Shown here: positions 1 to 64,000 of the stretch, piece after piece
How positions within the stretch are numbered: position 1 is the stretch's first letter
How the letters are laid out: each line of letters opens with the position of its first letter
NCBI GenBank assembly: GCA_018433865.1
Contig: JAHDQJ010000007.1
Location: 62,001-126,000 of the forward strand
Length of the DNA: 64,000 nucleotides
Reading direction: 5' to 3'
Origin: Spirochaetales bacterium
GTDB taxonomy: Bacteria; Spirochaetota; Spirochaetia; Sphaerochaetales; Sphaerochaetaceae
Position numbers and translations under genes: made by a program
Notes under the pieces: generated by a model
What the model was told of the DNA's origin: nothing
The model's database searches: none
Seen by the model: only the letters and a program-made list of their open reading frames with translations

Positions 1-1
1 C

Positions 2-2725
2 ACGGATGCACTGTTTTTGGAAGTGAACGAGTTCAGGGCAGTCATCTCGGATCTGTTGGTCGATGACTTCGAGGCACAATTGTTCGCAACCACGGAGACT
101 CGGTTCAGCCTCGACTACCTGCAGTCCCAGGGGATCGATGCATGGTACGACTACACCACATTCGAACTATACATGAATTTCCCCTCCTGGATGATGCCGG
201 TACGTGTCCTCTCCATCAACCGGGGAAATGTCGTCCGCTACAATACCTACAGCATGACCGGCAGCACCCCGCTTGAACCCGCACGGTTCTCCTGGTTCAC
301 GAATCTCTCGCTCTATTCGCTGATCGACCTGAACAAAGCCACCGGTTGGCAACCGAACATCGGTTCGTTGCTGACGATGCAAGCCCAGAACTCGATCGCA
401 CTGTACGACGTCGCGTTCGATTTCAGCTACACCGTGCATCCCGGCCGGGGATACTCCAAGTTGCTTGCCGACCCGTGGTCCGACGACATTTCCGATTACA
501 TCACCTTCCATGGTATCCAGGGATTCTACGACATCAAGCCGAAAAGCCTCCGGTTCTTCTTCGGAAACGTGAACGATTATCTCGGATTGTCGAAGGATTC
601 GATCGGATTGGGAGTGGAGAAACGGTACAATTACGGCGACATCGTACCCAAGTCGCACCAATTCGAGTATTCGGTGACCGTGGAAGAACCATCCACCGTC
701 GAAGTGTTCATCAACGAGCGAAGTGTGTACAGACGGGAATTGCAAGCGGGAATCTACAAATTGCGGGACTTCATGTTCACCCAGGGGGCGAACGATGCTC
801 GCGTGGTGGTCACTCCGCTTGCCGATCCTTCGCGGGAACAGGAGTTGTTCTTCGTCCTCGGGTATGATTCACGGCTGCTGGCGCGCGGCGATACGCTCTA
901 CTCGCTCAGCCTGACATTCCCCGAGACCAACATCGCACGTACCACGTTCCGGGCCAACCAACAGCTCGGGCTTACCGACACCATCACCGGTTCCTATGCA
1001 TTCGCACTCAGTCCCTCGGCGATCACGTTGGGATTCTCCGGCACCTTTGCAACCAGGTTCGGATCCTTCGACAGTACCATCGCATCGAGTTACAGCGGTC
1101 CGTTGGGTTTCGGAATCTCCTCCCGCCTCAACTACCGCATCGCAGGCAGGGAAGATTCCCCGTTCGGCTCCTTCGACACCTCCTTGGGGTTCAGTACGCG
1201 AAACTACAACACCAGTTTGCAGGTGAGTCCTACGGCCATCGCCGGAACGGGTGACACGTATGACCTCTCCGCCTCCTATTCGGGAAGTGTGGGCAAGGCG
1301 CTGCGCTATTCATTCGGTGGCAGTCTCAATTGGCTTACCAGCCAGGTGTTGCCTACGTGGAGGCTTACAGCCAGCGCAGGAATCCCCCTGATCCCGAACA
1401 TGTCCATCAGCGGGTCGGTCAGCATCTACACCAATGTCTCATCTCCGGTTCCCCAAGTCAGGGGACAACTTAGCATGAACTACGCGTTCACTCCGAACCT
1501 GAGCATGTCCGCCTCATCCGACTTGGTCAATTCTACCTACCTCAGTGCATCCTGGAAACCGTTCGGATCACAGAACAACAGCTTCCAATTCTCCTTCAGC
1601 AACCTCGATTTCACCGATCCTCTCGGGCACCAGGGAAGCGTCTCCTTCAGCCACAGCGACAAGGCATATGGTCTTTCGGTCCGCCAACAGTACGGCGATC
1701 ATTTCTCACGGTTCTCCACGAGCATCTCGCTGAACACCTCGATAGCCTACGCCAAGGGAATGCTCGGGATCACTCGCTCGATCGGAGACAACTTCCTCCT
1801 GGTGAGACCGACCGGTGCATTGAAAGGCAGTGACATCGCGGTCACCCGGACCATGACCAGCGAACCGACTGCATTGCCTTCCCTGTTCGGCGTCGGCACC
1901 TACTCAGCCATCACTTCCCACCAGCAGAACAACGTGGTCGTCTATGGCATCGGGGAATCACTGTTCAACAACAGCGGTTCGTACATTTATGACTTCCTCC
2001 CGCGACCCCGGCAGGGGTATGCGGTCACCGTGAGCTCAGAGATGACCTATTCGATCGTGGGGACACTCCTGCGCTCACCCACAGCGGCTTACAGCCGGTA
2101 CACCACCGATCTCTTCCGGGTACAGACGAGCGGGGAGGGAGAGGAGGAGCTGGTCTTTGACGAGACGCTGTATCTTTTCACCGACGAGAGCGGCTTCTTC
2201 TTCCTCAGCGGCGTACAGGAGGGCACGTATCAGTTCAGTCTCTTCCTGCCGAACAGCGCGGACGACGAACCTCCGGTCGACATACGGTTCACGTTGGAAT
2301 CGGATGGGAAGGCTGAGGAGCCGCAGGTGTTCGTCCTCGACACCTTCGTGGCGAGCGACATCTCCTATGCGTTGGAACAGGAATTCTATGACAGTCTCAT
2401 GGGCATCGAGACCGAATCGAAGATTTTCGATGAGAACGGCTACTATTGGCTGGATGTGACCGAGAGCATGGATGAGACGAGCTTCTGGGACAGCTATTAT
2501 CCGAAGCGGATGATCCTCGAGTCGGTGACAGGCGAACAGGTCGAAGCGACGGGAGACGCCCTGGTCGAAATGCTCTCTTCGCAGAAACAGGAGCTGACTG
2601 CTGTCGAACGGATGGCGCGCGAGAGACAGCAAGAGCTGTTCAACCTTGCCCGGTTGCGTTCGATCATCAAGCCGTACCTTGATGCCGCAGCTCCCAAGGA
2701 GGGGTGGCGTCCGTCGATACCTTGA
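2..2725 (+). CDS. Outer-membrane usher-like beta-barrel protein (5' end missing)
   Basis: The reading frame is open to the left edge (codons from base 2), so the true start and signal peptide lie outside the window; about 907 residues are visible. A segment about 220 residues in (VTVEEPSTVEVFINERSVYR) matches the fimbrial usher pattern of a polar strand followed by an inner-ring 'pG.y.l.d' turn. It is followed by several hundred residues of alternating aromatic, Ser/Thr-rich strands typical of a large outer-membrane barrel, then a C-terminal plug or carboxypeptidase-like domain (near YDFLPRPRQGYAVTV) resembling the PapC/FimD C-terminus. Family knowledge: ushers export chaperone-bound pilus subunits. 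No chaperone or pilin gene is visible downstream; partners may lie upstream. The last 60 residues are acidic and charged, unlike enterobacterial ushers. Family assignment is moderately sure; substrate is unknown. Confidence 0.6.
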   Translation, partial: TDALFLEVNEFRAVISDLLVDDFEAQLFATTETRFSLDYLQSQGIDAWYDYTTFELYMNFPSWMMPVRVLSINRGNVVRYNTYSMTGSTPLEPARFSWFTNLSLYSLIDLNKATGWQPNIGSLLTMQAQNSIALYDVAFDFSYTVHPGRGYSKLLADPWSDDISDYITFHGIQGFYDIKPKSLRFFFGNVNDYLGLSKDSIGLGVEKRYNYGDIVPKSHQFEYSVTVEEPSTVEVFINERSVYRRELQAGIYKLRDFMFTQGANDARVVVTPLADPSREQELFFVLGYDSRLLARGDTLYSLSLTFPETNIARTTFRANQQLGLTDTITGSYAFALSPSAITLGFSGTFATRFGSFDSTIASSYSGPLGFGISSRLNYRIAGREDSPFGSFDTSLGFSTRNYNTSLQVSPTAIAGTGDTYDLSASYSGSVGKALRYSFGGSLNWLTSQVLPTWRLTASAGIPLIPNMSISGSVSIYTNVSSPVPQVRGQLSMNYAFTPNLSMSASSDLVNSTYLSASWKPFGSQNNSFQFSFSNLDFTDPLGHQGSVSFSHSDKAYGLSVRQQYGDHFSRFSTSISLNTSIAYAKGMLGITRSIGDNFLLVRPTGALKGSDIAVTRTMTSEPTALPSLFGVGTYSAITSHQQNNVVVYGIGESLFNNSGSYIYDFLPRPRQGYAVTVSSEMTYSIVGTLLRSPTAAYSRYTTDLFRVQTSGEGEEELVFDETLYLFTDESGFFFLSGVQEGTYQFSLFLPNSADDEPPVDIRFTLESDGKAEEPQVFVLDTFVASDISYALEQEFYDSLMGIETESKIFDENGYYWLDVTESMDETSFWDSYYPKRMILESVTGEQVEATGDALVEMLSSQKQELTAVERMARERQQELFNLARLRSIIKPYLDAAAPKEGWRPSIP

Positions 2726-2751
2726 GACCGCTGCGATTGCGCTCCTTGTCC

Positions 2752-2780
2752 TTGATATGAAATGCGGAAAGGGGTACTAT
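2752..2780 (+). promoter_or_regulatory. Sigma-70-type promoter of the V-ATPase operon, leaderless geometry
   Basis: TTGATA (2752-2757), a 17-nt spacer and TACTAT (2775-2780) precede the first operon ATG at 2787 by exactly 6 nt, so the predicted start of transcription is the A of the start codon. The GGAAAGGGG that looks like a Shine-Dalgarno sequence lies inside the spacer and would not be transcribed. Confidence 0.55.
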
Positions 2781-2786
2781 GGGCCT

Positions 2787-3119
2787 ATGCGCAGTGAACT
2801 GATCGGTGAGATTTTCTCGGTGGAAACCGAAGCGGAGAGACTCGTTTCCGAAGCCCGGCAACAGGGTCGATCCATGGTGTCCGCCAGCCAGCAAGAAGGC
2901 GAGAAGCAGCTACAGAAGGCAATTGAACAAGCTCGAGCCGAACGGGACAAGGCCATCGCCGCCGCGCAAAAAGCATCTGCGGAACATCTGCAAGCACTCA
3001 AGGATCGCCTTTCCAAGGAATCAGTGGAGGATAGTGCATTGGCCGCATGTGCCGATCGGATTGCCTCCTCCATGGTCGATATCCTCTGCATGACACAGTT
3101 GGGGGACCACACGTCATGA
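2787..3119 (+). CDS. V-type ATP synthase subunit G/H-like peripheral stalk protein
   Basis: A 110-residue, almost wholly helical, charged protein rich in Lys, Glu, Gln and Ala (EAERLVSEARQQGRSM, then repeated QKA/ERDKA heptads). It looks like a coiled-coil peripheral stalk subunit that pairs with subunit E to hold the catalytic head against subunit I. It is the first gene of the V-ATPase operon and its stop overlaps the ATG of subunit C (ATGA at 3116-3119). The ATG at 2787 is chosen over the upstream in-frame TTG because the coiled coil begins here and a promoter ends six bases before it. Function rests on position and coiled-coil character, not on a recognisable motif. Confidence 0.7.
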   Translation: MRSELIGEIFSVETEAERLVSEARQQGRSMVSASQQEGEKQLQKAIEQARAERDKAIAAAQKASAEHLQALKDRLSKESVEDSALAACADRIASSMVDILCMTQLGDHTS

Positions 3120-4192
3120 GCACAAGTGCTCTTGGCCGGTATGCATTCATCAATGCAAAGCTCCGTTCCAGGATCGGGAGCATGCTTGACGACCGACAGG
3201 TCGAACAGATGCTGCAAAGCCAATCCCTTGAGGAGCTGTTGAATCTCTGCAAGGGAACTCCCTACGAACCGTTGCTCGACCTGTATGACCAGAGTGCCGA
3301 CATCCAGAGATTGGAAGCATGGCTATTCAGCCGGAGCGTAGGATTGCACCGTGAGGTCGCCTCCTTCATGAGCGGAACGCATGCCGACGTGGTCACCGCG
3401 ATGACAAGGAAGCTTGAGGTGGAAAACCTGAAGGGGATGATCCGACTCTGGTTCAGCAATACCGTGAAACGGCAGAACATCGACTATCGCTACGGGTACC
3501 TGTTCCAGAAGGAAATCGTGAGCGAGATCGATTGGGAGCGAATCGTGAATGCCCCGCGATACGAAGATATCGTGACAGCTCTCGCGAGAACCCCCTATGG
3601 AGAAGCCGCCGCCCGGTTCGAAGGGGCATCCCTTGCACAATCGGGACTGTTCCCGCTTGAAACTGCGCTGGATCGCGTATGGGTCTCGCTCTTGTGGTCA
3701 GTGGTCGGGAACCTCCCCGCGGACGACAGGAAATTGGTGAAACAAGTGCTCGACCGTGATGCCGACCTGAAGAACATCATCAATCTCGTGCGATTCGGCT
3801 ATCTCTATGATCTTTCATCGGACACGCTGAGGACCTTGATGCTCGAAGGCGGCACAGTCAGTTCCACCAAGGAGTTCGACAGTTATCTTGCGTGTCCGAA
3901 GGAGGACCGTTCTCCCCAGGCGCTGGTTGCACGCAGGTTTCCCGACCTGGCGAAGCAGTTGCAGGAGGCGGGAGCCATGACCACTGAACGACAGACGCTC
4001 CTGGTAGAACGGTATCTCTTCGCAGTCCGACGCAAATCGTTCCGCGCGATCTTGCGGGGATACCCTTTCAGCTTCGGCGTGATCCTTGCCTATTTTTATC
4101 TTGAGGATCGGCAGGACGCACTGATCCGTACGATGATCAACGGAATCAACTACGGCTATCGTGCTCCGGAGATCCGGGAGTTCGCATTATGA
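3116..4192 (+). CDS. atpC: V-type ATP synthase subunit C (AC39 family)
   Basis: A 358-residue, all-helical protein starting MSTSALGRYAFINAKLRSRI. This matches the N-terminal pattern of the V-ATPase C/AC39 (V0 d-like) subunit, which sits as a funnel on the membrane rotor ring and receives the central stalk. Length fits the family (about 340-360). The ATG overlaps the stop of the upstream stalk gene, and its own stop overlaps the start of subunit I (ATGA at 4189-4192), so translation is probably coupled. No transmembrane segment is seen, as expected. Confidence 0.9.
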   Translation: MSTSALGRYAFINAKLRSRIGSMLDDRQVEQMLQSQSLEELLNLCKGTPYEPLLDLYDQSADIQRLEAWLFSRSVGLHREVASFMSGTHADVVTAMTRKLEVENLKGMIRLWFSNTVKRQNIDYRYGYLFQKEIVSEIDWERIVNAPRYEDIVTALARTPYGEAAARFEGASLAQSGLFPLETALDRVWVSLLWSVVGNLPADDRKLVKQVLDRDADLKNIINLVRFGYLYDLSSDTLRTLMLEGGTVSSTKEFDSYLACPKEDRSPQALVARRFPDLAKQLQEAGAMTTERQTLLVERYLFAVRRKSFRAILRGYPFSFGVILAYFYLEDRQDALIRTMINGINYGYRAPEIREFAL

Positions 4193-6183
4193 ACGTATTC
4201 ACCGTACCCATGAAACTGCTGACCGCGGTTGTTCTCGATGAGGCTACCGATGCGGTGAAGAAAACATTGCTCAGCTTGGGTGTCCTGGATTTCATACAGG
4301 TTTCCCATCTTGCGCCTGACCAGGCCTACCGCCTCACCAAAAGCACGGAGGGCGAGGATCCCCAACTCCATGCGCAGTTGCGCACACGAGTGGAGACCCT
4401 CTTCCAACAAGCGGGGCGAACAGTCTTTCCGAGTGAGAAGCTGGATCCGAAGAATTCCCAACCGCTGGATATCACCGGTGCGAAAGCGCGACTCGACAAG
4501 ATCGGTTCGGACTTGGGTACAATCAGGGAACAGCAGAAGCAATTGAGCCAGGCAAAGATCAGGGTGGAGGAACTTTTCCGCTATGTCGCCGATCAGAAGA
4601 CCCAGTATATCGACATCAGGGTGGGATCGTTCGAGAAAGAGGGAGCGCAAGTGGTGGATTCGCGACTTGCGAATATCGCGCATGTGTTTCTCGAGCCGCA
4701 GGAGTGGAAGGATTCCATCCTGCTCACGCTCAAGCGCGACCGGCAACAGGTCACGCCCTTGGTTGAGAATCTTCGGTGGACCGAGAATCCCGATGGGAAG
4801 AGGCATCACGAGGCCATGATGATGCTCAAGGCCGATCTGGAGAAACGGCTTGGAGAGCTTGAATCGGCCAATAATGAGATCAAGCGGAAGATCGTCGCAA
4901 GGATCGAAGAGGAGATCGACGCGCTCGAGGATCTCTGGTGCGACCTGCGGCTCCGTGAACTGCTCGGGGAGATCTCGCGCAACTTCAGCCACACGAGGAA
5001 TACCACCATCTTCTCCGGTTGGGTTCCCAAGTCTGCCTCAGCAAACCTTGAGCGTGCGATCCGGGATGCAAGCGGCGGGGCATGCGTCATCGAGTGGACG
5101 GATGCCGAGCAGATGCCTCGCGAGGAAGTTCCTGTGGCGGTGCCGGATATTCCCCTCCTCAGGCCATTCCAGAAGCTGGTCGACAATTACAGTGTCCCCG
5201 AATACGGGACGATCAACCCGACTCCCTTCGTCGCCGTTTCCTATCTGGCGATGTTCGCACTCATGTTCGCGGATGCAGGGCAGGGCTTGGCGATCCTTTT
5301 GCTCGGGTTGTTCGGCTCGAGGAAGAAACCTGCCTTCGTGGGAACGAAACGTCCCATGATCGGTCCCGACATGTATCGCCTGTTCATCTATCTCGGGGCC
5401 TCCTCCATCCTCTCGGGGATCCTCTTCGGTTCCTACTTCGGGTTGCCTCTGTTCCCGCCCGTATGGTTCGACTACCACGGAGCCGTGGTCGGTCATGATG
5501 CGATGGGGAGGAACGTCTACTCGATCCTCGGCATCACCATCTGGTTCGGCATCGTGGTGATCGGAACCGGATTGCTGCTCAACTGGATCAATCTCGTACG
5601 CAAGAGGGATTGGTTCCATCTGGTCATGGACAAGAACGGGATCATCGGAGGCTGGCTCTTCGGTTGCGGAGCATGGGCGGCATTCGCGTTCGTCGGTTCA
5701 GGATACAAGACACTGCCTGAGGGAGTGTTCCTCCCGCTCGCATTCGGCATCCCGCTGCTGATCCTCTTCGCGAAGGTTCCGCTCCACCGCTCGATGGCTC
5801 GGAAAGCCGGTCATGAGGTCGAACCGAAAAGCTTCGCATCGTTGGTGATGGATTCGGTGATGGAGTGGATCGTCGACGTACTCGAGATTTTTTCCGGTTT
5901 CCTGGCGAATACGCTCTCCTTCATGCGGGTCGCGGGACTAGGGATCGCACACGTAAGTCTCATGACTGCATTCATGCAGATGGCAGAGCTCGCCGGAGGG
6001 TTCTATGCTCCGCTCATCCTTGTGCTCGGCAATGTGATGGTGATTGCCCTGGAAGGTCTCTCGGCCGGCATCCAGGCTTTGCGGCTCAACTACTATGAGT
6101 TCTTCACCAAATATTTCACCGGCCGGGGTCTTTCTTATGATCCGATCGCCTTGCATCCGCATGCAGGCAGACAGATACGGTAA
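4189..6183 (+). CDS. atpI: V-type ATP synthase subunit I (a subunit)
   Basis: A 664-residue protein with a cytoplasmic N-terminal half containing two coiled-coil stretches (around residues 100-130 and 205-245), followed by a C-terminal half with about seven hydrophobic segments from about residue 345 on. The last of these carries the conserved FLANTLSFMRVAGLGIAH stretch, where the buried Arg faces the rotor glutamate, and a family-typical ALEGLSAGIQALRLNYYEFF end. It forms the stator half-channels for H+ or Na+ in the inner membrane. It overlaps subunit C by 4 nt, and 26 nt separate it from the rotor subunit K. Confidence 0.95.
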   Translation: MNVFTVPMKLLTAVVLDEATDAVKKTLLSLGVLDFIQVSHLAPDQAYRLTKSTEGEDPQLHAQLRTRVETLFQQAGRTVFPSEKLDPKNSQPLDITGAKARLDKIGSDLGTIREQQKQLSQAKIRVEELFRYVADQKTQYIDIRVGSFEKEGAQVVDSRLANIAHVFLEPQEWKDSILLTLKRDRQQVTPLVENLRWTENPDGKRHHEAMMMLKADLEKRLGELESANNEIKRKIVARIEEEIDALEDLWCDLRLRELLGEISRNFSHTRNTTIFSGWVPKSASANLERAIRDASGGACVIEWTDAEQMPREEVPVAVPDIPLLRPFQKLVDNYSVPEYGTINPTPFVAVSYLAMFALMFADAGQGLAILLLGLFGSRKKPAFVGTKRPMIGPDMYRLFIYLGASSILSGILFGSYFGLPLFPPVWFDYHGAVVGHDAMGRNVYSILGITIWFGIVVIGTGLLLNWINLVRKRDWFHLVMDKNGIIGGWLFGCGAWAAFAFVGSGYKTLPEGVFLPLAFGIPLLILFAKVPLHRSMARKAGHEVEPKSFASLVMDSVMEWIVDVLEIFSGFLANTLSFMRVAGLGIAHVSLMTAFMQMAELAGGFYAPLILVLGNVMVIALEGLSAGIQALRLNYYEFFTKYFTGRGLSYDPIALHPHAGRQIR

Positions 6184-6209
6184 TCGCACGTAGTCCAGGA
6201 GGGTTCATC

Positions 6210-6569
6210 GTGACCACACAAGCATTCAAGAAACGTCTCGTCCTCTCGCTCTTGTTCACCCTGTTGGCACTCGCCTTGTCGGCGTTTGTCTTCACGCCAC
6301 CGCTTTTCGCTTCCGAGAGCACGACTGTGGCCGCAACTGCCGCACCCGCCCGTGGCGATCTCATGTGGGTCGTCATCTCTGCCGCAGTCGCATTCAGCTT
6401 CGGGGCTGCAGCGGCAGGATACGCGATCAGCCACGTCGGAGCCGCGGCCATGGGTGCGATGAGCGAGAAACCGGAGATCGGCTCGCAGGCATTGATCTTC
6501 ATCGCGCTCGCGGAAGGATTGGTCGTGTTCGGTTTCATCACCGCGCTGATGATTCTCGGGAAGGTCTGA
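6210..6569 (+). CDS. atpK: V-type ATP synthase subunit K (rotor proteolipid)
   Basis: A 119-residue hydrophobic protein. Residues about 8-35 look like a signal peptide or extra N-terminal helix (LVLSLLFTLLALALSAFVF). Two rotor helices follow, at about 52-82 (Gly/Ala-rich) and 91-117. Glu102 in FIALAEGLVVFGF is the membrane-buried ion-binding carboxylate. It is a single-hairpin proteolipid, unlike the duplicated four-helix Enterococcus NtpK. The start is a GTG at 6210, preceded by CAGGAGGGTTCATC. Whether the ring carries H+ or Na+ cannot be decided by eye. Confidence 0.93.
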   Translation: MTTQAFKKRLVLSLLFTLLALALSAFVFTPPLFASESTTVAATAAPARGDLMWVVISAAVAFSFGAAAAGYAISHVGAAAMGAMSEKPEIGSQALIFIALAEGLVVFGFITALMILGKV

Positions 6570-6576
6570 GCATCCC

Positions 6577-6879
6577 ATGCGCTATTTCGTCATCGGTGAT
6601 GAGGATACTGTGCTCGGATTCTCGCTGGTAGGCACCCAAGGGTTGAGTGCTGCCAATGCCGAGCAGGCCCGTGCCGCGCTTGCCAAGGCGTTGGAGAACC
6701 ACGAGTACGGAATCATCATCATCACCCAGGACATCGCCGATATGATCAGGTCGGAGGTGGACAGATATGTGTTCACCGAGACCTTTCCGCTGATCGTGGA
6801 GATCCCCAACCGGGCGACCGGAGGAGAATCCAGGGACCTGAAGGCCCTGGTCCACGAGGCAATAGGGGTTTCGCTATGA
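6577..6879 (+). CDS. atpF: V-type ATP synthase subunit F
   Basis: A 100-residue Rossmann-like protein beginning MRYFVIGDEDTVLGFSLVG, the standard start of the V-ATPase F subunit, and continuing with the ..YGIIIITQDIADMI.. and FPLIVEIP segments that place it in the central stalk with subunit D. It lies 7 nt after subunit K. Its stop overlaps the start of subunit E by 4 nt. Length is normal for the family. Confidence 0.93.
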   Translation: MRYFVIGDEDTVLGFSLVGTQGLSAANAEQARAALAKALENHEYGIIIITQDIADMIRSEVDRYVFTETFPLIVEIPNRATGGESRDLKALVHEAIGVSL

Positions 6880-7499
6880 ACGAAGGGCACACCGATCAAT
6901 TGTTCGAAGGTATCCTGGAAAGCGCCAGAAGCGAGGCGGCAGAGATCATCAGTCGTGCGAAGCGGGATGCGGACCTGACACTGGCGACCTACCACAAGAA
7001 GATCGCCGAAGCCGTTGAACAGGAGAAGCGCTTCGCAGAGATGCGCCTCGTACAGATCAAACGGCTCGAGGAATCTTCCGCAAGGAGCATGGAGCGAAAG
7101 TACGAGGTCGCACGGGGACAACGCCTGCGCATTGCAACGCTCGAATCCGTTGCAAGGAAGATGTCCCTCCTGGTGGGTACGGAAGGGTATCGGCAGGTCC
7201 TCATCGGATGGATTGCCGAAGGGGTCATCGGACTTGACCGGCTCGAAGCGGTGGTCCGTTGCTCGTTCACCGAGACTGTCGACGAGAACATGCTCCGGGA
7301 AGCTGAGCAACTGGTGTTTCGCTTCACGGGAAGACACGTCACGCTGCAATTCGGCGGGGCGACGCTCACCGGGCAGGGTGTGGAGGTCTCCAGTACCGAC
7401 GGAAAGGTTGCCTATAACAACCAGGTGGCGACCCGCTTGGTGCGACATGAACGGAAATTGAAGGAACTGATGGAAGGACAAACATGCCACAAAGGATAG
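6876..7499 (+). CDS. atpE: V-type ATP synthase subunit E (peripheral stalk)
   Basis: A 207-residue protein. Residues 1-90 form a long charged coiled coil (GILESARSEAAEIISRAKRD). The rest is a mixed alpha/beta head domain that in this family binds subunit B of the catalytic head. The start ATG overlaps the stop of subunit F, and its 3' end overlaps subunit A by 16 nt (7484-7499). It would pair with the small coiled-coil protein encoded first in the operon. Confidence 0.88.
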   Translation: MNEGHTDQLFEGILESARSEAAEIISRAKRDADLTLATYHKKIAEAVEQEKRFAEMRLVQIKRLEESSARSMERKYEVARGQRLRIATLESVARKMSLLVGTEGYRQVLIGWIAEGVIGLDRLEAVVRCSFTETVDENMLREAEQLVFRFTGRHVTLQFGGATLTGQGVEVSSTDGKVAYNNQVATRLVRHERKLKELMEGQTCHKG

Positions 7500-9274
7500 T
7501 CGGACAGGTCAAGCGCGTGAACGGACCGGTCATCACCATCAAGGGAGTCACCGATGCGATGATGATGGAACTCGTGCACGTAGGCGAACAGATGCTCGTC
7601 GGCGAGCTCGTGAAGCTCGACGGTGAACAGGCGATCGTGCAGGTGTACGAGGAGGCGACCGGAATCGCCCCCGGCGATAACGTCTACGGCACGGGGATGC
7701 CCCTTTCCGTCGAGCTGGCACCCGGGTTGATCGGCACCATCTACGATGGCATCCAGCGTCCGCTCGAACGCCTTCGGGATCTCGGCGGTGATCTGATCAA
7801 GCGTGGGGTAGGCAGCCCCTCCGTCGACCGTCGCAAGATGTGGGAGTACGAACCGGTTGTACGCGTGGGCGATCAAGTGGGTCCCGGTTTCACGCTCGGT
7901 ACGGTGAAGGAGACGGAGCGGGTCGAACACCGGGTTCTCGTTCCTCCGGTACTTTCGGGAACCGGTCCATACACCGTCATCCGCACCGTCTCTCCCGGCT
8001 CCTATGCGGTGGATGCCATCATATGCTCGCTGAAGGACCAGGAGGGCCATGAGATCGCGCTCAGCATGCTCCAAAAATGGCCGATCCGCGTCCCCCGTCC
8101 GGTTTCGGAGCGCAAGGCGCTTCGGGTTCCCCTGATCACAGGGCAACGGGTCATCGACATGCTGTTCCCCCTTGCGAAGGGAGGAACCGTAGCCATACCC
8201 GGAGGATTCGGGACGGGAAAGACCATGACACAGCATGCGATCGCACGCTGGTGCGACGCTGACATCATCGTCTACATCGGCTGCGGCGAGCGCGGCAATG
8301 AGATGACCGATGTGCTGCGCGAGTTTCCCCACCTGATCGATCCGCGTACGGGTCGTTCGCTCATGGAGCGGACGATCCTCATCGCCAACACCTCCAACAT
8401 GCCAGTCTCAGCTCGTGAGGCAAGCATCTACACCGGCATCACGCTCGCAGAGTATTATCGCGACCAAGGGTACCACGTCGCGATCATGGCCGATTCGACA
8501 AGCCGTTGGGCAGAGGCCCTTCGCGAGCTTTCCGGACGCATGGAGGAGATGCCGGCGGAGGAGGGCTTCCCTGCCTACCTGCCGACCCGAATCGCCGAGT
8601 TCTATGAGCGGGCGGGGTACATGGCTACCTTGGGCAACTCTGAAGGATCCGTTTCGATCATCGGTGCGGTCTCTCCCCCCGGAGGCGATTTTTCCGAACC
8701 GGTCACCCAGCATACCAAACGGTTCGTCCGTTGTTTCTGGGGACTCGACCGTTCGCTCGCGAGTGCCCGGCACTATCCTGCGATCAGCTGGTTGGAGTCC
8801 TATTCGGAATACATCGATGAGGTGGCTCCCTGGTGGGAGACCCAAAGTGATGGCTCGTGGCTTGAAAGCAGGCGCGAGATCATGGAACTCCTGCAGCGGG
8901 AGGTCCGGCTCCAGCAGATCGTCAAGCTCGTGGGACCCGATGCACTGCCCGACAGCCAGAACTTCATCCTCGAGGTATGCGCGCTTTTCAAGACCGCGTT
9001 CCTCCAGCAGAACGCATTCGATGATATCGACCGCTACAGCACCGTCGGCAAGCAGATGGGAATGCTCCGCCTGATCCTCAGTTACTGGCATCTTGGTGCC
9101 GCGGCTATCGCCAAAGGAGTCACGATGGTGAAGCTCAAGAGGATGAAGGTCGTTCAGGAGATCGCGAGAATGCGTTTCACCGTATCGAACGAGCAGGCAG
9201 AGGATCTGGACAGGATCCAGATCAGGCTGGAGCGGGCGATGAGCCAGCTCGGAGGAATCTATGAGGAACGGTGA
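7484..9274 (+). CDS. atpA: V-type ATP synthase catalytic subunit A
   Basis: A 596-residue nucleotide-binding subunit, the usual length for V-type A. It has an N-terminal beta-barrel ([18 protein letters not shown]), the non-homologous 'bulge' region (about residues 110-200), the P-loop GGFGTGKT (about residues 240-247), the GERGNEM stretch, and the [12 protein letters not shown] and [12 protein letters not shown] catalytic-interface motifs. It hydrolyses or makes ATP at the interface with subunit B. It starts inside the end of subunit E and overlaps subunit B by 14 nt. Confidence 0.97.
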
Positions 9275-10676
9275 AGTGTTGGTCGGACTGGATCGTGCGC
9301 TGTTGAGCGGACGCGAGTATGTCGGAGCCAGCAGGATCGACGGACCGCTCGTCTATATGCGCAATACCCACCCGATCGGGTACGGGGAATTGGTCGAATG
9401 CCTTGACAGCAACGGGCACAGGAGAACCGGACAGGTCCTCGATACGAGCGACGATGTCGTGGTCGTGCAACTGTTCGAAGGAACCAGCGGACTGACGCTT
9501 CCGGGAACGCGCGTGCGGTTCATGGGAGAGCCGCTCACGTTGCCGGTCTCGGAACAGATGCTCGGACGGGTGCTCAACGGTCTCGGGTATCCCCGCGACG
9601 GAGGTTCCTTGCCCAAGGGAGAGGATGAGCTTGATGTGAACGGATTGCCGATCAACCCGACCGCACGTGAGTATCCGAGGGATTTCATCCAGACCGGGAT
9701 CTCGGTGATCGACGGGCTGACCACCTTGATACAAGGCCAGAAACTTCCCATTTTCAGCGGAAACGGACTGCCGCACAACCAGCTTGCGGCGCAGATAGCG
9801 AGACAGGCGAAGGTCCTTGCGGCGGACCAGGAGTTCGCGATCGTCTTCGCGGCGATGGGTGTAAAGTACGATGTGGCCCGCTTCTTCATCGACAGCTTCG
9901 AGCACTCGGGAGTCCTGGAGAATGTTGCCCTGTTCCTCTCCCTCGCCGATGATCCCTCGATCGAGCGGACGATCACCCCGCGGACGGCACTGACATTGGC
10001 AGAGCATCTTGCATTCACCAAGGGCAAGCATGTGCTCGTGATCATGACCGACATGACCAACTACTGCGAATCCCTGCGTGAGATATCCACCCTTCGCGGA
10101 GAGATCCCGAGCAGGAAAGGGTATCCGGGATACCTCTATTCCAACCTCGCGGAGCTCTACGAGCGTTCCGGCAAGATCACCGGGAGGGACGGTTCGATCA
10201 CCCAGCTCCCTATCCTCACGATGCCGAACGACGATATCGGGCACCCCATCCCCGACCTTACCGGCTACATCACGGAGGGACAGATCGTATTCGACCGCGA
10301 GATGCATGGCCGGGGCATCTATCCTCCGGTGAACGGATTGCCAAGTCTCAGCCGGTTGATGAAGGACGGCATCGGGGAGGGGATGACCAGGAAGGATCAT
10401 CCCCACCTGGCCAACCAGCTGTTTGCCTCCTACAGTCATGTCAAGGATGTGCGCAACCTGGCCTCGGTCATCGGGGAGGAGGAACTGACCGCACTTGACC
10501 ACCAATACCTGGAGTTCGGATCGTTCTTCGAAAAGCAGTTCGTCACCCAGTCGTTCACGGAGAACCGATCGATCGAGCAGACGCTCGATCTCGGATGGAA
10601 GGCTCTCGCGGAGCTTCCTCCGGAGGAGTTGCAACGGGTGACCGACGAAGAATTGGCAGAATATTACGGGAGGTAG
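9261..10676 (+). CDS. atpB: V-type ATP synthase subunit B
   Basis: A 471-residue non-catalytic nucleotide-binding subunit, with an N-terminal barrel ([17 protein letters not shown]), [15 protein letters not shown] in place of a Walker A (the hallmark of B), [17 protein letters not shown], and [23 protein letters not shown]. Length and all of these stretches are standard. It alternates with A in the hexameric head. Subunit D follows after 1 nt. Confidence 0.97.
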
Positions 10677-10677
10677 G

Positions 10678-11322
10678 ATGGCTCGCAATGTCGCACCGAC
10701 CAGAAGCAACCTGCTCAAGCTTACCGACGAACTGAAATTCGCCACCCTCGGGCACGAGTTGCTCGACCAGAAGCGATCCATTCTCGTCGTCGAGTTGCTC
10801 ACCCTCGTCGACCAGGCGGTCGAGTACCAGGGCAGGGTCGACAAAGCGCTTGCAAAGGCCTCCGATTCGATGCAACATACGGTCATGGAGATGGGACGTC
10901 TCAGGGTGGCCAATCTTTTCGGTGCGGTGACCATCGACTCGACCATAGAGCTAACCGACCGGAAGGTCATGGGCGTACGGATTCCCAGGGTGGAGACCAC
11001 ATTCACGGAGAACGGTCCGTACTTCAGCCCCGAGGGAACCACGCTCTCGGTCGAGCAGACCTTGGACGATTACCGGGACGCGCTGCAGCTCATGGGGCGG
11101 TTGGCCGAGTTGAAGGTTTCGATCATGCGGTTGGCGAGAGAGGTCAAGAAGACCATCCGGAAGGTCAATGCCTTGGAGAAGATCGTGATTCCGGAACTGA
11201 AAGAGACCCTGGCCTATACCCGCGGAAGGATCGAGGAGTCTGAGAGGGAGAGCTTTATGTTGATGAAGCAAGTGAAAGAACGGATGGACCGGCAGCGAGA
11301 GCGGCAGGCGGAGGTCACGTGA
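10678..11322 (+). CDS. atpD: V-type ATP synthase subunit D (central shaft)
   Basis: A 214-residue protein with two long terminal helices (start PTRSNLLKLTDELKFATLGHELLDQKR; C-terminal helix VKKTIRKVNALEKIVIPEL) that form the rotating antiparallel coiled coil inside the A3B3 head. The NALEKIVIP stretch is diagnostic. It is the last V-ATPase subunit in the operon; the next gene starts on the final base of its stop codon (TGATG at 11320-11324). Confidence 0.95.
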   Translation: MARNVAPTRSNLLKLTDELKFATLGHELLDQKRSILVVELLTLVDQAVEYQGRVDKALAKASDSMQHTVMEMGRLRVANLFGAVTIDSTIELTDRKVMGVRIPRVETTFTENGPYFSPEGTTLSVEQTLDDYRDALQLMGRLAELKVSIMRLAREVKKTIRKVNALEKIVIPELKETLAYTRGRIEESERESFMLMKQVKERMDRQRERQAEVT

Positions 11323-11819
11323 TGGGAGAACCGTTCAAGAGCGTTTTGGTGTACCTTGACGGAACGGAGGATTCCGTGACTGCTGCGATGGCTGCCATTG
11401 CGCTGTGCCAGCGGTTGCAGGCGTCCCTTACCGCCATCTATGTGGTCAACACCAAGGCCCTGCAGGACTTGGTGAAAGCCAGGATTTTCCTCGATATCGA
11501 GGAGCAGGAGTATCGCAGGGATATCGAAGGCGATGCACAGCGCTACCTGAATCATGTGGAGAAGCTCGGGATGCAAAAGGGCGTCGCCGTCACGCCGGTG
11601 AAAGCTTCCGGTACGGTGCACGTAGAGGTGAAGCGATATCTTCAGGAGCATCGCATGGATCTGCTCGTTCTCGGAGGGATCAGTGAGATCCACAGCAGGC
11701 GCGACGAGTTGCTCAGTGAGACCGACCGCATGATGCGGACCGCATCGTGTCCCGTGCTGGTCGTACGTAACAACGACGCGATCTGGGACATGTTCGAGTC
11801 CCTTCCCGATGTACAGTAG
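11322..11819 (+). CDS. Universal stress protein (UspA-like), nucleotide motif degenerate
   Basis: A 165-residue single-domain Usp fold: FKSVLVYLDGTEDSVTAAMAAIALC at the start, and DLLVLGGISEIHSRR...CPVLVV at the end. In ATP-binding Usps the C-terminal motif is G-x2-G-x9-G-(S/T). Here the first part reads GGISE and the last G-(S/T) is replaced by LSE, so ATP binding as in MJ0577 is unlikely. It is translationally joined to subunit D (TGATG), so it belongs to the V-ATPase transcript. A GTG at 11319 is an alternative start. A role in regulating or assembling the ATPase is only inferred. Confidence 0.8.
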   Translation: MGEPFKSVLVYLDGTEDSVTAAMAAIALCQRLQASLTAIYVVNTKALQDLVKARIFLDIEEQEYRRDIEGDAQRYLNHVEKLGMQKGVAVTPVKASGTVHVEVKRYLQEHRMDLLVLGGISEIHSRRDELLSETDRMMRTASCPVLVVRNNDAIWDMFESLPDVQ

Positions 11820-11828
11820 GAGGCTTGC

Positions 11829-12275
11829 ATGACACTTACCGATATTTTGGATAGGGATCTGATCAAGATCCCGCTTGAGTCAACGACGAAACATGCCCTC
11901 CTTGAGGAGTTGGTAGACGTGTTGGTGGAGAAAAAACGCCTGCGCAACCGCGATGAGCTTCTCGATGCGGTCATTGCCCGGGAAAGCCTGGGCAGTACCG
12001 GACTCGGGGAGGGGATCGCGATCCCGCACGCGAAGACGAGCGCCATCGAATCGGTCTCGCTCGTGCTCGGCATCACGCCGGATCCGATCGAATTCGACGC
12101 GCAGGACGGCAAGGGAAGTCAGTTCTTCTTCCTGGTGATCGCACCGGAGCGGGAAGCAGGTGCCTACATCGAGGTCCTTGCCTCGATCGCGCGGGCGACG
12201 GCTTCGCCGACATTCCGAAGGTTGCTCGGCTGTGCGCGCTCTGCCGATGAGGTGATGCGTCTCTTCCTTGACTGA
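11829..12275 (+). CDS. PTS EIIA-type (PtsN/fructose family) protein, stand-alone
   Basis: A 148-residue EIIA of the mannitol/fructose/nitrogen family. The phosphorylatable histidine is His67 in GEGIAIPHAKT, preceded by the usual RESLGSTG motif. No EIIB, EIIC, HPr or EI lies nearby, so a regulatory (PtsN-like) rather than transport role is likely. It follows the Usp gene by 9 nt, with GTAGGAGGCTTGC as ribosome site, and ends the V-ATPase operon. Downstream, 9 nt separate it from a convergent gene, with no obvious terminator. Confidence 0.88.
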   Translation: MTLTDILDRDLIKIPLESTTKHALLEELVDVLVEKKRLRNRDELLDAVIARESLGSTGLGEGIAIPHAKTSAIESVSLVLGITPDPIEFDAQDGKGSQFFFLVIAPEREAGAYIEVLASIARATASPTFRRLLGCARSADEVMRLFLD

Positions 12276-12284
12276 CGAAGGCGC

Positions 12285-12965
12285 CTAGTATCCGAGCTCC
12301 TCGCCGACGATAAGGACCGAAAGACGGCCTTTCACCTGTTGGCGGCCCATGATCACCATATTGGAACATACGCCGTGGTCGCACGTCCCCGGCGGGATGC
12401 TCATCAGGTTGCGATCATCGTTGAACGGTGCGACGCAATAGCCTGTCTTCACGCACGGAGTGTCGCGTTCCAGCCTGATCGCATTCGCCGGAGCCGCGAT
12501 CCGCTTGACCCGATCCACCGCATCCCTGAGTAAAGGAACGATCTTCTGCCACCCTGCGATGACGATGACCTTCGTAGGTCCGAAGAGCATCGCGGCAACC
12601 CGGTTGCTCGTGCCATCCACACAGTACAGCTCGCCATGTTCGGTGATGGCATTCACGCTCGTGACGAACACATCCGCTCCGAAGGCTTCGATGAACCGTT
12701 TCCTGATCCCTGCTGCATCCAGACCGCTCTCATACCGGTCGATCAGTCGATAGGAATCGCTGCGCAACAGCTTGAGTGCCCCTGTCTCGACCAAGGTGAC
12801 CGAACCTCCGAGTGCGATGGAGCATCCCTCCTCAAGCATCGATCGGAGCATCGGGACCACATCCTGTGCACTGGGAAGGTATGCTGCATCCATGTTGTTC
12901 TTTCGCAATTTCTCTATTGTCCTCGCGATCGACATCTCACGCACTTTGTTCCTGTTCGCATCCAT
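12285..12965 (-). CDS. LUD-domain (lactate utilisation / YkgG-like) protein
   Basis: A 226-residue protein with the LUD/DUF162 pattern: an N-terminal helical segment (IARTIEKLRKNNMDAAY), then EEGCSIALGGSVTLVETGAL, DVFVTSVNAITEHGELYCVDGTSNR and a VIVIAGWQKIV core. Family members are linked to lactate oxidation (LutC-like) or remain uncharacterised. No LutA or LutB is adjacent. The start at 12965 is fixed by AGAGGAGGT just upstream and the conserved DANRNK start. A cysteine cluster near the C-terminus (CVKTGYC ... CDHGVC) may bind metal. Confidence 0.83.
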   Translation of the reverse strand: MDANRNKVREMSIARTIEKLRKNNMDAAYLPSAQDVVPMLRSMLEEGCSIALGGSVTLVETGALKLLRSDSYRLIDRYESGLDAAGIRKRFIEAFGADVFVTSVNAITEHGELYCVDGTSNRVAAMLFGPTKVIVIAGWQKIVPLLRDAVDRVKRIAAPANAIRLERDTPCVKTGYCVAPFNDDRNLMSIPPGTCDHGVCSNMVIMGRQQVKGRLSVLIVGEELGY

Positions 12966-12986
12966 GTGGGACCTCCTCTGTCGTGC

Positions 12987-13015
12987 ATGATACCCCACCC
13001 GACGCTCCGCCTCAA
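12987..13015 (-). promoter_or_regulatory. Promoter of the LUD-domain gene
   Basis: On the minus strand: TTGAGG (13010-13015), a 17-nt spacer and TATCAT (12987-12992). The predicted transcript has a leader of about 15 nt that includes the AGAGGAGGT ribosome site. Confidence 0.5.
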
Positions 13016-13044
13016 GGAGCTGCGAGACGATGCATGGGAAATTT

Positions 13045-13077
13045 GTCATGGACATGACGGGACCGAGCAGGTATGCT
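13045..13077 (+). promoter_or_regulatory. Leaderless-type promoter with overlapping inverted repeat, beta-CASP gene
   Basis: TGGACA (13049-13054), 17 nt, and TATGCT (13072-13077), ending 6 nt before the ATG at 13084. The -35 lies inside the perfect inverted repeat GTCATG-ga-CATGAC (13045-13058), a candidate operator. No Shine-Dalgarno precedes the gene. Confidence 0.5.
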
Positions 13078-13083
13078 GGATAC

Positions 13084-14766
13084 ATGAAATTGACTTTCTT
13101 CGGCGGTGCAAGAACCGTCACCGGTAGTTGCACGTTGGTAGAATGTGCGGGAAAACAGTTGTTGGTGGACTGCGGTCTGCCCCAAGGAAACGATGAGAAG
13201 AAGTTGGGTCTTGAGCTCCCCTTCAGTGCGACGCAGATCGACTACGTGTTGCTGACGCACGCCCATATCGATCATTCGGGCAGGATTCCCCTGTTGGTGA
13301 GAGATGGGTTCAGGGGTACGATCCACAGCACCGAGGCAACCGCGGACCTCTGTTCCATCATGCTCGCCGACTCAGGCCACATCCAGGAGATGGAGACCGA
13401 GTGGCTGAACCGCAAACGACGGAGGGCGGGAAAGAGCGAGATCGAACCGCTGTATACCGTCGACGATGCGAAGAAGGCGATGGACTTGTTCACCGGCCAT
13501 CCCTATGGGAAACGCATCACCGTCGATTCCGGAATCGAGATCGAGTTCACCGATGCGGGACACTTGCTCGGCAGTTCCTCGATCCAGGTGTGGCTCACCG
13601 AAGGCACGCAGCAGCGGCATCTGGTGTTCAGCGGCGATATCGGGAATCTCGACCAACCGATCATCAATGATCCTGTCTATGTCCGCGAAGCCGATTACGT
13701 CATCATGGAATCTACCTACGGGGACAGGCTCCACCGCAAGCCGGAACACGAAAACCAGCGCGTTTCCACGCAAGAGCGGGCGAAGGACCTTGCCGGAATC
13801 ATCCGTGAGACCTTCGCTCGGAATGGCAACGTCATCATTCCTTCGTTCGCGGTCGGGCGTACCCAAGAGCTGCTCTATCTCTTGCGGCACATCATCGTGC
13901 ACGACATGCTTCCCGAGATATCCTATCTGCCGGTATTCCTCGACAGTCCGCTCGCGATCGAGGCGACAAAGGTCTTCTCCCGGAACATCGAGGGATATTT
14001 CGACGAAGAGGCCATGGACTTGGTCAACAAGGGGTTGAACCCGCTCGTCTTCGATTCGCTGACCACCACCGTCACCGCCGACGAATCGAGGGAACTGAAC
14101 CGGAGGGAGGGCAGCGCGGTGATCATCAGTTCCAGCGGCATGTGTGAGGCCGGACGGATCAAGCACCACCTGAAGCACAACCTCTGGAGGCCTGAGAGCA
14201 CCATCGTGTTCTGCGGGTACCAGGCGAACGGTACGTTGGGCCGTTCCATCCTCGACGGTGCCGAGCGCGTGACGATCTTCGGTGAGCAGATCGATGTCCG
14301 GGCGAGCGTGAAGCGACTCGAGGGAATCAGCGGTCACGCTGACCAGGACGGATTGGTAAAGTGGATCAGATGTTTCACCAAGAGGCCGCGCCATGTCTTC
14401 GTCGTCCATGGTGATGAACAGGTCTCCAGCTATTTCGCCGGTTTGCTCGGTTCTGCATTGGACTTGCCGGCGTGGGCTCCGAAGCCGAACGAAAGCTTCG
14501 ACCTGCTGGGCAAGGCGCTTCCGGTGGCCGAACGGGAGAAACTGTGGGTCAGCGGCCTCGGCGAGCTGCAGGATGCCCTCGGTCAGCTTGATGCGATCTT
14601 CACGGATGTCGAAGGAGTATCGAAACGTCTGCACGAGCATGCCGCACAAGTACTTTCCGATCCCTCTTCGCAAGATGCACAGCGTCTGGCAAACGCCATC
14701 CTCCGGTTCGCAGAGGATCTGGAGTCGCTGAGATCCCGGTGGGACAGGGGCAACGGCACGCATTAG
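13084..14766 (+). CDS. Beta-CASP metallo-beta-lactamase, RNase or exonuclease-type
   Basis: A 560-residue protein. The N-terminal MBL domain carries HAHIDHSGR (zinc ligands), a later FSGDIG aspartate and MESTYGDRLH. The beta-CASP insert shows PSFAVGRTQELLYLL, followed by IISSSGMCEAGRIKHHLKHNL and the C-terminal ISGHADQDGL histidine. This is the archaeal CPSF/YSH1-like layout (about 450 residues) plus an extra helical C-terminal tail of about 110 residues. Likely an RNA-processing nuclease. Gene start is MKLTFFGGARTVTGS. Its stop shares TTAG (14763-14766) with the convergent TauE-type gene. Confidence 0.9.
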   Translation: MKLTFFGGARTVTGSCTLVECAGKQLLVDCGLPQGNDEKKLGLELPFSATQIDYVLLTHAHIDHSGRIPLLVRDGFRGTIHSTEATADLCSIMLADSGHIQEMETEWLNRKRRRAGKSEIEPLYTVDDAKKAMDLFTGHPYGKRITVDSGIEIEFTDAGHLLGSSSIQVWLTEGTQQRHLVFSGDIGNLDQPIINDPVYVREADYVIMESTYGDRLHRKPEHENQRVSTQERAKDLAGIIRETFARNGNVIIPSFAVGRTQELLYLLRHIIVHDMLPEISYLPVFLDSPLAIEATKVFSRNIEGYFDEEAMDLVNKGLNPLVFDSLTTTVTADESRELNRREGSAVIISSSGMCEAGRIKHHLKHNLWRPESTIVFCGYQANGTLGRSILDGAERVTIFGEQIDVRASVKRLEGISGHADQDGLVKWIRCFTKRPRHVFVVHGDEQVSSYFAGLLGSALDLPAWAPKPNESFDLLGKALPVAEREKLWVSGLGELQDALGQLDAIFTDVEGVSKRLHEHAAQVLSDPSSQDAQRLANAILRFAEDLESLRSRWDRGNGTH

Positions 14767-15494
14767 GACAGATGCTTCGCGATGATCACGAGACCCGAGA
14801 TGCCGACGAATGCATGCACCGCGATGCGCAGGTTCTGTTTCGACAGCGACCGGAAAAACTTGAGGCCTGTGAAGGTACCCAGGGCGATCCCGGCCCAACC
14901 ACAGAGGATCGGCAGCATGTGTCGGGATTGCACTTCCCCGTGAGCCAGTCTCAATCCGATCGTGCTTGCATTCGATAGGAGGAAATAGCACTGGATGGTC
15001 GCCAGGTACGCATCCTTCGTCGGCAGGCCCCCCATCAGGTAGATGGCTACCGGCGGGCCTCCGATACCGAACAGCCCGTTGCCGAATCCCGCGATCAACC
15101 CGAATGCCGCGCCGTTGCCTATCGTCGGGCGTATCCGCAAACTCTCTTTGCTGGCAATGGAAAAGATGCAGATGAGTACCAGCAGCCCCCCCAGCAGCAT
15201 CTCGAGGCTCCTCTGTGCGATGCTCCAGGAAAAGATGGTCACCAATGCACCGGTGGCGAGGGAGATCACGAGCAACGGCAGCATGGTGCTCCACGAAATG
15301 TGCTCACGATAGCGTATGGTCAGGTAGGCAGTGCTTGCGAATGCTACGACTTGGCAGATGGCGACTGCCGTGGGAAAAGGAAAGAGGGAGGGGAGGAAGA
15401 TCATCGCGAGGACCGGGAATCCGAACCCGATGTTCGTCTGCAAGAACGATCCGGCAAGGGCGATGAGAAAGAGTGCGAAGGAAGTGGTTGTCAT
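14763..15494 (-). CDS. TauE/SafE-family anion exporter
   Basis: A 243-residue membrane protein with eight hydrophobic segments. It has the family's two half-motifs: SFLQTNIGFGFPVLAMIFLP at the N-terminus and AGFGNGLFGIGGPPVAIYLM in the middle. Family members export sulfite, sulfoacetate or other organosulfur anions; the substrate here is unknown. An in-frame ATG exists at 15506, but it lies inside the extended -10 (TGCTATGAT), so 15494 is the likely start, giving a leaderless message. Confidence 0.88.
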   Translation of the reverse strand: MTTTSFALFLIALAGSFLQTNIGFGFPVLAMIFLPSLFPFPTAVAICQVVAFASTAYLTIRYREHISWSTMLPLLVISLATGALVTIFSWSIAQRSLEMLLGGLLVLICIFSIASKESLRIRPTIGNGAAFGLIAGFGNGLFGIGGPPVAIYLMGGLPTKDAYLATIQCYFLLSNASTIGLRLAHGEVQSRHMLPILCGWAGIALGTFTGLKFFRSLSKQNLRIAVHAFVGISGLVIIAKHLS

Positions 15495-15501
15495 AGGATC
15501 G

Positions 15502-15507
15502 ATCATA
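15502..15507 (-). promoter_or_regulatory. Extended -10 promoter of the TauE/SafE gene (leaderless)
   Basis: On the minus strand TGCTATGAT forms an extended -10 (hexamer TATGAT, 15502-15507) ending 7 nt before the ATG at 15494. No good -35 is seen, as is common with an extended -10. Confidence 0.45.
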
Positions 15508-15528
15508 GCAGGAACTGTCGTTTCATGG

Positions 15529-15552
15529 TATGATTTTCCTATCGGGGGGGGG
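15529..15552 (+). promoter_or_regulatory. Extended -10 promoter and G9 ribosome site of the PIG-L gene
   Basis: TGGTATGAT (hexamer 15529-15534) is an extended -10. Downstream, a run of nine G (15544-15552) sits 7 nt before the ATG at 15560 and is the only possible Shine-Dalgarno sequence. Confidence 0.5.
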
Positions 15553-15559
15553 ATTTTCC

Positions 15560-16261
15560 ATGAAGATACTGGCTATCGGCGCGCATCCGGATGATGTGGA
15601 GATCTGTTGTTTCGGCACCTTGGCACGGTGTGTCGAACGGGGTGATTCCGTAGTGGTCTGTGCAGTCACCAACGGAAACCAAGGCCATACGGAGATCGAG
15701 CCCGAGCGTCTCAGGATGATCAGGATGGCGGAAGGCGCACGATCGGCCCAGGTCATCGGAGCCTCCTATTCGACCTTGGATGTCGATGATATGACACTTG
15801 ATGCATCGGATGCCCAGGTGCGGCTCAGGATGACGGAGATGATCCGTTCGGTGAAGCCCGATGTGGTCATCACCCACGATCCGAATGACTACCACCCTGA
15901 CCATGTCGAGACGAGCAAGCTGGTATTCCACTGCATGGTCATGGCGAACTTGGTGCATGTGAAGACGCAGAACGAACCATTGGCACACCCGTTCATGGTG
16001 TACTACATGGACATGGTGGGCGGGGGACTGTTCGTGCCTACCGAGTATGTGGATGTCACGCAAACATTCGAACGGAAGATCGAAGCCCTCTCGTGTCACG
16101 TGAGCCAAGTGGACTACCTGCGCAGAAGTACGGGCCTGCACGTCATCCATGCGACAGAGGTGCTTGCAGAGTATCGCGGGTTGCAATGCGGGTGTCGTTA
16201 TGCGGAAGGCTTCCGGGCCTGTGACAAACGGGCAGTGCCCCCGTATCGCCTCCTTCCCTAG
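15560..16261 (+). CDS. PIG-L / LmbE-family N-acetylglucosaminyl deacetylase
   Basis: A 233-residue zinc deacetylase. The N-terminal ILAIGAHPDDVEI holds the His and Asp zinc ligands and catalytic Asp, and VVITHDPNDYHPDHVETSKLV holds the second histidine group. Family members deacetylate GlcNAc-type glycans or precursors of thiols (BshB/MshB) and antibiotics. No other thiol or glycan synthesis genes are adjacent, so the substrate is open. Translation depends on a G9 tract just upstream. The stop TAG overlaps the stop of the convergent DUF72 gene in the palindrome CTAG (16258-16261). Confidence 0.9.
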   Translation: MKILAIGAHPDDVEICCFGTLARCVERGDSVVVCAVTNGNQGHTEIEPERLRMIRMAEGARSAQVIGASYSTLDVDDMTLDASDAQVRLRMTEMIRSVKPDVVITHDPNDYHPDHVETSKLVFHCMVMANLVHVKTQNEPLAHPFMVYYMDMVGGGLFVPTEYVDVTQTFERKIEALSCHVSQVDYLRRSTGLHVIHATEVLAEYRGLQCGCRYAEGFRACDKRAVPPYRLLP

Positions 16262-17109
16262 GCGAGGAAAGCTCGCAATCGTTCGATGGTAAGGATCGCC
16301 GACCCCTCATAATGATTGTTCACCTGGACGTATACCACACGTCCCCGTTCTGCGAGTGTCTTGATCGATGCTGCGACTCGTGCCAGTTCCACCTCCCTGG
16401 GGTGGACCAGCCGATCCCACACTTCGTGTGTCAGTTCCTCCATCTCCTGTCGGTCCTCCCCATGGAGACGGATGCTCACGGTATCACCGAACAGCGGTTC
16501 GAACCGATCGATCGTACGGCAGATATCTTCCATCCAATACCCTTGGATGAGCACCGGGGCAATCCTGCGCTCGGCAAGCCAGGAGAACCACGTTCCGTTC
16601 AGCCATTGGGGATTCCGCAGTTCGATACCGTAGGGAATCTGATTGTCGACCGCATCGAAGAACCGGTCGAGCGATCGGAGGAACTGTGACTGGTCTCCGA
16701 AGGCCTTGCGGTTGAGGTATCCGAATTGCAGCATGAGCACACCGATTTTTGTCCTGATGGATTGTAGCGTTGCGATGAGGGCCTGCATCAGCTCGGGATC
16801 AAGAAAGAACCGGTTCTCACGATCTCTGCCATCCTCCTTGTCATGGAAAGGCCGGGTCAGCGCGTTGGGACATTTGATGGTGAAGCGGAAATCCGAGGGA
16901 GTCTGCCTGTCGTAGGTCGAGACGGTTTCTTCTTTCGGAAGGGCGGCACTCTGTTTGCCGAGCGACCAGAACCACTGGTCGACCTCTACCATGTCGAAGC
17001 GCTGGGCATATTCGGCGAGGTATTCATCCGCATGATGCGTCGAGGTGTAGAGCAATCCCTCCCACGAGGGAAACTTCCATGAGCACGTTCCTATCCGAAT
17101 GCTTCCCAT
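16258..17109 (-). CDS. DUF72-family TIM-barrel protein
   Basis: A 283-residue DUF72 protein: start IRIGTCSWKFPSWEGLLY, then FDMVEVDQWFWSLG, FRFTIKCPNALT, GVLMLQFGYL, GIELRNPQWL and a C-terminal VYVQVNNHYEGSA. The family adopts a TIM barrel of unknown activity. Start 17109 matches the family; a promoter ends 6 nt before it and no Shine-Dalgarno is present, so the mRNA is probably leaderless. Confidence 0.9.
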   Translation of the reverse strand: MGSIRIGTCSWKFPSWEGLLYTSTHHADEYLAEYAQRFDMVEVDQWFWSLGKQSAALPKEETVSTYDRQTPSDFRFTIKCPNALTRPFHDKEDGRDRENRFFLDPELMQALIATLQSIRTKIGVLMLQFGYLNRKAFGDQSQFLRSLDRFFDAVDNQIPYGIELRNPQWLNGTWFSWLAERRIAPVLIQGYWMEDICRTIDRFEPLFGDTVSIRLHGEDRQEMEELTHEVWDRLVHPREVELARVAASIKTLAERGRVVYVQVNNHYEGSAILTIERLRAFLA

Positions 17110-17115
17110 GTGATG

Positions 17116-17144
17116 AATGTACGTCCTTATCACCTTGCAATCAA
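17116..17144 (-). promoter_or_regulatory. Leaderless-type promoter of the DUF72 gene
   Basis: On the minus strand: TTGATT (17139-17144), a 17-nt spacer and TACATT (17116-17121), exactly 6 nt before the ATG at 17109. Confidence 0.42.
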
Positions 17145-17166
17145 GCGAAAGGGAAAGGAATTTGCT

Positions 17167-17195
17167 TTGACACCCAAGAACTCTTTCTGTACTGT
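17167..17195 (+). promoter_or_regulatory. Leaderless-type promoter of the esterase gene
   Basis: A consensus TTGACA (17167-17172), a 17-nt spacer and TACTGT (17190-17195) end exactly 6 nt before the ATG at 17202. No Shine-Dalgarno lies between. The same -35/-10 pair (TTGACA-N17-TACTGT) drives the acidic-protein gene. Confidence 0.6.
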
Positions 17196-17201
17196 ACAAT
17201 C

Positions 17202-18173
17202 ATGGCTTTCGCACTGTTCATCGCAGTCATGGCATCGCTCTCGCTTTTCGCATGGTACATCACCAGGAAGGAGAAACGCAGCTTCAACAGCTGGCTGAGC
17301 GAGAAGCTGTTGCAACTGCGTCTTACGAAGGGATGGTTCAACAGCCATGTCAATCCTGATCAGTTCCTCGATTCCCGGTCACTCGTCAACGAACAACCCT
17401 ATGTCATGCCGCCCCCACTCAAATTCCTGGGCATCATCGAACGCAAGCGGATTGCCGACATGGATTGCATCCTGCTCTCCGAACGCAGCGGTACCACACG
17501 ACTCAGGATCCTCTACCTGCACGGGGGTGCCTATGTGGAGCAACCGATCCTTCCGCATTGGCTCTTCCTCGATCGGATCAACAACCAAAGCAATGCCGTG
17601 ATCACCGTTCCGCTCTATCCGAAAGCTCCGGTCCACACCGTAGGCGAGACCTTCCCGAAAATCACCGAGCTCTATGCATCGATGGTCGCGAGGACACGGG
17701 GAGAGGATGTGGTGATCATGGGAGATTCGGCGGGGGGAGGGCTTGCGCTCGCACTTGCCCAACAGATCGCATTGCTCGGATTGCCAAGACCCAAGGCAGT
17801 GATCATGATCTCCCCGTGGCTCGACCTTTCATTGCGCAACGCATCGATCGACCGGCTCGAGTCGAAGGATCCCATGCTCAGCCGACGGTTCCTGCAGCTG
17901 ATGGGAAAGGCCTGGGCAGGATCGACGGATCTTTCCGACTGGCGTGTCAGCCCGATCAACGGACCGTTCGAGAACTTGCCTCCTCTCACGTTGTTCGTAG
18001 GAACGCATGAGATATTTCTCGCAGATGCACGGAAACTGGTCATGCTTTGCACACGAAAGGGAGTGAGGATCAATTATCATGAGTATCCGAAGATGAACCA
18101 CGACTTCCCGCTCTTTCCGATCAAGGAAGCACGCGAGGCGCAACGGGAAATCGTCAGGGTCATCAAATCATGA
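17202..18173 (+). CDS. Alpha/beta hydrolase, HSL-type esterase with N-terminal anchor
   Basis: A 323-residue protein. Residues 1-20 form a hydrophobic helix (MAFALFIAVMASLSLFAWYI), likely a membrane anchor. The catalytic domain shows the hormone-sensitive-lipase signature LYLHGGAYVE (oxyanion HGG), the nucleophile elbow MGDSAGGGLALA, SPWLDLS, and a final NHDFPLFP His of the triad, with an acid residue near FVGTHEIFLADA. Likely a short-chain esterase or deacetylase facing the periplasm. It ends 1 nt from the convergent DUF3006 gene. Confidence 0.88.
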   Translation: MAFALFIAVMASLSLFAWYITRKEKRSFNSWLSEKLLQLRLTKGWFNSHVNPDQFLDSRSLVNEQPYVMPPPLKFLGIIERKRIADMDCILLSERSGTTRLRILYLHGGAYVEQPILPHWLFLDRINNQSNAVITVPLYPKAPVHTVGETFPKITELYASMVARTRGEDVVIMGDSAGGGLALALAQQIALLGLPRPKAVIMISPWLDLSLRNASIDRLESKDPMLSRRFLQLMGKAWAGSTDLSDWRVSPINGPFENLPPLTLFVGTHEIFLADARKLVMLCTRKGVRINYHEYPKMNHDFPLFPIKEAREAQREIVRVIKS

Positions 18174-18174
18174 G

Positions 18175-18336
18175 TCAGTCAGCCTTCTTGTATGCGCCGT
18201 CAACATACACCAGCGAGTCTCCCACGACCGAGTCGGCCGGGATAATCTCGAAGGGGATGTTCACGGTTCGTTCACCATTGGCGATGCAGACTGCGAAATC
18301 TTCTTCGAAGCGGTCGATCTTATACCGTACGTCCAT
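18175..18336 (-). CDS. Small DUF3006-type protein
   Basis: A 53-residue protein. The core YKIDRFEEDFAVCIANGERTVNIPFEIIPADSVVGDSLVYV matches the DUF3006 pattern (a small beta-barrel, 'vDRFEg..Avve...v.iP...lP..akeGD'). GAAGGAGTTTCC precedes the ATG at 18336. In other bacteria such genes often sit beside MBL or ComEC-like proteins; here none is adjacent, though a ComEC-like gene lies 9 kb away. Function is unknown. Confidence 0.78.
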   Translation of the reverse strand: MDVRYKIDRFEEDFAVCIANGERTVNIPFEIIPADSVVGDSLVYVDGAYKKAD

Positions 18337-18491
18337 GGAAACTCCTTCTGTGCCCATCTGAGGGCATTGTGCGCGTGTGATTCTTTCAGGATAGGCGTAG
18401 GGCTGTACACGGGAATGATCAGTCCACGGTTGTGGTCACCCAGTAAACCCGCAGGATAGCTATCGGTCTTGGTGGACAAATATATTGCCAT
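18261..18491 (-). CDS. Possible small protein (76 aa) behind a near-consensus promoter
   Basis: The frame begins at 18491 with AGGAGG four bases upstream and would encode 76 residues (MAIYLSTKTDSYPAGLLG at the start), unlike any family I recognise. Its last 25 codons overlap the start of the DUF3006 gene in another frame. The support is the promoter and Shine-Dalgarno immediately before it. The alternative is that the stretch is simply the long leader of the DUF3006 mRNA. Confidence 0.35.
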   Translation of the reverse strand: MAIYLSTKTDSYPAGLLGDHNRGLIIPVYSPTPILKESHAHNALRWAQKEFPWTYGIRSTASKKISQSASPMVNEP

Positions 18492-18507
18492 CAGGCCTCC
18501 TGTGCTC

Positions 18508-18536
18508 AATATACTGGAGGTTCTAAAGGCTGTCAA
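18508..18536 (-). promoter_or_regulatory. Near-consensus sigma-70 promoter
   Basis: On the minus strand: TTGACA (18531-18536), 17 nt, and TATATT (18508-18513). One of the best promoters in the window. It drives the possible 76-aa ORF at 18491 and, beyond it, the DUF3006 gene. Confidence 0.7.
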
Positions 18537-18567
18537 ACAAAGAATCCAGCCGTTTTGCCGCGGTGCC

Positions 18568-18596
18568 TTGCTTTTCACCATGTGTTGCCTTACAAT
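18568..18596 (+). promoter_or_regulatory. Promoter of the 495-aa membrane protein gene
   Basis: TTGCTT (18568-18573), a 17-nt spacer and TACAAT (18591-18596), about 25 nt before the ATG at 18622, with CGGAGT as ribosome site. Confidence 0.5.
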
Positions 18597-18621
18597 CTCC
18601 TTCCATGAACGGAGTTGATGC

Positions 18622-20109
18622 ATGATCGACGTCAGGATACATTCCAGCAGGCATCTCGAGACAAAAATCACCTACCCGATTCCCGAGCACGAATCCTATG
18701 ACCGGGATGTGGATTACTATATCTTCACGCCCGCACAGTTGAACGTCTCCTCCGATTTCATCACGAACGCGGCGATGCTGAGAAAGTTCCAGGCTCATGC
18801 CCGCTATGCATCGCCTGAGATCACACTCGACGAATTGTTGGACCGTGGGAACAAGACAAGCCCGCTGGTGTTGCTTGAGCAGTACACGCAACAGCGGATC
18901 AACGGCCCCTATGATGTGTCCGATACCATTTTCATCCACGAGTTGCAGACGCTCGGAAACTCCTTCCGGCATGAATCGGGCATGATACTCAGTGAATGCA
19001 AGGAGTTGACCGCAGAGCACAAGGTTGATGAATTGCGCGGGCTCTTGCAGGATTGGTGCAAGGAGACCGGTGAGGGCTTGCGTCGCCTCAGGTCACTGAT
19101 GCAGGCGATCCGCAGCCACTATCCTGGTGGAAACCGGATGATCGACGCGTTCGAGTGGGCCGATGAGGCGATCAGTTTGGTGGTCGAGGGAACGAGCCTG
19201 GAGATGTATCTCTCATTGGAACCGCTGTTCAATGAACTGCAGGAGACCGCATATTCGTTGCTGAAGCATTCTCGTGCGGAACTCAGCTACCGTCGGCTGA
19301 AGAAATATGCATCGGTGGTGAGCAAGGAGAACCGCTACTCAAGCGAAGCGGTCGCCTATCGTTCCGGTGTACTGAAGAAGTGGACGCAATCGGTATTGTA
19401 CCTTACGCCGGTCCACTCCAAGGCACCGCAGCGTGTTTCCGGCATTCTCGCGGGAACGGCAGCGGCGATCGCCATGACATTCGCCACCATGGCGGCGATC
19501 TTCGCCGAAACCTTTTTCCTCAAGAACAGCATGCAGTGGGCGCTTCTGGTCATCCTAGCCTATGTGTTCAAGGACAGGATCAAGGAGGGGCTCCGGGCAT
19601 TCTTCTCAAAGGTCGTTCCAAGACTGCTCGCGGACCAGATCTCATCGTTCATCTCACCGAGGACGGGAAAGAAGCTCAGCAGGACCAAGATCATCATACG
19701 GATCAAGAAGGCTTCGGAGATGCCCCCGGAGATCCAGAAGAAGCGGCTTGAGGACGGTAATCCGTTCCAGGACATGCTTCCTGAGGAAGATGTGGTCCAC
19801 TACACGAGATTCGTGAAGATCTACAAGACGGAGAAGGACCGCACCATCGGTCCTTGGATCAATGCGATCACGGTCATCACCCGAATCAGGATCGATGATT
19901 GGCTCAAGGAGATGGATGATCCCAACGATATCATGTATGTCTCATCGGACGATGGTGACTTCGAGCAACAGAACAGTGAGCGTGTCTACCACCTTCACCT
20001 GGTGATCACCGAGACTTCGAAGCGTCAGGGCATCAGTGAGATCAGCCACTACCGCGTGATCATGAACAAGACCGGGATACTCCGTCTCGAACGGGTGGGA
20101 CTTCGGTAG
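18622..20109 (+). CDS. Unknown two-TM protein, 495 aa
   Basis: I do not recognise a family. The first 265 residues are soluble and mostly helical (ELQTLGNSFRHESGMIL, LQDWCKETGEGLRRLRSLMQ). Two adjacent membrane helices follow, at about 273-295 (GILAGTAAAIAMTFATMAAIF) and 300-318. The last 170 residues are soluble and charged, with beta-rich stretches near the end (RVYHLHLVITETSK, ISHYRVIMNKTGILRL). The topology suggests that both large domains are on the cytoplasmic side of a short membrane hairpin. It is a single gene with its own promoter, ending 1 nt from a convergent HD-domain gene. Confidence 0.85.
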   Translation: MIDVRIHSSRHLETKITYPIPEHESYDRDVDYYIFTPAQLNVSSDFITNAAMLRKFQAHARYASPEITLDELLDRGNKTSPLVLLEQYTQQRINGPYDVSDTIFIHELQTLGNSFRHESGMILSECKELTAEHKVDELRGLLQDWCKETGEGLRRLRSLMQAIRSHYPGGNRMIDAFEWADEAISLVVEGTSLEMYLSLEPLFNELQETAYSLLKHSRAELSYRRLKKYASVVSKENRYSSEAVAYRSGVLKKWTQSVLYLTPVHSKAPQRVSGILAGTAAAIAMTFATMAAIFAETFFLKNSMQWALLVILAYVFKDRIKEGLRAFFSKVVPRLLADQISSFISPRTGKKLSRTKIIIRIKKASEMPPEIQKKRLEDGNPFQDMLPEEDVVHYTRFVKIYKTEKDRTIGPWINAITVITRIRIDDWLKEMDDPNDIMYVSSDDGDFEQQNSERVYHLHLVITETSKRQGISEISHYRVIMNKTGILRLERVGLR

Positions 20110-20110
20110 G

Positions 20111-20665
20111 CTAGGCGAGATCGAGATCGGCCGCGATCGTGCGCATGCCCTCGATGGTCAGCCGGATGACCCTGTCCAGGTCCATCCCCATCCTCGAGGC
20201 GCCTTCGGCGATCAATTCTCGATTCACGCCCGCTGAGAATCCCTTTGTCTTCCATTTTTTCTTCACGGATGAGACTTCCAGGTCGGAGAGGCTTCTCGAT
20301 GGTCGCATCAATGCGGTCGCGGTCACCAAGCCGGTAAGTTCATCGATCGTGAACAGTACCTGTTCCATGCGGTGCATCGGTTCCACATCGCTGCAGATGG
20401 TCCATCCGTGTGAGAGTACGGCACGGATCATCCGCTCGTCGACTCCTGCCTTGCGTAGCATGTCGGGAGCGTGCTTCAGATGCTCCTGTGGATACAGTTC
20501 ATAGTCGATGTCGTGCAGGATTCCCACGATTCCCCACCAATCAGGATCCTCCCCATACTCCGTGGCGAAGCGGCGCATCACCGCTTCGACCGACAACGCG
20601 TGCCTATAGAGGCTCTCCGAGCTATTATAAGACCGATACAACGCCAGCGCATCTTCCCTGGTCAT
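20111..20665 (-). CDS. HD-domain phosphohydrolase
   Basis: A 184-residue HD-superfamily protein: LYRHALSVEAVMRRFA (first His), GIVGILHDIDYELYP (HD pair), HGWTICSD and LFTIDELTGLVTA (C-terminal Asp). This layout resembles the small HDIG-like hydrolases often annotated as 'hydrolase, HD family' (substrate probably a nucleotide). Start 20665 is supported by GGAGGTGATC immediately upstream; the longer frame upstream has no ribosome site. Confidence 0.87.
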   Translation of the reverse strand: MTREDALALYRSYNSSESLYRHALSVEAVMRRFATEYGEDPDWWGIVGILHDIDYELYPQEHLKHAPDMLRKAGVDERMIRAVLSHGWTICSDVEPMHRMEQVLFTIDELTGLVTATALMRPSRSLSDLEVSSVKKKWKTKGFSAGVNRELIAEGASRMGMDLDRVIRLTIEGMRTIAADLDLA

Positions 20666-20781
20666 GATCACCTCCGCTCGCATATCTGCGATGTACTTCG
20701 ATTTGTACCACTTGCTCGCCAAAGGGGCAATCACCCCGGCAAAACTTTCCAATCCCCCTTTCCTACAAGATGCGGATGTGC

Positions 20782-20787
20782 TATGAT
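20782..20787 (+). promoter_or_regulatory. Extended -10 element upstream of the corA leader
   Basis: TGCTATGAT gives an extended -10 with hexamer TATGAT (20782-20787). No strong -35 is seen. It lies about 60 nt before the leader ORF and 197 nt before corA. Confidence 0.4.
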
Positions 20788-20846
20788 TTTTCCGAGAAAC
20801 CCATTGCCAGGCAGGCGATGGATCCCCACACGGCAAGGAGGAAGCT

Positions 20847-20942
20847 ATGTCGACTACAGACGATGGCGGGAGTAGACGCTATCGCCCATCAACACCCAGC
20901 AACCGACCCTCCTTCCGAATCACTGTCATGACCGTCCGCTGA
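20847..20942 (+). CDS. Putative 31-residue leader peptide of corA
   Basis: ATG at 20847 is preceded by a strong AAGGAGGA ribosome site (20835-20842) and opens a 31-codon frame ending in TGA at 20940-20942, 41 nt before the corA ATG. The peptide starts MSTTDDGG and has prolines at positions 14, 17 and 21. Known Mg2+-transporter leaders (MgtL, CorL in Salmonella) are also short, and MgtL is proline-rich, but no sequence similarity is claimed. It is too short for ordinary gene finding. Its role as a regulator of corA is inferred from position. Confidence 0.55.
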   Translation: MSTTDDGGSRRYRPSTPSNRPSFRITVMTVR

Positions 20943-20952
20943 ACGGGCAGGG

Positions 20953-20986
20953 CATGGTTCCCCGGGAGGGTCCAGGAGGAACCATG
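20953..20986 (+). promoter_or_regulatory. Hairpin sequestering the corA ribosome site and start codon
   Basis: A perfect 9-bp inverted repeat: CATGGTTCC (20953-20961) and GGAACCATG (20978-20986), with a 16-nt loop. The right arm contains the last two G of the AGGAGG Shine-Dalgarno and the whole corA start codon. Loop bases 20965-20972 (GGAGGGTC) are perfectly complementary to GACCCTCC (20905-20912) inside the leader ORF, allowing an alternative or tertiary pairing. Confidence 0.55.
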
Positions 20987-22012
20987 ATCACCATCAGACA
21001 TGATATTGCCAGCCGCATTCCAGGTGATACCGCGCCGAAGAGCGGGTACACGTGGATCGATGCCCGCGAGATAACCCGCGACGACATCACCGAACTGCAG
21101 GAGAACTATGCGATCAGCTCGGAACTCCTCGCAGACATCATGGACCTGGACGAACAGGCCCGGATCGAGAAGGAGGACGAGTACGTCGCCCTCATCGTCC
21201 GTCTGCCGGCATTTGCCGATGACAGTCACGGGATCAACCAGTATTGCGTCCCCTTGGGAATCGTGATGATGAAAGACACCATCATCACGATCTGCCAAAG
21301 CGATAGCGTGATCCTTGAGGATTTTGCGAGGAATCGTTTCCGTCAATACCCGGTCCAGACCCAAGAGGGGTTCGTGATCAGCTTGATGGGCCGCGCCGCG
21401 ATGGTCTTCATCCGCTTGCTCAAGTATCTGAACAGACAGAAGAGCTTGATCGAAGAGGAGCTGCATAGGTCCGTCCGCAACGACGAGCTCATACAACTGC
21501 TCTCCATCCAGAAATCGCTCGTATACTTCACCACAAGCCTCACGACCAACGAGATTCTCCTTGAGAAGCTGCAGAAATCCCCATGGTTCAAGACCAACAA
21601 CGAAGATGAGCGCGAGTTCCTCGAAGACGTCATCATCGACAACAAGCAGGCAATCGAGATGGCGAACATCTATTCATCGATCCTGACCGGCACGATGGAT
21701 GCGTTCGCATCGGTCATCAGCAACAACCTGAGCATCATCATGCGACGGTTGACAGTCATCTCGATCGCGTTCATGTTTCCCACCTTCCTGGTCGGATACT
21801 ATGGAATGAACCTCGACCTTCCGTTCCAGAACAACCACCTCATGCAGTTCTGGATCATCGGCATCAGTCTCTTCGCAGGCATGTTCAGTGCCTATGTCCT
21901 CAGCGACAGAAGATCGATCAGGAGGATTGAGCGCCAGATGGAAACCAATCGCAAGAGGAAGGAGAAACGGCGTCGTTCCAATAGGAGGAAGGGGCTCGCG
22001 AAAGAGGATTGA
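20984..22012 (+). CDS. corA: CorA-family magnesium/cobalt transporter
   Basis: A 342-residue CorA: a large N-terminal cytoplasmic alpha/beta domain with the long stalk helix (residues about 130-270), then two C-terminal membrane helices. The first ends in the invariant YYGMN selectivity motif, followed by LDLPFQNNHLMQFW. The C-terminal tail is very basic (RKRKEKRRRSNRRK). It forms a pentameric Mg2+ channel in the inner membrane. The start at 20984 has AGGAGG four bases upstream, buried in a hairpin; an in-frame ATG at 20954 is possible but has only a poor ribosome site. Confidence 0.93.
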   Translation: MITIRHDIASRIPGDTAPKSGYTWIDAREITRDDITELQENYAISSELLADIMDLDEQARIEKEDEYVALIVRLPAFADDSHGINQYCVPLGIVMMKDTIITICQSDSVILEDFARNRFRQYPVQTQEGFVISLMGRAAMVFIRLLKYLNRQKSLIEEELHRSVRNDELIQLLSIQKSLVYFTTSLTTNEILLEKLQKSPWFKTNNEDEREFLEDVIIDNKQAIEMANIYSSILTGTMDAFASVISNNLSIIMRRLTVISIAFMFPTFLVGYYGMNLDLPFQNNHLMQFWIIGISLFAGMFSAYVLSDRRSIRRIERQMETNRKRKEKRRRSNRRKGLAKED

Positions 22013-22038
22013 CGAGGAATCTCCTTTCGGATACATTT

Positions 22039-22065
22039 CTGCCGTCTCCGGAGGAGCGACGGCAG
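22039..22065 (+). promoter_or_regulatory. Hairpin presenting the ykgJ-type Shine-Dalgarno in its loop
   Basis: CTGCCGTC (22039-22046) and GACGGCAG (22058-22065) form a perfect 8-bp stem whose 11-nt loop carries GGAGGAG. The ATG follows at 22069. Unfolded, the Shine-Dalgarno is about 12 nt from the ATG, unusually far, so the fold may influence initiation. Confidence 0.4.
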
Positions 22066-22068
22066 AAC

Positions 22069-22734
22069 ATGGATACCCCCGACTTATTGTGTGACCGTTT
22101 TGCAGGCGCGACGGTTGCCACTCAGTGGCGCAGCCTGCTCGAATTGTACAAGACCATAGAACAGGAGACGGCTTCATTCTGCCATGCCTTCGACGTCCAT
22201 TGCCCTTCCGGTTGCGGTACCTGTTGTGAGCACTTCGTGCCTGAACTCACCGATGCCGAATCCTCGCTCATCGCAGCATATCTGCTGTATGTGAAAAACG
22301 TGCCTGCTCCCGTTGCTGACGCAGGGTCCTTGTCCGGACCGTGTCCTTTGTATGACGCTCATTCCGATCACCATTGTACCGTCTATCCTGTCAGGGGCAT
22401 GATCTGCCGTCTCTTCGGAGCCTGTCCCTCGGAAAACAAGGGCGGATTTCCCGTTTTCAGGAAGTGCAAGTACAATGAAGATGCCAAGGCGACCGCAAAG
22501 CTCGGACCGGAGGATTTCGGATCGGAATCCGGCACGGTTCCCACGATGCAACGCTATGCCGTCAAGTTCTCCTCCATCACGGATGGTTCACAGAGCAAGC
22601 CTCTTGGCATCGCGGTGACGGAACAGATGAACCGGCTCAGGTTCATCGCCGCTTATCTCGATTGCGAATCTGGCGGCGATGACAACGGCGGCACCGACCC
22701 GCTGGTGCCGACTCCCAATCCGCTTGCATCCTGA
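22069..22734 (+). CDS. YkgJ-family cysteine-cluster protein
   Basis: A 221-residue protein with the CxxxCxxCC-type cluster HCPSGCGTCCEHF near residue 40, followed by CPLYDAHSDHHCTVYPVRGMICRLFGAC. This is the UPF0153/YkgJ pattern thought to bind zinc or an Fe-S centre; function is unknown. The gene lies 56 nt after corA on the same strand. A TTG at 22009 could extend it by 20 residues. Its last 82 nt overlap the end of the convergent MFS gene. Confidence 0.82.
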   Translation: MDTPDLLCDRFAGATVATQWRSLLELYKTIEQETASFCHAFDVHCPSGCGTCCEHFVPELTDAESSLIAAYLLYVKNVPAPVADAGSLSGPCPLYDAHSDHHCTVYPVRGMICRLFGACPSENKGGFPVFRKCKYNEDAKATAKLGPEDFGSESGTVPTMQRYAVKFSSITDGSQSKPLGIAVTEQMNRLRFIAAYLDCESGGDDNGGTDPLVPTPNPLAS

Positions 22735-23924
22735 TCTGGCCGCTTGTCCATCACCCTGAGGAGTACGAGACTTACGATCATCAACAGCGGATATACTGTT
22801 CCTGCAAGCATGCCGGTCCTCAACGGAGGAAGGGCGAATGTGGAGGGGACCGCGTCTGCGATCACACCGAGCAACCACGGTCCGACCGCAGCTCCCGAAT
22901 CACCTCCTGCTGCAAGGATGGCGAACATGGAAGCACCAGCGAACGGGAACCGATGGGCCGCCAATACCACCGAGCCGGGCCAGAGGAGAGCCACTCCGAA
23001 CCCGCAACCGGCACACGCGATCAAGGAGACCATGGGGGAAGGGGAGAGCGAAGCGACAAGATAGCATGCGCTGGCGAATATGGAGCCCCAGAACATGACG
23101 TGCCAGACATCGATCCGTTTCCCATACTTTCCGTAGAGAACTCTCCCGGTCCCCAGCAATCCTGCGAAGAGGCAGAGCCCCAGCAGATCTCCTGTGGCCT
23201 TGGACAGTCCGAGGGTCGATTCGGCATACGCGCTTGTCCATTGTGACATGGAGACCTCAGCAGCTCCTCCGAGTGCTATTCCTGCCACCACGATGAGGAA
23301 GAATGGCGTTCCGAGGAGCTTCTTGGTCGGAGTCCTGTGATGATCGGGAACCTGCGGAGCAAGGGGCACGCGGAGGAAATTGAAAAAGTTCCACAGGGGG
23401 ATGGCAGACCAGATGAGCACGATGACCGGCCATCTCGAGCTGCCCAAGAGTGCGAGCATCGCCGAAGTGAGTATCACCACTGCGATGAATCCCCACGCAT
23501 AGAATGAGTGAAACAAGCTCATCGCCGCTGCCTTCGCATCGGAAGGAATCGCCTGGATGATCGCGCTGAGCAGCAGTTCGAGCAGTCCGCCCCCACAAGA
23601 GAATACGACGGTCGCGATCATGATGCCGAGATACGGATTGCCGGGAAACAGGGTGGGAGCAAAGGCGAAACATGCGAATCCCAGGAATACCAGCAGGTGT
23701 CCGAGCGTGATGAAAGGACGCACCCCATGCTTGTCCACAGGCTTGCTGAAAGCCAAATCGGCGATGATCTGGGTGAAGAAGTTGATCAGCGTCAACCTTC
23801 CGACCTGTTCGAAGCTCAGCCCATAATGGCTCATGAAGGTAACGAAGAGGAGCGGGGAGAGGTTGGTCACCAACGCTCCCACCAAGTTCCCTATGTAGCA
23901 TGCGCGGATAGTGGATGAATACAT
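22653..23924 (-). CDS. MFS transporter
   Basis: A 423-residue major-facilitator protein with about twelve hydrophobic segments. The loop between TM2 and TM3 reads FSKPVDKHGVRPF, a variant of the MFS A-motif, and the second-half equivalent is YGKYGKRID. It resembles the fucose/FucP-like and fosmidomycin-resistance-type groups, but the substrate is unknown. The start at 23924 is set by a promoter ending 7 nt upstream; there is no Shine-Dalgarno. The C-terminal tail is hydrophilic and overlaps the end of the convergent YkgJ-type gene by 82 nt. Confidence 0.88.
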   Translation of the reverse strand: MYSSTIRACYIGNLVGALVTNLSPLLFVTFMSHYGLSFEQVGRLTLINFFTQIIADLAFSKPVDKHGVRPFITLGHLLVFLGFACFAFAPTLFPGNPYLGIMIATVVFSCGGGLLELLLSAIIQAIPSDAKAAAMSLFHSFYAWGFIAVVILTSAMLALLGSSRWPVIVLIWSAIPLWNFFNFLRVPLAPQVPDHHRTPTKKLLGTPFFLIVVAGIALGGAAEVSMSQWTSAYAESTLGLSKATGDLLGLCLFAGLLGTGRVLYGKYGKRIDVWHVMFWGSIFASACYLVASLSPSPMVSLIACAGCGFGVALLWPGSVVLAAHRFPFAGASMFAILAAGGDSGAAVGPWLLGVIADAVPSTFALPPLRTGMLAGTVYPLLMIVSLVLLRVMDKRPDQDASGLGVGTSGSVPPLSSPPDSQSR

Positions 23925-23931
23925 GGCGGCG

Positions 23932-23960
23932 ATTATACCCCCGGTGACTCTTTTAGTAAA
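23932..23960 (-). promoter_or_regulatory. Leaderless-type promoter of the MFS gene
   Basis: On the minus strand: TTTACT (23955-23960), 17 nt, and consensus TATAAT (23932-23937), ending 7 nt before the ATG at 23924. Confidence 0.6.
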
Positions 23961-23973
23961 CATGCGTTATACT
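23944..23973 (+). promoter_or_regulatory. Leaderless-type promoter of the HAD phosphatase gene, overlapping the MFS promoter
   Basis: GTGACT (23944-23949), 18 nt, and TATACT (23968-23973), ending 5 nt before the ATG at 23979. It is interleaved with the divergent MFS promoter within 54 bp, so the two should compete for polymerase. Confidence 0.48.
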
Positions 23974-23978
23974 CAGGT

Positions 23979-24653
23979 ATGGACAATACACAAAGGATAC
24001 GGGCCCTCTTGTTCGATCTCGACGGTACCTTGGTCGATACATCGGGTGGGATTGCCCACGCAGTGAACAGCGCGCTAGCAAAAGCGGGCGTATTGCCGAT
24101 CAGTACCGGACAGTGCATGCAACATGTCGGACGGGGATTGCGCAACACGCTTGTGGGTGCGTTGGCCGAGAGAGACATCCAAGCGGATGCCGAACGTCTC
24201 GAATATCTGCTCGGTGTGCTGAAGGCGACCTATCGGGACGAGCCGCTCAAGGATTCGTTTCCCTATCCGGGCATCGTGGGGCTCCTGGAGAAATCAGTTG
24301 CAGGAAACCTGAGGCTCGGAGTACTATCGAACAAAGACGATTCCCTGGTGAAGGTGATCACGAGAGCACTTTTCGGTGAGACCCCGTTCATCATGATCCA
24401 AGGAGCAGCCGATGGAGTCCCGTTGAAACCGGATCCCTCGAAGGCATTGGAGTTCGCCGGGAAGGCAGGTTGTCGCACGGATGAGGTGTTGCTCATCGGT
24501 GACAGTGAGGTCGACCACCTGACCGCCGAAGCGGCAGGGATGCGCGGTGCGATAGTCACGTGGGGGTTCAGGAGCAGGGGAGCTCTCGAGTCGTCGGGAT
24601 GCGAACCGCTGTTCGACACGGTCGAGGAGCTTGAGACGGAGGTGTTTCCATGA
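23979..24653 (+). CDS. HAD-family phosphatase, phosphoglycolate phosphatase-like
   Basis: A 224-residue HAD hydrolase. Motif I is LLFDLDGTLVDTSGG, the cap is helical (residues about 20-85), motif II is LRLGVLSNKDD, motif III Lys lies in GVPLKPDPSKAL and motif IV is VLLIGDSEVDHL. This is the Gph/PgmB-like subclass with a helical cap. It overlaps the phosphohexomutase gene by 4 nt, so a sugar-phosphate substrate is as plausible as phosphoglycolate. No ribosome site precedes it; the message is probably leaderless. Confidence 0.88.
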   Translation: MDNTQRIRALLFDLDGTLVDTSGGIAHAVNSALAKAGVLPISTGQCMQHVGRGLRNTLVGALAERDIQADAERLEYLLGVLKATYRDEPLKDSFPYPGIVGLLEKSVAGNLRLGVLSNKDDSLVKVITRALFGETPFIMIQGAADGVPLKPDPSKALEFAGKAGCRTDEVLLIGDSEVDHLTAEAAGMRGAIVTWGFRSRGALESSGCEPLFDTVEELETEVFP

Positions 24654-26368
24654 GTATGACAGAACAAGAGCACGTACTGATCATCCAGAAGGCCAATGAG
24701 TATGTGAAGGCGGAGACAGAAGCCCAATTCAAGAAAGAGATCGTGGACGCCCTGGACGAACAGGCTTTCGACGAACTGTACGACCGCTTCTATACCTCGC
24801 TCTCATTCGGCACCGCGGGAATGCGCGGAGTCATCGGTGGGGGAACGAACCGCATCAATCCCTTCATGATCCGCAAGGTTACCCAAGGATTCGCCGATTA
24901 TCTGGTTTCCCAGGTCACCGATCCTTCCGTGGTGATCGCATTCGACTCCAGGAACTTCTCCGAGCTGTTTGCCAGGCAAGCCGCACTGACGCTCTGCGCG
25001 AACAAGGTGAAAGTCCATCTGTATGATGCCTTGCATCCGGTCCCGATGCTCTCGTTCGCACTCCGCTATCTGAAAGCGACCGCGGGAATCGTGATCACCG
25101 CAAGCCACAATCCCTCCAAATACAACGGATACAAGGTCTACTGGTCAGACGGCGGACAGGTCACGCCTCCCCATGACATCGGTATCGCCGATCGTGTCGC
25201 TTCGGTTGAACCTGGCGCGATCCGGAGCATGAGCCAATCCGAGGCCAAGTACCAAGGTCTCCTGTATCCAGTTCCGCAAGAGGTCGATGAAGCATACTAT
25301 GCGATGGTCGGCGCTTCATTGCACAGACCCGAGTTGCTCGCCGCCTCCAAAGTCACGGTAGCCTATACTCCGCTCCACGGAGCCGGGAACATTCCGGTAC
25401 GGACGATGCTCGCGAAACTTGGCGTGCATTGCGAGGTGGTCGAGCAGCAAGAGCAACCCGACGGCGACTTCCCGACGGTATCGATGCCCAATCCTGAAGA
25501 TCCGCAGGCGATGCGACTGGCGATCGAACTGGGAATCAAGGCCAAGGCCGATATCGTCCTCGGAACAGACCCGGATGCGGATCGGCTCGGCATCGCCATT
25601 CCGTCCGATCCCCAGAAGCTCACCTACACGCTTCTGTCCGGGAACCAGATCGCGGTCCTGCTGTGCGACTACCTGATCACGACGTGGAAGGAGAAGGGCT
25701 ACCAACACGGCAAGCAACCGCTGGTGGTCAAATCGCTCGTGACCACCGATCTGGTCAAGGCCATCGCTGAGTCTGGCGGTGCGGCCTGTGTCGATGTCCT
25801 GACCGGATTCAAATACATCGCGGAGAAGATTGCTGCGCTCGAAGAGTCTGCAACACGGTTCTTCCTCTTCGGTTGCGAAGAGAGTTTCGGGTACCTCTCC
25901 GTTCCGCATGTCAGGGACAAGGATGCGGTTTCTACGGCTGTCCTTGCGGTCGAGATGATGGCGTACTACAGTACGAAGGGACTTTCCCTCCAGGATCGAC
26001 TCAACCAGATCCTCGATACCTACGGGTACTACACCGAATCGGTCCTCTCCTTCACCTACGAAGGAGCTGCAGGAAAGCAGAAGATGGCCGACATCATGAA
26101 ATCGTTCAGGTCGATGACCAAGGGCGATGCATTCGCAGGGTACACGATCGTGGAGAAGACCGATCTGTTGCATGGAGGCCCCGACGGACTGCCTCCCTCC
26201 GATGTGATCATCCTGAAATTCTCCACGGGTGACAAGATGGTCATCCGCCCCTCGGGGACGGAACCGAAAATCAAGTATTACCTCTTCTTCCATGCAGCGG
26301 CATCACAAAGGGAGACCTTCCAAGCCCAACTACAGGAGAGGATCGCACGTTTCAAGTCCGAATTGTAA
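24650..26368 (+). CDS. Phosphohexomutase (phosphoglucomutase/phosphomannomutase)
   Basis: A 572-residue four-domain alpha-D-phosphohexomutase of the PgcA (eukaryote-like PGM2) subgroup: LSFGTAGMRGVIGGGTNRIN at the start, active-site Ser152 in TASHNPSKYNGYK, metal loop DPDADRLGIA, sugar loop GCEESFGYL, and phosphate loop RPSGTEPKIKYY. It interconverts hexose 1- and 6-phosphates. GGAGGTG precedes the ATG, which overlaps the HAD stop (ATGA). Its extended length (570 rather than 450) fits PgcA. Confidence 0.93.
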   Translation: MSMTEQEHVLIIQKANEYVKAETEAQFKKEIVDALDEQAFDELYDRFYTSLSFGTAGMRGVIGGGTNRINPFMIRKVTQGFADYLVSQVTDPSVVIAFDSRNFSELFARQAALTLCANKVKVHLYDALHPVPMLSFALRYLKATAGIVITASHNPSKYNGYKVYWSDGGQVTPPHDIGIADRVASVEPGAIRSMSQSEAKYQGLLYPVPQEVDEAYYAMVGASLHRPELLAASKVTVAYTPLHGAGNIPVRTMLAKLGVHCEVVEQQEQPDGDFPTVSMPNPEDPQAMRLAIELGIKAKADIVLGTDPDADRLGIAIPSDPQKLTYTLLSGNQIAVLLCDYLITTWKEKGYQHGKQPLVVKSLVTTDLVKAIAESGGAACVDVLTGFKYIAEKIAALEESATRFFLFGCEESFGYLSVPHVRDKDAVSTAVLAVEMMAYYSTKGLSLQDRLNQILDTYGYYTESVLSFTYEGAAGKQKMADIMKSFRSMTKGDAFAGYTIVEKTDLLHGGPDGLPPSDVIILKFSTGDKMVIRPSGTEPKIKYYLFFHAAASQRETFQAQLQERIARFKSEL

Positions 26369-26381
26369 AGGTTGGATCAAC

Positions 26382-27164
26382 ATGTCATCAGCGTTCATGC
26401 TCAGGAGAAACAAGGGGGAGACCCTTCGCATCACCGGATACGCGGATCCGAAAGACGCTTCCGTATGGAAAGAGGAGGATGAGATCACATGGTACGCTTC
26501 CACGGGGCTGACTACCCATGAGAAGGACGATGCGCTGTTCATCCTCTACTCACAGATTGACAGGGGTGTCGACCGATGGATCCAGGACAAGCGCTATGTG
26601 CCACGCCTCTTGATCGCCGCGGCTATATTCCTCGTCGTCTACTTTTTCTTCTCTCTCGCGGTCAGGGATCCGCTTCCCATGGTGGACGAGCTGGTGTTCG
26701 CCCTTGCAGGCGCGATCGGAGCTTCTGTCGCTCTTGCAAAGCGTGACAAGAAGAGCGATCTGGCCATGAAGCGTCGTCTGGAGCTGAAGCAGAATGCATC
26801 GCGTGCCGATTTCGTGATCCTGGAAGGATTGTCGGCTTATGAGGCCTATCTCGATACGTGTTCCTATCTGGATACCCTGGATCTTGCCGATCGGCTTGCG
26901 ATGGCCACGGATCAGGAGCTTCCTCCCCTCGATATCCCACAGGAGCAACGCGGGGAGTGGGAACGGGAGTTCCTCGGATTGTTGAAAAAGGATTTTTCCC
27001 TCAGCCGGAAACAGTTCTTCCATCGGTTCGAGCAGATCATGGCGGTTCAGCGGGCGGGGAAGGCGGACGAGGCGCTCGCCGCACGATTGGTGAAGCTGGC
27101 CATGCATCAGCAGCTCGACCTCCCGTTGCTCGCATTCCTGGTCACCGCGTCGAAGCAGGGGTGA
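26382..27164 (+). CDS. Unknown two-TM protein, 260 aa
   Basis: No family recognised. Residues 1-70 are soluble. Two membrane helices lie at about 75-95 (LLIAAAIFLVVYFFFSLAV) and 100-120 (LVFALAGAIGASVALA). The remaining 140 residues are charged and helical. The hairpin-plus-soluble-domains layout recalls the 495-aa protein at 18.6 kb, but no sequence similarity is evident. It sits 13 nt after the phosphohexomutase and 21 nt before the ComEC-like gene, so it is probably co-transcribed. AAAGG is a weak ribosome site. Confidence 0.82.
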   Translation: MSSAFMLRRNKGETLRITGYADPKDASVWKEEDEITWYASTGLTTHEKDDALFILYSQIDRGVDRWIQDKRYVPRLLIAAAIFLVVYFFFSLAVRDPLPMVDELVFALAGAIGASVALAKRDKKSDLAMKRRLELKQNASRADFVILEGLSAYEAYLDTCSYLDTLDLADRLAMATDQELPPLDIPQEQRGEWEREFLGLLKKDFSLSRKQFFHRFEQIMAVQRAGKADEALAARLVKLAMHQQLDLPLLAFLVTASKQG

Positions 27165-27169
27165 CCGTC

Positions 27170-27200
27170 TCTCCGTAGTTCCCGTATGGGAATACGGAGA
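27170..27200 (+). promoter_or_regulatory. Long hairpin spanning the comEC-like start codon
   Basis: TCTCCGTA (27170-27177), a bulged G, TTCCC (27179-27183), loop GTAT, GGGAA (27188-27192) and TACGGAGA (27193-27200): 13 bp with a four-base loop. The ATG at 27186-27188 straddles loop and stem. There is no T-run, so it is not a standard terminator. Confidence 0.5.
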
Positions 27201-28655
27201 ACCTCACACGCAGCCGTAGGATCCTTGGTGTGCAGCGTTCCCTTGCTGGAACTGCTGGGCATCCATGTCCTCTCCGATTTCTTTCCCGCCAATCCTCTTG
27301 CATTGTTGCTTCCGCTCATCGTGTCGGCTGTATTGGCATCACTGTGCACGGTGTGTCAGGCGAGAGCTTCCTTCACCTTGCTTGTGCTTGTGTGTGTGTC
27401 GTGCATCGGAGGAATCTTCCTTGCCTGTACCGTGCGTAACGGAAGTCTCTGCTGCGGGACGCCGTCGGAGCGGATCACCCATGTCGAGGGTGTCCTCCGC
27501 TTCGATACGAGCCTGAGTGACCGCGGCAACACGGTATTCCAGGTACAGCTCGATTCGGTAGGGGATCGATGGGGAAACCGATTTTCCGCGAAGGGCAACC
27601 TCATGCTCCTGTCGCACGAAACGCAGGGAATCCTCGAAGCAGGGACACGAATCGGTGCAGACGGGCACATTTGGTCTCCCGAGAAAGATCTCAACCTCTT
27701 TTATGTCGACTCGGTGACGGCAATCGAAGCAAGCCGATGTTCTGCATCTTTGCGGTTGCGGATCCTTGCGTGGGCACAGCAGAGGCTCGATCTGTTGGGA
27801 GAACCGATTGCGGGAGCGCTGTTGCTTGGGACAGCGTCTGCCGAGGGCCGGGTGAAAGGACTGGCGGTAGAGGCTGGAGTGGCCCACGTGCTCGCGTTAT
27901 CGGGCATGCACCTGCAGTTTTTCGTCTTGCTCATCATGCCGATTTTAACGCTCATGTTCGGAGCGGCGAAGGGCAGGATGGTAGCGTACCCTTTCGCCTT
28001 GGGGTATGTGATGCTCGTGGGTTTCAAGCCATCGCTGACGCGCGCGCTCCTCATGCTCTCGCTCGGACCATGGAAAAGACGGTTCGGCATGATCACGATC
28101 CTCTGGATGTCCTATGTGGTGCAAACCATCTGCTTTCCGAAGACGATCGACAGCGAAGGAGCGCTGCTCTCCTACGCATCACTCGCTGCAATCCTATTGC
28201 TCGCTCCTTCGCTCTCTGCGCTTTTCCATCCGTATCTCACCCGCATGCTCGCTTCGGCCTTGGCGACATCGGTGACGGCATCGCTGGGAACCGGGTGGCT
28301 TTCCATCCTTCTGTTCGGAGCTTGGTATCCGGTGGGCATCATCGTGTCGATCATCGTCGTGCCGCTGGTCACGCTCCTGTTCATCATGCTGGTTTTGTAT
28401 CTCATCACGGGCAATGCCTTGGCAGCGAACGCCGTACGATTGCTCAGCGATTGGTTCACCAAGGTGGTCATGGTCGCCAGTGAGTGGTCTGCCGGTCATC
28501 ACTGGGCAAGTACCTTGCGCTTCTGGGCCTGTTCGGTTGCGGCGATGTTGACTGTGGCGGTGATAGTTGGCTATGCTTGCCGTACCAAACGGAAAAGGAA
28601 CGGGCAGACATACGATGTGGGATTTTCCCTACGATTCTCCAAGCGCCATCAGTGA
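27186..28655 (+). CDS. ComEC/Rec2-like membrane protein lacking the nuclease domain
   Basis: A 489-residue polytopic protein. Its centre carries the competence-domain signature LAVEAGVAHVLALSGMHLQFFVLLIMP followed by FKPSLTRALLMLSL, as in ComEC, the channel for single-stranded DNA uptake. Full ComEC proteins are about 700-800 residues with a C-terminal metallo-beta-lactamase domain; this one ends after the membrane part with a basic tail. The start codon lies within a strong hairpin and has no Shine-Dalgarno, so the true start could be slightly downstream. It overlaps rsmA by 41 nt. Confidence 0.82.
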   Translation: MGIRRTSHAAVGSLVCSVPLLELLGIHVLSDFFPANPLALLLPLIVSAVLASLCTVCQARASFTLLVLVCVSCIGGIFLACTVRNGSLCCGTPSERITHVEGVLRFDTSLSDRGNTVFQVQLDSVGDRWGNRFSAKGNLMLLSHETQGILEAGTRIGADGHIWSPEKDLNLFYVDSVTAIEASRCSASLRLRILAWAQQRLDLLGEPIAGALLLGTASAEGRVKGLAVEAGVAHVLALSGMHLQFFVLLIMPILTLMFGAAKGRMVAYPFALGYVMLVGFKPSLTRALLMLSLGPWKRRFGMITILWMSYVVQTICFPKTIDSEGALLSYASLAAILLLAPSLSALFHPYLTRMLASALATSVTASLGTGWLSILLFGAWYPVGIIVSIIVVPLVTLLFIMLVLYLITGNALAANAVRLLSDWFTKVVMVASEWSAGHHWASTLRFWACSVAAMLTVAVIVGYACRTKRKRNGQTYDVGFSLRFSKRHQ

Positions 28656-29484
28656 GCTCCTCGAACGCAACGGATTTGCGATGTCCAAGAAATTCGGACA
28701 GAATTTCCTCCTCTCGTCATCGGCAGGAGATCGGATCGCGTCAAGTCTCGGATCCATCGATGGGCAACAGGTGTGGGAGATCGGTCCGGGACTCGGAGCA
28801 TTGACTGCGAGACTGTTGGGAAAAGGAGCGTTGGTCACCGCGTTTGAGATCGATCATGGATTCTGCCGCATCCTGCGTGAGCAGGCGTTTGCGGACGAAA
28901 GCCGGTTCTCGTTGGTTGAAGGCGATGCGTTGAAGACTTGGATGGGAGTCTGGGAGTCGGCAGGGACCCCCCGGGCCATCTGCGGCAACCTTCCCTACAA
29001 TGTCGGTTCGATCTGCATCGCACGACTGCTCGAACACCAGTGTCTCCCTCCCGTGATGGTCTATACCCTGCAACGGGAGGTCGCCGAACGTCTCGCGAGC
29101 GAACCCGGTTCGAAGTCATGGTCGACACTCTCCATCCTTGCGCAGACCGATTATGTGGTGGAACAGCTGTTCATGATCAAGGGGGGATCGTTCTATCCGC
29201 CTCCGAAGGTCGATTCTGCGGTTGTCCGCCTCGTCAAGCGTGATGCTCCCCTGGTGGACGGACGTATCCGGGAACTCTTTCTCTCGGTCTGCTCCGATCT
29301 CTTCTCACAACGGCGCAAGACGGTGCGCAACAACTTGCTTCAAGGAGAAAGTGGTGCCCGATTCGGCAAGGAACGATGTTTGCAGGCACTTTCGGATGCG
29401 CACATCGTGGAAAACCAACGGGCGGAACTGCTCGGTTTCGATGAGTTGGTCCGTCTTGCGAATGCGTTCGGATCCCTTGCGTGA
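28615..29484 (+). CDS. rsmA: 16S rRNA dimethyladenosine transferase RsmA/KsgA
   Basis: A 289-residue methyltransferase that dimethylates A1518 and A1519 in helix 45 of 16S rRNA. Evidence: KKFGQNFLLSSSAGDRI, motif I VWEIGPGLGALTARL, FEIDHGF, motif IV CGNLPYNVGS, and the C-terminal FYPPPKVDSAVVRL and FSQRRKTVRNNLL stretches. The start MWDFPYDSPSA is inside the end of the ComEC-like gene. It ends 4 nt from the convergent MATE gene. Confidence 0.95.
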   Translation: MWDFPYDSPSAISELLERNGFAMSKKFGQNFLLSSSAGDRIASSLGSIDGQQVWEIGPGLGALTARLLGKGALVTAFEIDHGFCRILREQAFADESRFSLVEGDALKTWMGVWESAGTPRAICGNLPYNVGSICIARLLEHQCLPPVMVYTLQREVAERLASEPGSKSWSTLSILAQTDYVVEQLFMIKGGSFYPPPKVDSAVVRLVKRDAPLVDGRIRELFLSVCSDLFSQRRKTVRNNLLQGESGARFGKERCLQALSDAHIVENQRAELLGFDELVRLANAFGSLA

Positions 29485-29488
29485 TCGG

Positions 29489-30892
29489 TCAATCCTTCCA
29501 GACGTCGACCCAAGTCCCCTTGCGATACCTGCGATAATTCAGTAATCCCCGTACCACCAAGTCCGCCACCATGCACATCCATGCGACTTCGAGCGAGGCG
29601 CCGAAACCGAGGATCAGTATGGAAGCAGGGACGAGTCGGACGAGCCACATGCCGATGATCGAGTTGATGAACGGCCACTTGGTGTCGCCTGATCCCCTGA
29701 GTATGCCGCTGATGACGATACTGAGGGCAAAGAACGGCTCTGCGAATGCTTCGATGCGCAATACGCGGGATCCGAGTGCGATCACCTGGGCATCACGGGT
29801 GAAGAATGACATGAGTTGAACCGAGAAGATGTACATCAATGTTCCGGTGATCGTCATCAGGATCACTCCCCACCTGAGGCATCTTTTTGCAAAATCGAGC
29901 GCAAGTTCACGCCTTTGTGCTCCCAACGATTGTGCGACCAGCGTGGTCGCTGCCATGGAGAATGCACTGACCGGCATGTAGGTGATCGATTCTGCGGTGA
30001 TCGCGAGATGGTGCGCAGCGAGCGATATGGTCCCGATCCGGGTCACGAGCACCGTGAGGACGATCTGTCCGACATTCAAGGTGGCCCGTTCGAGTGCATG
30101 CGGTGTTCCCAGCCGGAATACGGTACGCATCAATGACCAGTCCACTTTCCAGGAGACTCCCCTGAACGGGGTTTTCAACGGCGAGTCCTTGAACAAGAGG
30201 ACCCCGAACAGGATCAGCGAACTGAGTGCCGTGGCGCCAGCAGTCGCGATGGCGGCACCCTCGACGCCAAGGTCCGCTCCGTAGAGGGAAAATTCATTGC
30301 CGAACAACACGATGTTCCGGGTGGGAAAAATGAGGAAGAAATTTCCGATGATGTTCGCAACATTGGTGATGATGTTGCTGATCAGGGGAGAACGGGTATC
30401 ACCGCTGCTTCTGATCAGGTTTGCCATGTAGGCGAACAGTATGGTGAACGGATACGCGGCCGCTATGTAGCTCATGTAGAGTCCCGCATCGGGAACGACC
30501 TGGGAATCGACACCGATCCAGAGGGGCAAACGGTAGGCGATGGATCGCATGATCGTGGTCACCACGATGGAGAATGCCACGATCGCAAGCAACGCTTGCC
30601 GCACGGTGTGCTGGACGGCCTTGGTGTTTCCCGCGCCGATTTGACGTGCCGCTACCACGGCGAATGCCGCTCCGAATGCGTACATCAGCCCGTGGACGAG
30701 CCAGATCGTGGAACTGTTCGATCCGACGGCCGCTGTCGCGATGGGGCCGAGCGAGCCGACCATCGCGGAGTCGACGTACTGGACCATCGTGTTGAAGCTC
30801 TGGTCGAGGATGACAGGCCATGCCAGCATCCAGATCGTGCGGGCGGGGGAACGTGAGCCATTCAAGAGCGCGTTGTTCTCATGCGAAGCCAT
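29489..30892 (-). CDS. MATE-family efflux transporter
   Basis: A 467-residue protein with twelve hydrophobic segments in two related halves. The MATE signature is visible as AWPVILDQSFNTMVQYVDSAMVGSLGPIATAAVG near the N-terminus and FRLGTPHALERATLNVGQIV in the second half. It probably exports drugs or metabolites against Na+ or H+. AAGGTGATGACTG precedes the ATG. Upstream on this strand a terminator separates it from pta, and TATGAT (30912-30917) is a candidate -10. Confidence 0.9.
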   Translation of the reverse strand: MASHENNALLNGSRSPARTIWMLAWPVILDQSFNTMVQYVDSAMVGSLGPIATAAVGSNSSTIWLVHGLMYAFGAAFAVVAARQIGAGNTKAVQHTVRQALLAIVAFSIVVTTIMRSIAYRLPLWIGVDSQVVPDAGLYMSYIAAAYPFTILFAYMANLIRSSGDTRSPLISNIITNVANIIGNFFLIFPTRNIVLFGNEFSLYGADLGVEGAAIATAGATALSSLILFGVLLFKDSPLKTPFRGVSWKVDWSLMRTVFRLGTPHALERATLNVGQIVLTVLVTRIGTISLAAHHLAITAESITYMPVSAFSMAATTLVAQSLGAQRRELALDFAKRCLRWGVILMTITGTLMYIFSVQLMSFFTRDAQVIALGSRVLRIEAFAEPFFALSIVISGILRGSGDTKWPFINSIIGMWLVRLVPASILILGFGASLEVAWMCMVADLVVRGLLNYRRYRKGTWVDVWKD

Positions 30893-30911
30893 CAGTCATC
30901 ACCTTACCTGT

Positions 30912-30917
30912 ATCATA
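30912..30917 (-). promoter_or_regulatory. Candidate -10 for the MATE gene
   Basis: TATGAT on the minus strand, 19 nt before the ATG at 30892, with the ribosome site AAGGTGAT between. No clear -35 is seen. Confidence 0.35.
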
Positions 30918-31052
30918 CGAGCGGTCGATGCACTCGATGATGTAATCGCTGCCCTGCGCCATGGCCTTACGGGAGGACGTAGGGGGAGTATAGCGGTTTT
31001 ATGCCTGTTGTACGAGATGTCCGGGAGACACTCGTTCCGATCCCGGGGGATG

Positions 31053-31084
31053 AAAAAAGGAGGGAACCGTTCCGGCTCCCCCCA
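31053..31084 (-). terminator. Rho-independent terminator of pta
   Basis: Just after the pta stop on the minus strand, GGGAGCC-ggaac-GGTTCCC (one G-T pair) is followed by TCC and six T. A classic intrinsic terminator. Confidence 0.8.
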
Positions 31085-31091
31085 TCCATTC

Positions 31092-32090
31092 TCAGTTGCC
31101 CGCTTGGGCGAGTGTGATGGCACTGGTCACTACGATGTCCTCGATGCTGCAACCCCGTGAGAGATCGCTCACCGGCTTCGCGAAGCCCTGGAGGATCGGC
31201 CCGTAGGCTTCGGCTCCGGCGAGACGCTGGACCAGCTTGTATCCGATGTTTCCCGCCTGGAGGTCGGGGAATACCAATACGTTTGCCTTTCCTGCCACCG
31301 GCGATCCGGGAGCCTTGCTCTTGCCGACAGATTCCACGATTGCCGCATCGAGCTGCAACTCTCCGTCCACCAGGATGTCGGGTCGTTTCTCCTGCAGCAG
31401 TTTGACCGCAGTGGCGACCTTGTCCACCAACGCTCCCTTCGCGGATCCTTTCGTGGAATAGGAGAGCATCGCGACCACCGGATCGGCACCGAGGTATATC
31501 TTGCACGACTCGGCCGATTCCTCGGCGATCTCCGCCAATTGTTCGGCGGTAGGCTCCGGGATCGTCGCACAGTCGCTGAAGATGAACGAGCCGTCGACCC
31601 CGAGGTCCTTCTTGTCAGTTGCCATCACGAAGCAGGAGGATGCGCTCTTGATTCCAGGTTTCGTCTTGATGATCTGGAATGAGGCGAGCAGGACATTGCC
31701 AGTCGTGTTTTCTGCTCCGGCCACCATTGCATCGGCATCACCGAGACGTACCATCATGGCACCGTAGCGCAACTGGTTCGCCATGCCCTCGAATGCCTCG
31801 GCTTCAGTCATTCCCTTGTGCTTGCGCAGTTCATGGTACTCAGCCGCATAGGCTTTGCGCTTCGAAGAGAGCGCCGGATCGATCAGCGTGATGCCTTCGA
31901 GCGAGACGCCGGCCTCCTTGGCGCAAGCGAGGATCGCGTCCTCTGCACCGAGCAGTGTCACAGCCGAGGCCAGCTTCTCGTCGACGATCCGACGGGCAGC
32001 CACGACGGTTCTCTTTTCAGTTCCTTCGGGCAATACGAGAGCCTTGTGCAGCTGTCGTGCCTTTGCCTTCATGTGTTCAGCAAATGTCAT
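31092..32090 (-). CDS. pta: Phosphate acetyltransferase
   Basis: A 332-residue short-form Pta, converting acetyl-CoA and phosphate to acetyl phosphate: KALVLPEGTEKRTVVAA, the MVRLGDADAMVAGAENTT core and a final VLVFPDLQAGNIGYKLVQRL. With acetate kinase (not in this window) it would make ATP during fermentation. It is a single gene: terminator downstream, GAGGAGTC ribosome site upstream. Confidence 0.95.
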   Translation of the reverse strand: MTFAEHMKAKARQLHKALVLPEGTEKRTVVAARRIVDEKLASAVTLLGAEDAILACAKEAGVSLEGITLIDPALSSKRKAYAAEYHELRKHKGMTEAEAFEGMANQLRYGAMMVRLGDADAMVAGAENTTGNVLLASFQIIKTKPGIKSASSCFVMATDKKDLGVDGSFIFSDCATIPEPTAEQLAEIAEESAESCKIYLGADPVVAMLSYSTKGSAKGALVDKVATAVKLLQEKRPDILVDGELQLDAAIVESVGKSKAPGSPVAGKANVLVFPDLQAGNIGYKLVQRLAGAEAYGPILQGFAKPVSDLSRGCSIEDIVVTSAITLAQAGN

Positions 32091-32170
32091 GTATGACTCC
32101 TCATCTGTAGATAATGTACCCTGCTAGGATACCACAACGCAGGATTGAATTGAATACCCTTTGCCAGGCC

Positions 32171-32209
32171 GACCGGCAATTGCCGGTCTCCATGCTTGTA
32201 TGATAGGAT
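32171..32209 (+). promoter_or_regulatory. 18-bp palindrome and possible leaderless promoter of tyrA
   Basis: GACCGGCAATTGCCGGTC (32171-32188) is a perfect palindrome. TTGCCG (32180-32185) inside it could be a -35, with TAGGAT (32204-32209) 18 nt on and ending 7 nt before the tyrA ATG. TATGAT at 32199-32204 is an alternative -10. Confidence 0.4.
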
Positions 32210-32216
32210 GCGTGGC

Positions 32217-32966
32217 ATGAGTGTGGGAATCTACGGATTGGGAAGGTTCGGATTTTTCTGGGCCGGGCATTTGGCAAAGCACGTCGAAGTGAAAGGATAC
32301 AACAGGAGTCCTCTCGCTCGGTACCCTGAGGGCGTTGCCCGGGCAAGTGAGGATGAAGTCCTCTCCTGCGACACCGTCATCCTCTGCGTGGCCATCTCCT
32401 CTTTCAAGGAGGTGGTGACCCGGATCGCAGGACGGTTGCGTCCCGATGCGTTGGTGATGGACACCTGTTCGGTCAAGGTGTATCCGGCGCAGGTGATGGG
32501 CTCTCTCCTTCCGCCTTCCGTACAGATCATCGCCACGCACCCGATGTTCGGTCCCGATTCGGCAAAGAATGGCCTGGCAGGTCTTCCCTTGGTGTTCTCT
32601 CCGATCCGGGCTGACTCCGATGCGGCGGATCGCTGGTTGCAGACATTCCGCTCGATGGGGCTGCAAGTGCTGAAGATGGACTGTGATCTTCATGACCGGG
32701 AGGCAGCCTACTCACAGGGAGTGACGCACTTCGTGGGAAGGGTCTTGGATGAACTGCACCTCAAGAGCACCGAGATCGCCACGCTCGGGTACCGGAACCT
32801 GATGACGATCGTCGAGCAGACATGCAACGACCCGCTGCAGCTTTTCTATGACCTGCAGCGGTACAATCCCTATGCACACGACATGCACCTGCGACTCAAG
32901 GACGCACTTGACACGGTCCTCGCGGTCCTCGACGCACAGGACAACGCCTCAATGGAGATCCGATGA
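32217..32966 (+). CDS. tyrA: Prephenate (or arogenate) dehydrogenase
   Basis: A 249-residue TyrA: N-terminal NAD(P) fold VGIYGLGRFGFFWAGHLAKH, VILCVAISSF, VMDTCSVKVYP, the catalytic-region ATHPMFGPDSAKNGLAGLP, and a helical dimer domain with QGVTHFVGR. It makes hydroxyphenylpyruvate (or tyrosine) from prephenate (or arogenate). It is short, with no fused chorismate mutase or ACT domain. It overlaps mtaB by 4 nt. An 18-bp palindrome just upstream is a candidate operator. Confidence 0.9.
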   Translation: MSVGIYGLGRFGFFWAGHLAKHVEVKGYNRSPLARYPEGVARASEDEVLSCDTVILCVAISSFKEVVTRIAGRLRPDALVMDTCSVKVYPAQVMGSLLPPSVQIIATHPMFGPDSAKNGLAGLPLVFSPIRADSDAADRWLQTFRSMGLQVLKMDCDLHDREAAYSQGVTHFVGRVLDELHLKSTEIATLGYRNLMTIVEQTCNDPLQLFYDLQRYNPYAHDMHLRLKDALDTVLAVLDAQDNASMEIR

Positions 32967-34303
32967 AAGTATTCGTCTACACCTTGGGCTGCAAGCTCAA
33001 CCAATGCGAGAGCGAGGCTATCGCGGACGCATTCGCGCATGAAGGATTCATCGTGGCCGGTGCCGATGAGGGTGCCGACCTCTATGTCGTGAACACCTGC
33101 ACCGTCACGACGAAGGCGGAGCAGAAGGCCCGCCGGATGATCCGCAAGTATGCAGCCGAAAAGCAGCATCCGGTAGTCCTCGTCACCGGATGCTATGCAC
33201 AGATGGAAGCACGCGAGATCGAAAGCCTCGGCGAGCGGGTGGTGGTGGTCTCTCTCGACGAGAAGCCTGCGCTTCTCCATTTGCCTCGCGCACTCGCCAA
33301 CCGACTGGTGGCACACATCGACCTGCTCAGCGCGATACGCCAGTGTGTCTCATCGATCAAGGAAGAGCCTGGTGGCGTGACACCGTTCGATTACGATGCT
33401 GCATCATTTTCCTTCCATAGCAGGGCATTCCTGAAGATACAGGACGGGTGTGACAACAGCTGTGCCTACTGCAGGGTTTCCATCGCACGGGGAAAAGCGG
33501 TAAGCCTCGATCATGAGGAGGTGGCGAAGCGCTGTCTCGCCCTGGAAGGAAACGGTTTCGCGGAGATCGTCCTCACGGGAGTGAACATCAGTGCCTATCG
33601 GAGCGGGGAGCTCGGACTTGACGGGTTGCTTCGCCTGCTTCTCGCGCAGGTGGATTCCCACACCCGTATCCGGTTGAGTTCGCTCGAACCGGACAAGCTC
33701 GACGATCGATTGATCGACGTATTTTCCGACGGGCGTATCCAACCGCACTTTCACCTCCCGGTCCAATCGGCTTCGGATGAAGTGCTCAAGCGGGTCAACC
33801 GACATTATGATGTCGAGCAATTGGCCAGATCGGTTGAGTCGTTGCGCAAGGTGAAGGATGATCCGTTCATCGCCGCGGACATGATCACCGGACTTCCCGG
33901 CGAGGATGACCTGCAGTTCGAACGCTCGCTTGAGATGATAAAGGCACTCGATTTCAGCCAATTGCATGTGTTTCCCTTCTCACCGAGGCCCCAGACGGCT
34001 TTGTTCGGAGCCAAGGATAGGGTTCCCGAATCGGTCAGGGACCAGCGTGCAAAGGTGTTGAGGGATGTGTCGGCAATCCATTTCAGACGATACATGGAAC
34101 GTCAGATTGGCAAGGATGCATGCGTATTGCTCGAGGAGTTGCGTGGGGACCTATGGTATGGCTTGACCGGCAATTACTTGCATGTGCCGGTCTATGGCGT
34201 GCCCGCCTGGGTTGCCCGGGGGGCACTGGTCCCCGTCATGTTGGAGAGGGACCAGCGAACGAAACTGCCTGTCGGCCGCTATGTTGCTCAGACTCCCGCG
34301 TAG
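32963..34303 (+). CDS. mtaB: tRNA t6A37 methylthiotransferase MtaB
   Basis: A 446-residue radical-SAM methylthiotransferase that converts t6A37 to ms2t6A37 in tRNAs reading ANN codons. N-terminal UPF0004 domain: VYTLGCKLNQCESEAIAD, NTCTVTTKAEQKAR and VTGCYAQ supply three Cys of one cluster. CDNSCAYCRV supplies the CxxxCxxC radical-SAM cluster, in the reverse of the usual order only for residue types. A TRAM-like end (YLHVPVYG) follows. The TLGCKLNQ start separates MtaB from MiaB and RimO. It overlaps the convergent SDR gene by 16 nt. Confidence 0.93.
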   Translation: MKVFVYTLGCKLNQCESEAIADAFAHEGFIVAGADEGADLYVVNTCTVTTKAEQKARRMIRKYAAEKQHPVVLVTGCYAQMEAREIESLGERVVVVSLDEKPALLHLPRALANRLVAHIDLLSAIRQCVSSIKEEPGGVTPFDYDAASFSFHSRAFLKIQDGCDNSCAYCRVSIARGKAVSLDHEEVAKRCLALEGNGFAEIVLTGVNISAYRSGELGLDGLLRLLLAQVDSHTRIRLSSLEPDKLDDRLIDVFSDGRIQPHFHLPVQSASDEVLKRVNRHYDVEQLARSVESLRKVKDDPFIAADMITGLPGEDDLQFERSLEMIKALDFSQLHVFPFSPRPQTALFGAKDRVPESVRDQRAKVLRDVSAIHFRRYMERQIGKDACVLLEELRGDLWYGLTGNYLHVPVYGVPAWVARGALVPVMLERDQRTKLPVGRYVAQTPA

Positions 34304-35121
34304 GCGTTGAATCCTCCGTCCACGGGAATCACCACTCCGGTGACGAATCTCGAGGCTTCCTCGTCGATCAGGTATTGTACGGTTCCGAGCAGGTCCTTCG
34401 GATCCCCGAACCGGCCCATCGGTGTCCCCGCGATGATTTTCTTCGAGCGTGCCGTGGGATTTCCCGCGGCATCGAACAGCAGGTTGCGGTTCTGGGCGGT
34501 GGCGAAGAATCCGGGTGCGATCGCGTTCACGCGGATGCCGACATGGGAGAAATGTACCGCGAGCCACTCGGTCAGGTTGTTCACCGCAGCCTTGGCGGCC
34601 GAGTACCCGAGCACCTTGGTCAGCGGATGGTAGGAGGACATCGAGGAGACGTTGAGGATGCAACATCCTTCACGGCCCATCATGTCCTTGGCAAACTCCT
34701 GGGTGGGGAGGAATGTCCCGAGGAAGTTCAGGTTGAACACGCCTTGTACCGCTTCCTCCTTCAATGCGAAGAAGCTGCGGACTGACGGGTCGAGATCGAG
34801 CTCGTGGTACTCCACCGAAGTGACCGCATCATCCATGTTTCCGCCCGCTCCGTTGATGAGGATGTCGCAGGGGCCGATCTCCTCGAGCACCTTCGCATGA
34901 GCGCTGGCGATCGACGCCTTGTCCAGTACGTCGACCTGATACGGTTTGGCGAAACCTCCCGCAGCCTCGATCTCCCGTGCGATCGTCTCCACTTTGGAGA
35001 GCGTACGGTTGAGCAGTGCAACTTTGCCTCCCAGTGATGCGACATGACGGGCAAACTCACTGCAGAGCACACCTCCCGAACCTGTGATGACTACTGTCTT
35101 GCCCGATATTCCGTTGGCCAT
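34288..35121 (-). CDS. SDR-family D-mannonate oxidoreductase-type enzyme
   Basis: A 277-residue short-chain dehydrogenase: cofactor loop VVITGSGGVLCSEFARH, INGAGGN, Ser-Tyr-Lys centre VSSMSSYHPLTKVLGYSAAKAAV, and a VTGVVIPVDGGFNAYAGV end. The long loop after INGAGGN and the closing NAYAGV match SDR enzymes annotated as fructuronate reductase / D-mannonate oxidoreductase of hexuronate degradation; this precise role is inferred. AAGGAGGG precedes the ATG. A divergent AraC-type gene may control it. Confidence 0.83.
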   Translation of the reverse strand: MANGISGKTVVITGSGGVLCSEFARHVASLGGKVALLNRTLSKVETIAREIEAAGGFAKPYQVDVLDKASIASAHAKVLEEIGPCDILINGAGGNMDDAVTSVEYHELDLDPSVRSFFALKEEAVQGVFNLNFLGTFLPTQEFAKDMMGREGCCILNVSSMSSYHPLTKVLGYSAAKAAVNNLTEWLAVHFSHVGIRVNAIAPGFFATAQNRNLLFDAAGNPTARSKKIIAGTPMGRFGDPKDLLGTVQYLIDEEASRFVTGVVIPVDGGFNAYAGV

Positions 35122-35201
35122 GCAGACCCTCCTTGCTGGTTGATTACACTATAGTAACAGGTTTTTTTTCACAGCAGAAGTATGATACGGTCCAATTTCC
35201 C

Positions 35202-35230
35202 TTGCTTTTCAGCCTAAACACCTTTATCCT
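35202..35230 (+). promoter_or_regulatory. Promoter of the AraC-family gene
   Basis: TTGCTT (35202-35207), 17 nt, and TATCCT (35225-35230). The leader of about 14 nt carries AAAGGTGA. An A/T-rich stretch with eight T (35162-35169) and the 8-bp palindrome ACTATAGT lie between this promoter and the divergent SDR gene and are possible regulator sites. Confidence 0.48.
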
Positions 35231-35249
35231 TTCCATAAAGGTGACAAAA

Positions 35250-36011
35250 ATGGAAGAAAATACCGATTCCGATCGCGATGTGAATGAAAAAGGTTTCATG
35301 CCGGATTCCATGAACATGGTCCAGATTGAGCGCCGGTATGAATTGGAACAAGAAATTCTCCATGCGGTGAAGTGGGGCAACCCCTACAAAGTGGAGGATT
35401 TGCTCGAGATGCGGCGCAAGGTCTTTCCCGACCTGATCAGTTGCGGCAAGGACAGTGCCACCGAGTCCCTCCGATGTTGCAAGAACGAATTGGTTGCATT
35501 GAATGCATTGTGTCGATTTTCCGCCAGGCAAGGTGGGGTGCAACCGCTGTATCTGCACAGTCTCGCAAACAAGTATGCACTCATGATAGAGAATGCAGTC
35601 TCCATCACCTACCTGAACGATGTGCTGTATGCACAGATCGCCATCGATTATGCAAACGCGGTGCTCGAGTTCTCGGTAAACAGCTACAGTCCCATGATCC
35701 GGAAGATCGTCACCTACCTGACAGTGCACATTACCGAGGATGTACGGATCGAACAGCTGGGGAAGATGCACAATACCCATATCTCCCACATCTCCAGGAA
35801 GTTCAAGAAGGAGACCGGCATGTCGATCCCCGCATACGTGAGCAAGTTGCGGATCGGATTGGCGAAACTCTACTTCGAGGACGGCAGGACCAGCATCAAG
35901 GAGATATCGGAGCTGCTCGGATTCAACGACAGCAACTACTTCAGCAAGGTCTTCAAGCGGTATGCGGGGATGACTCCATCCGAGTACATCAACTCGATCT
36001 ACGAGCGCTGA
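35250..36011 (+). CDS. AraC-family transcriptional regulator
   Basis: A 253-residue regulator. The C-terminal 100 residues hold the double helix-turn-helix (IRKIVTYLTVHITEDVRIEQLGKMHNTHISHISRKFKKETG ... ISELLGFNDSNYFSKVFKRYAGMTPSEY), split here only by a short linker. The N-terminal 140 residues resemble the YesN-like helical region that carries no recognisable sugar-binding barrel. It is divergent from the mannonate-oxidoreductase-type gene, which it probably regulates. It overlaps the end of the convergent serine acetyltransferase by 13 nt. Confidence 0.9.
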   Translation: MEENTDSDRDVNEKGFMPDSMNMVQIERRYELEQEILHAVKWGNPYKVEDLLEMRRKVFPDLISCGKDSATESLRCCKNELVALNALCRFSARQGGVQPLYLHSLANKYALMIENAVSITYLNDVLYAQIAIDYANAVLEFSVNSYSPMIRKIVTYLTVHITEDVRIEQLGKMHNTHISHISRKFKKETGMSIPAYVSKLRIGLAKLYFEDGRTSIKEISELLGFNDSNYFSKVFKRYAGMTPSEYINSIYER

Positions 36012-36964
36012 AGAGCTCCTGCTTCGTTGTCACAGGGGCGGATCCCTTGCCTCGGCATGATCTCCCGCATGACGTTTTTCGGTTCCTCGTTCTGAACCAA
36101 CGTGTTGGCAGGCACATCGTGCCGTATCCAGGCGTTCGATCCCACGATGGTATTCTCACCGATGGTGATGTCGCCGAGGAGCGTCGCGTTCGCATAGACG
36201 GTCACACGGTCCTTGAGTGTCGGATGTCGCTTTGCCCCGCGGATCAGCGAGCCGCAGGCATTCTTTGGGAAGCTGAGTGCACCGAGGGTCACTCCTTGGT
36301 AGATCTTGACTTGGTTTCCGATCACCGAGGTTTCCCCGATGACCACGCCGGTACCGTGGTCGATGAACAGGCAACGACCGATAGTCGCGCCGGGGTGGAT
36401 GTCTATTCCCGTCTGCTTGTGGACAGTCTCGCTGAGCATCCTTGGCACGAGCGGTACATTCTCCTGGTAAAGGAAGTGGCTGATGCGGTGGATGGTGAGC
36501 GCCCTGACACCAGGGTAGGAGAGGATGGTCTCCCTGATCGAAGTGGCTGCAGGGTCGCCGTCGAAAGCCGCCTGTGAGTCCTCTTTCATCATCTTGCGTA
36601 GCGAGGGGAGTGCCTCGAACAATTTTTCGACGACCTGTATCGCAAGTGCCTGGTAAGGCTCGGTCTCCTCATCGGCAAGTCCGAGCGGATTCTCATGGTA
36701 CCATGCCAAGTATATCTGCTTCTGCAGCGACTCTCCGATGCGGTTCATCAGCGTGATGACCACATCGCGGATGCAATCGTGACTCAGTACGCGGCGGCCG
36801 CTCCTGCCTGGGAAGAGCAATTCCATGAAATCTTCCACGATCGATTCGATCTCGATCATGGAGGGAATCGGCCGGAAACTGATGAAATTCGTCTGTCCGT
36901 ACCGTTCGAAACTCTCGAGGTAGGGATCGATGAATCGTGTGAAATCGTATGGATCGTCTTGCAT
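35999..36964 (-). CDS. cysE: Serine O-acetyltransferase
   Basis: A 321-residue SAT with a helical N-terminal half and a C-terminal left-handed beta-helix. It shows TGIDIHPGATIGRCLFIDHGTGVVIGETSVIGNQVKIYQGVTLGA, including the catalytic DHGTGVVIGET, then RHPTLKDRVTVYANATLLG. It makes O-acetylserine for cysteine synthesis. No cysteine synthase is adjacent. The start at 36964 follows GGGAGGT by 10 nt; ATG 36982 is an alternative (with CAGGA upstream). The long (>300) N-terminus is like plant and spirochaete SATs. Confidence 0.92.
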   Translation of the reverse strand: MQDDPYDFTRFIDPYLESFERYGQTNFISFRPIPSMIEIESIVEDFMELLFPGRSGRRVLSHDCIRDVVITLMNRIGESLQKQIYLAWYHENPLGLADEETEPYQALAIQVVEKLFEALPSLRKMMKEDSQAAFDGDPAATSIRETILSYPGVRALTIHRISHFLYQENVPLVPRMLSETVHKQTGIDIHPGATIGRCLFIDHGTGVVIGETSVIGNQVKIYQGVTLGALSFPKNACGSLIRGAKRHPTLKDRVTVYANATLLGDITIGENTIVGSNAWIRHDVPANTLVQNEEPKNVMREIMPRQGIRPCDNEAGALQRS

Positions 36965-36997
36965 GTGCGGACAACCTCCCATCGATGTCCTGGCAAA

Positions 36998-37026
36998 ACA
37001 ATACACCAACACCTTCCTTTGCTCAA
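36998..37026 (-). promoter_or_regulatory. Promoter of cysE
   Basis: On the minus strand: TTGAGC (37021-37026), 17 nt, and TATTGT (36998-37003). Confidence 0.55.
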
Positions 37027-37040
37027 GGTCGCCCCTCCTC

Positions 37041-37070
37041 TTGCCGTGTTGTGTCCATTTTCCGTATAGT
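37041..37070 (+). promoter_or_regulatory. Promoter of argS
   Basis: TTGCCG (37041-37046), 18 nt, and TATAGT (37065-37070). The leader of about 34 nt contains GGAGAG upstream of the ATG at 37110. Confidence 0.5.
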
Positions 37071-37109
37071 GGAGGTCGTGCCCGGCGCACGCGATGGAGA
37101 GTATGGAAC

Positions 37110-38879
37110 ATGCAACAGATGAGAGATTCTTGGCGGGCTGTGATCGAACGAGAACTGACCCGTTACGCTACCGAGACCTTCGGGACCGCACAAGCTGCCG
37201 AATCGGCGTTTCCCCTTGCGGTCCAGAAACCTCCGAAGAGTGAGTTGGGGGATCTCGCCTTTCCCCTGTTCGTGTTCGCGAAAGCGTTCAGGATGGCTCC
37301 GCAAAAACTTGCACAGGTGCTGAAGGATCGTCTCTCCTTGTGTGATGACGTGCCGAAAGGTGAGTTGCTCACTGCGGGGCCTTACCTGAATGTGCGCGTC
37401 GACATGGCCGAACTGGCCAACAGGGTGAACGAGCAAGTTGCCCGGATGGGCTCCTCATACGGAAACACCGACCTCATGGCATCGAAGCGTGTGATGGTTG
37501 AATTCAGTTGCCCCAATACCAACAAGCCGCTCCATCTCGGGCACATGCGCAACGACGCGATCGGAGAGAGCATCTCCGCGATCCTCAAGGCGAACGGAGC
37601 AGAGGTCCTCAAGGTCAACCTGATCAACAACCGTGGTGTCCATATCTGCAAGTCGATGCTCGCGTACCAGAAATTCGGCAACGGTGAGACTCCCGAAAGC
37701 TCGGGCATGAAGGGTGACCACCTTGTCGGCAAGTATTATGTGAAATTTGCCCAATGGGAGAAGGAAGACCCGAGCATCGTCCAGTTGGCGCAAGAGATGC
37801 TCAAGAAGTGGGAGGCAGGCGATCCCGAGGTGCTCCGATTGTGGGAACTGATGAACGGATGGACGCTTGCGGGGGTTTCCGAGACCTACAGGAATACCGG
37901 AATCTCATTCGATCGCTACTATTATGAGAGCGATACCTATACCTTGGGCAAGGACAAGGTGCTCGCGGGAGTGGAGAGCGGGGTCTTTTATCGGGAGGAG
38001 GACGATTCGGTATGGATCGACCTCGCCGACATCAACCTGGACAAGAAGGTGCTGCTGCGCAAGGACGGTACCTCGCTGTATCTTACGCAGGATATCGGGA
38101 CTGCGATTGCCCGTCATGAGGATTGGCCATTCGATTCGCTGATCTATGTGGTCGCGAGCGAGCAGACCTACCATTTCAAGGTGCTTTTCCACGTGCTCGA
38201 CAAGCTCGGCTATGCGTGGGCCAAGGACCTGCATCACCTCGCCTACGGGATGGTCAACCTGCCCGAGGGCAAGATGAAAAGCAGGGAGGGGACTGTCGTC
38301 GACGCGGATGATCTGTTCGCTCAGCTGACCGAGCTAGCGATGCAGGAGATCAAGGAGAAGGGGCGTGAGGAGGCCGTCGGGGACGTGCGGAACACCAGTG
38401 AGGCAATCGCGCTCGGCGCGCTGAACTACTTCCTCCTCCAGGCCAACCCGATGAAGGACATGGTGTTCAATCCTGCCGAATCAATTTCGTTCAACGGCAA
38501 TACCGGTCCCTATCTGCAGTACATGGGTGCACGCATCAGCAGCATGGTGCGGAAATTCGAGGTCATGGCCGAAGATTTTTCCGATATTCCGTTCGACAGT
38601 ACGCAGCTTTCCTTGCCAGAGGAGCGCGAATTGGTTAAGATGATCGCGACTTTCCCGGAAGTGGTGACCGAATCGGGCAGGGACCTCAATCCTTCGGCCG
38701 TTACGAGTTATCTGTACGAACTTTCGAGATTGTTCAGCAGGTATTATCACGACCATCCGGTGCTGAAAGCCCCGTCGGCTCCGTTGGTCAAGGCCCGCTT
38801 CTCATTGGTCTGCATGGTCCTCCAGGTATTCAGGAATGCCTATGCCCTCGTAGGAATTCCGTTCCTCGAATCCATGTAG
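37110..38879 (+). CDS. argS: Arginyl-tRNA synthetase
   Basis: A 589-residue class I synthetase: an N-terminal Add1 domain, the HIGH-type motif LHLGHMRNDAIGES, a KMSKS-type loop GKMKSREGTVVDA, and a C-terminal helical anticodon-binding domain ending in the DALR-type region (YHDHPVLKA...RNAYALVGIPFLESM). Length is typical. It is transcribed alone, divergently from cysE. Confidence 0.96.
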   Translation: MQQMRDSWRAVIERELTRYATETFGTAQAAESAFPLAVQKPPKSELGDLAFPLFVFAKAFRMAPQKLAQVLKDRLSLCDDVPKGELLTAGPYLNVRVDMAELANRVNEQVARMGSSYGNTDLMASKRVMVEFSCPNTNKPLHLGHMRNDAIGESISAILKANGAEVLKVNLINNRGVHICKSMLAYQKFGNGETPESSGMKGDHLVGKYYVKFAQWEKEDPSIVQLAQEMLKKWEAGDPEVLRLWELMNGWTLAGVSETYRNTGISFDRYYYESDTYTLGKDKVLAGVESGVFYREEDDSVWIDLADINLDKKVLLRKDGTSLYLTQDIGTAIARHEDWPFDSLIYVVASEQTYHFKVLFHVLDKLGYAWAKDLHHLAYGMVNLPEGKMKSREGTVVDADDLFAQLTELAMQEIKEKGREEAVGDVRNTSEAIALGALNYFLLQANPMKDMVFNPAESISFNGNTGPYLQYMGARISSMVRKFEVMAEDFSDIPFDSTQLSLPEERELVKMIATFPEVVTESGRDLNPSAVTSYLYELSRLFSRYYHDHPVLKAPSAPLVKARFSLVCMVLQVFRNAYALVGIPFLESM

Positions 38880-38896
38880 TCATGATCATGCAGGTC

Positions 38897-38925
38897 TTGC
38901 CATTAATCTATTGTTGTGGTATAAG
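38897..38925 (+). promoter_or_regulatory. Promoter of the rplU operon
   Basis: TTGCCA (38897-38902), 17 nt, and TATAAG (38920-38925). The leader of about 30 nt carries AAGGATG. It drives rplU-rpmA-obg and probably the genes through rsfS. Confidence 0.62.
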
Positions 38926-38960
38926 GTAGCCTGCACATTTCAGAGTAAGGATGTATACAC

Positions 38961-39272
38961 ATGTACGCACTGGTAGAGATTCTTGGCAAGCAGTACAAGG
39001 CGCAGGAAGGCGCCACATTGAAAGTCGATAAGATCGATCTGGAATCCGGCAACGAGCTGGAATTCGATACGGTTGTCGCGATTGCCGACGGAGAGAATTC
39101 CGTCTTCGGTACCCCCTATGTGGAGGGTGCGAAGGTTGTCGCAACATTGGGTGATGTCGTGAAAGGCGAGAAGATCAAGGTCTTCAAGTTCCATCGCAGG
39201 AAGGGATACCGCAGGACTCAGGGCCATCGCCAGAAGTATTCGATGATTACCATCAAAGAAATCAAGGCGTAA
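38961..39272 (+). CDS. rplU: 50S ribosomal protein L21
   Basis: A 103-residue L21: MYALVEILGKQYKAQEGATLKVDKI at the start and KIKVFKFHRRKGYRRTQGHRQKYS, the rRNA-binding signature, at the end. It is the first gene of the rplU-rpmA-obg ribosome-assembly operon. L21 binds 23S rRNA near L20. Confidence 0.97.
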   Translation: MYALVEILGKQYKAQEGATLKVDKIDLESGNELEFDTVVAIADGENSVFGTPYVEGAKVVATLGDVVKGEKIKVFKFHRRKGYRRTQGHRQKYSMITIKEIKA

Positions 39273-39283
39273 GGAGATAACCA

Positions 39284-39538
39284 ATGGCTCATAAGAAAGG
39301 TGGCGGAAGCTCAAGAAACGGTCGTGATTCCAACTCGCAACGTCTGGGAGTCAAAAGGTTCGGCGGACAGGTTGTCAAGGCCGGAGAAATCATCGTGCGT
39401 CAGCACGGTAACAAATTTCATGCGGGAGAGAACGTCGGTTGCGGTAGGGATTATACCCTGTTCGCAAAGATCGGCGGCGCGGTGGATTTCCACACGCAGA
39501 ACAACCGCAAGTACGTTCGCATCCTTGCGACAGAGTAA
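39284..39538 (+). CDS. rpmA: 50S ribosomal protein L27
   Basis: An 84-residue L27: [29 protein letters not shown]. The N-terminus begins directly with AHKKGG, without the cleavable extension found in Firmicutes. The basic tail reaches the peptidyl-transferase centre. AAGGAGATAACC precedes the start; 11 nt after rplU. Confidence 0.97.
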
Positions 39539-39552
39539 GGATGGGGCGGTAA

Positions 39553-41214
<1,662 letters not shown>

Positions 41215-41234
<20 letters not shown>

Positions 41235-41799
41235 AGCCTTCGTGGCCACACAAGTATCTGCACGCCGATTGGCACACTCCCGTTCGACGGCCATGCAGGC
41301 TGCCAGCCTGGTGAGACGGTTCTCTCGTGCCCATGACGCCGAGGATGCCCATGTCGTGGGTATCTGGCATGATGTGGCACGGGAATGGAAGGACGAACGT
41401 CTCCTTTCCTACTGCCTCGAACATGGCATTGCCATGGAACCGGAAGAAGCACAGGAGCCGATGCTCCTTCACGGTGCGGTCGGTGCACACCTGCTTGCGG
41501 TGGCAACGGGATCGCATCATGCAGAGTGGGAACTGGCGATCAGGTGGCACACCTTGGGATCTCAGGAAATGGGGCCGCTGGGAGCGGCACTCTATATCGC
41601 CGACTACCTCGAACCGCTGCGGACTCATCTCGACACGGCACAAAAGGAGTTCATCCTCGCACTCGGTTCGATGGAGGCCATGTGCCTGCACATCGTTCGT
41701 TCCCAGCAAGATTACCTGCGGCGAAAGGGCAAGCCTATTGCCGCGACCACCGTCGCGCTCGGATTGTTCCTCGGCGAGGGGGGAAAGTTCGTCCCATGA
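41215..41799 (+). CDS. yqeK: YqeK-type HD hydrolase (symmetrical Ap4A hydrolase)
   Basis: A 194-residue HD protein: LAHSRSTAMQAASLVRRFSRAHDAEDAHVVGIWHDVAREW (HD pair), LLHGAVGAHLL, IRWHTLGSQEMGPLGAALYIADYLEP. Position between nadD and rsfS is typical of YqeK, which splits diadenosine tetraphosphate symmetrically. The start ATG at 41215 lies in the end of nadD. Its stop overlaps the following lipoprotein start (ATGA). Confidence 0.9.
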
Positions 41800-42407
41800 G
41801 GAAATTGTCTGTCGTGCTGTTTGCCCTGATCCTTCTCATGACTTCCTGCTCAGGCGGGAGGGACCCAAAGGTATTCTACGGGGTTTCGGACAGGTACGGC
41901 TTCATGATCGCCGTCCCCGAGCGCACACAAGCGGTGCTGGTCGCGGTCATTCCGATCGACATCATCGCGCGTTACCGCAACGACCTTGCCACACAGGGTA
42001 CGGTCTCGGACGATCTCGGTGCGATCCGCAGCCTGTTCGGCTCCGAAGCGTCACACTACCTGAAGGGAAACGCCTCGCAGTGGGATGCCCTTGCGACCTT
42101 GCTGATGAAGCGGGAGAACCTTGAGTTCCGGGGCATCCGTCCCAATGCACAAGCACTTGCCAACCTGGTGCTGAAGCACGCGGGATACTTGAGCAAATCG
42201 GCACCTGACGATACACTGGGATCTCTCGCCGGTCCGTACACGACACGGGAAGACATGATCAAGGTCTTAAGGATTCTGGGGAAGAAAAACCCCGTGATGC
42301 ACTTCTACGATCTGGGGAGCTTCCTTCCGGCGAATATCGATGCCCATCACTTGAGCGGGTGGGTACAAGAGTGGACATACCAGGCGTTGCGGGAAGCGGC
42401 GCGCTGA
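41796..42407 (+). CDS. Lipoprotein of unknown function in the yqeK-rsfS interval
   Basis: A 203-residue lipoprotein. The signal peptide ends at a lipobox LMTSC (Cys21), followed by SGGRD. The mature part (YGVSDRYGFMIAVP, then a helical SLFGSEASHYLKGNASQWDAL) matches nothing I can name. In Firmicutes and many spirochaetes this slot between yqeK and rsfS holds an LCP (LytR-CpsA-Psr) protein. This product is shorter and lacks the recognisable LCP arginine motifs, so it may be a remnant or a replacement. Confidence 0.8.
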   Translation: MRKLSVVLFALILLMTSCSGGRDPKVFYGVSDRYGFMIAVPERTQAVLVAVIPIDIIARYRNDLATQGTVSDDLGAIRSLFGSEASHYLKGNASQWDALATLLMKRENLEFRGIRPNAQALANLVLKHAGYLSKSAPDDTLGSLAGPYTTREDMIKVLRILGKKNPVMHFYDLGSFLPANIDAHHLSGWVQEWTYQALREAAR

Positions 42408-42423
42408 AAAGGAGTATTTGAGG

Positions 42424-42804
42424 ATGATGGATGAATCGACAACACTGTTGGCGGCCGAGATTGGACAGTTCATCACGGATCACAAGGGTTCCGATCCCGT
42501 GGTGATCGACGTGTCGGAGCATGCCGGCTGGGCCGATTGCTTCGTCATCGCCACCGTCAACAGCCTTGGTCACCTGCGGGGTATCACCAAGGAGCTGTGG
42601 AGCTTTCTCGGAGAGCGGAACATCACGGTGATCAACCGACACAAAGGCGTTTCTGCGGACGGGTGGGAACTGATCGACTGCGGAGACATTGTGATCCACC
42701 TGATGAGTGCTGAGCTTCGTGAGTTCTATGCACTTGAGAAGCTGTGGCACGAGGGCAAGAAGGTGGACTTCCTTGCATTGATGCAATCGGCTGCGAAGCG
42801 CTGA
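42424..42804 (+). CDS. rsfS: Ribosomal silencing factor RsfS
   Basis: A 126-residue RsfS/Iojap protein: PVVIDVSEHAGWADCFVIATVNSLGHLRGI, then GWELIDCGDIVIHLMSAELREFYALEKLW. It binds L14 of the 50S subunit and blocks joining of the subunits in starvation. AAGGAG stands upstream. It is last in the rplU operon, and a 12-bp hairpin follows. Confidence 0.95.
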   Translation: MMDESTTLLAAEIGQFITDHKGSDPVVIDVSEHAGWADCFVIATVNSLGHLRGITKELWSFLGERNITVINRHKGVSADGWELIDCGDIVIHLMSAELREFYALEKLWHEGKKVDFLALMQSAAKR

Positions 42805-42822
42805 AATGGTGCTTCGGTGACA

Positions 42823-42852
42823 AAGAACGCTTCCTTTTCGGGAAGCGTTCTT
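42823..42852. terminator. Hairpin between convergent rsfS and the ABC transporter operon
   Basis: A perfect 12-bp stem AAGAACGCTTCC (42823-42834) / GGAAGCGTTCTT (42841-42852) with the loop TTTTCG. The stem ends in TT on either strand, but no long T-run follows, so it is a probable bidirectional terminator of modest strength. Confidence 0.7.
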
Positions 42853-42877
42853 CGTCATGGGAGGAATTGTCTGTCGT

Positions 42878-43672
42878 TCAGGGAGTCAGAAGATCCTCGT
42901 CTGAGACGTACTCCTGGTTCTTGATCGATTTGAACATCTTCACCAGCTTGGGGACGGTAAGTGAATGTTTCTCCTCTTGCGAAAGGTCGAGGATGATCTT
43001 TCCCCCATCCATCATGATGAGCCGATTGCCGAAGTCGATCGCGTGCTGCATGTTGTGGGTCACCATGAGCGTTGTGAGGCGATAACGGCTGATGAATTCT
43101 GTGGTGAGGTCCATGACGATCTGCGCATTGCGGGGATCGAGCGCGGCAGTATGCTCATCCAACAGCAACATCTGCGGCCTGGACAGGACGGTCATCAGCA
43201 AGGTCAGCGCTTGCCTTTGGCCTCCGCTGAGCAGTCCGACGTTGTCCTTCAATCGGTCCTCGAGCCCCATGGAAAGCTGCTTCAGCTCTTCCTTGAAATA
43301 GCCGCGCTTGCTTGCATTCAAGCTGATCCCCAGGCCCTTCATGCCCTTCTTGAAGGCAGTGATCATGTTGTCCTCTATGGACATCTTCGCAGCGGTTCCT
43401 TTCGTAGGGTCCTGGAATATCCTGCCGATGGTGAAAGCCCTGCGATACTCGGGAGAGTTCGTCACGTCCTTCCCATTGAGGATGATCTTTCCTCCGGTGA
43501 CGGGATAGGTTCCGCTGATCAGGTTGAACAGGGTACTCTTGCCTGAGCCGTTGCTTCCGACCACCGTGATGAAATCACCGTCACGCACATCGAGATCGAT
43601 GTACTCGATCGCGGTCTTCTCGTTGACCGTACCGGGGTAGAAGACTTTCGAAAGCTGTTCGATCCTAAGCAT
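42878..43672 (-). CDS. ABC transporter ATPase, TrpZ / COG1101 type
   Basis: A 264-residue ABC ATPase: Walker A GSNGSGKST, Q-loop GRIFQDP, signature LLSGGQRQAL, Walker B MLLLDEHTAAL (with the family-typical DEHTAALDP), switch VTHNMQHA. DEHTAALDP and the surrounding genes mark the TrpXYZ-like system. It overlaps the permease gene by 8 nt. Start is ATG 43672; a GTG one codon upstream is possible. Confidence 0.93.
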   Translation of the reverse strand: MLRIEQLSKVFYPGTVNEKTAIEYIDLDVRDGDFITVVGSNGSGKSTLFNLISGTYPVTGGKIILNGKDVTNSPEYRRAFTIGRIFQDPTKGTAAKMSIEDNMITAFKKGMKGLGISLNASKRGYFKEELKQLSMGLEDRLKDNVGLLSGGQRQALTLLMTVLSRPQMLLLDEHTAALDPRNAQIVMDLTTEFISRYRLTTLMVTHNMQHAIDFGNRLIMMDGGKIILDLSQEEKHSLTVPKLVKMFKSIKNQEYVSDEDLLTP

Positions 43673-44618
43673 CACCGTCCTCCTTCATGCTCGCCTCGCG
43701 TCGTTCCTTGTTCCGGCGCAACGCCTTCTTGCGTGCATCCGCGGTGGAGGCGGCATTCCTCGTCTGTGCGACGATGAGGGAGACGATGACCAAGATTCCC
43801 GTGAGCAGCTTCAGGTCGCTCGGGGTCAGGTTGATGTAGTATCCGTAGTATCTGCCAAGGAACATCAACGCCTTGTAGATGATCGCTCCCAAGATGACCC
43901 GCAAGGTGATGAGGGATATCTTGTTGCTGTCGAAAAGGAATTCGCCTATCATGATCGCAGCCAACCCTTGGACCACCATCCCTTGGCCGAGGTTCGCGTC
44001 TGCGAATCCCTGGTATTGGGCCAGAAGTCCCCCGGAGAGGGCTATCAATGCATTGGAAAGCGCCATGCCGATGACCTTCAGCAACTTGGGATCGATACCC
44101 ATGCTGATGATCATCTGTTCATTGCTTCCCAGCGCACCGATCGAGATGCCCAGGTCGGTACGGAAGAACACGTCGATCAGCTCCTTCACGATGAATACGA
44201 TGAGCAACGTTCCGATCAAAAGTGCCCACGGAGTGCTCACCATCGGGAAAATCTGAGGAAACTTCGTATAGAGCGTCTCGATACGAAGGAGAGGAACGTT
44301 CGCCCTGCCGCCGAGGATCCTGATGTTGATCGAATACAGCATCGTCATCGTCAGGATTCCTGCGAGCAAGCCGGGAACCTTCAGGCGGTTGTGGATGGTC
44401 GCGGTGACGACACCGGCGACCGCACCCGCCAAGAACGCAAGCAACAGGGCTGTCGCCAGCCCTGTTCCATTCACGATTGCCATCGTCGCCACGGCGGCTC
44501 CTGTTGCAAAGGAGCCGTCGCAGGTCAGATCGGCGAAATCCAGGATACGGTATGAGATGAGCACACCGATCACCATGATGGAAAATATCAATCCATCTAC
44601 AAAAATACCTTCAAGCAT
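43665..44618 (-). CDS. ABC transporter permease, TrpY / COG4120 type
   Basis: A 317-residue membrane protein with about nine hydrophobic segments: LEGIFVDGLIFSIMVIGVLISYRILDFADLTCDGSF, as in COG4120 permeases, which are related to branched-chain amino acid and ribose permeases. It ends with a basic tail. It is 9 nt after the adjacent substrate-binding gene in transcription order. Confidence 0.9.
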   Translation of the reverse strand: MLEGIFVDGLIFSIMVIGVLISYRILDFADLTCDGSFATGAAVATMAIVNGTGLATALLLAFLAGAVAGVVTATIHNRLKVPGLLAGILTMTMLYSINIRILGGRANVPLLRIETLYTKFPQIFPMVSTPWALLIGTLLIVFIVKELIDVFFRTDLGISIGALGSNEQMIISMGIDPKLLKVIGMALSNALIALSGGLLAQYQGFADANLGQGMVVQGLAAIMIGEFLFDSNKISLITLRVILGAIIYKALMFLGRYYGYYINLTPSDLKLLTGILVIVSLIVAQTRNAASTADARKKALRRNKERREASMKEDGDA

Positions 44619-44627
44619 CGGTTCTTC

Positions 44628-45626
44628 CTATTGTACGATTTTTTGTCCATCCTTGATCAGCACGGCAGCAGAGGACTGCAGGTCGGCGGGGATGGTGATA
44701 CCGAGCTTCTTGGCTGCATCGAGGTTGAACCAGAGCTCGAAGTCCTCGGGATCGGTGAGGAACACCGTTCCGATCTCCCCAGCCTTCTTCCCATCGAGCA
44801 ATTGCGCGACGATCTCACCCGTTGCCAAGCCGATCTTGTAGTAATCGAATCCCCATGCCACGAGGAAATCGGTTCCCTCGACGTTGGAAGGATCGGCAGC
44901 CATCAATGCCACGCCGGCTTTCTTCGCGACATCATCGACGGAGGGAAGGGCGGAGATGACGGTGTTGTCGGTAGCGATATAGAGGGCATCGACCCTTCCG
45001 ATGATCGACTGGGTGGCCTGCATGACTTCGCTCGTATTGGCGACTGCGGCTGCAACGAAATTGACACCGAGTTTCGCCGCTGCGGCTTTCGCAAGCTCCA
45101 TCAACGCAACACCATTGGCCTCACCGCTGGCATAGATGTTTCCGATCGTCTTCGCACCGGTGACCTTGACCAACAGTTCGATCTGGGCATCGACAGGATT
45201 CATGTCGGACACACCGGTGACATGCTCGGCATACGGTGTGGTATAGGTGGTGACCAGACCTGCCCCGAGGGGATCGGTCACTGCAGAGAATACCACCGGC
45301 TTGTCAGGGAACACATTGACCAACGCCTGGGCAACCGGGGTTGCGATACCGACAGCGATGTCCACGCGATCACTCTTGAACTTCTGGGCAATCTGTGCGG
45401 AGGCAGATACATCGGCATTCGCGTTCTGGAAATCGAACCTTACATTCTTGCCGACCGACTTGAGATAATCCTGCATGCCGACTTCGACTGCATCGAGTGC
45501 CGGGTGGGCGAGGAACTTGGAAACACCGATCAGCGGTTCGGCCTTTGCGGCCTCCTGGGCTCCGGCTGCGAAGACATTGGCTGTCAGGACGAAAGTCAAC
45601 AGCAAGAGGATACCGATTTTTTTCAT
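44628..45626 (-). CDS. ABC substrate-binding protein, TrpX / COG2984 type (first paralogue)
   Basis: A 332-residue periplasmic binding protein. The signal peptide ends FAAGAQE with no lipobox. The PF04392-type domain follows: GVSKFLAHPALDAVEVGMQDYL, IAQKFKSDRVDIAVGIATP, VVFSAVTDPLGAGLV, and a C-terminal ITIPADLQSSAAVLIKDGQK. In streptococci the system is T-box controlled and proposed to import tryptophan; the substrate here is unknown. It has its own promoter, TTTACA-N17-TATAGT. Confidence 0.93.
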   Translation of the reverse strand: MKKIGILLLLTFVLTANVFAAGAQEAAKAEPLIGVSKFLAHPALDAVEVGMQDYLKSVGKNVRFDFQNANADVSASAQIAQKFKSDRVDIAVGIATPVAQALVNVFPDKPVVFSAVTDPLGAGLVTTYTTPYAEHVTGVSDMNPVDAQIELLVKVTGAKTIGNIYASGEANGVALMELAKAAAAKLGVNFVAAAVANTSEVMQATQSIIGRVDALYIATDNTVISALPSVDDVAKKAGVALMAADPSNVEGTDFLVAWGFDYYKIGLATGEIVAQLLDGKKAGEIGTVFLTDPEDFELWFNLDAAKKLGITIPADLQSSAAVLIKDGQKIVQ

Positions 45627-45657
45627 AACTTGCTCCTTGGCGTGTGATTTGTTGGTC

Positions 45658-45686
45658 ACTATAGACCTCACAAGCTCTTTTGTAAA
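45658..45686 (-). promoter_or_regulatory. Promoter of the first substrate-binding gene
   Basis: On the minus strand: TTTACA (45681-45686), 17 nt, and TATAGT (45658-45663). Hexamers and spacer length are identical to those of the second paralogue. A 10-bp palindrome ATACATGTAT (45699-45708) stands upstream of the -35. The leader includes AAGGAG. Confidence 0.65.
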
Positions 45687-45721
45687 GATGCTATGCATAT
45701 ACATGTATAAAAATACGGTGG

Positions 45722-46720
45722 TTATTCAGACTTGATCATCTTTCCATCACGATGCAACACCGCGGCACTCTCCAGGTAGCGTTGCGGAATCTCGATACCG
45801 AGTCTCTTTGCCACATCGAGGTTGAACCAGAGCTCGAACTCCGTGGGATCGGTGATGAAGATGGTTCCCACCTCACCGGCAGTCTTTTCCTTGCGCAATA
45901 CTTGTGCCACCGCCTCACCGGTCTTCCTCCCATGCTTGTAATAGTTGAATCCCCATACCATGAAGTAGTCGAGACCTTCGGCGCTTGTCGGATCAGCAGT
46001 GAAGAAAGGAATGCCCTGCTGTGCACACACTTCGCTCAAGCTCGTGATCGCAGACACCACAGTGTTATCGGTCCCGATATACAGCCCGTCGATCCTGTTT
46101 GCGATGGATAGGATCGCGCTTTTCACCTCAGCCGAGTTCGAGACCCCCGCAGCCACGAATCCGAGGCCGAGGTCCTTTGCTGCCTGTTCCACCATATCCT
46201 TCAGCTGCACGCCGTTCGCTTCTCCGCTCGTATACACGATGCCGATAGTCTTCGCTCCGGTCAGCTCGGAGAAGAGCTTGATCTGGTCGAACACAGGATT
46301 CTTGTCCGACACCCCGCCGACATTGCCGGCATTCGGCTCGTAGGTGGGTACCAGCCCAGCCTCCAACGGATCGGTGATCCCTCCGAAGAGCACCGGTGTC
46401 TCGGTAAAGACATTCGCGAGCGCCTGGGCGGTAGGGGTACCGATGCCCACCACCAAGTCGGCCTTGTCGGCCTTGAATTTCTGGGCTATGGATGCGGCCG
46501 TCGTGATGTCGCCGTTGGCACTCTGCACGTCGTAGGTGATGGAGAAGCCCTGTTCGGCGAGATGATCTTTCATCCCTTGTTCGATGGCGTCCAGTGCCGG
46601 GTGCGTGACGATCTTCGATACGCCGATCCTGTACGTGTCGGGAGTCTGCTCCTGGATTCCCGTCCCGAACAGCAATGCGACACACATCAGTACCGTGATA
46701 CTACAGATGATTCTCTTCAT
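45722..46720 (-). CDS. ABC substrate-binding protein, TrpX / COG2984 type (second paralogue)
   Basis: A 332-residue paralogue of the adjacent gene, the same length and alignable end to end (GVSKIVTHPALDAIEQGMKDHL; IAQKFKADKADLVVGIGTP; FGGITDPLEAGLV). It has a signal peptide but no lipobox cysteine (LLFGTGIQE). It probably arose by tandem duplication and feeds the same permease and ATPase with a different ligand or affinity. It has its own promoter overlapping an inverted repeat. GGGAGGG precedes the ATG. Confidence 0.93.
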   Translation of the reverse strand: MKRIICSITVLMCVALLFGTGIQEQTPDTYRIGVSKIVTHPALDAIEQGMKDHLAEQGFSITYDVQSANGDITTAASIAQKFKADKADLVVGIGTPTAQALANVFTETPVLFGGITDPLEAGLVPTYEPNAGNVGGVSDKNPVFDQIKLFSELTGAKTIGIVYTSGEANGVQLKDMVEQAAKDLGLGFVAAGVSNSAEVKSAILSIANRIDGLYIGTDNTVVSAITSLSEVCAQQGIPFFTADPTSAEGLDYFMVWGFNYYKHGRKTGEAVAQVLRKEKTAGEVGTIFITDPTEFELWFNLDVAKRLGIEIPQRYLESAAVLHRDGKMIKSE

Positions 46721-46750
46721 GATGATTCCCTCCCTATCCTGTTGGGGAGG

Positions 46751-46787
46751 ACTATAGCGCAATCACGTGTTTCTGTAAATAGAAACA
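46751..46787 (-). promoter_or_regulatory. Promoter and candidate operator of the second substrate-binding gene
   Basis: On the minus strand: TTTACA (46774-46779), 17 nt, TATAGT (46751-46756). The -35 lies in the inverted repeat TGTTTCT-N6-AGAAACA (46768-46787), a candidate repressor site. No such repeat is found at the other paralogue's promoter. Confidence 0.6.
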
Positions 46788-46858
46788 AAAAGGAAATCTG
46801 AAACATTTTCATTCCTTGCAAATCCGAATCAAGGATGCAGGAGGGTAACATGAAGAAA

Positions 46859-46877
46859 CCGCCGGGAACGCCGGCGG
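46859..46877 (-). terminator. Terminator after the acidic-protein gene
   Basis: CCGCCGG / CCGGCGG forms a 7-bp GC stem with a 5-nt loop. On the minus strand it is followed by TTTCTT. It is 29 nt past the stop codon. Confidence 0.6.
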
Positions 46878-46905
46878 TAGTAGGTACGGTTGTTGGTGGG
46901 ATGGG

Positions 46906-47178
46906 TCAGTAATCGAACGGGTCCTCTTCCTCGGCAACTTCCTCGTCGTCGAACAGAAGGTCCTCGTCATCGTCTTCCTCTTCTATGACTTCGGTCTCTT
47001 CGTCATCCAGGAAGAATCCGTCGAAATCGTCGTCTTCCTCCTCTTCGAACTCATCATAGTCATCATCCTCCCTGAGCTCATCGGGGTCGAAATCATCATC
47101 GATTTCCAATTCGTCGTCATCTTCGAGATCATCGTCGAAGTATTTGTCTTCCCACTCGTCCTCATCATGATACTTCAT
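46906..47178 (-). CDS. Extremely acidic small protein
   Basis: A 90-residue protein in which 57 residues are Asp or Glu by my count, with only three Lys/Arg. It is built of runs of D and E broken by aromatic residues (YFDDDLEDDDELEIDDDF, then FDGFFLDDEE). There is no signal peptide. The family is not recognised; the composition resembles the delta subunit tail of RNA polymerase or DNA-mimic and histone-binding proteins, but no homology is claimed. It has a strong promoter, a good ribosome site (AAGGGGG) and its own terminator, all of which argue that it is a real, highly expressed gene. Confidence 0.82.
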   Translation of the reverse strand: MKYHDEDEWEDKYFDDDLEDDDELEIDDDFDPDELREDDDYDEFEEEEDDDFDGFFLDDEETEVIEEEDDDEDLLFDDEEVAEEEDPFDY

Positions 47179-47210
47179 GGATTACCCCCTTCCCAGGTAC
47201 GGATGTCTAC

Positions 47211-47239
47211 ACAGTAGGCGAGAAGAGTTCATCTGTCAA
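47211..47239 (-). promoter_or_regulatory. Promoter of the acidic-protein gene
   Basis: On the minus strand: consensus TTGACA (47234-47239), 17 nt, and TACTGT (47211-47216). About 26 nt of leader with AAGGGGG follow. Confidence 0.65.
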
Positions 47240-47279
47240 TTGGGTTTTCTCTCCCTGTGAGACCTTTTTCAGGGTTCGC

Positions 47280-47308
47280 TTGCGTCGGCAATCTGATGCT
47301 GATATAGT
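47280..47308 (+). promoter_or_regulatory. Promoter of the pdxA operon
   Basis: TTGCGT (47280-47285), 17 nt, and TATAGT (47303-47308). The leader of about 20 nt carries AAGGAGAA before the ATG at 47334. Confidence 0.58.
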
Positions 47309-47333
47309 TTCACGTGCAAGGAGAAGACAGCTT

Positions 47334-48359
47334 ATGCGCGCCATACCGACTCTCTGTGTTCCCATGGGTGATCCAGCGGGGATAGGACCGGAGATCATCC
47401 TGAAGGCACTCAGTCACGGAACCCACGCAGGCAAAGCGACCGTCCTCGTGCTCGGAGACCGGAATCTCTTCGAGAAGACAGCTTCCGATTGCGCACTTGG
47501 GAATCCATTCGATGCGGTGATCGAACATGAGGACGAAATTGGGATTGCACGGAAAGATTCACAGGGGAAAGCAGTACTGTACCACATGCCTTTGGTTGAC
47601 CTTGCCCGGTTCCGGTATGGAACGATCGACGGCATGTGTGGGAAGGCGGCTTATGAGGCGATCGCGCGTGCAGTCTCCCTGACGCAAGCCGGGTATGCTG
47701 ACGCGATAGTCACCCCTCCCTTGCACAAAGAGGCGCTGCGCGCTGCGCACATCGATGCGATCGGACATACGGAGATACTTGCCCAGCTGAGCAACTCGGA
47801 TCGGGCGGTCACGATGTTCGAGACCTTGGGACTGAAGATATTCTTCATGACACGGCATCTCAGCTTGCGTGCGGCTTGTGATGCGGTGACGGAAGAACGG
47901 GTGTATCGATCGATAAAGGAGTGCTATGCGCTGACGATGAACGATGCATTCGACACCAACCTTCCGTTTGTGGTCGCCGCACTCAATCCGCACGGAGGGG
48001 AACATGGATTGTTCGGAGACGAGGAGGAGCGGGCAATCGTGCCCGCGATAGCACGTTGCCGTGCCGAAGGCCTGGACGTGGTCGGTCCTGTCGGAGCCGA
48101 TTCGGTGTTCCACCTCACGCGCAAGGGGCTGTACAGGGCGGTCCTCTCCTTGTACCATGACCAAGGACACATCGCCGCGAAGACACTCGATTTCGACCGT
48201 ACCATCTCGATAACCTGGGGCTTGCCGTTCTTGAGGACCTCGGTAGACCATGGGACCGCGTTCGACATCGCGGGGAGGGGAATCGCCAGCGAGATCAGCA
48301 TGGTCGAGGCCATGCGTGTGGCTGTCCGGTATCTGGCAGGAGCCCGTGGCAGCGTATGA
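47334..48359 (+). CDS. pdxA: 4-hydroxythreonine-4-phosphate dehydrogenase (PdxA family)
   Basis: A 341-residue PdxA: MRAIPTLCVPMGDPAGIGPEIILKAL, VTPPLHKEALRAAHIDAIGHTEILAQL (substrate/metal His), FVVAALNPHGGEHGLFG, and HDQGHIAAKTLDFDRTISITWGLPFLRTSVDHGTAFDIAG (Zn-binding His). The zinc ligand histidines are all visible. It acts in DXP-dependent PLP synthesis or, as a PdxA2-type homologue, in D-threonate catabolism. The rest of the pdx pathway is not adjacent, so the specific role is open. It overlaps the ABC ATPase gene by 4 nt. Confidence 0.9.
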   Translation: MRAIPTLCVPMGDPAGIGPEIILKALSHGTHAGKATVLVLGDRNLFEKTASDCALGNPFDAVIEHEDEIGIARKDSQGKAVLYHMPLVDLARFRYGTIDGMCGKAAYEAIARAVSLTQAGYADAIVTPPLHKEALRAAHIDAIGHTEILAQLSNSDRAVTMFETLGLKIFFMTRHLSLRAACDAVTEERVYRSIKECYALTMNDAFDTNLPFVVAALNPHGGEHGLFGDEEERAIVPAIARCRAEGLDVVGPVGADSVFHLTRKGLYRAVLSLYHDQGHIAAKTLDFDRTISITWGLPFLRTSVDHGTAFDIAGRGIASEISMVEAMRVAVRYLAGARGSV

Positions 48360-49099
48360 TCGAAGTAAAGAATCTCAGCAAATCATACAAGAGTCACAAG
48401 AGTATCAAACGGGTCGTCCAGGATATCTCGTTCACTGCACACGACGGACAGGTCTTCGGCTTGCTCGGTCCGAACGGTGCAGGAAAGACGACCACGCTCA
48501 GGACCATCGCCACGCTTTTGCAACCCGATTCGGGTATCGTCACCGTGGACGGACTCGATGTCGTCACGCAGAGCAGGGCGGTACGCGACCGCATCGGCTT
48601 CCTCACCGGGGAGATGCGCCTGACAGGCCAATTGACGGGGCGCGAGCTGCTTCGCTTCTTCGGTCAGCTCGACCACATGGCAAAGGATCGGGTGGAGAGA
48701 CGGATGCAGGAGCTTGCGAACGACCTGGAGATGACACAGTATCTTGATACCCCGATTGCGAAACTCTCCTCGGGCGTCACACAGAAAGTGTCGATCGCCG
48801 TCAGCCTGTTGCATGAGCCGCACGTGATCATCTTCGACGAACCGACGAGCAATCTCGACGTGATGGCGACGAAGATCGTCTCGGATTTCATCAGGGCAGC
48901 GAAAAAAGCGGGCAAATGCGTCGTCCTTTCCACCCATATCCTCAGCGATGCACAGCGCCTGTGCGATCGGGTGGGTATCATGCATGAGGGAAAGTTGCTT
49001 TGCGAAGGGCCATTGCAACAACTGTTGCAGGAACACGGGACACATGACCTTGAGGAACTGTTTTTCCGCCTGGTGCAGGAGGGGAGGGAACATCCATGA
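48356..49099 (+). CDS. ABC-2 exporter ATPase, NatA-like
   Basis: A 247-residue ABC ATPase: Walker A GPNGAGKTT, signature LSSGVTQKVSIA (variant LSSGV rather than LSGGQ), Walker B VIIFDEPTSNLDV, switch STHILSD. This is the DrrA/NatA exporter subgroup. It is translationally coupled to pdxA and to the permease (both ATGA). NatAB in Bacillus exports Na+; here the substrate is unknown. Confidence 0.92.
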   Translation: MIEVKNLSKSYKSHKSIKRVVQDISFTAHDGQVFGLLGPNGAGKTTTLRTIATLLQPDSGIVTVDGLDVVTQSRAVRDRIGFLTGEMRLTGQLTGRELLRFFGQLDHMAKDRVERRMQELANDLEMTQYLDTPIAKLSSGVTQKVSIAVSLLHEPHVIIFDEPTSNLDVMATKIVSDFIRAAKKAGKCVVLSTHILSDAQRLCDRVGIMHEGKLLCEGPLQQLLQEHGTHDLEELFFRLVQEGREHP

Positions 49100-50250
49100 T
49101 GAACGATGCCCTGATCATCCTGAACAAGGAACTGAAGAACCTGTTCAAGGACAAGAGGACCCTCTTCTCGACTTTCCTCCTTCCTCTGGTAGTCCTTCCG
49201 ATCATCTTCATCGGCATGGGCACGGTACTCTCATCGATGGAGAAAGATGCACAGGAATCGACCTATGCGATCGCCATCGTCGGAAACCCCGACCCGCTGT
49301 TCAGTGACCTGCTCTCGGCACACCTGTCTTGGAAAGGCACCTCGCCGGAAAAAGCCGACCTTACGATCACATTTCCCCCCTCCTATGCACCGGGTACTAC
49401 AGCACAGGTGATCCTTACCTTCGATTCGAGCAGCCGGAAGAATCAGTACGCTTCGCAGGTGGCAACCCAGGTGATTTCAGCGTATGAGCTGGAACTCGCC
49501 AGGAAGCTGCTCTCTCTCTTCGGTCTGTCGCACGAGGACCTGGATACCCTTGAGGTCGCCTTTGATGACACGGCAAGCGAAGCCGCCCAATCCGGGGGAT
49601 CCATGCTTGCGATGCTCGTACCCTATTTCATGGTGATCTTCCTCTTCGCAGGATCGATGAACGCAGGACTGGATACCACCAGTGGGGAGAAGGAACGGGG
49701 AAGCCTTGCCGTACTGCTGGTGAACCAAGTGTCCAGGACAAGCATCGCGTGGGGCAAGATCCTCTATGTCTCCGTCGTGGCACTCTGTTCAGCGAGCGCG
49801 ACATTCCTCGGACTGCTGATCACGATGTATCTCCCCTCGGGCTCCGCAGCTTTGGTTCCCGGAGGATTGGAGGGAGTGGCCATCGGATCGACAGCGCTCT
49901 GGGTGATCATCGCCACGTTGCTTTCCACGGCACTTCTCAGCGCCTCGGTGGTCACGCTGCTCGGTTGCATCGCGAAGACCGTGAAGGAGGGCAGTTCCTA
50001 TGTCATGCCGCTCTACATGTTGGTGGTGCTCGTGGGAGTCACCACGATGTACATGGATCCCTCACAGAACGTCCTGCTTTTCTTCATACCGATCGTGAAT
50101 ACGATCTTCATGATGAAGGAGAGTTTCATGGGCATGGTCGTGGCAAGCCACCTGTTGATCACCATCCTCTCCAACCTTGCATTCGCCATGGTAGGAGCCA
50201 TGCTGGTTTCCCGTCTCTTCAACTCGGAGAGAATCCTGCAAACCGTATGA
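49096..50250 (+). CDS. ABC-2 exporter permease, NatB-like
   Basis: A 384-residue permease: an N-terminal TM helix (TLFSTFLLPLVVLPIIFIGM), a periplasmic domain of about 140 residues, then five or six C-terminal TM helices with GLDTTSGEKERGSLAVLLVNQVSR, the NatB/ABC-2 signature ('EkerGTlE.L'). Partner of the preceding ATPase. Its stop overlaps the start of the next lipoprotein gene. Confidence 0.9.
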   Translation: MMNDALIILNKELKNLFKDKRTLFSTFLLPLVVLPIIFIGMGTVLSSMEKDAQESTYAIAIVGNPDPLFSDLLSAHLSWKGTSPEKADLTITFPPSYAPGTTAQVILTFDSSSRKNQYASQVATQVISAYELELARKLLSLFGLSHEDLDTLEVAFDDTASEAAQSGGSMLAMLVPYFMVIFLFAGSMNAGLDTTSGEKERGSLAVLLVNQVSRTSIAWGKILYVSVVALCSASATFLGLLITMYLPSGSAALVPGGLEGVAIGSTALWVIIATLLSTALLSASVVTLLGCIAKTVKEGSSYVMPLYMLVVLVGVTTMYMDPSQNVLLFFIPIVNTIFMMKESFMGMVVASHLLITILSNLAFAMVGAMLVSRLFNSERILQTV

Positions 50251-51263
50251 TGGGGGCGATGGGTATGGGGAGGAAATCACTTTTCCTGTCGGTCGTCCTC
50301 GTGATGCTGCTCGCAACGATCGGATGTGCGACACGAGTCCCTGTCAGCCGACTCGTGCCGGCGAAGCTGGACATGGGCCCGTATCGTTCGCTCGCACTGC
50401 TTCCCGTAGAATCCGTCGGACATGGCCCCTTTTCCCAACGGACAGGTGCCCTGGAGGACCTCAGCAGCACTGCTCCGGTGATCGTGTATCCAGGACTGGA
50501 ATTGTTTGCCGGGCGCAGGACAGCCGAATACGCGACGGAGGTGCTTGCCAAAAGGCTTTCGGAAAGCGGCTACTTCGACCTCCTCCCTCCTGATGAGACC
50601 CAGACACGTGCTACGGATTTCGAAGCGCTCACACATGCGGGATACTCAGCCTTGTTGGTTCCCTCGATCAGCAGGATGGATGTCCAGGAGTATCTCTTTG
50701 CACGCAATCTCGGTGACAATCTCTTTTCCCATCACCTGATGCAGACGGTGCAGCTTGCATTGTCCATCGAGGTGATCGATCTGAAGGACGGGCTTGCGGT
50801 GTACCGATCGACCGTAACGGATCGGCACGAACGGAGCTTCACACTCGACGGTGATGAAGGAACCGTTGCGTTCGCTCCTCCCTTGATGCCGCTGTTGGAA
50901 AAGATGGTCTCGACCTTGGTCGACAAGACGCTCGCCGATCTTGTCCCCGAACGCAAGGTATCCTCCATCGCGCTGATGAAGGACCGAGATGGATCAGATG
51001 GTTTCCGTGAAGCCTATGAAGCTGCAGCGGAAGGCAACCTGGCGACTGCGTACCATCTGTTCCTGCGTGAGTGGGAGCGTACCGAAGATCCTGCATCGGG
51101 GTACAATGCAGCCTTGGTGGCCGAGTCGCTCGGCAGGAGGGGGGAGGCCATCTTGTTGATGGATCGGGTCCACCGGATATCCCAGGATGCGCGTGCCGCA
51201 CGGCAAGGAGCACGCATGCGTACGTACCAAGAGGAACAGGAACATGCAGAATCACAGTTCTGA
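50247..51263 (+). CDS. Lipoprotein with TPR-like C-terminus
   Basis: A 338-residue lipoprotein: signal peptide SLFLSVVLVMLLATIGC with the lipid-anchored Cys, then a domain resembling the CsgG/GNA1162-like fold (YRSLALLPVESVGHGPF; AEYATEVLAKRLSESGYFDLLPP), and a helical, TPR-like end (FREAYEAAAEGNLATAYHLFLREWER). Tandem ATG codons at 50247 and 50250 overlap the permease stop. Its position suggests it is the outer-membrane or periplasmic partner of the NatAB-like exporter; this is an inference. Confidence 0.82.
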   Translation: MMGAMGMGRKSLFLSVVLVMLLATIGCATRVPVSRLVPAKLDMGPYRSLALLPVESVGHGPFSQRTGALEDLSSTAPVIVYPGLELFAGRRTAEYATEVLAKRLSESGYFDLLPPDETQTRATDFEALTHAGYSALLVPSISRMDVQEYLFARNLGDNLFSHHLMQTVQLALSIEVIDLKDGLAVYRSTVTDRHERSFTLDGDEGTVAFAPPLMPLLEKMVSTLVDKTLADLVPERKVSSIALMKDRDGSDGFREAYEAAAEGNLATAYHLFLREWERTEDPASGYNAALVAESLGRRGEAILLMDRVHRISQDARAARQGARMRTYQEEQEHAESQF

Positions 51264-51807
51264 GAGAGTCGCGCGGGTCAAGCGGCCTTTGACCATTCTC
51301 TACACGGGCAACGGCAAGGGAAAGACCACCGCAGCGCTCGGATTGCTCTTCAGGGCGCTCGGGCACGACGCCACGTGCGCAGTCATGCAGTTCATCAAGT
51401 CCGAACGGCTGCAGACAGGGGAACGGAAGATGGCAGAGCGACTCGGTGTGAAGTGGGAGAACCATGGTACCGGATTCCTCTGGGACGAAACAGACCTTCA
51501 GGAGGCAAGGGAAGCGTGTGTGAACGGATGGGAGCAGGCGAAGCAATGGATCCTCTCCGGTACGTACGACATGATAGTCCTTGATGAGTTCACCTATGTA
51601 CTGGCAAAAGGATTCGTGCCGATGGAGGATTTCCTCGCCTTTCTTGTACGGCTTGAGGCAGAGAAGGGGCGCCCGCATGTGGTGATCACGGGTCGCGATG
51701 CTCCGCAACGGCTCATTGATCGGTGTGACATGGTCCATGAGCTCGTGGAGATCAAGCATCCCTGGCGTACTTCCTCAGTTCCCGCACAGATCATGATTGA
51801 ATATTGA
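51244..51807 (+). CDS. Corrinoid adenosyltransferase, BtuR/CobO type
   Basis: A 187-residue P-loop ATP:cob(I)alamin adenosyltransferase: LTILYTGNGKGKTTAALGLLFRALGH (Walker A), AVMQFIKSE, DMIVLDEFTYVLAKGFV (Walker B) and VVITGRDAPQRLIDRCDMVHELVEIKHPW. It makes adenosylcobalamin, needed by B12-dependent mutases, eliminases or dehydratases (not in the window). The ATG at 51244 overlaps the lipoprotein end by 20 nt. Confidence 0.93.
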   Translation: MQNHSSERVARVKRPLTILYTGNGKGKTTAALGLLFRALGHDATCAVMQFIKSERLQTGERKMAERLGVKWENHGTGFLWDETDLQEAREACVNGWEQAKQWILSGTYDMIVLDEFTYVLAKGFVPMEDFLAFLVRLEAEKGRPHVVITGRDAPQRLIDRCDMVHELVEIKHPWRTSSVPAQIMIEY

Positions 51808-51810
51808 ACA

Positions 51811-51842
51811 GGGGCCTCCTATTCAAAGGCTCTACGATTTTT
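51811..51842 (+). terminator. Likely terminator after the pdxA operon
   Basis: GGGCCT-cctattcaa-AGGCTC, with one G-T pair, followed within 4 nt by GATTTTT. A weak intrinsic terminator. Confidence 0.5.
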
Positions 51843-51866
51843 ATGTACCAAATGGTGAAAACAGGA

Positions 51867-51872
51867 TATAAT
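51867..51872 (+). promoter_or_regulatory. Consensus -10 for the CpsB-RloAB operon
   Basis: A consensus TATAAT, 19 nt before the GTG at 51892, with AAAAAGGAG between. The -35 position (TGTACC at 51844-51849) is poor, so an activator or weak basal activity is likely. Confidence 0.5.
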
Positions 51873-51891
51873 CGGAAAAAGGAGTTGCTCA

Positions 51892-52530
51892 GTGGGCTTG
51901 GTGGAGTGTCATGCACATATTTTACCGTTCGTTGATGATGGGGTGAGAACCAAGGAGCAGTGTCTGCAAGTCCTTGATGCCTATGCCGGTGCCGGATTCT
52001 CCCATGTGGTGACCACAGTGCATCTGTATAATCCGCAAGTGACGACGCGCACGGAGAATATCCGACCGATGCATGAATGGGCCAAGGAAGAAGCGAAGAA
52101 GCGGTCGATCGAACTGCTGTTGGGCAGCGAAACCTACGTGGGAGGGACCTTGGATCCGCGCGTGTTGCCTTTCATGGACAATTTTGTTTTGCTTGAAGTG
52201 GATACGCAGACCGAGCCGCTGTTTTTGCTGCACCATGCCTACGGCTTGTTGAAGCGAGGATATTCGGTCATACTTGCCCACATAGAACGGTATCGTTGGT
52301 TCGATCCCGATTCGAATCTCGTCAACAAGCTTCGTGAGATGGGAGTATACTTCCAATGCAACGTCGAAGGAGTGGAGAAGGGAGAGGCGAATCGATACCT
52401 CGAGATCGGTTTGGTCGATATCATCGCCGGGGATAACCACGGGGATCCTGCGCAGCCTGCGCGTTTGGCCGCACTGCTCGAGACCCATGGGACCATCCGG
52501 CGGAGGATGGAAAATCTGTTTCGTGTTTGA
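51892..52530 (+). CDS. CpsB/YwqE-type PHP phosphatase
   Basis: A 212-residue PHP-fold protein with the CpsB motifs VECHAHILPFVDDGV, HVVTTVHLYNP, ILAHIERYRW and IIAGDNHGD (typical CpsB: SDAHN). The family members are manganese-dependent tyrosine phosphatases that act with BY-kinases on polysaccharide export. No BY-kinase or capsule gene is nearby; the genes downstream encode an RloA/RloB-like pair. It starts with GTG after AAGGAG. The normal family length is about 250, so it is slightly short. Confidence 0.82.
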   Translation: MGLVECHAHILPFVDDGVRTKEQCLQVLDAYAGAGFSHVVTTVHLYNPQVTTRTENIRPMHEWAKEEAKKRSIELLLGSETYVGGTLDPRVLPFMDNFVLLEVDTQTEPLFLLHHAYGLLKRGYSVILAHIERYRWFDPDSNLVNKLREMGVYFQCNVEGVEKGEANRYLEIGLVDIIAGDNHGDPAQPARLAALLETHGTIRRRMENLFRV

Positions 52531-52557
52531 ATGCAATTTCCAGAGGGGGAAACATAC

Positions 52558-53793
52558 ATGCTGCTGGACATGACCATATCCAATTTCAGATCGGTGCGAG
52601 ACGCGCAGACGATCTCCTTCGAGGCGGTCAAGGACAATCGTCTCGCTCTCTCGAAGGTGGTGGAGGTTTCTGAGAAGCTCAAGGTGATCAAGACCTTGGC
52701 CATCATCGGTCCCAACGGTGCCGGAAAGAGTACGTTCGTCCGTGCGCTTGAGGCGCTCAAGGCAATCGTCCTCTCCGAGAGCGAGGTCGAGAATCCTCTC
52801 CAGTTGTTGGCCGGGACATCCTTTGCGTACTCCGATGTGAAGGGCGGTCCCGCCGACATCACGGTGGAACTCGTGCTCGGAACCGATGAAGAGACCGGAC
52901 AGCCGCTGGTCGGCAAGTATACCTTGGTTGCCGACCGGGAAAAGATATACGAGGAGTCGTACCACCTCTTCGTGGGCCGTTCGAGGAAGCTGATGTTCGA
53001 AAGGAAGCTGATCGACGGAAATGCAAAAGAACTGAAGTACTCCTATCGATGGGGAAAGATGTTCCGTGGCGAGAAGAAACGGCTCGTGGGCAAAGTCCCG
53101 CACTGCCACACCTATCTTGCCGCGGCTGCGAGGAAGGAGAGTTCGACCCTGCTTCCTCTCTACACGTGGTTCTCCGAGGAACTCATGATATTGCCGTTCG
53201 GGCTTTCCGCTACGAGCGAGAAGCAAGTGGTCGAACAGCTGCGCAAGCATCCCGGGTGGAAGAAGCAACTGATCGATTTCCTGTGGAGCATCGACATCAC
53301 GGACATCAGGGACATCAGGTTGCAGGACGACCGGCTCATTTTCGTCCACACCAACGTGACGCAACACTACGCCTCCTATTTCTCTAACGAATCGCTCAGC
53401 TTGCGCCGCCTGACCTCCATCGCGATCGCGATGTTCGAGAGTTTCACCAACCGGCGTCTGTTGGTCGTCGATGATTTCGGCATGCTCCTCCATCCGTACG
53501 CACTCGAGCACGTGGTCAATGTCTTCGAAGCGAGCAACAACACGTTCGGTTCGCAGATGATGGCGGTCGATTGCAACCCATCCCTCCTGAAGGACGGTGT
53601 GTTGCGCAGGGATGCCATCTGGTTCGCACAAAAGAACAGCGAGTCGGCGACCGAATATTTCAGCTTGGCCGATTTCAAGTATTCCAAGGCGAAGAAGGAC
53701 CTCACCGGTCAACTCTACCTGAACGGGTCCTTCGGGGCCTTGCCCATCACCAGTGAATACATCTTCATCGACAGCGAAGAGAAGGAGCAGTGA
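52558..53793 (+). CDS. RloA-like AAA/OLD-class ATPase with altered catalytic motifs
   Basis: A 411-residue ATPase of the AAA_15/AAA_21 type, beginning MLLDMTISNFRSVRD. Walker A GPNGAGKST (51-59) is intact. Three other motifs deviate from the RloA pattern: the signature (usually ESEGT/LSxG) reads ESLSL (278-282), the Walker B DE reads VVDDF (Asp305-Asp306), and the switch His is in the segment AVDCN (Asp338). The RloA-typical end is present (RRDAIWFAQKNSESATEYFSLADFK). ATP binding is likely, hydrolysis doubtful. The ATG at 52558 follows AGAGGGGGAAA; an in-frame ATG at 52531 has no ribosome site. Confidence 0.8.
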   Translation: MLLDMTISNFRSVRDAQTISFEAVKDNRLALSKVVEVSEKLKVIKTLAIIGPNGAGKSTFVRALEALKAIVLSESEVENPLQLLAGTSFAYSDVKGGPADITVELVLGTDEETGQPLVGKYTLVADREKIYEESYHLFVGRSRKLMFERKLIDGNAKELKYSYRWGKMFRGEKKRLVGKVPHCHTYLAAAARKESSTLLPLYTWFSEELMILPFGLSATSEKQVVEQLRKHPGWKKQLIDFLWSIDITDIRDIRLQDDRLIFVHTNVTQHYASYFSNESLSLRRLTSIAIAMFESFTNRRLLVVDDFGMLLHPYALEHVVNVFEASNNTFGSQMMAVDCNPSLLKDGVLRRDAIWFAQKNSESATEYFSLADFKYSKAKKDLTGQLYLNGSFGALPITSEYIFIDSEEKEQ

Positions 53794-53794
53794 T

Positions 53795-54439
53795 ATGAAG
53801 CGAAAGAAGATCAATGAGAATCCGAGAAAAACCTTGCTCATCGTCACGGCTTCCGAAGCTGAGTCGCTCTACTTCTCCCAGATGCGCAAGGATTGTCGGT
53901 ACACCAACATGACCGTCATGTGGGACAGCGAGGCGAAGGGGGTCGAGGAGTTGATCAAGACGGCTGCGCGCGAACGGACCAAAGGCAAGTTCGACAGCGC
54001 CTGGTGCGTCTTCGGCTTCGCAGACCTCGGCGTGGATGCCATGCAGGTCAGGCAAGCCATGGATCTGGCCGACAAGAGGAAGATCCAGCTCGCATGGACG
54101 AATCCGGGCATCGCCCTATGGTACCTGTTGCACCTGCAGGCACCCCGCCTGCCGATCGGGGACGTCCGTGTGGTCGAGTCGACGCTCAAGGGGGTATTCC
54201 CACGATTTTCCTCATCCGCGTCATACCTGCTCGATGAGGGAGCTTCCTTGCACCTCAAGCTCTTCCCCTCGAAAGCCCAGGCTGTCGTGAACGCCGGATC
54301 CTACAACTCCATCTCCCAGCAGAGATCGCAGGGTCTTGCTCCGGTGAACATGACGAAGCTGATAAACGAGATCTCCGACATCTGCGGAACTGCGGACATG
54401 TCGCACAACCAGAAGCTGATCGGTCTGAAGAACGGTTGA
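53795..54439 (+). CDS. RloB-like protein with altered Toprim-type acidic residues
   Basis: A 214-residue RloB-family protein. The hallmark IQLAWTNPGIALWYLLHLQ (96-115) matches RloB 'SNP.FE.WfLLHf'. The N-terminal strand normally reads IVCEGxTE; here it is IVTASEAE (16-23), with the first Glu replaced. The VFDxD step is CVFGFAD (71-77), also lacking the first Asp. So the presumed nuclease-type acidic residues are partly lost. It starts 1 nt after the ATPase stop. Function in defence is known only for related RloAB pairs; here it is inferred with caution. Confidence 0.78.
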   Translation: MKRKKINENPRKTLLIVTASEAESLYFSQMRKDCRYTNMTVMWDSEAKGVEELIKTAARERTKGKFDSAWCVFGFADLGVDAMQVRQAMDLADKRKIQLAWTNPGIALWYLLHLQAPRLPIGDVRVVESTLKGVFPRFSSSASYLLDEGASLHLKLFPSKAQAVVNAGSYNSISQQRSQGLAPVNMTKLINEISDICGTADMSHNQKLIGLKNG

Positions 54440-54441
54440 GC

Positions 54442-55326
54442 ATGCTCCGGGAAGGCCTGACGATCCTGCTCTATATGTTTGCATTTGCCACAGGGTGCAT
54501 GACTCTCGTGCTCTCTGTGGTTTTTCATATCCGCGAATCGTATGAGTGGACGAAGTATTTCATCATATTCCACGCATCATTGCTTCTGGTGATGGTCTTC
54601 CAGGTGCTCAAGGTCTTCGTGGAGGTCTTCCTTGGCGACACCGTCGCACTGGTCACCGGAATCGTCATCCAGAGCCTCCTGGCCGCGAATGTCAGTTTCC
54701 TCATCGCCTTCATACCGTATTTCACCACCTGGATCATCGCCCAGCCGTGGCGCGATCCGTTCAGGGTCCTCTTCATCATCCTGGCGACCGCCTACATGGC
54801 CTTGAGCGTGCTGGACATGATTTTCGTGTCGACCTGGGCGTTCCAGAGCTCGATGATGCTCCTTTTCGTCGCGACCTTGTTCTTTTGTGTCGCGGTGATC
54901 ATCAGGAACCTGAAGACGATCACCCAAGCAGACGTACGGACAGTCAGCAAGGCGATCATCATCCTCTCGTTCGTGATGACCCCGCTCCTGGCAGTGGGCA
55001 TCGTCTATCCGCACCTGCGCTATCTGTCCTATCCCATCTATTTCATGGCATTCTCCGTCATCATACTCGTGTATCTGTTCATATACTTCCGGCGCATGCC
55101 GCACGCCGTGGTGCGCGAACTCACCTATGAACGGGTGGTTCGCTTCCACATCACCGAACGGGAATACTCGGTGATCACGCTGATCAAGGATGGCCTCACG
55201 AACAAGGAGATCGCCGCCAAGCTCGATATCTCGGTCAACACCGTGAACAACCATGTGGCCAACATCTTCGCGAAGACGAAGGTACGGAGCAGGATCGACT
55301 TGTTGAACGTGCTCAACGATGCATAA
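54442..55326 (+). CDS. Membrane-bound LuxR-family regulator (seven TM plus HTH)
   Basis: A 294-residue protein with seven N-terminal hydrophobic helices (residues about 5-215), then a LuxR-type HTH (ITEREYSVITLIKDGLTNKEIAAKLDISVNTVNNHVANIFAKTKVRSRIDLL). It binds DNA while embedded in the membrane and probably senses a membrane or envelope cue. The HTH signature is complete. It starts 3 nt after the RloB-like gene; a TTG at 54436 is an alternative start. Co-transcription with the RloAB pair is likely. Confidence 0.88.
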   Translation: MLREGLTILLYMFAFATGCMTLVLSVVFHIRESYEWTKYFIIFHASLLLVMVFQVLKVFVEVFLGDTVALVTGIVIQSLLAANVSFLIAFIPYFTTWIIAQPWRDPFRVLFIILATAYMALSVLDMIFVSTWAFQSSMMLLFVATLFFCVAVIIRNLKTITQADVRTVSKAIIILSFVMTPLLAVGIVYPHLRYLSYPIYFMAFSVIILVYLFIYFRRMPHAVVRELTYERVVRFHITEREYSVITLIKDGLTNKEIAAKLDISVNTVNNHVANIFAKTKVRSRIDLLNVLNDA

Positions 55327-55336
55327 GGAGTCCCTC

Positions 55337-56143
55337 ATGATGCCGATGCAAGAAGTTCCCATCAGACGCTGTGCGAACCCGATATCCCTGGTACATGTAC
55401 CGAAATCCACCCGCGCGGTACTTTGCATCCATGGATACACCGGGTATCCCGGGGAGCTTGCACTTCCCGCCAAACGACTTCATGAAGCGGGATTTGACGT
55501 ATTCGTGCCTCGCTTGCCAGGTCATGGTACCAACGGTGAGGATTTCCTGAGGAGCACCAGGGAGAGCTGGCTCTCCTGTGCGAGGAACTCGTACGAGGAT
55601 TTGGCGAAACGCTATGACCGGGTCTCGCTGGTGGGACATTCGATGGGCGGTGCGATCGCGGCGATCCTCAGTGCGACCTATGATGCGGGTCCTTGTGTCC
55701 TCTACGCTCCCGCACTTTCCATCCCTGCGCTGAAGCCTCTCGCGTTGCATGTCTTTGGTCTCTTTGCCAAGCGCAAGAAAGTAGCGTGGAAATCCGATCC
55801 GCGCTACCGGTTCTTCGATGAACGGGATGCTGATGATGATGCCTTCCTCGGCTCGGAGTACTGGAGTTGGCTCTACATCCCGCAATTGAAAGCGCTGCTT
55901 TCGATCGTCAAGGAGGCAGCTTCCTCGATCGGACGCACGCACAACGACATCTTGGTCATCACCGGAGGCCTGGACGTCACCGTCGGTTCCGATGTGGGTC
56001 CCATGGTGGTAGAGCAGGGGAAGGGGAAGAACAATTGGATCCACCTGCCTGACGCGACACATCTGATTCCCTACGACATAGACGATCGTTCGCGGGAGGA
56101 TGCCATGGAACGTACGGTGGCGTGGATGCGCTGGGACGACTGA
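55337..56143 (+). CDS. Alpha/beta hydrolase, monoglyceride lipase/carboxylesterase-like
   Basis: A 268-residue cytosolic hydrolase: VLCIHGYTGYPGE (oxyanion), RLPGHGTNGEDFLRST, nucleophile LVGHSMGGAIAA, VITGGLDVTV (acid) and LPDATHLIPYD (His). The pattern fits the carboxylesterase Est30 / monoacylglycerol lipase group. AAGGAG precedes ATG 55337, chosen over the in-frame ATG at 55319, which has no ribosome site. It is the last gene of the operon before the gltX promoter. Confidence 0.88.
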   Translation: MMPMQEVPIRRCANPISLVHVPKSTRAVLCIHGYTGYPGELALPAKRLHEAGFDVFVPRLPGHGTNGEDFLRSTRESWLSCARNSYEDLAKRYDRVSLVGHSMGGAIAAILSATYDAGPCVLYAPALSIPALKPLALHVFGLFAKRKKVAWKSDPRYRFFDERDADDDAFLGSEYWSWLYIPQLKALLSIVKEAASSIGRTHNDILVITGGLDVTVGSDVGPMVVEQGKGKNNWIHLPDATHLIPYDIDDRSREDAMERTVAWMRWDD

Positions 56144-56162
56144 ACAGAGCTTCCTGCACAGG

Positions 56163-56192
56163 TTGTTGCCACTTTTCCCTTTTTGCTATAAA
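56163..56192 (+). promoter_or_regulatory. Promoter of gltX
   Basis: TTGTTG (56163-56168), 18 nt, and an extended -10 TGCTATAAA (hexamer 56187-56192). The leader of about 50 nt carries GCAGGAGGAACG before the ATG at 56247. Confidence 0.55.
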
Positions 56193-56246
56193 ACTGTAGC
56201 AACCGGGTACCCCTATCGGTCCCGCTTGCAGGAGGAACGTTTCCCC

Positions 56247-57725
56247 ATGAGTGTACGCGTTCGCTACGCACCATCTCCGACCGGTATGCAACATATCGGC
56301 GGCGTCAGGACTGCCTTGTTCAACTATTTTTTCGCACGTGCCAACAACGGCACCTTCATCCTGCGTGTCGAGGACACCGATCAGGAGCGCTCGACAGATG
56401 AGGCGTTGCAGGATCTCTACGATACCCTTGCATGGCTGGGAGTCAAGTGGGACGAAGGTCCGCTCGTCGGCGGACCGCATGGCCCCTATATACAGAGCGA
56501 GCGTTTCTCGATCTATCAGGAGTATGCCGAGAAACTTGTCGCAGACGGCAAGGCTTACCGTTGCTACTGCACCCCTCAGCGGCTTGAGACCCTTCGGGAG
56601 GAGCAGGTAGCTGCGAAATCGAAGCAACAAGGGTACGACCGGCATTGCAGGAACCTGGGCGAGAGTGAGCGACACGCACTCGAGCAAGCGGGTACACCAT
56701 CGGTCATCCGCCTGAAGGTGCCACTCGAAGGCAAGACCACCTTCCACGATGTGTTGATGGGGGACATTACCAGGCGCAACGATGATGTGAGTCCCGATCC
56801 CGTCCTCCTCAAGTCGGATGGATTTCCGACGTACCACCTCGCCAATGTCATCGATGACCACATGATGGGCATCACCCATATCATGCGTGCACAAGAATGG
56901 ATTCCTTCGGGTCCGCTGCATATCCTTCTTTATGAGGCTTTCGGGTGGGAACCTCCGATGTACTGTCATCTGCCGATGGTGATGGGAAAGGATGGACAGA
57001 AGCTCTCCAAGCGCCACGGTTCGACGTCGGTTCGGGACTTCAGGGAGAAGGGGTATCTTCCCGAGGCCTTGATCAACTATGTGAGCATGGTCGGGTGGTC
57101 CTATGACGGAGAACGTGAGTTCTTCAGGCCGGATGAGCTGTGCGAGCTCTTCAGCCTGGAGAAGATAAGCAAGGCTCCCGGGATATTCGACTACAAGAAG
57201 CTCGATTGGTACAATGGCATGTATATCCGGCAGAAGTCGGATGAGGAGCTAGCGACACTCTTGATGCCCTATATGGTGCGATCGGGATTCATGGCTCCGG
57301 ATGCGGGACCACAGGAATTCGCGAGGATCGTGAGTTTGGTGCCCTTGGTGAAGGAGCGGCTGAAGGTGCTCGGCGATATCGTCGACATGACCCGATTCCT
57401 GTTCACGGATATCGAGGCTCCTGCACCGGAGGAACTGCTGCCGAAGAAACAGGATGCCGCTACCACGCTCGAAGCACTCCGACGTGCCTTGGTGATCATC
57501 ACAGGGATGCAAGGATCGGAAGATGCGGTGGTGGAGGAGAGACTCGGTGCGATCGCAGAAGAACTCGGCATCAAGCTGAACGGCGTGTTCATGCCGATCA
57601 GGGTCGCGGTCACAGGGAGCCAGGTAAGCCCCCCGTTGCTCGACTCGATTCGGCTTTTGGGTTTGGATAAGACTGTCGCCCGTCTGGAACGGGCCATTTC
57701 GATACTGCAGAATGAGGTTGCATGA
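56247..57725 (+). CDS. gltX: Glutamyl-tRNA synthetase
   Basis: A 492-residue class I synthetase: RVRYAPSPTGMQHIGGVRTALFNYF (HIGH motif), RVEDTDQERS, FPTYHLANVIDDHMMGITHIMRAQEW and the KMSKS-type GQKLSKRHGSTS. The C-terminal anticodon-binding half is helical. It charges tRNA-Glu. It is the first gene of a gltX-glyS-tyrS run; its stop overlaps the next start. Confidence 0.96.
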   Translation: MSVRVRYAPSPTGMQHIGGVRTALFNYFFARANNGTFILRVEDTDQERSTDEALQDLYDTLAWLGVKWDEGPLVGGPHGPYIQSERFSIYQEYAEKLVADGKAYRCYCTPQRLETLREEQVAAKSKQQGYDRHCRNLGESERHALEQAGTPSVIRLKVPLEGKTTFHDVLMGDITRRNDDVSPDPVLLKSDGFPTYHLANVIDDHMMGITHIMRAQEWIPSGPLHILLYEAFGWEPPMYCHLPMVMGKDGQKLSKRHGSTSVRDFREKGYLPEALINYVSMVGWSYDGEREFFRPDELCELFSLEKISKAPGIFDYKKLDWYNGMYIRQKSDEELATLLMPYMVRSGFMAPDAGPQEFARIVSLVPLVKERLKVLGDIVDMTRFLFTDIEAPAPEELLPKKQDAATTLEALRRALVIITGMQGSEDAVVEERLGAIAEELGIKLNGVFMPIRVAVTGSQVSPPLLDSIRLLGLDKTVARLERAISILQNEVA

Positions 57726-59050
57726 TGGCTGATACGACAATGGACAAATTGGTTTCCCTGTGCAAGCGGCGTGGTTTCATCTACCAGTCGAGCGAGATTT
57801 ACGGCGGACTCTCCGGTGCGTGGGACTATGGTCCCCTCGGTGTCCAGCTGAAGAACAACATTCGGGATTTCTGGTGGAAGGAGATGACCCAGATGCACGA
57901 CAACATCGTCGGCTTGGACGCCTCCATCCTCATGCACCCCCGCGTATGGGAAGCGAGCGGACACGTGTCCAACTTCACCGATCCGATGGTGGACTGCAAG
58001 CAGTGCAAGAATCGTTTCAGGGCAGACCAGATCGACCTCGCCGCTCCCTGTCCGAACTGTGGCACGAAAGGCTCCTTTACCGAACCGAGAAACTTCAACC
58101 TCATGTTCTCCACCCATATCGGTCCGGTCCACGATGAAAGTTCGGTGGTCTATCTTCGTCCTGAGACCGCCCAGGGCATCTATGTCGATTTCAAGAATGT
58201 CGTCCAGAGCAGCAGGGTGAAGGTTCCCTTCGGCATCGCCCAGATCGGCAAGTCATTCCGGAATGAGATCACCACCAAGAACTTCATCTTCCGCTCCTGC
58301 GAGTTCGAACAGATGGAGATGCAGTATTTCGTCAAGCCAGGCACTGATGAGGATTGGTTCTCCTTCTGGAGAGAGCAGCGCATGGCCTTTTATCACAAGA
58401 TGGGGATCAAGGCCGATTCCTTGCGGTGGCACCGTCACGGTGAGGATGAGCTTGCCTTCTACGCGAAGGATGCGTATGACATCCAATTCCTCTTCCCGAT
58501 GGGATGGCAGGAACTCGAAGGCGTGCACAACCGGACCGATTACGATCTGACACAGCACCAGAAATTCAGCGGAAAGGATCTGAGCTACCTGGACCAGGAG
58601 ACGAACGAGCGGTTCGTACCCTATGTCGTGGAAACCTCAGCGGGCTTGACGAGGAACGTCCTCATGGCGCTCTCCGATGCCTATGAGGACCAGGAGCTCG
58701 AGGGCGGGGACATCCGTACCGTCCTCCATTTCCATCCATCCATCGCCCCCGTGACGGTCGCGGTGCTCCCGTTGGTGAAGAAAGATGGTATCGGTGAGTA
58801 TGCGGAGAAGCTGGAGAAGGATCTGCGCGAGGATTTCGCCACCTTCTATGACCAAAGCGGAGCGATCGGACGTCGTTACCGCCGCATGGATGAGATCGGA
58901 ACCCCTTACTGCGTGACCGTTGATTACCAGAGCCTGGAAGACCATACGGTCACGCTCAGGTTCCGTGATTCCATGGAGCAGGTCCGCGTGCCGGTGAGCG
59001 ATCTGGTCAATCGGATGAGAATGGAGACCAAGCAGTACAAGCGAGTGTAG
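57722..59050 (+). CDS. glyS: Glycyl-tRNA synthetase (dimeric type)
   Basis: A 442-residue class II dimeric GlyRS: LCKRRGFIYQSSEIYGGLSGAWDYGPLGVQLKNNI, the zinc-ribbon-like insert CKQCKNRF...CPNCGTKG, LRPETAQGIYVDF, RSCEFEQMEMQYF, the anticodon domain with VAVLPLVKKDGIGEYAEKL. It overlaps gltX (ATGATG at 57722). Confidence 0.95.
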   Translation: MMADTTMDKLVSLCKRRGFIYQSSEIYGGLSGAWDYGPLGVQLKNNIRDFWWKEMTQMHDNIVGLDASILMHPRVWEASGHVSNFTDPMVDCKQCKNRFRADQIDLAAPCPNCGTKGSFTEPRNFNLMFSTHIGPVHDESSVVYLRPETAQGIYVDFKNVVQSSRVKVPFGIAQIGKSFRNEITTKNFIFRSCEFEQMEMQYFVKPGTDEDWFSFWREQRMAFYHKMGIKADSLRWHRHGEDELAFYAKDAYDIQFLFPMGWQELEGVHNRTDYDLTQHQKFSGKDLSYLDQETNERFVPYVVETSAGLTRNVLMALSDAYEDQELEGGDIRTVLHFHPSIAPVTVAVLPLVKKDGIGEYAEKLEKDLREDFATFYDQSGAIGRRYRRMDEIGTPYCVTVDYQSLEDHTVTLRFRDSMEQVRVPVSDLVNRMRMETKQYKRV

Positions 59051-59060
59051 GAGCAGCGTG

Positions 59061-60314
59061 ATGAACAAGGCATTACAGGTTTTGCAAGACAGGGGTTTCA
59101 TTCGGCAGTGTACCGATTTCGAAGGTCTCAGCGCCCGCATGGACGCAGGTCCGGTCACCTTCTACGTGGGTGTCGATCCGACCGGCAGGAGCATCCATAT
59201 CGGGCACATGGTGCCGTTCTTCGCAATGCACCATCTCCAGGAGGCGGGACACAACCCGATCGCGCTGGTCGGTGGCGGTACCAGTCTGATCGGAGACCCC
59301 TCTGGCAAGACCGAAATGCGCAAGATGCTCACCATCGAACAGATCAGGGAGAACAGCGCCTCGTTGAAGGCCCAGCTCGGTACGGTCGTCGATTTCACCG
59401 TCCGTCCCGGAAGCGGGATGGGGACCGCTAAGATGCTGAACAACTATGATTGGCTTGGCAATCTCAACTACATCGAGTTCCTCCGTGACATCGGCAAGCA
59501 CTTCTCGGTGAACCGGATGCTTACCTTCGAAAGCTATAGGCAGCGTCTCGAGCGTGGGCTCTCGTTCATCGAGTTCAATTATCAGTTGCTCCAATCGTTC
59601 GATTTCCTGACACTCTACCGTGATCATGGATGCGTACTCCAGATCGGAGGGGATGATCAGTGGGGGAACATCGTGGCAGGCATCGAGCTGATCAGGAAGC
59701 TCGAAAGTGCCGAGAGCTATGGATTGACCTTCAATCTGATCACCCGATCTGATGGCCACAAGATGGGCAAGAGCGAGAAAGGCGCGGTATTCCTTGATCC
59801 CGAACTGTTCAGTCCCTATGATTTCTACCAATATTGGCGTAATGTGAATGATGCCGACGTGATTCGTTTCATGAAACTGTTCACATTCCTCCCGCTCGAG
59901 GAGATTGCCGCCTATGAGAAACCGGGGATGAACATCAATGAGGCGAAGGAACGTCTTGCGTTCGAGCAGACCATGATCATCCACGGATGCGAAGAGGCCG
60001 AGAAAGCCCGGGATGCCGCGAAATCGATGTTCGGAGGTACTCCGGCCGCCGAGGCGAAGGAGGGTCTACCGACTGCGACCATCAGCCGTGAGCGGCTGGA
60101 AGCGGGAATCGGTGTGATCGAGCTGTTCGCGATGACCGACTTGTGCAAGACCAACTCAGATGCCAGAAGGCTGATCGAGCAGGGCGGGGCGATGATCCAA
60201 GAGACGAAAGTCGAGGATGTGAAGCAAATGATCGACGCATCCTGGGCTCCTCAAGGAGAGATGATCCTCAGGGCCGGCAAGAAGCGGTACTTCAGGATCG
60301 TGGTTTCCTCTTGA
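59061..60314 (+). CDS. tyrS: Tyrosyl-tRNA synthetase
   Basis: A 417-residue TyrRS: YVGVDPTGRSIHIGHMVPFFAMHHLQ (HIGH), NYQLLQSFDFLTLYRDHGCVLQIGGDDQWGNI and KMGKSEKGAVFLD (KMSKS-type), followed by a C-terminal S4-like domain (TNSDARRLIEQGGAMI). ATG 59061 follows TAGGAGCAGCGTG; GTG 59058 is an alternative. Confidence 0.96.
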   Translation: MNKALQVLQDRGFIRQCTDFEGLSARMDAGPVTFYVGVDPTGRSIHIGHMVPFFAMHHLQEAGHNPIALVGGGTSLIGDPSGKTEMRKMLTIEQIRENSASLKAQLGTVVDFTVRPGSGMGTAKMLNNYDWLGNLNYIEFLRDIGKHFSVNRMLTFESYRQRLERGLSFIEFNYQLLQSFDFLTLYRDHGCVLQIGGDDQWGNIVAGIELIRKLESAESYGLTFNLITRSDGHKMGKSEKGAVFLDPELFSPYDFYQYWRNVNDADVIRFMKLFTFLPLEEIAAYEKPGMNINEAKERLAFEQTMIIHGCEEAEKARDAAKSMFGGTPAAEAKEGLPTATISRERLEAGIGVIELFAMTDLCKTNSDARRLIEQGGAMIQETKVEDVKQMIDASWAPQGEMILRAGKKRYFRIVVSS

Positions 60315-60354
60315 TACAAGGCATGCCGGAGGCCGATTCCGACTGAGGTGGAAC

Positions 60355-61356
60355 ATGAAACGCAAGGTTTCAGTAAAAGTAGTGATGCTGATGGTGAGCT
60401 TGATGGTGGTGTTGTCGGCACCGATCATGGCACGTGCGGCCAAGGAGGCCCAGCTTGCGAGCTTGCAAGTGAATGCACGGATGGCTGTGATGCAGGGACC
60501 GAGCGGATTCGGAACCGTCGCATTGAATCGTGACGGAGGAAGGATCGATGAGACCACGAGCGTCGAGGTGTCGGTCTATCCCTCACCGAATGAGGTGATC
60601 GCACGATTGGCCAATGGCGAGCTTGATTTCGCTGCGCTTCCCACGAATGTCGCGGCAAACCTCTATGCGAAAGGGGTGAAAGTCAAGGTCGCGGCAGTGA
60701 CGGGGGAGGGCATGCTGATGTTCCTCACCAACGATGCGACCATCACCGAACTGGATGATTTGGCCGGACGCAAGATATCCATCCCCGGTGCGGGCAGCAC
60801 CCCTGACCAGATGACCAGGATCCTCATCACCGCACTCGGCTATGATTCACAGACCGATGTGGAGCTCGATTACAGCATCGCTGCCCCTGCACAACTGGCG
60901 CAGATGCTGATCGCAGGTAGGATCGATCTCGCCGTACTTCCCGAGCCGTTCGTGAGCATGGCGCGCCGCTCGAGTGACAAGATCATCCCCTTGCTTGATG
61001 TGCAGGCGCTCTGGAGCGCCCTGACCGGTACGGGAAATTATCCGATGACAGTCGTGGTGGTATCGGATGCGTTCGTCGCAGCTCATCCCGAATCCGTAGC
61101 GACGATCTTGAACGCGATCAAGGATTCTGTCGAGTGGGTGAACTCGAATCCTGCCGAGGCGGGAAAGATGATCGAGGAGGCGGGGATCATGAAAGCCGCC
61201 ATGGCCGAACCTGCGATCCCGTACTGCAATCTCGTCTTCAGGACCGCCAAGGAGTCTTATGACTCCATGGACACCTATCTGAAGGTCCTCTACGGATTTG
61301 ATTTCGCATCGGTCGGGGGTGCGGTACCCGATGCAACGTTCTACTTGGATTTCTAA
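60355..61356 (+). CDS. NMT1/SsuA-type ABC substrate-binding protein
   Basis: A 333-residue exported binding protein. The signal peptide ends about residue 28 (APIMARAAKEA). The domain has the periplasmic type II fold of THI5/SsuA proteins: MQGPSGFGTVAL, RLANGELDFAALPTNVAANLYAKG, DLAGRKISIPGAGSTPDQMTRIL and AGRIDLAVLPEPFVSMA. Relatives carry pyrimidine precursors, sulfonates or nitrate. No TPP riboswitch motif lies in the 40-nt space upstream, so thiamine-precursor uptake is not supported. GAGGTGG precedes the ATG. Confidence 0.9.
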   Translation: MKRKVSVKVVMLMVSLMVVLSAPIMARAAKEAQLASLQVNARMAVMQGPSGFGTVALNRDGGRIDETTSVEVSVYPSPNEVIARLANGELDFAALPTNVAANLYAKGVKVKVAAVTGEGMLMFLTNDATITELDDLAGRKISIPGAGSTPDQMTRILITALGYDSQTDVELDYSIAAPAQLAQMLIAGRIDLAVLPEPFVSMARRSSDKIIPLLDVQALWSALTGTGNYPMTVVVVSDAFVAAHPESVATILNAIKDSVEWVNSNPAEAGKMIEEAGIMKAAMAEPAIPYCNLVFRTAKESYDSMDTYLKVLYGFDFASVGGAVPDATFYLDF

Positions 61357-62116
61357 GGTCATCATCGCCCTCTCCGTCATGATGCTGCTCGGCATCTGGC
61401 AGGTGGGGGCGACTCTCCTTGACGCGAGCGTGATCCTGCCGACCCCGGCAGAGACTTTCCGTGCGCTCGCCAGGCTGCTCAGCCGCCCTCCGCTCGCATT
61501 GCAGGTCATGGCGACCGTCGGTCGGGCGATCCGCAGCTTCCTCATCATATTCGCAGTGGGCACCGCGCTCGGCATCCTTGCCGGGTATGCGAGACCGGTC
61601 CACGCATTCTTGCAACCCCTTTTGGTGATATGCAAGGCCACACCGGTCATGTCGGTGATCCTGCTGGCCTTCATTTGGTTCTCAAGCGGTACGGTACCGC
61701 TCTTTTCCGCCTTCCTCATGGGATTTCCGGTGATGTTCGTGCAAGTGGAACAAGGCGTACGGCTGATCTCTCCCCAATTGCACGAGATGACGGTCCTGTA
61801 CGGATTCTCCTCCAGGATGCGTCTTTTCCATCTGGTGATTCCCTCACTGACTCCTTCGATCATCACCGGTGCGAAGGCTTCGCTCTCGATGGTATGGAAA
61901 GTCGTCATCGCCGCAGAGGTCCTCACGGTTCCGCGCTACGGGGTGGGATCGAGGATGCAGATGGCACAGGTGAATCTTGAGACCGCCGAGGTGCTTGCCT
62001 GGACATTGGTCGCGATCTTCCTCACCGCGGTGGGCGATATGCTCTTTCTCGCAATCCTGAAGCTCCCGAAGCATATACGCGCTGCACGGGCATCCATGAA
62101 GGAGATGATGCGATGA
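61331..62116 (+). CDS. ABC permease, SsuC/TauC type
   Basis: A 261-residue permease with six hydrophobic segments: an N-terminal TM, then GRAIRSFLIIFAVGTALGILAGYA and the EAA-like loop ALGI...YGFSSRMRLFHLVIPSLTPSIITGAKASLSMVWKVVIAAEVL. Overlaps the binding-protein gene by 26 nt and the ATPase by 4 nt. Confidence 0.9.
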   Translation: MQRSTWISKVIIALSVMMLLGIWQVGATLLDASVILPTPAETFRALARLLSRPPLALQVMATVGRAIRSFLIIFAVGTALGILAGYARPVHAFLQPLLVICKATPVMSVILLAFIWFSSGTVPLFSAFLMGFPVMFVQVEQGVRLISPQLHEMTVLYGFSSRMRLFHLVIPSLTPSIITGAKASLSMVWKVVIAAEVLTVPRYGVGSRMQMAQVNLETAEVLAWTLVAIFLTAVGDMLFLAILKLPKHIRAARASMKEMMR

Positions 62117-62826
62117 GAGCCCAGCACCTGGACAAGACGTACGTGGTGGCAGGGAAAACCCTCCCGGTACTCGAGGATTTCTCCCTCATCGTCCCCACTG
62201 ATACCATCACCGCGCTGGTAGGACCCTCAGGGTGTGGGAAGACGACGTTCCTGCGCTTGGTAGGAGAGCTGGAACAGCCCGACAGGGGCTCCATCACGAA
62301 GAATGGGAAGGAGGAGGGCCCAATCAGCTATCTCTTCCAGGAGCCGCGGCTTCTTCCGTGGCACACGGTGCTGGCGAATGTTGAGCTCGTCTTGCGTCCA
62401 TTCGGGGCGGATCATCACGAAAGGACGGCAAAGGCAATGGAGTTCATCGAGCTTGTGGGACTCGCCGACTATGCAAAGTTCAAGCCTGAACAGCTCTCGG
62501 GAGGCATGCGACAACGTGTGGCGATCGCCCGGGCATTTGCCTATCCGGGTCGCATGATGCTGCTCGACGAACCGTTCCAGAGCCTCGACTCCTCACTCAG
62601 GTGGTCTTTGGTGAAGGCGTTCCTGAGGCTCTGGGAGGCTGACAAGCGAACTACTGTCTACGTGACTCACGATGTGCAGGAAGCCGTGTTGATGGCCGAT
62701 ACCGTGATCCGATTGTCCTCTCGTCCCATGCGGATCATTGAACGGCATGACATCGACACGCCTCGGAACGACCGCTCGCTCGGCGATCCTGCGTTCATTG
62801 CGCTCCAAGCTGCCTTCTATACATAA
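62113..62826 (+). CDS. ABC ATPase, SsuB/TauB type
   Basis: A 237-residue ABC ATPase: Walker A GPSGCGKTT, Q-loop YLFQEPRLLPWHTVLANV, signature LSGGMRQRVAIA, Walker B MMLLDEPFQSLDS, switch VTHDVQEA. EPRLLPW and EPFQSLDS are typical of the nitrate/sulfonate/taurine group. Its last 10 nt overlap the convergent glutamate dehydrogenase gene. Confidence 0.93.
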   Translation: MRAQHLDKTYVVAGKTLPVLEDFSLIVPTDTITALVGPSGCGKTTFLRLVGELEQPDRGSITKNGKEEGPISYLFQEPRLLPWHTVLANVELVLRPFGADHHERTAKAMEFIELVGLADYAKFKPEQLSGGMRQRVAIARAFAYPGRMMLLDEPFQSLDSSLRWSLVKAFLRLWEADKRTTVYVTHDVQEAVLMADTVIRLSSRPMRIIERHDIDTPRNDRSLGDPAFIALQAAFYT

Positions 62827-64000
62827 CCTTGGTCGATCATCGCATTCGCAACCTTCAGGAATCCCGCTATATTCGCTCCGTCGACCAGGTTTCCCTTGCT
62901 TCCGTACCGTTCGGCATACGTGCTGATCGTCCCATGGATCTGTTTCATGATCCTCTGGAGGTTCTGGTCAACCTTCTCGGCCGTCCATTGGAGTCGACTG
63001 CTGTTCTGCGCCATTTCCAAGCCGCTGACCGCTACCCCTCCTGCGTTCGCAGCTTTTGCCGGCGCGAACAGGACTCCGCTCTCCTGCAGTATCCTGATGC
63101 CGTCGATCGTGGTCGGCATGTTCGCGCCTTCGGCAACCAGCTTGATCTTGTTTGCCGTGAGGTTCCGAGCATCCTGGTCAGAGATCTCGTTCTGGGTCGC
63201 ACAAGGGAACGCACAATCGGCAGGGAAGCTCCACAGCGTATTGAAACCCTGTGCAGTGGATGCGACGTGATAGGTAGCGTGGCGATACTTCTGGGTGTAG
63301 GCTGCGATACGACCGCGTGAGACGTTCTTCAACTGTTTCACATACGCGAGCTTTTCCCTGTCGATCCCGTCGGGATCATGGATGCATCCGCTCGAATCGC
63401 TCAATGTCACCACCTTGGCTCCCATGTCGATCAGTTTCTCGACCGTGTATTGGGCGACATTGCCACTTCCCGATACGAGGCAAGTCTTTCCCTCGAGCGT
63501 GTCATCCGCATCATGGAGCATCGCAGCAGCCAGGTAGACCAATCCGTATCCGGTCGCTTCCGGTCGGATGTAGGATCCTCCCCAAAGCGGGCTCTTCCCT
63601 GTCAAGGTTCCGGTGAACTCATTCCTCAGTCGTTTGTATTGGCCGAACAGATATCCGGTCTCACGGGAACCGACCCCGATGTCACCCGCGGGAATATCGG
63701 TATCTGCGCCGATATGACGGCTCAGCTCCGTCATGAAACTTTGGCAGAACCGCATGATCTCCCCGTCGCTCTTCCCTTTCGGGTCGAAGTTCGATCCTCC
63801 TTTTCCTCCTCCCAGCTGCAATCCGGTAAGACTGTTCTTGAATGTCTGTTCGAACGCAAGGAACTTCATGATGCTCAGGTCTACCGACGGATGCAACCGC
63901 AGGCCTCCCTTGTACGGGCCGAGCGCGCTGTTCATCTGTACCCTGTAGCCACGGTTCAGTTGCAAGATCCCATCATCGTCGACCCAAGGGATGCGGAAGA
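62817..64000 (-). CDS. gdhA: NADP-type glutamate dehydrogenase (5' end outside window)
   Basis: The last 394 residues of a hexameric GDH; the frame runs off the right edge without a start. Visible: FRIPWVDDDG, LNRGYRVQMNSALGPYKGGLR, LGGGKGGSNFDPKGKSDGEIMRFCQSFM (catalytic Lys), DIPAGDIGVGSRETGYLFGQY, the NAD(P) loop VSGSGNVAQ, KLVAEGANMPTT and AGGVAVSGLEMAQNS. It interconverts glutamate and 2-oxoglutarate plus ammonia. The PAGDIGVG/SSGCIHDPDG pattern is of the family-I (450-residue) GdhA; NADP preference is inferred. Confidence 0.95.
   Translation of the reverse strand, partial: FRIPWVDDDGILQLNRGYRVQMNSALGPYKGGLRLHPSVDLSIMKFLAFEQTFKNSLTGLQLGGGKGGSNFDPKGKSDGEIMRFCQSFMTELSRHIGADTDIPAGDIGVGSRETGYLFGQYKRLRNEFTGTLTGKSPLWGGSYIRPEATGYGLVYLAAAMLHDADDTLEGKTCLVSGSGNVAQYTVEKLIDMGAKVVTLSDSSGCIHDPDGIDREKLAYVKQLKNVSRGRIAAYTQKYRHATYHVASTAQGFNTLWSFPADCAFPCATQNEISDQDARNLTANKIKLVAEGANMPTTIDGIRILQESGVLFAPAKAANAGGVAVSGLEMAQNSSRLQWTAEKVDQNLQRIMKQIHGTISTYAERYGSKGNLVDGANIAGFLKVANAMIDQGYV

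Follow-up and report, generated by a model that had tools for sequence, protein, structure and literature searches.

A conserved acidic leader peptide and a predicted four-segment RNA switch upstream of corA in Sphaerochaetaceae

The corA gene of Sphaerochaetaceae is preceded by a short open reading frame (ORF) whose acidic N-terminus is under selection, and the RNA that carries this ORF can form alternative helices that either bury or free the corA start. We consider it probable that this leader is a translation-coupled attenuator acting on the initiation of corA translation, in which destabilization of ribosomes on acidic leader codons reports low Mg2+. The computed support consists of conservation of the ORF at the peptide level, coevolution of three helices, and antisequestor behaviour of the late leader ORF. 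We further infer that the leader is transcribed and translated, that ribosomes abort upon it, and that Mg2+ is the signal.

The corA locus and its leader

The window, meaning the whole 64,000-nucleotide stretch of DNA that was analysed, comes from a member of the Sphaerochaetaceae (Spirochaetota) with HGW-Spirochaetae-2, HGW-Spirochaetae-4 and Sphaerochaeta sp. UBA6084 as close relatives. Its corA product matches the Pfam CorA profile (PF01544, E 3.2e-49, profile search), has CorA structures as its nearest PDB relatives, and scores below the equivalog cut-off of TIGR00383; the protein presumably imports Mg2+. The gene shares its upstream intergenic region with a divergently oriented gene and is followed at 22069-22734 by a gene whose product has a CxxCxxCC zinc/iron-chelating domain (PF03692). 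The genome also carries a second, distant CorA paralogue (L175, contig C47), which has no acidic leader upstream. The elements of the region are as follows.

20111-20671, divergent from corA: gene for an HD-domain protein (Pfam PF01966), across the shared intergenic region
20779..20787, + strand: extended -10 element TGCTATGAT, a putative corA promoter, from sequence
20801..20821, + strand: 8-bp perfect hairpin close to the presumed start of the leader RNA, from folding
20831..20841, + strand: segment 1, the leader Shine-Dalgarno (SD) region, pairing with 20908-20917 in the minimum free energy (MFE) fold (helix 1:2)
20835..20842, + strand: leader SD AAGGAGGA, from sequence
20847..20942, + strand: 31-codon leader ORF, MSTTDDGGSRRYRPSTPSNRPSFRITVMTVR and stop, with conserved N-terminus MSTTDDGGS
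20859..20873, + strand: acidic core codons D5 D6 G7 G8 S9, from conservation; proposed ribosome-destabilizing site
20905..20922, + strand: segment 2, in the late leader ORF; antisequestor 5' arm with GACCCTCCT and GAATCA
20953-20972, + strand: segment 3; antisequestor 3' arm at 20955..20972 with TGGTTC and GGGAGGGTC
20953..20963, + strand: 5' arm of the sequestor hairpin (helix 3:4), overlapping the first part of segment 3
20974..20979, + strand: corA SD AGGAGG, from sequence
20975..20986, + strand: segment 4, the sequestor 3' arm, with most of the corA SD and the ATG
20984..22012, + strand: corA-family transporter gene, 342 aa, with GMN motif

A preliminary description of this DNA had placed an extended -10, an SD, a leader ORF, a start-codon stem and a complementary pair here, and all of these elements are in place. 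Of 89 family loci, 42 have a promoter-like TGnTAnnWT site some 60 nt ahead of the leader ATG, and a strong SD precedes the leader ORF in nearly all relatives.

Conservation of the leader peptide

Of 139 family genomes, 98 have a match to CorA, which in a few is only a distant paralogue. Among the distinct Sphaerochaetaceae genomes whose corA upstream regions were read, 87 of 87 carry a short ORF that is preceded by an SD and has an acidic core, two of these leaders (L041 and L078) having been assigned by hand. Loss of the ORF and hairpin from orthologous corA leaders, which the preliminary description had named as the outcome that would count against it, is thus not what the family loci present. 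In L078 (G084), corA is in two pieces in different frames, and the leader MHTEDTVPLPER is still there.

The prevailing core in the family is M(Sxx)D[DE]GGSxxPLP, and variation around it follows genus. The window's genus and nearby genera have MSxxD[DE]GGS, genus g17 has MSxxD[DE]GGSIxPLP, genus g11 has MDEGGSINPLP or MDDGSYPLP, and much of g2 has xDDANPHP or NDDSNPLS with a GTG start. Leader length among relatives runs from 14 to about 40 codons. The adjacent aspartates at positions 5 and 6, singled out in the preliminary description, belong to the more constant feature of the peptide, with D or E at both acidic positions in 88 of the 88 loci tabulated. The prolines it had listed at 14, 17 and 21 fare less well: PLP follows the acidic core in most relatives, and P14 of the window fits this pattern, but the window has kept only that residue of the motif and the three prolines are only partly conserved.

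The codon table and the positions at which codons differ indicate that the early acidic codons are under selection. When 23 distinct cores of the D[DE]GGS type are compared, 22, 5 and 73% of the base differences lie at codon positions 1, 2 and 3, respectively. Residue identity between genomes (g17, g1 and g6/16 leaders) is 77% over residues 2-9 and 26% from residue 15 onward; the late ORF is conserved as RNA, not as peptide. Judged on sequence, the ORF is a genuine gene for a peptide under selection.

A DNA pattern combining an SD with a D[DE]GG core matches 57 of the 138 family genomes, in nearly every case immediately 5' of corA, and the reversed pattern gives only four matches in the family genomes. 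About seven sites in the 138 genomes lie away from corA; the one that was read, G114:C175, begins an ORF of some 137 codons and is not a leader.

Beyond the family, a related leader ORF was recognized, partly by eye, in 28 of 39 corA upstream regions from the wider Spirochaetia, with cores of the M(x)DxDxGS type (for example MDSDPGS, MSDPDGGS, MPDPDS and MDGGSSY). A strict automatic rule finds an ORF with an acidic pair in 20 of these 39 regions; dinucleotide shuffles yield 0.12 on average, and the reverse strand of the same regions yields none. The remaining 11 of the 39 relatives (L114, L121, L123, L125, L126, L132, L133 and L136-L139) have corA with no recognizable leader.

Alternative helices and their coevolution

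Three helices can be drawn in the leader RNA. Helix 1:2 comprises 10 bp in the MFE fold; helix 2:3 pairs GACCCTCCT with GGGAGGGTC and GAATCA with TGGTTC within a longer hairpin that holds the leader stop codon in its loop; and helix 3:4 is, in the window, the start-codon hairpin, a perfect 9-bp stem (20953-20961/20978-20986). Bases 20908-20917 are common to 1:2 and 2:3, and bases 20955-20960 to 2:3 and 3:4, so the helices are mutually exclusive unless an unusual pseudoknot forms. In every group, the conserved helices end on the corA SD and start.

The main evidence for covariation comes from a swap test, which asks whether the two arms of a helix are a better match when they come from one species than when they come from two. 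The test is alignment-free, uses representatives less than 85% identical and removes composition effects; segment boundaries were picked after the alignments had been seen, a choice that favours neither side of the comparison between native and swapped arms. For helix 2:3, native arms pair better than swapped arms in all four genus groups, by -2.4, -5.7, -4.9 and -5.9 kcal/mol (p 0.0029, 0.0001, 0.0005 and 0.0001, in the same order). The controls, with mirrored sequence or the early ORF, give differences close to zero except for the mirrored control in g2 (p 0.017), and one further mirrored control reaches p 0.044 (g11). The same helix has been replaced by different sequences in different lineages: GACCCUCCU/GGGAGGGUC in the window, GGCAUCCU/AGGAUGCC in L013, UUCUCCUGGA/UUCAGGAGAA in L009 and UCGGCUUUCGG/CCGGAAGCCGG in L011. 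The complementarity between GACCCTCC (20905-20912) and GGAGGGTC (20965-20972), which the preliminary description had offered as a competing pairing, is of a coevolving type, and corresponds to the conserved antisequestor.

Helix 3:4 coevolves in g17, g11 and g2 (p 0.0003, 0.0001 and 0.018). In the window's own genus group the swap test detects no coevolution of 3:4, since its arms there are nearly invariant (GGTTCC/GGAACC) and carry no information. That exact hairpin form is restricted to the window's genus and close genera, while in other genera the corA start site is buried by different, coevolving sequences. Helix 1:2 coevolves in g11, g2 and g1+g6/16 (p 0.0002, 0.0003 and 0.012), and the swap test detects no coevolution of it in g17.

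Counts of paired alignment columns are register-specific and barely above letter shuffles, which we attribute to the many invariant pairs and to indels that misregister columns; it is for this reason that we rely on the swap test. RNAalifold on single-genus alignments likewise yields little for g11 and g2, where indels misregister the arms. The leader region of the window folds better than its shuffles (z -2.2).

Computed switch behaviour

Truncation, comparing RNA of segments 2-4 with RNA of segments 3-4 and using swapped and shuffled controls, gave a clearer picture than scanning ribosome footprints at fixed sites. When segment 2 is missing, about 12-14 kcal/mol is needed to open the corA ribosome binding site (RBS); when it is present, the cost is 4-7.5 kcal/mol, and segment 2 lowers the cost in 75 of 76 loci. 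Native segment 2 frees the RBS better than segment 2 from other species or shuffled segment 2 (Wilcoxon p 0.006 to 2e-9), and the sequestor is stronger than it is with shuffled upstream sequence (mean z 2.1-3.1). The energy minimum of the full-length window fold is the off state, in which 1:2 and 3:4 are both formed. Similar switch behaviour appears among wider relatives, for example L104, L117, L118, L134 and L142.

The preliminary description had located the switch at the leader stop, where a ribosome would reach the base of the stem. A simulated ribosome at that position changes accessibility only partially, and footprints at fixed sites have modest, group-dependent effects. We have replaced this part of the scheme with the 2:3 antisequestor and its competitor 1:2, which involves the leader SD and early region; overall, the earlier interpretation is partly supported.

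Proposed mechanism and alternatives

In the model that we favour, helix 3:4 would bury the corA SD and start codon and so keep expression off, and helix 2:3 would engage segment 3, freeing both and turning expression on. On an untranslated leader, 1:2 would tie up segment 2 and 3:4 would form; on a fully translated leader, the ribosome would mask segment 2, again allowing 3:4. If instead ribosomes stalled or dropped off at the acidic N-terminus (DDGGS, followed by prolines in most relatives), segment 2 would be left bare, and with segment 1 occupied or just cleared, 2:3 could form and corA would be expressed. By analogy with MgtL and MgtQ (PMC11282234, PMC8092293), we propose that the acidic core D5-S9 may be the destabilizing element. 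Because acidic and proline-containing N-termini destabilize ribosomes at low Mg2+, such a leader would signal a shortage of Mg2+ in the cell and increase CorA, which is the right regulatory sign for an importer. A point against the model is that the window's peptide has fewer early prolines than MgtL.

The leader and RNA switch could be real and the cue something other than Mg2+, such as limitation of charged tRNA-Pro or EF-P, ribosome stress, an antibiotic or another divalent metal borne by CorA. Co2+ and Ni2+ are among the ions that CorA proteins can transport, corA expression in E. coli is sensitive to Mn2+ as well, and the PLP that follows the acidic core in most relatives would suit a proline-related cue. 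The Salmonella mgtP leader, 5' of mgtCBR, answers to charged tRNA-Pro (PMC8092293). The acidic pair is nonetheless more constant than the prolines, of which the window retains P14 alone from the PLP motif; wider relatives keep DxD without PLP; and acidic N-termini are a known Mg2+-sensitive feature. We therefore regard a different cue as unlikely.

It is more improbable still that leader ribosomes simply open or close the start of corA in a constant proportion, sensing nothing. The leader stop does lie near the corA start, and in g11 and g2 the RBS becomes cheaper to open when a ribosome sits at that stop. Constitutive coupling of this kind needs no specific acidic core, however, yet the core is conserved with mostly synonymous change, and all three alternative helices coevolve.

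Termination by Rho within the leader, with the start-codon hairpin secondary, has precedent in enteric mgtL and corL, and an untranslated stretch of leader could load Rho. Against this, the conserved helices of each group reach the SD and start of corA, a placement for which Rho would have no need, and a search for intrinsic terminators found no terminator-like site in the leader, where helix 3:4 carries the corA SD and start instead; we give Rho control very little credence. Hardly any credence attaches to a small-molecule or ion riboswitch that binds Mg2+ directly, with the ORF incidental, since although alternative structures do govern a Mg2+ transporter gene, the sole strongly conserved primary sequence is protein-coding and the paired segments vary freely, there is no Rfam match, M-box (RF00380) included, in the window or its relatives (the preliminary description had recognized no Mg2+ riboswitch), and the M-box is absent from all 61 family genomes searched while the positive controls Bacillus subtilis and Lactococcus lactis were detected.

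Relation to known Mg2+ leaders

The closest parallel to the attenuator proposed here is Salmonella mgtQ-mgtB, for which the logic of 1:2 plus 3:4 against 2:3 has been shown experimentally by mutation (PMC8092293). Our RNA model was drawn from alignments before we encountered that work. In both systems a Mg2+ transporter gene is preceded by a short ORF that has its own SD and early acidic codons, and both alternate between 1:2 plus 3:4 (RBS buried) and 2:3 (RBS free), in the spirochaetes by computation only. In mgtQ ribosome destabilization favours 2:3 and acts on translation, as we propose for the spirochaete leader. They differ in that mgtQ has 8 codons, lies between mgtC and mgtB in an operon and is known in Enterobacterales, whereas the spirochaete leader has 14 to about 40 codons, lies at the 5' end of the corA transcript and has the core DDGGS...PLP or DxDxGS. 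With 31 codons, a position before corA and a divergent gene upstream, the window's leader does not fit an mgtQ orthologue by descent. The arrangement resembles four-segment switches of the trp and mgtQ type, but lacks the trp-type intrinsic terminator at 3:4.

In the mgtL-mgtA system of E. coli and Salmonella (PMC8934632, PMC11282234), ribosome drop-off at an acidic and proline-rich N-terminus at low Mg2+ is established (PMC11282234), and complete translation goes with the off state, as we propose here. Part of g11 has the peptide MDDGSYPLPRK..., with PLP at residues 7-9 as in MgtL. Unlike the spirochaete leader, mgtL controls Rho-dependent termination of mgtA and not a start codon; no relation in RNA sequence was seen between the two, and the peptide likeness is short and may be convergent. 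Enteric corL-corA (PMC11552253) also has an ORF before corA and two alternative RNA structures, and in E. coli corL translation and corA expression are inversely related (PMC11552253). It is Rho-mediated, however, with fewer acidic and proline residues, and belongs to another phylum with a different peptide and RNA; only the acidic and PLP pattern is common to mgtL, corL and the spirochaete leader. The M-box (ykoK, RF00380) also controls Mg2+ transporters and involves no leader peptide. By analogy, then, the spirochaete leader appears to work like mgtQ and to share the theme of mgtL and corL, and by location, peptide and lineage it is not established as an orthologue of any of them.

The acidic leaders of Mg2+ transporters in the literature that we searched are the enteric ones. 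No spirochaete counterpart was described there, an absence that is no proof, as subscription journals were mostly outside the reach of the search. The leader and predicted switch described here belong to a distant phylum and lie ahead of a different transporter. Conservation of such a leader in a distant class would make ribosome destabilization a general gauge of Mg2+ that has evolved more than once, and the dozens of natural variants, with differing peptides and one RNA logic, offer a test set for N-terminal residues that destabilize ribosomes.

In the wider class, the RNA architecture is not uniform, as 11 of 39 relatives have no leader and some leaders overlap the corA start. The leader ORF crosses the corA start in L110, L112, L113, L140 and L141 (family f24), so complete translation could simply block corA initiation, which suggests a different geometry with the same logic. 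It is conceivable, and to our minds just short of evenly balanced, that peptide-based Mg2+ sensing is old and Spirochaetia-wide with an origin independent of the enteric systems, taking the form of a four-segment switch in Sphaerochaetaceae and of an overlap between ORF and corA start in some wider relatives.

Other features of the leader region

If translation began at an in-frame ATG at 20954, which falls within the sequestor's 5' arm, CorA would gain 10 residues (MVPREGPGGT, span 20954-20983). We set this start aside because its SD is weak, because the hairpin encloses it, and because MITIR is where the protein starts in all near relatives. The 5' hairpin at 20801-20821 (CATTGCC/GGCGATG) is absent from most other genera and kept in the nearest one, and possibly protects the mRNA.
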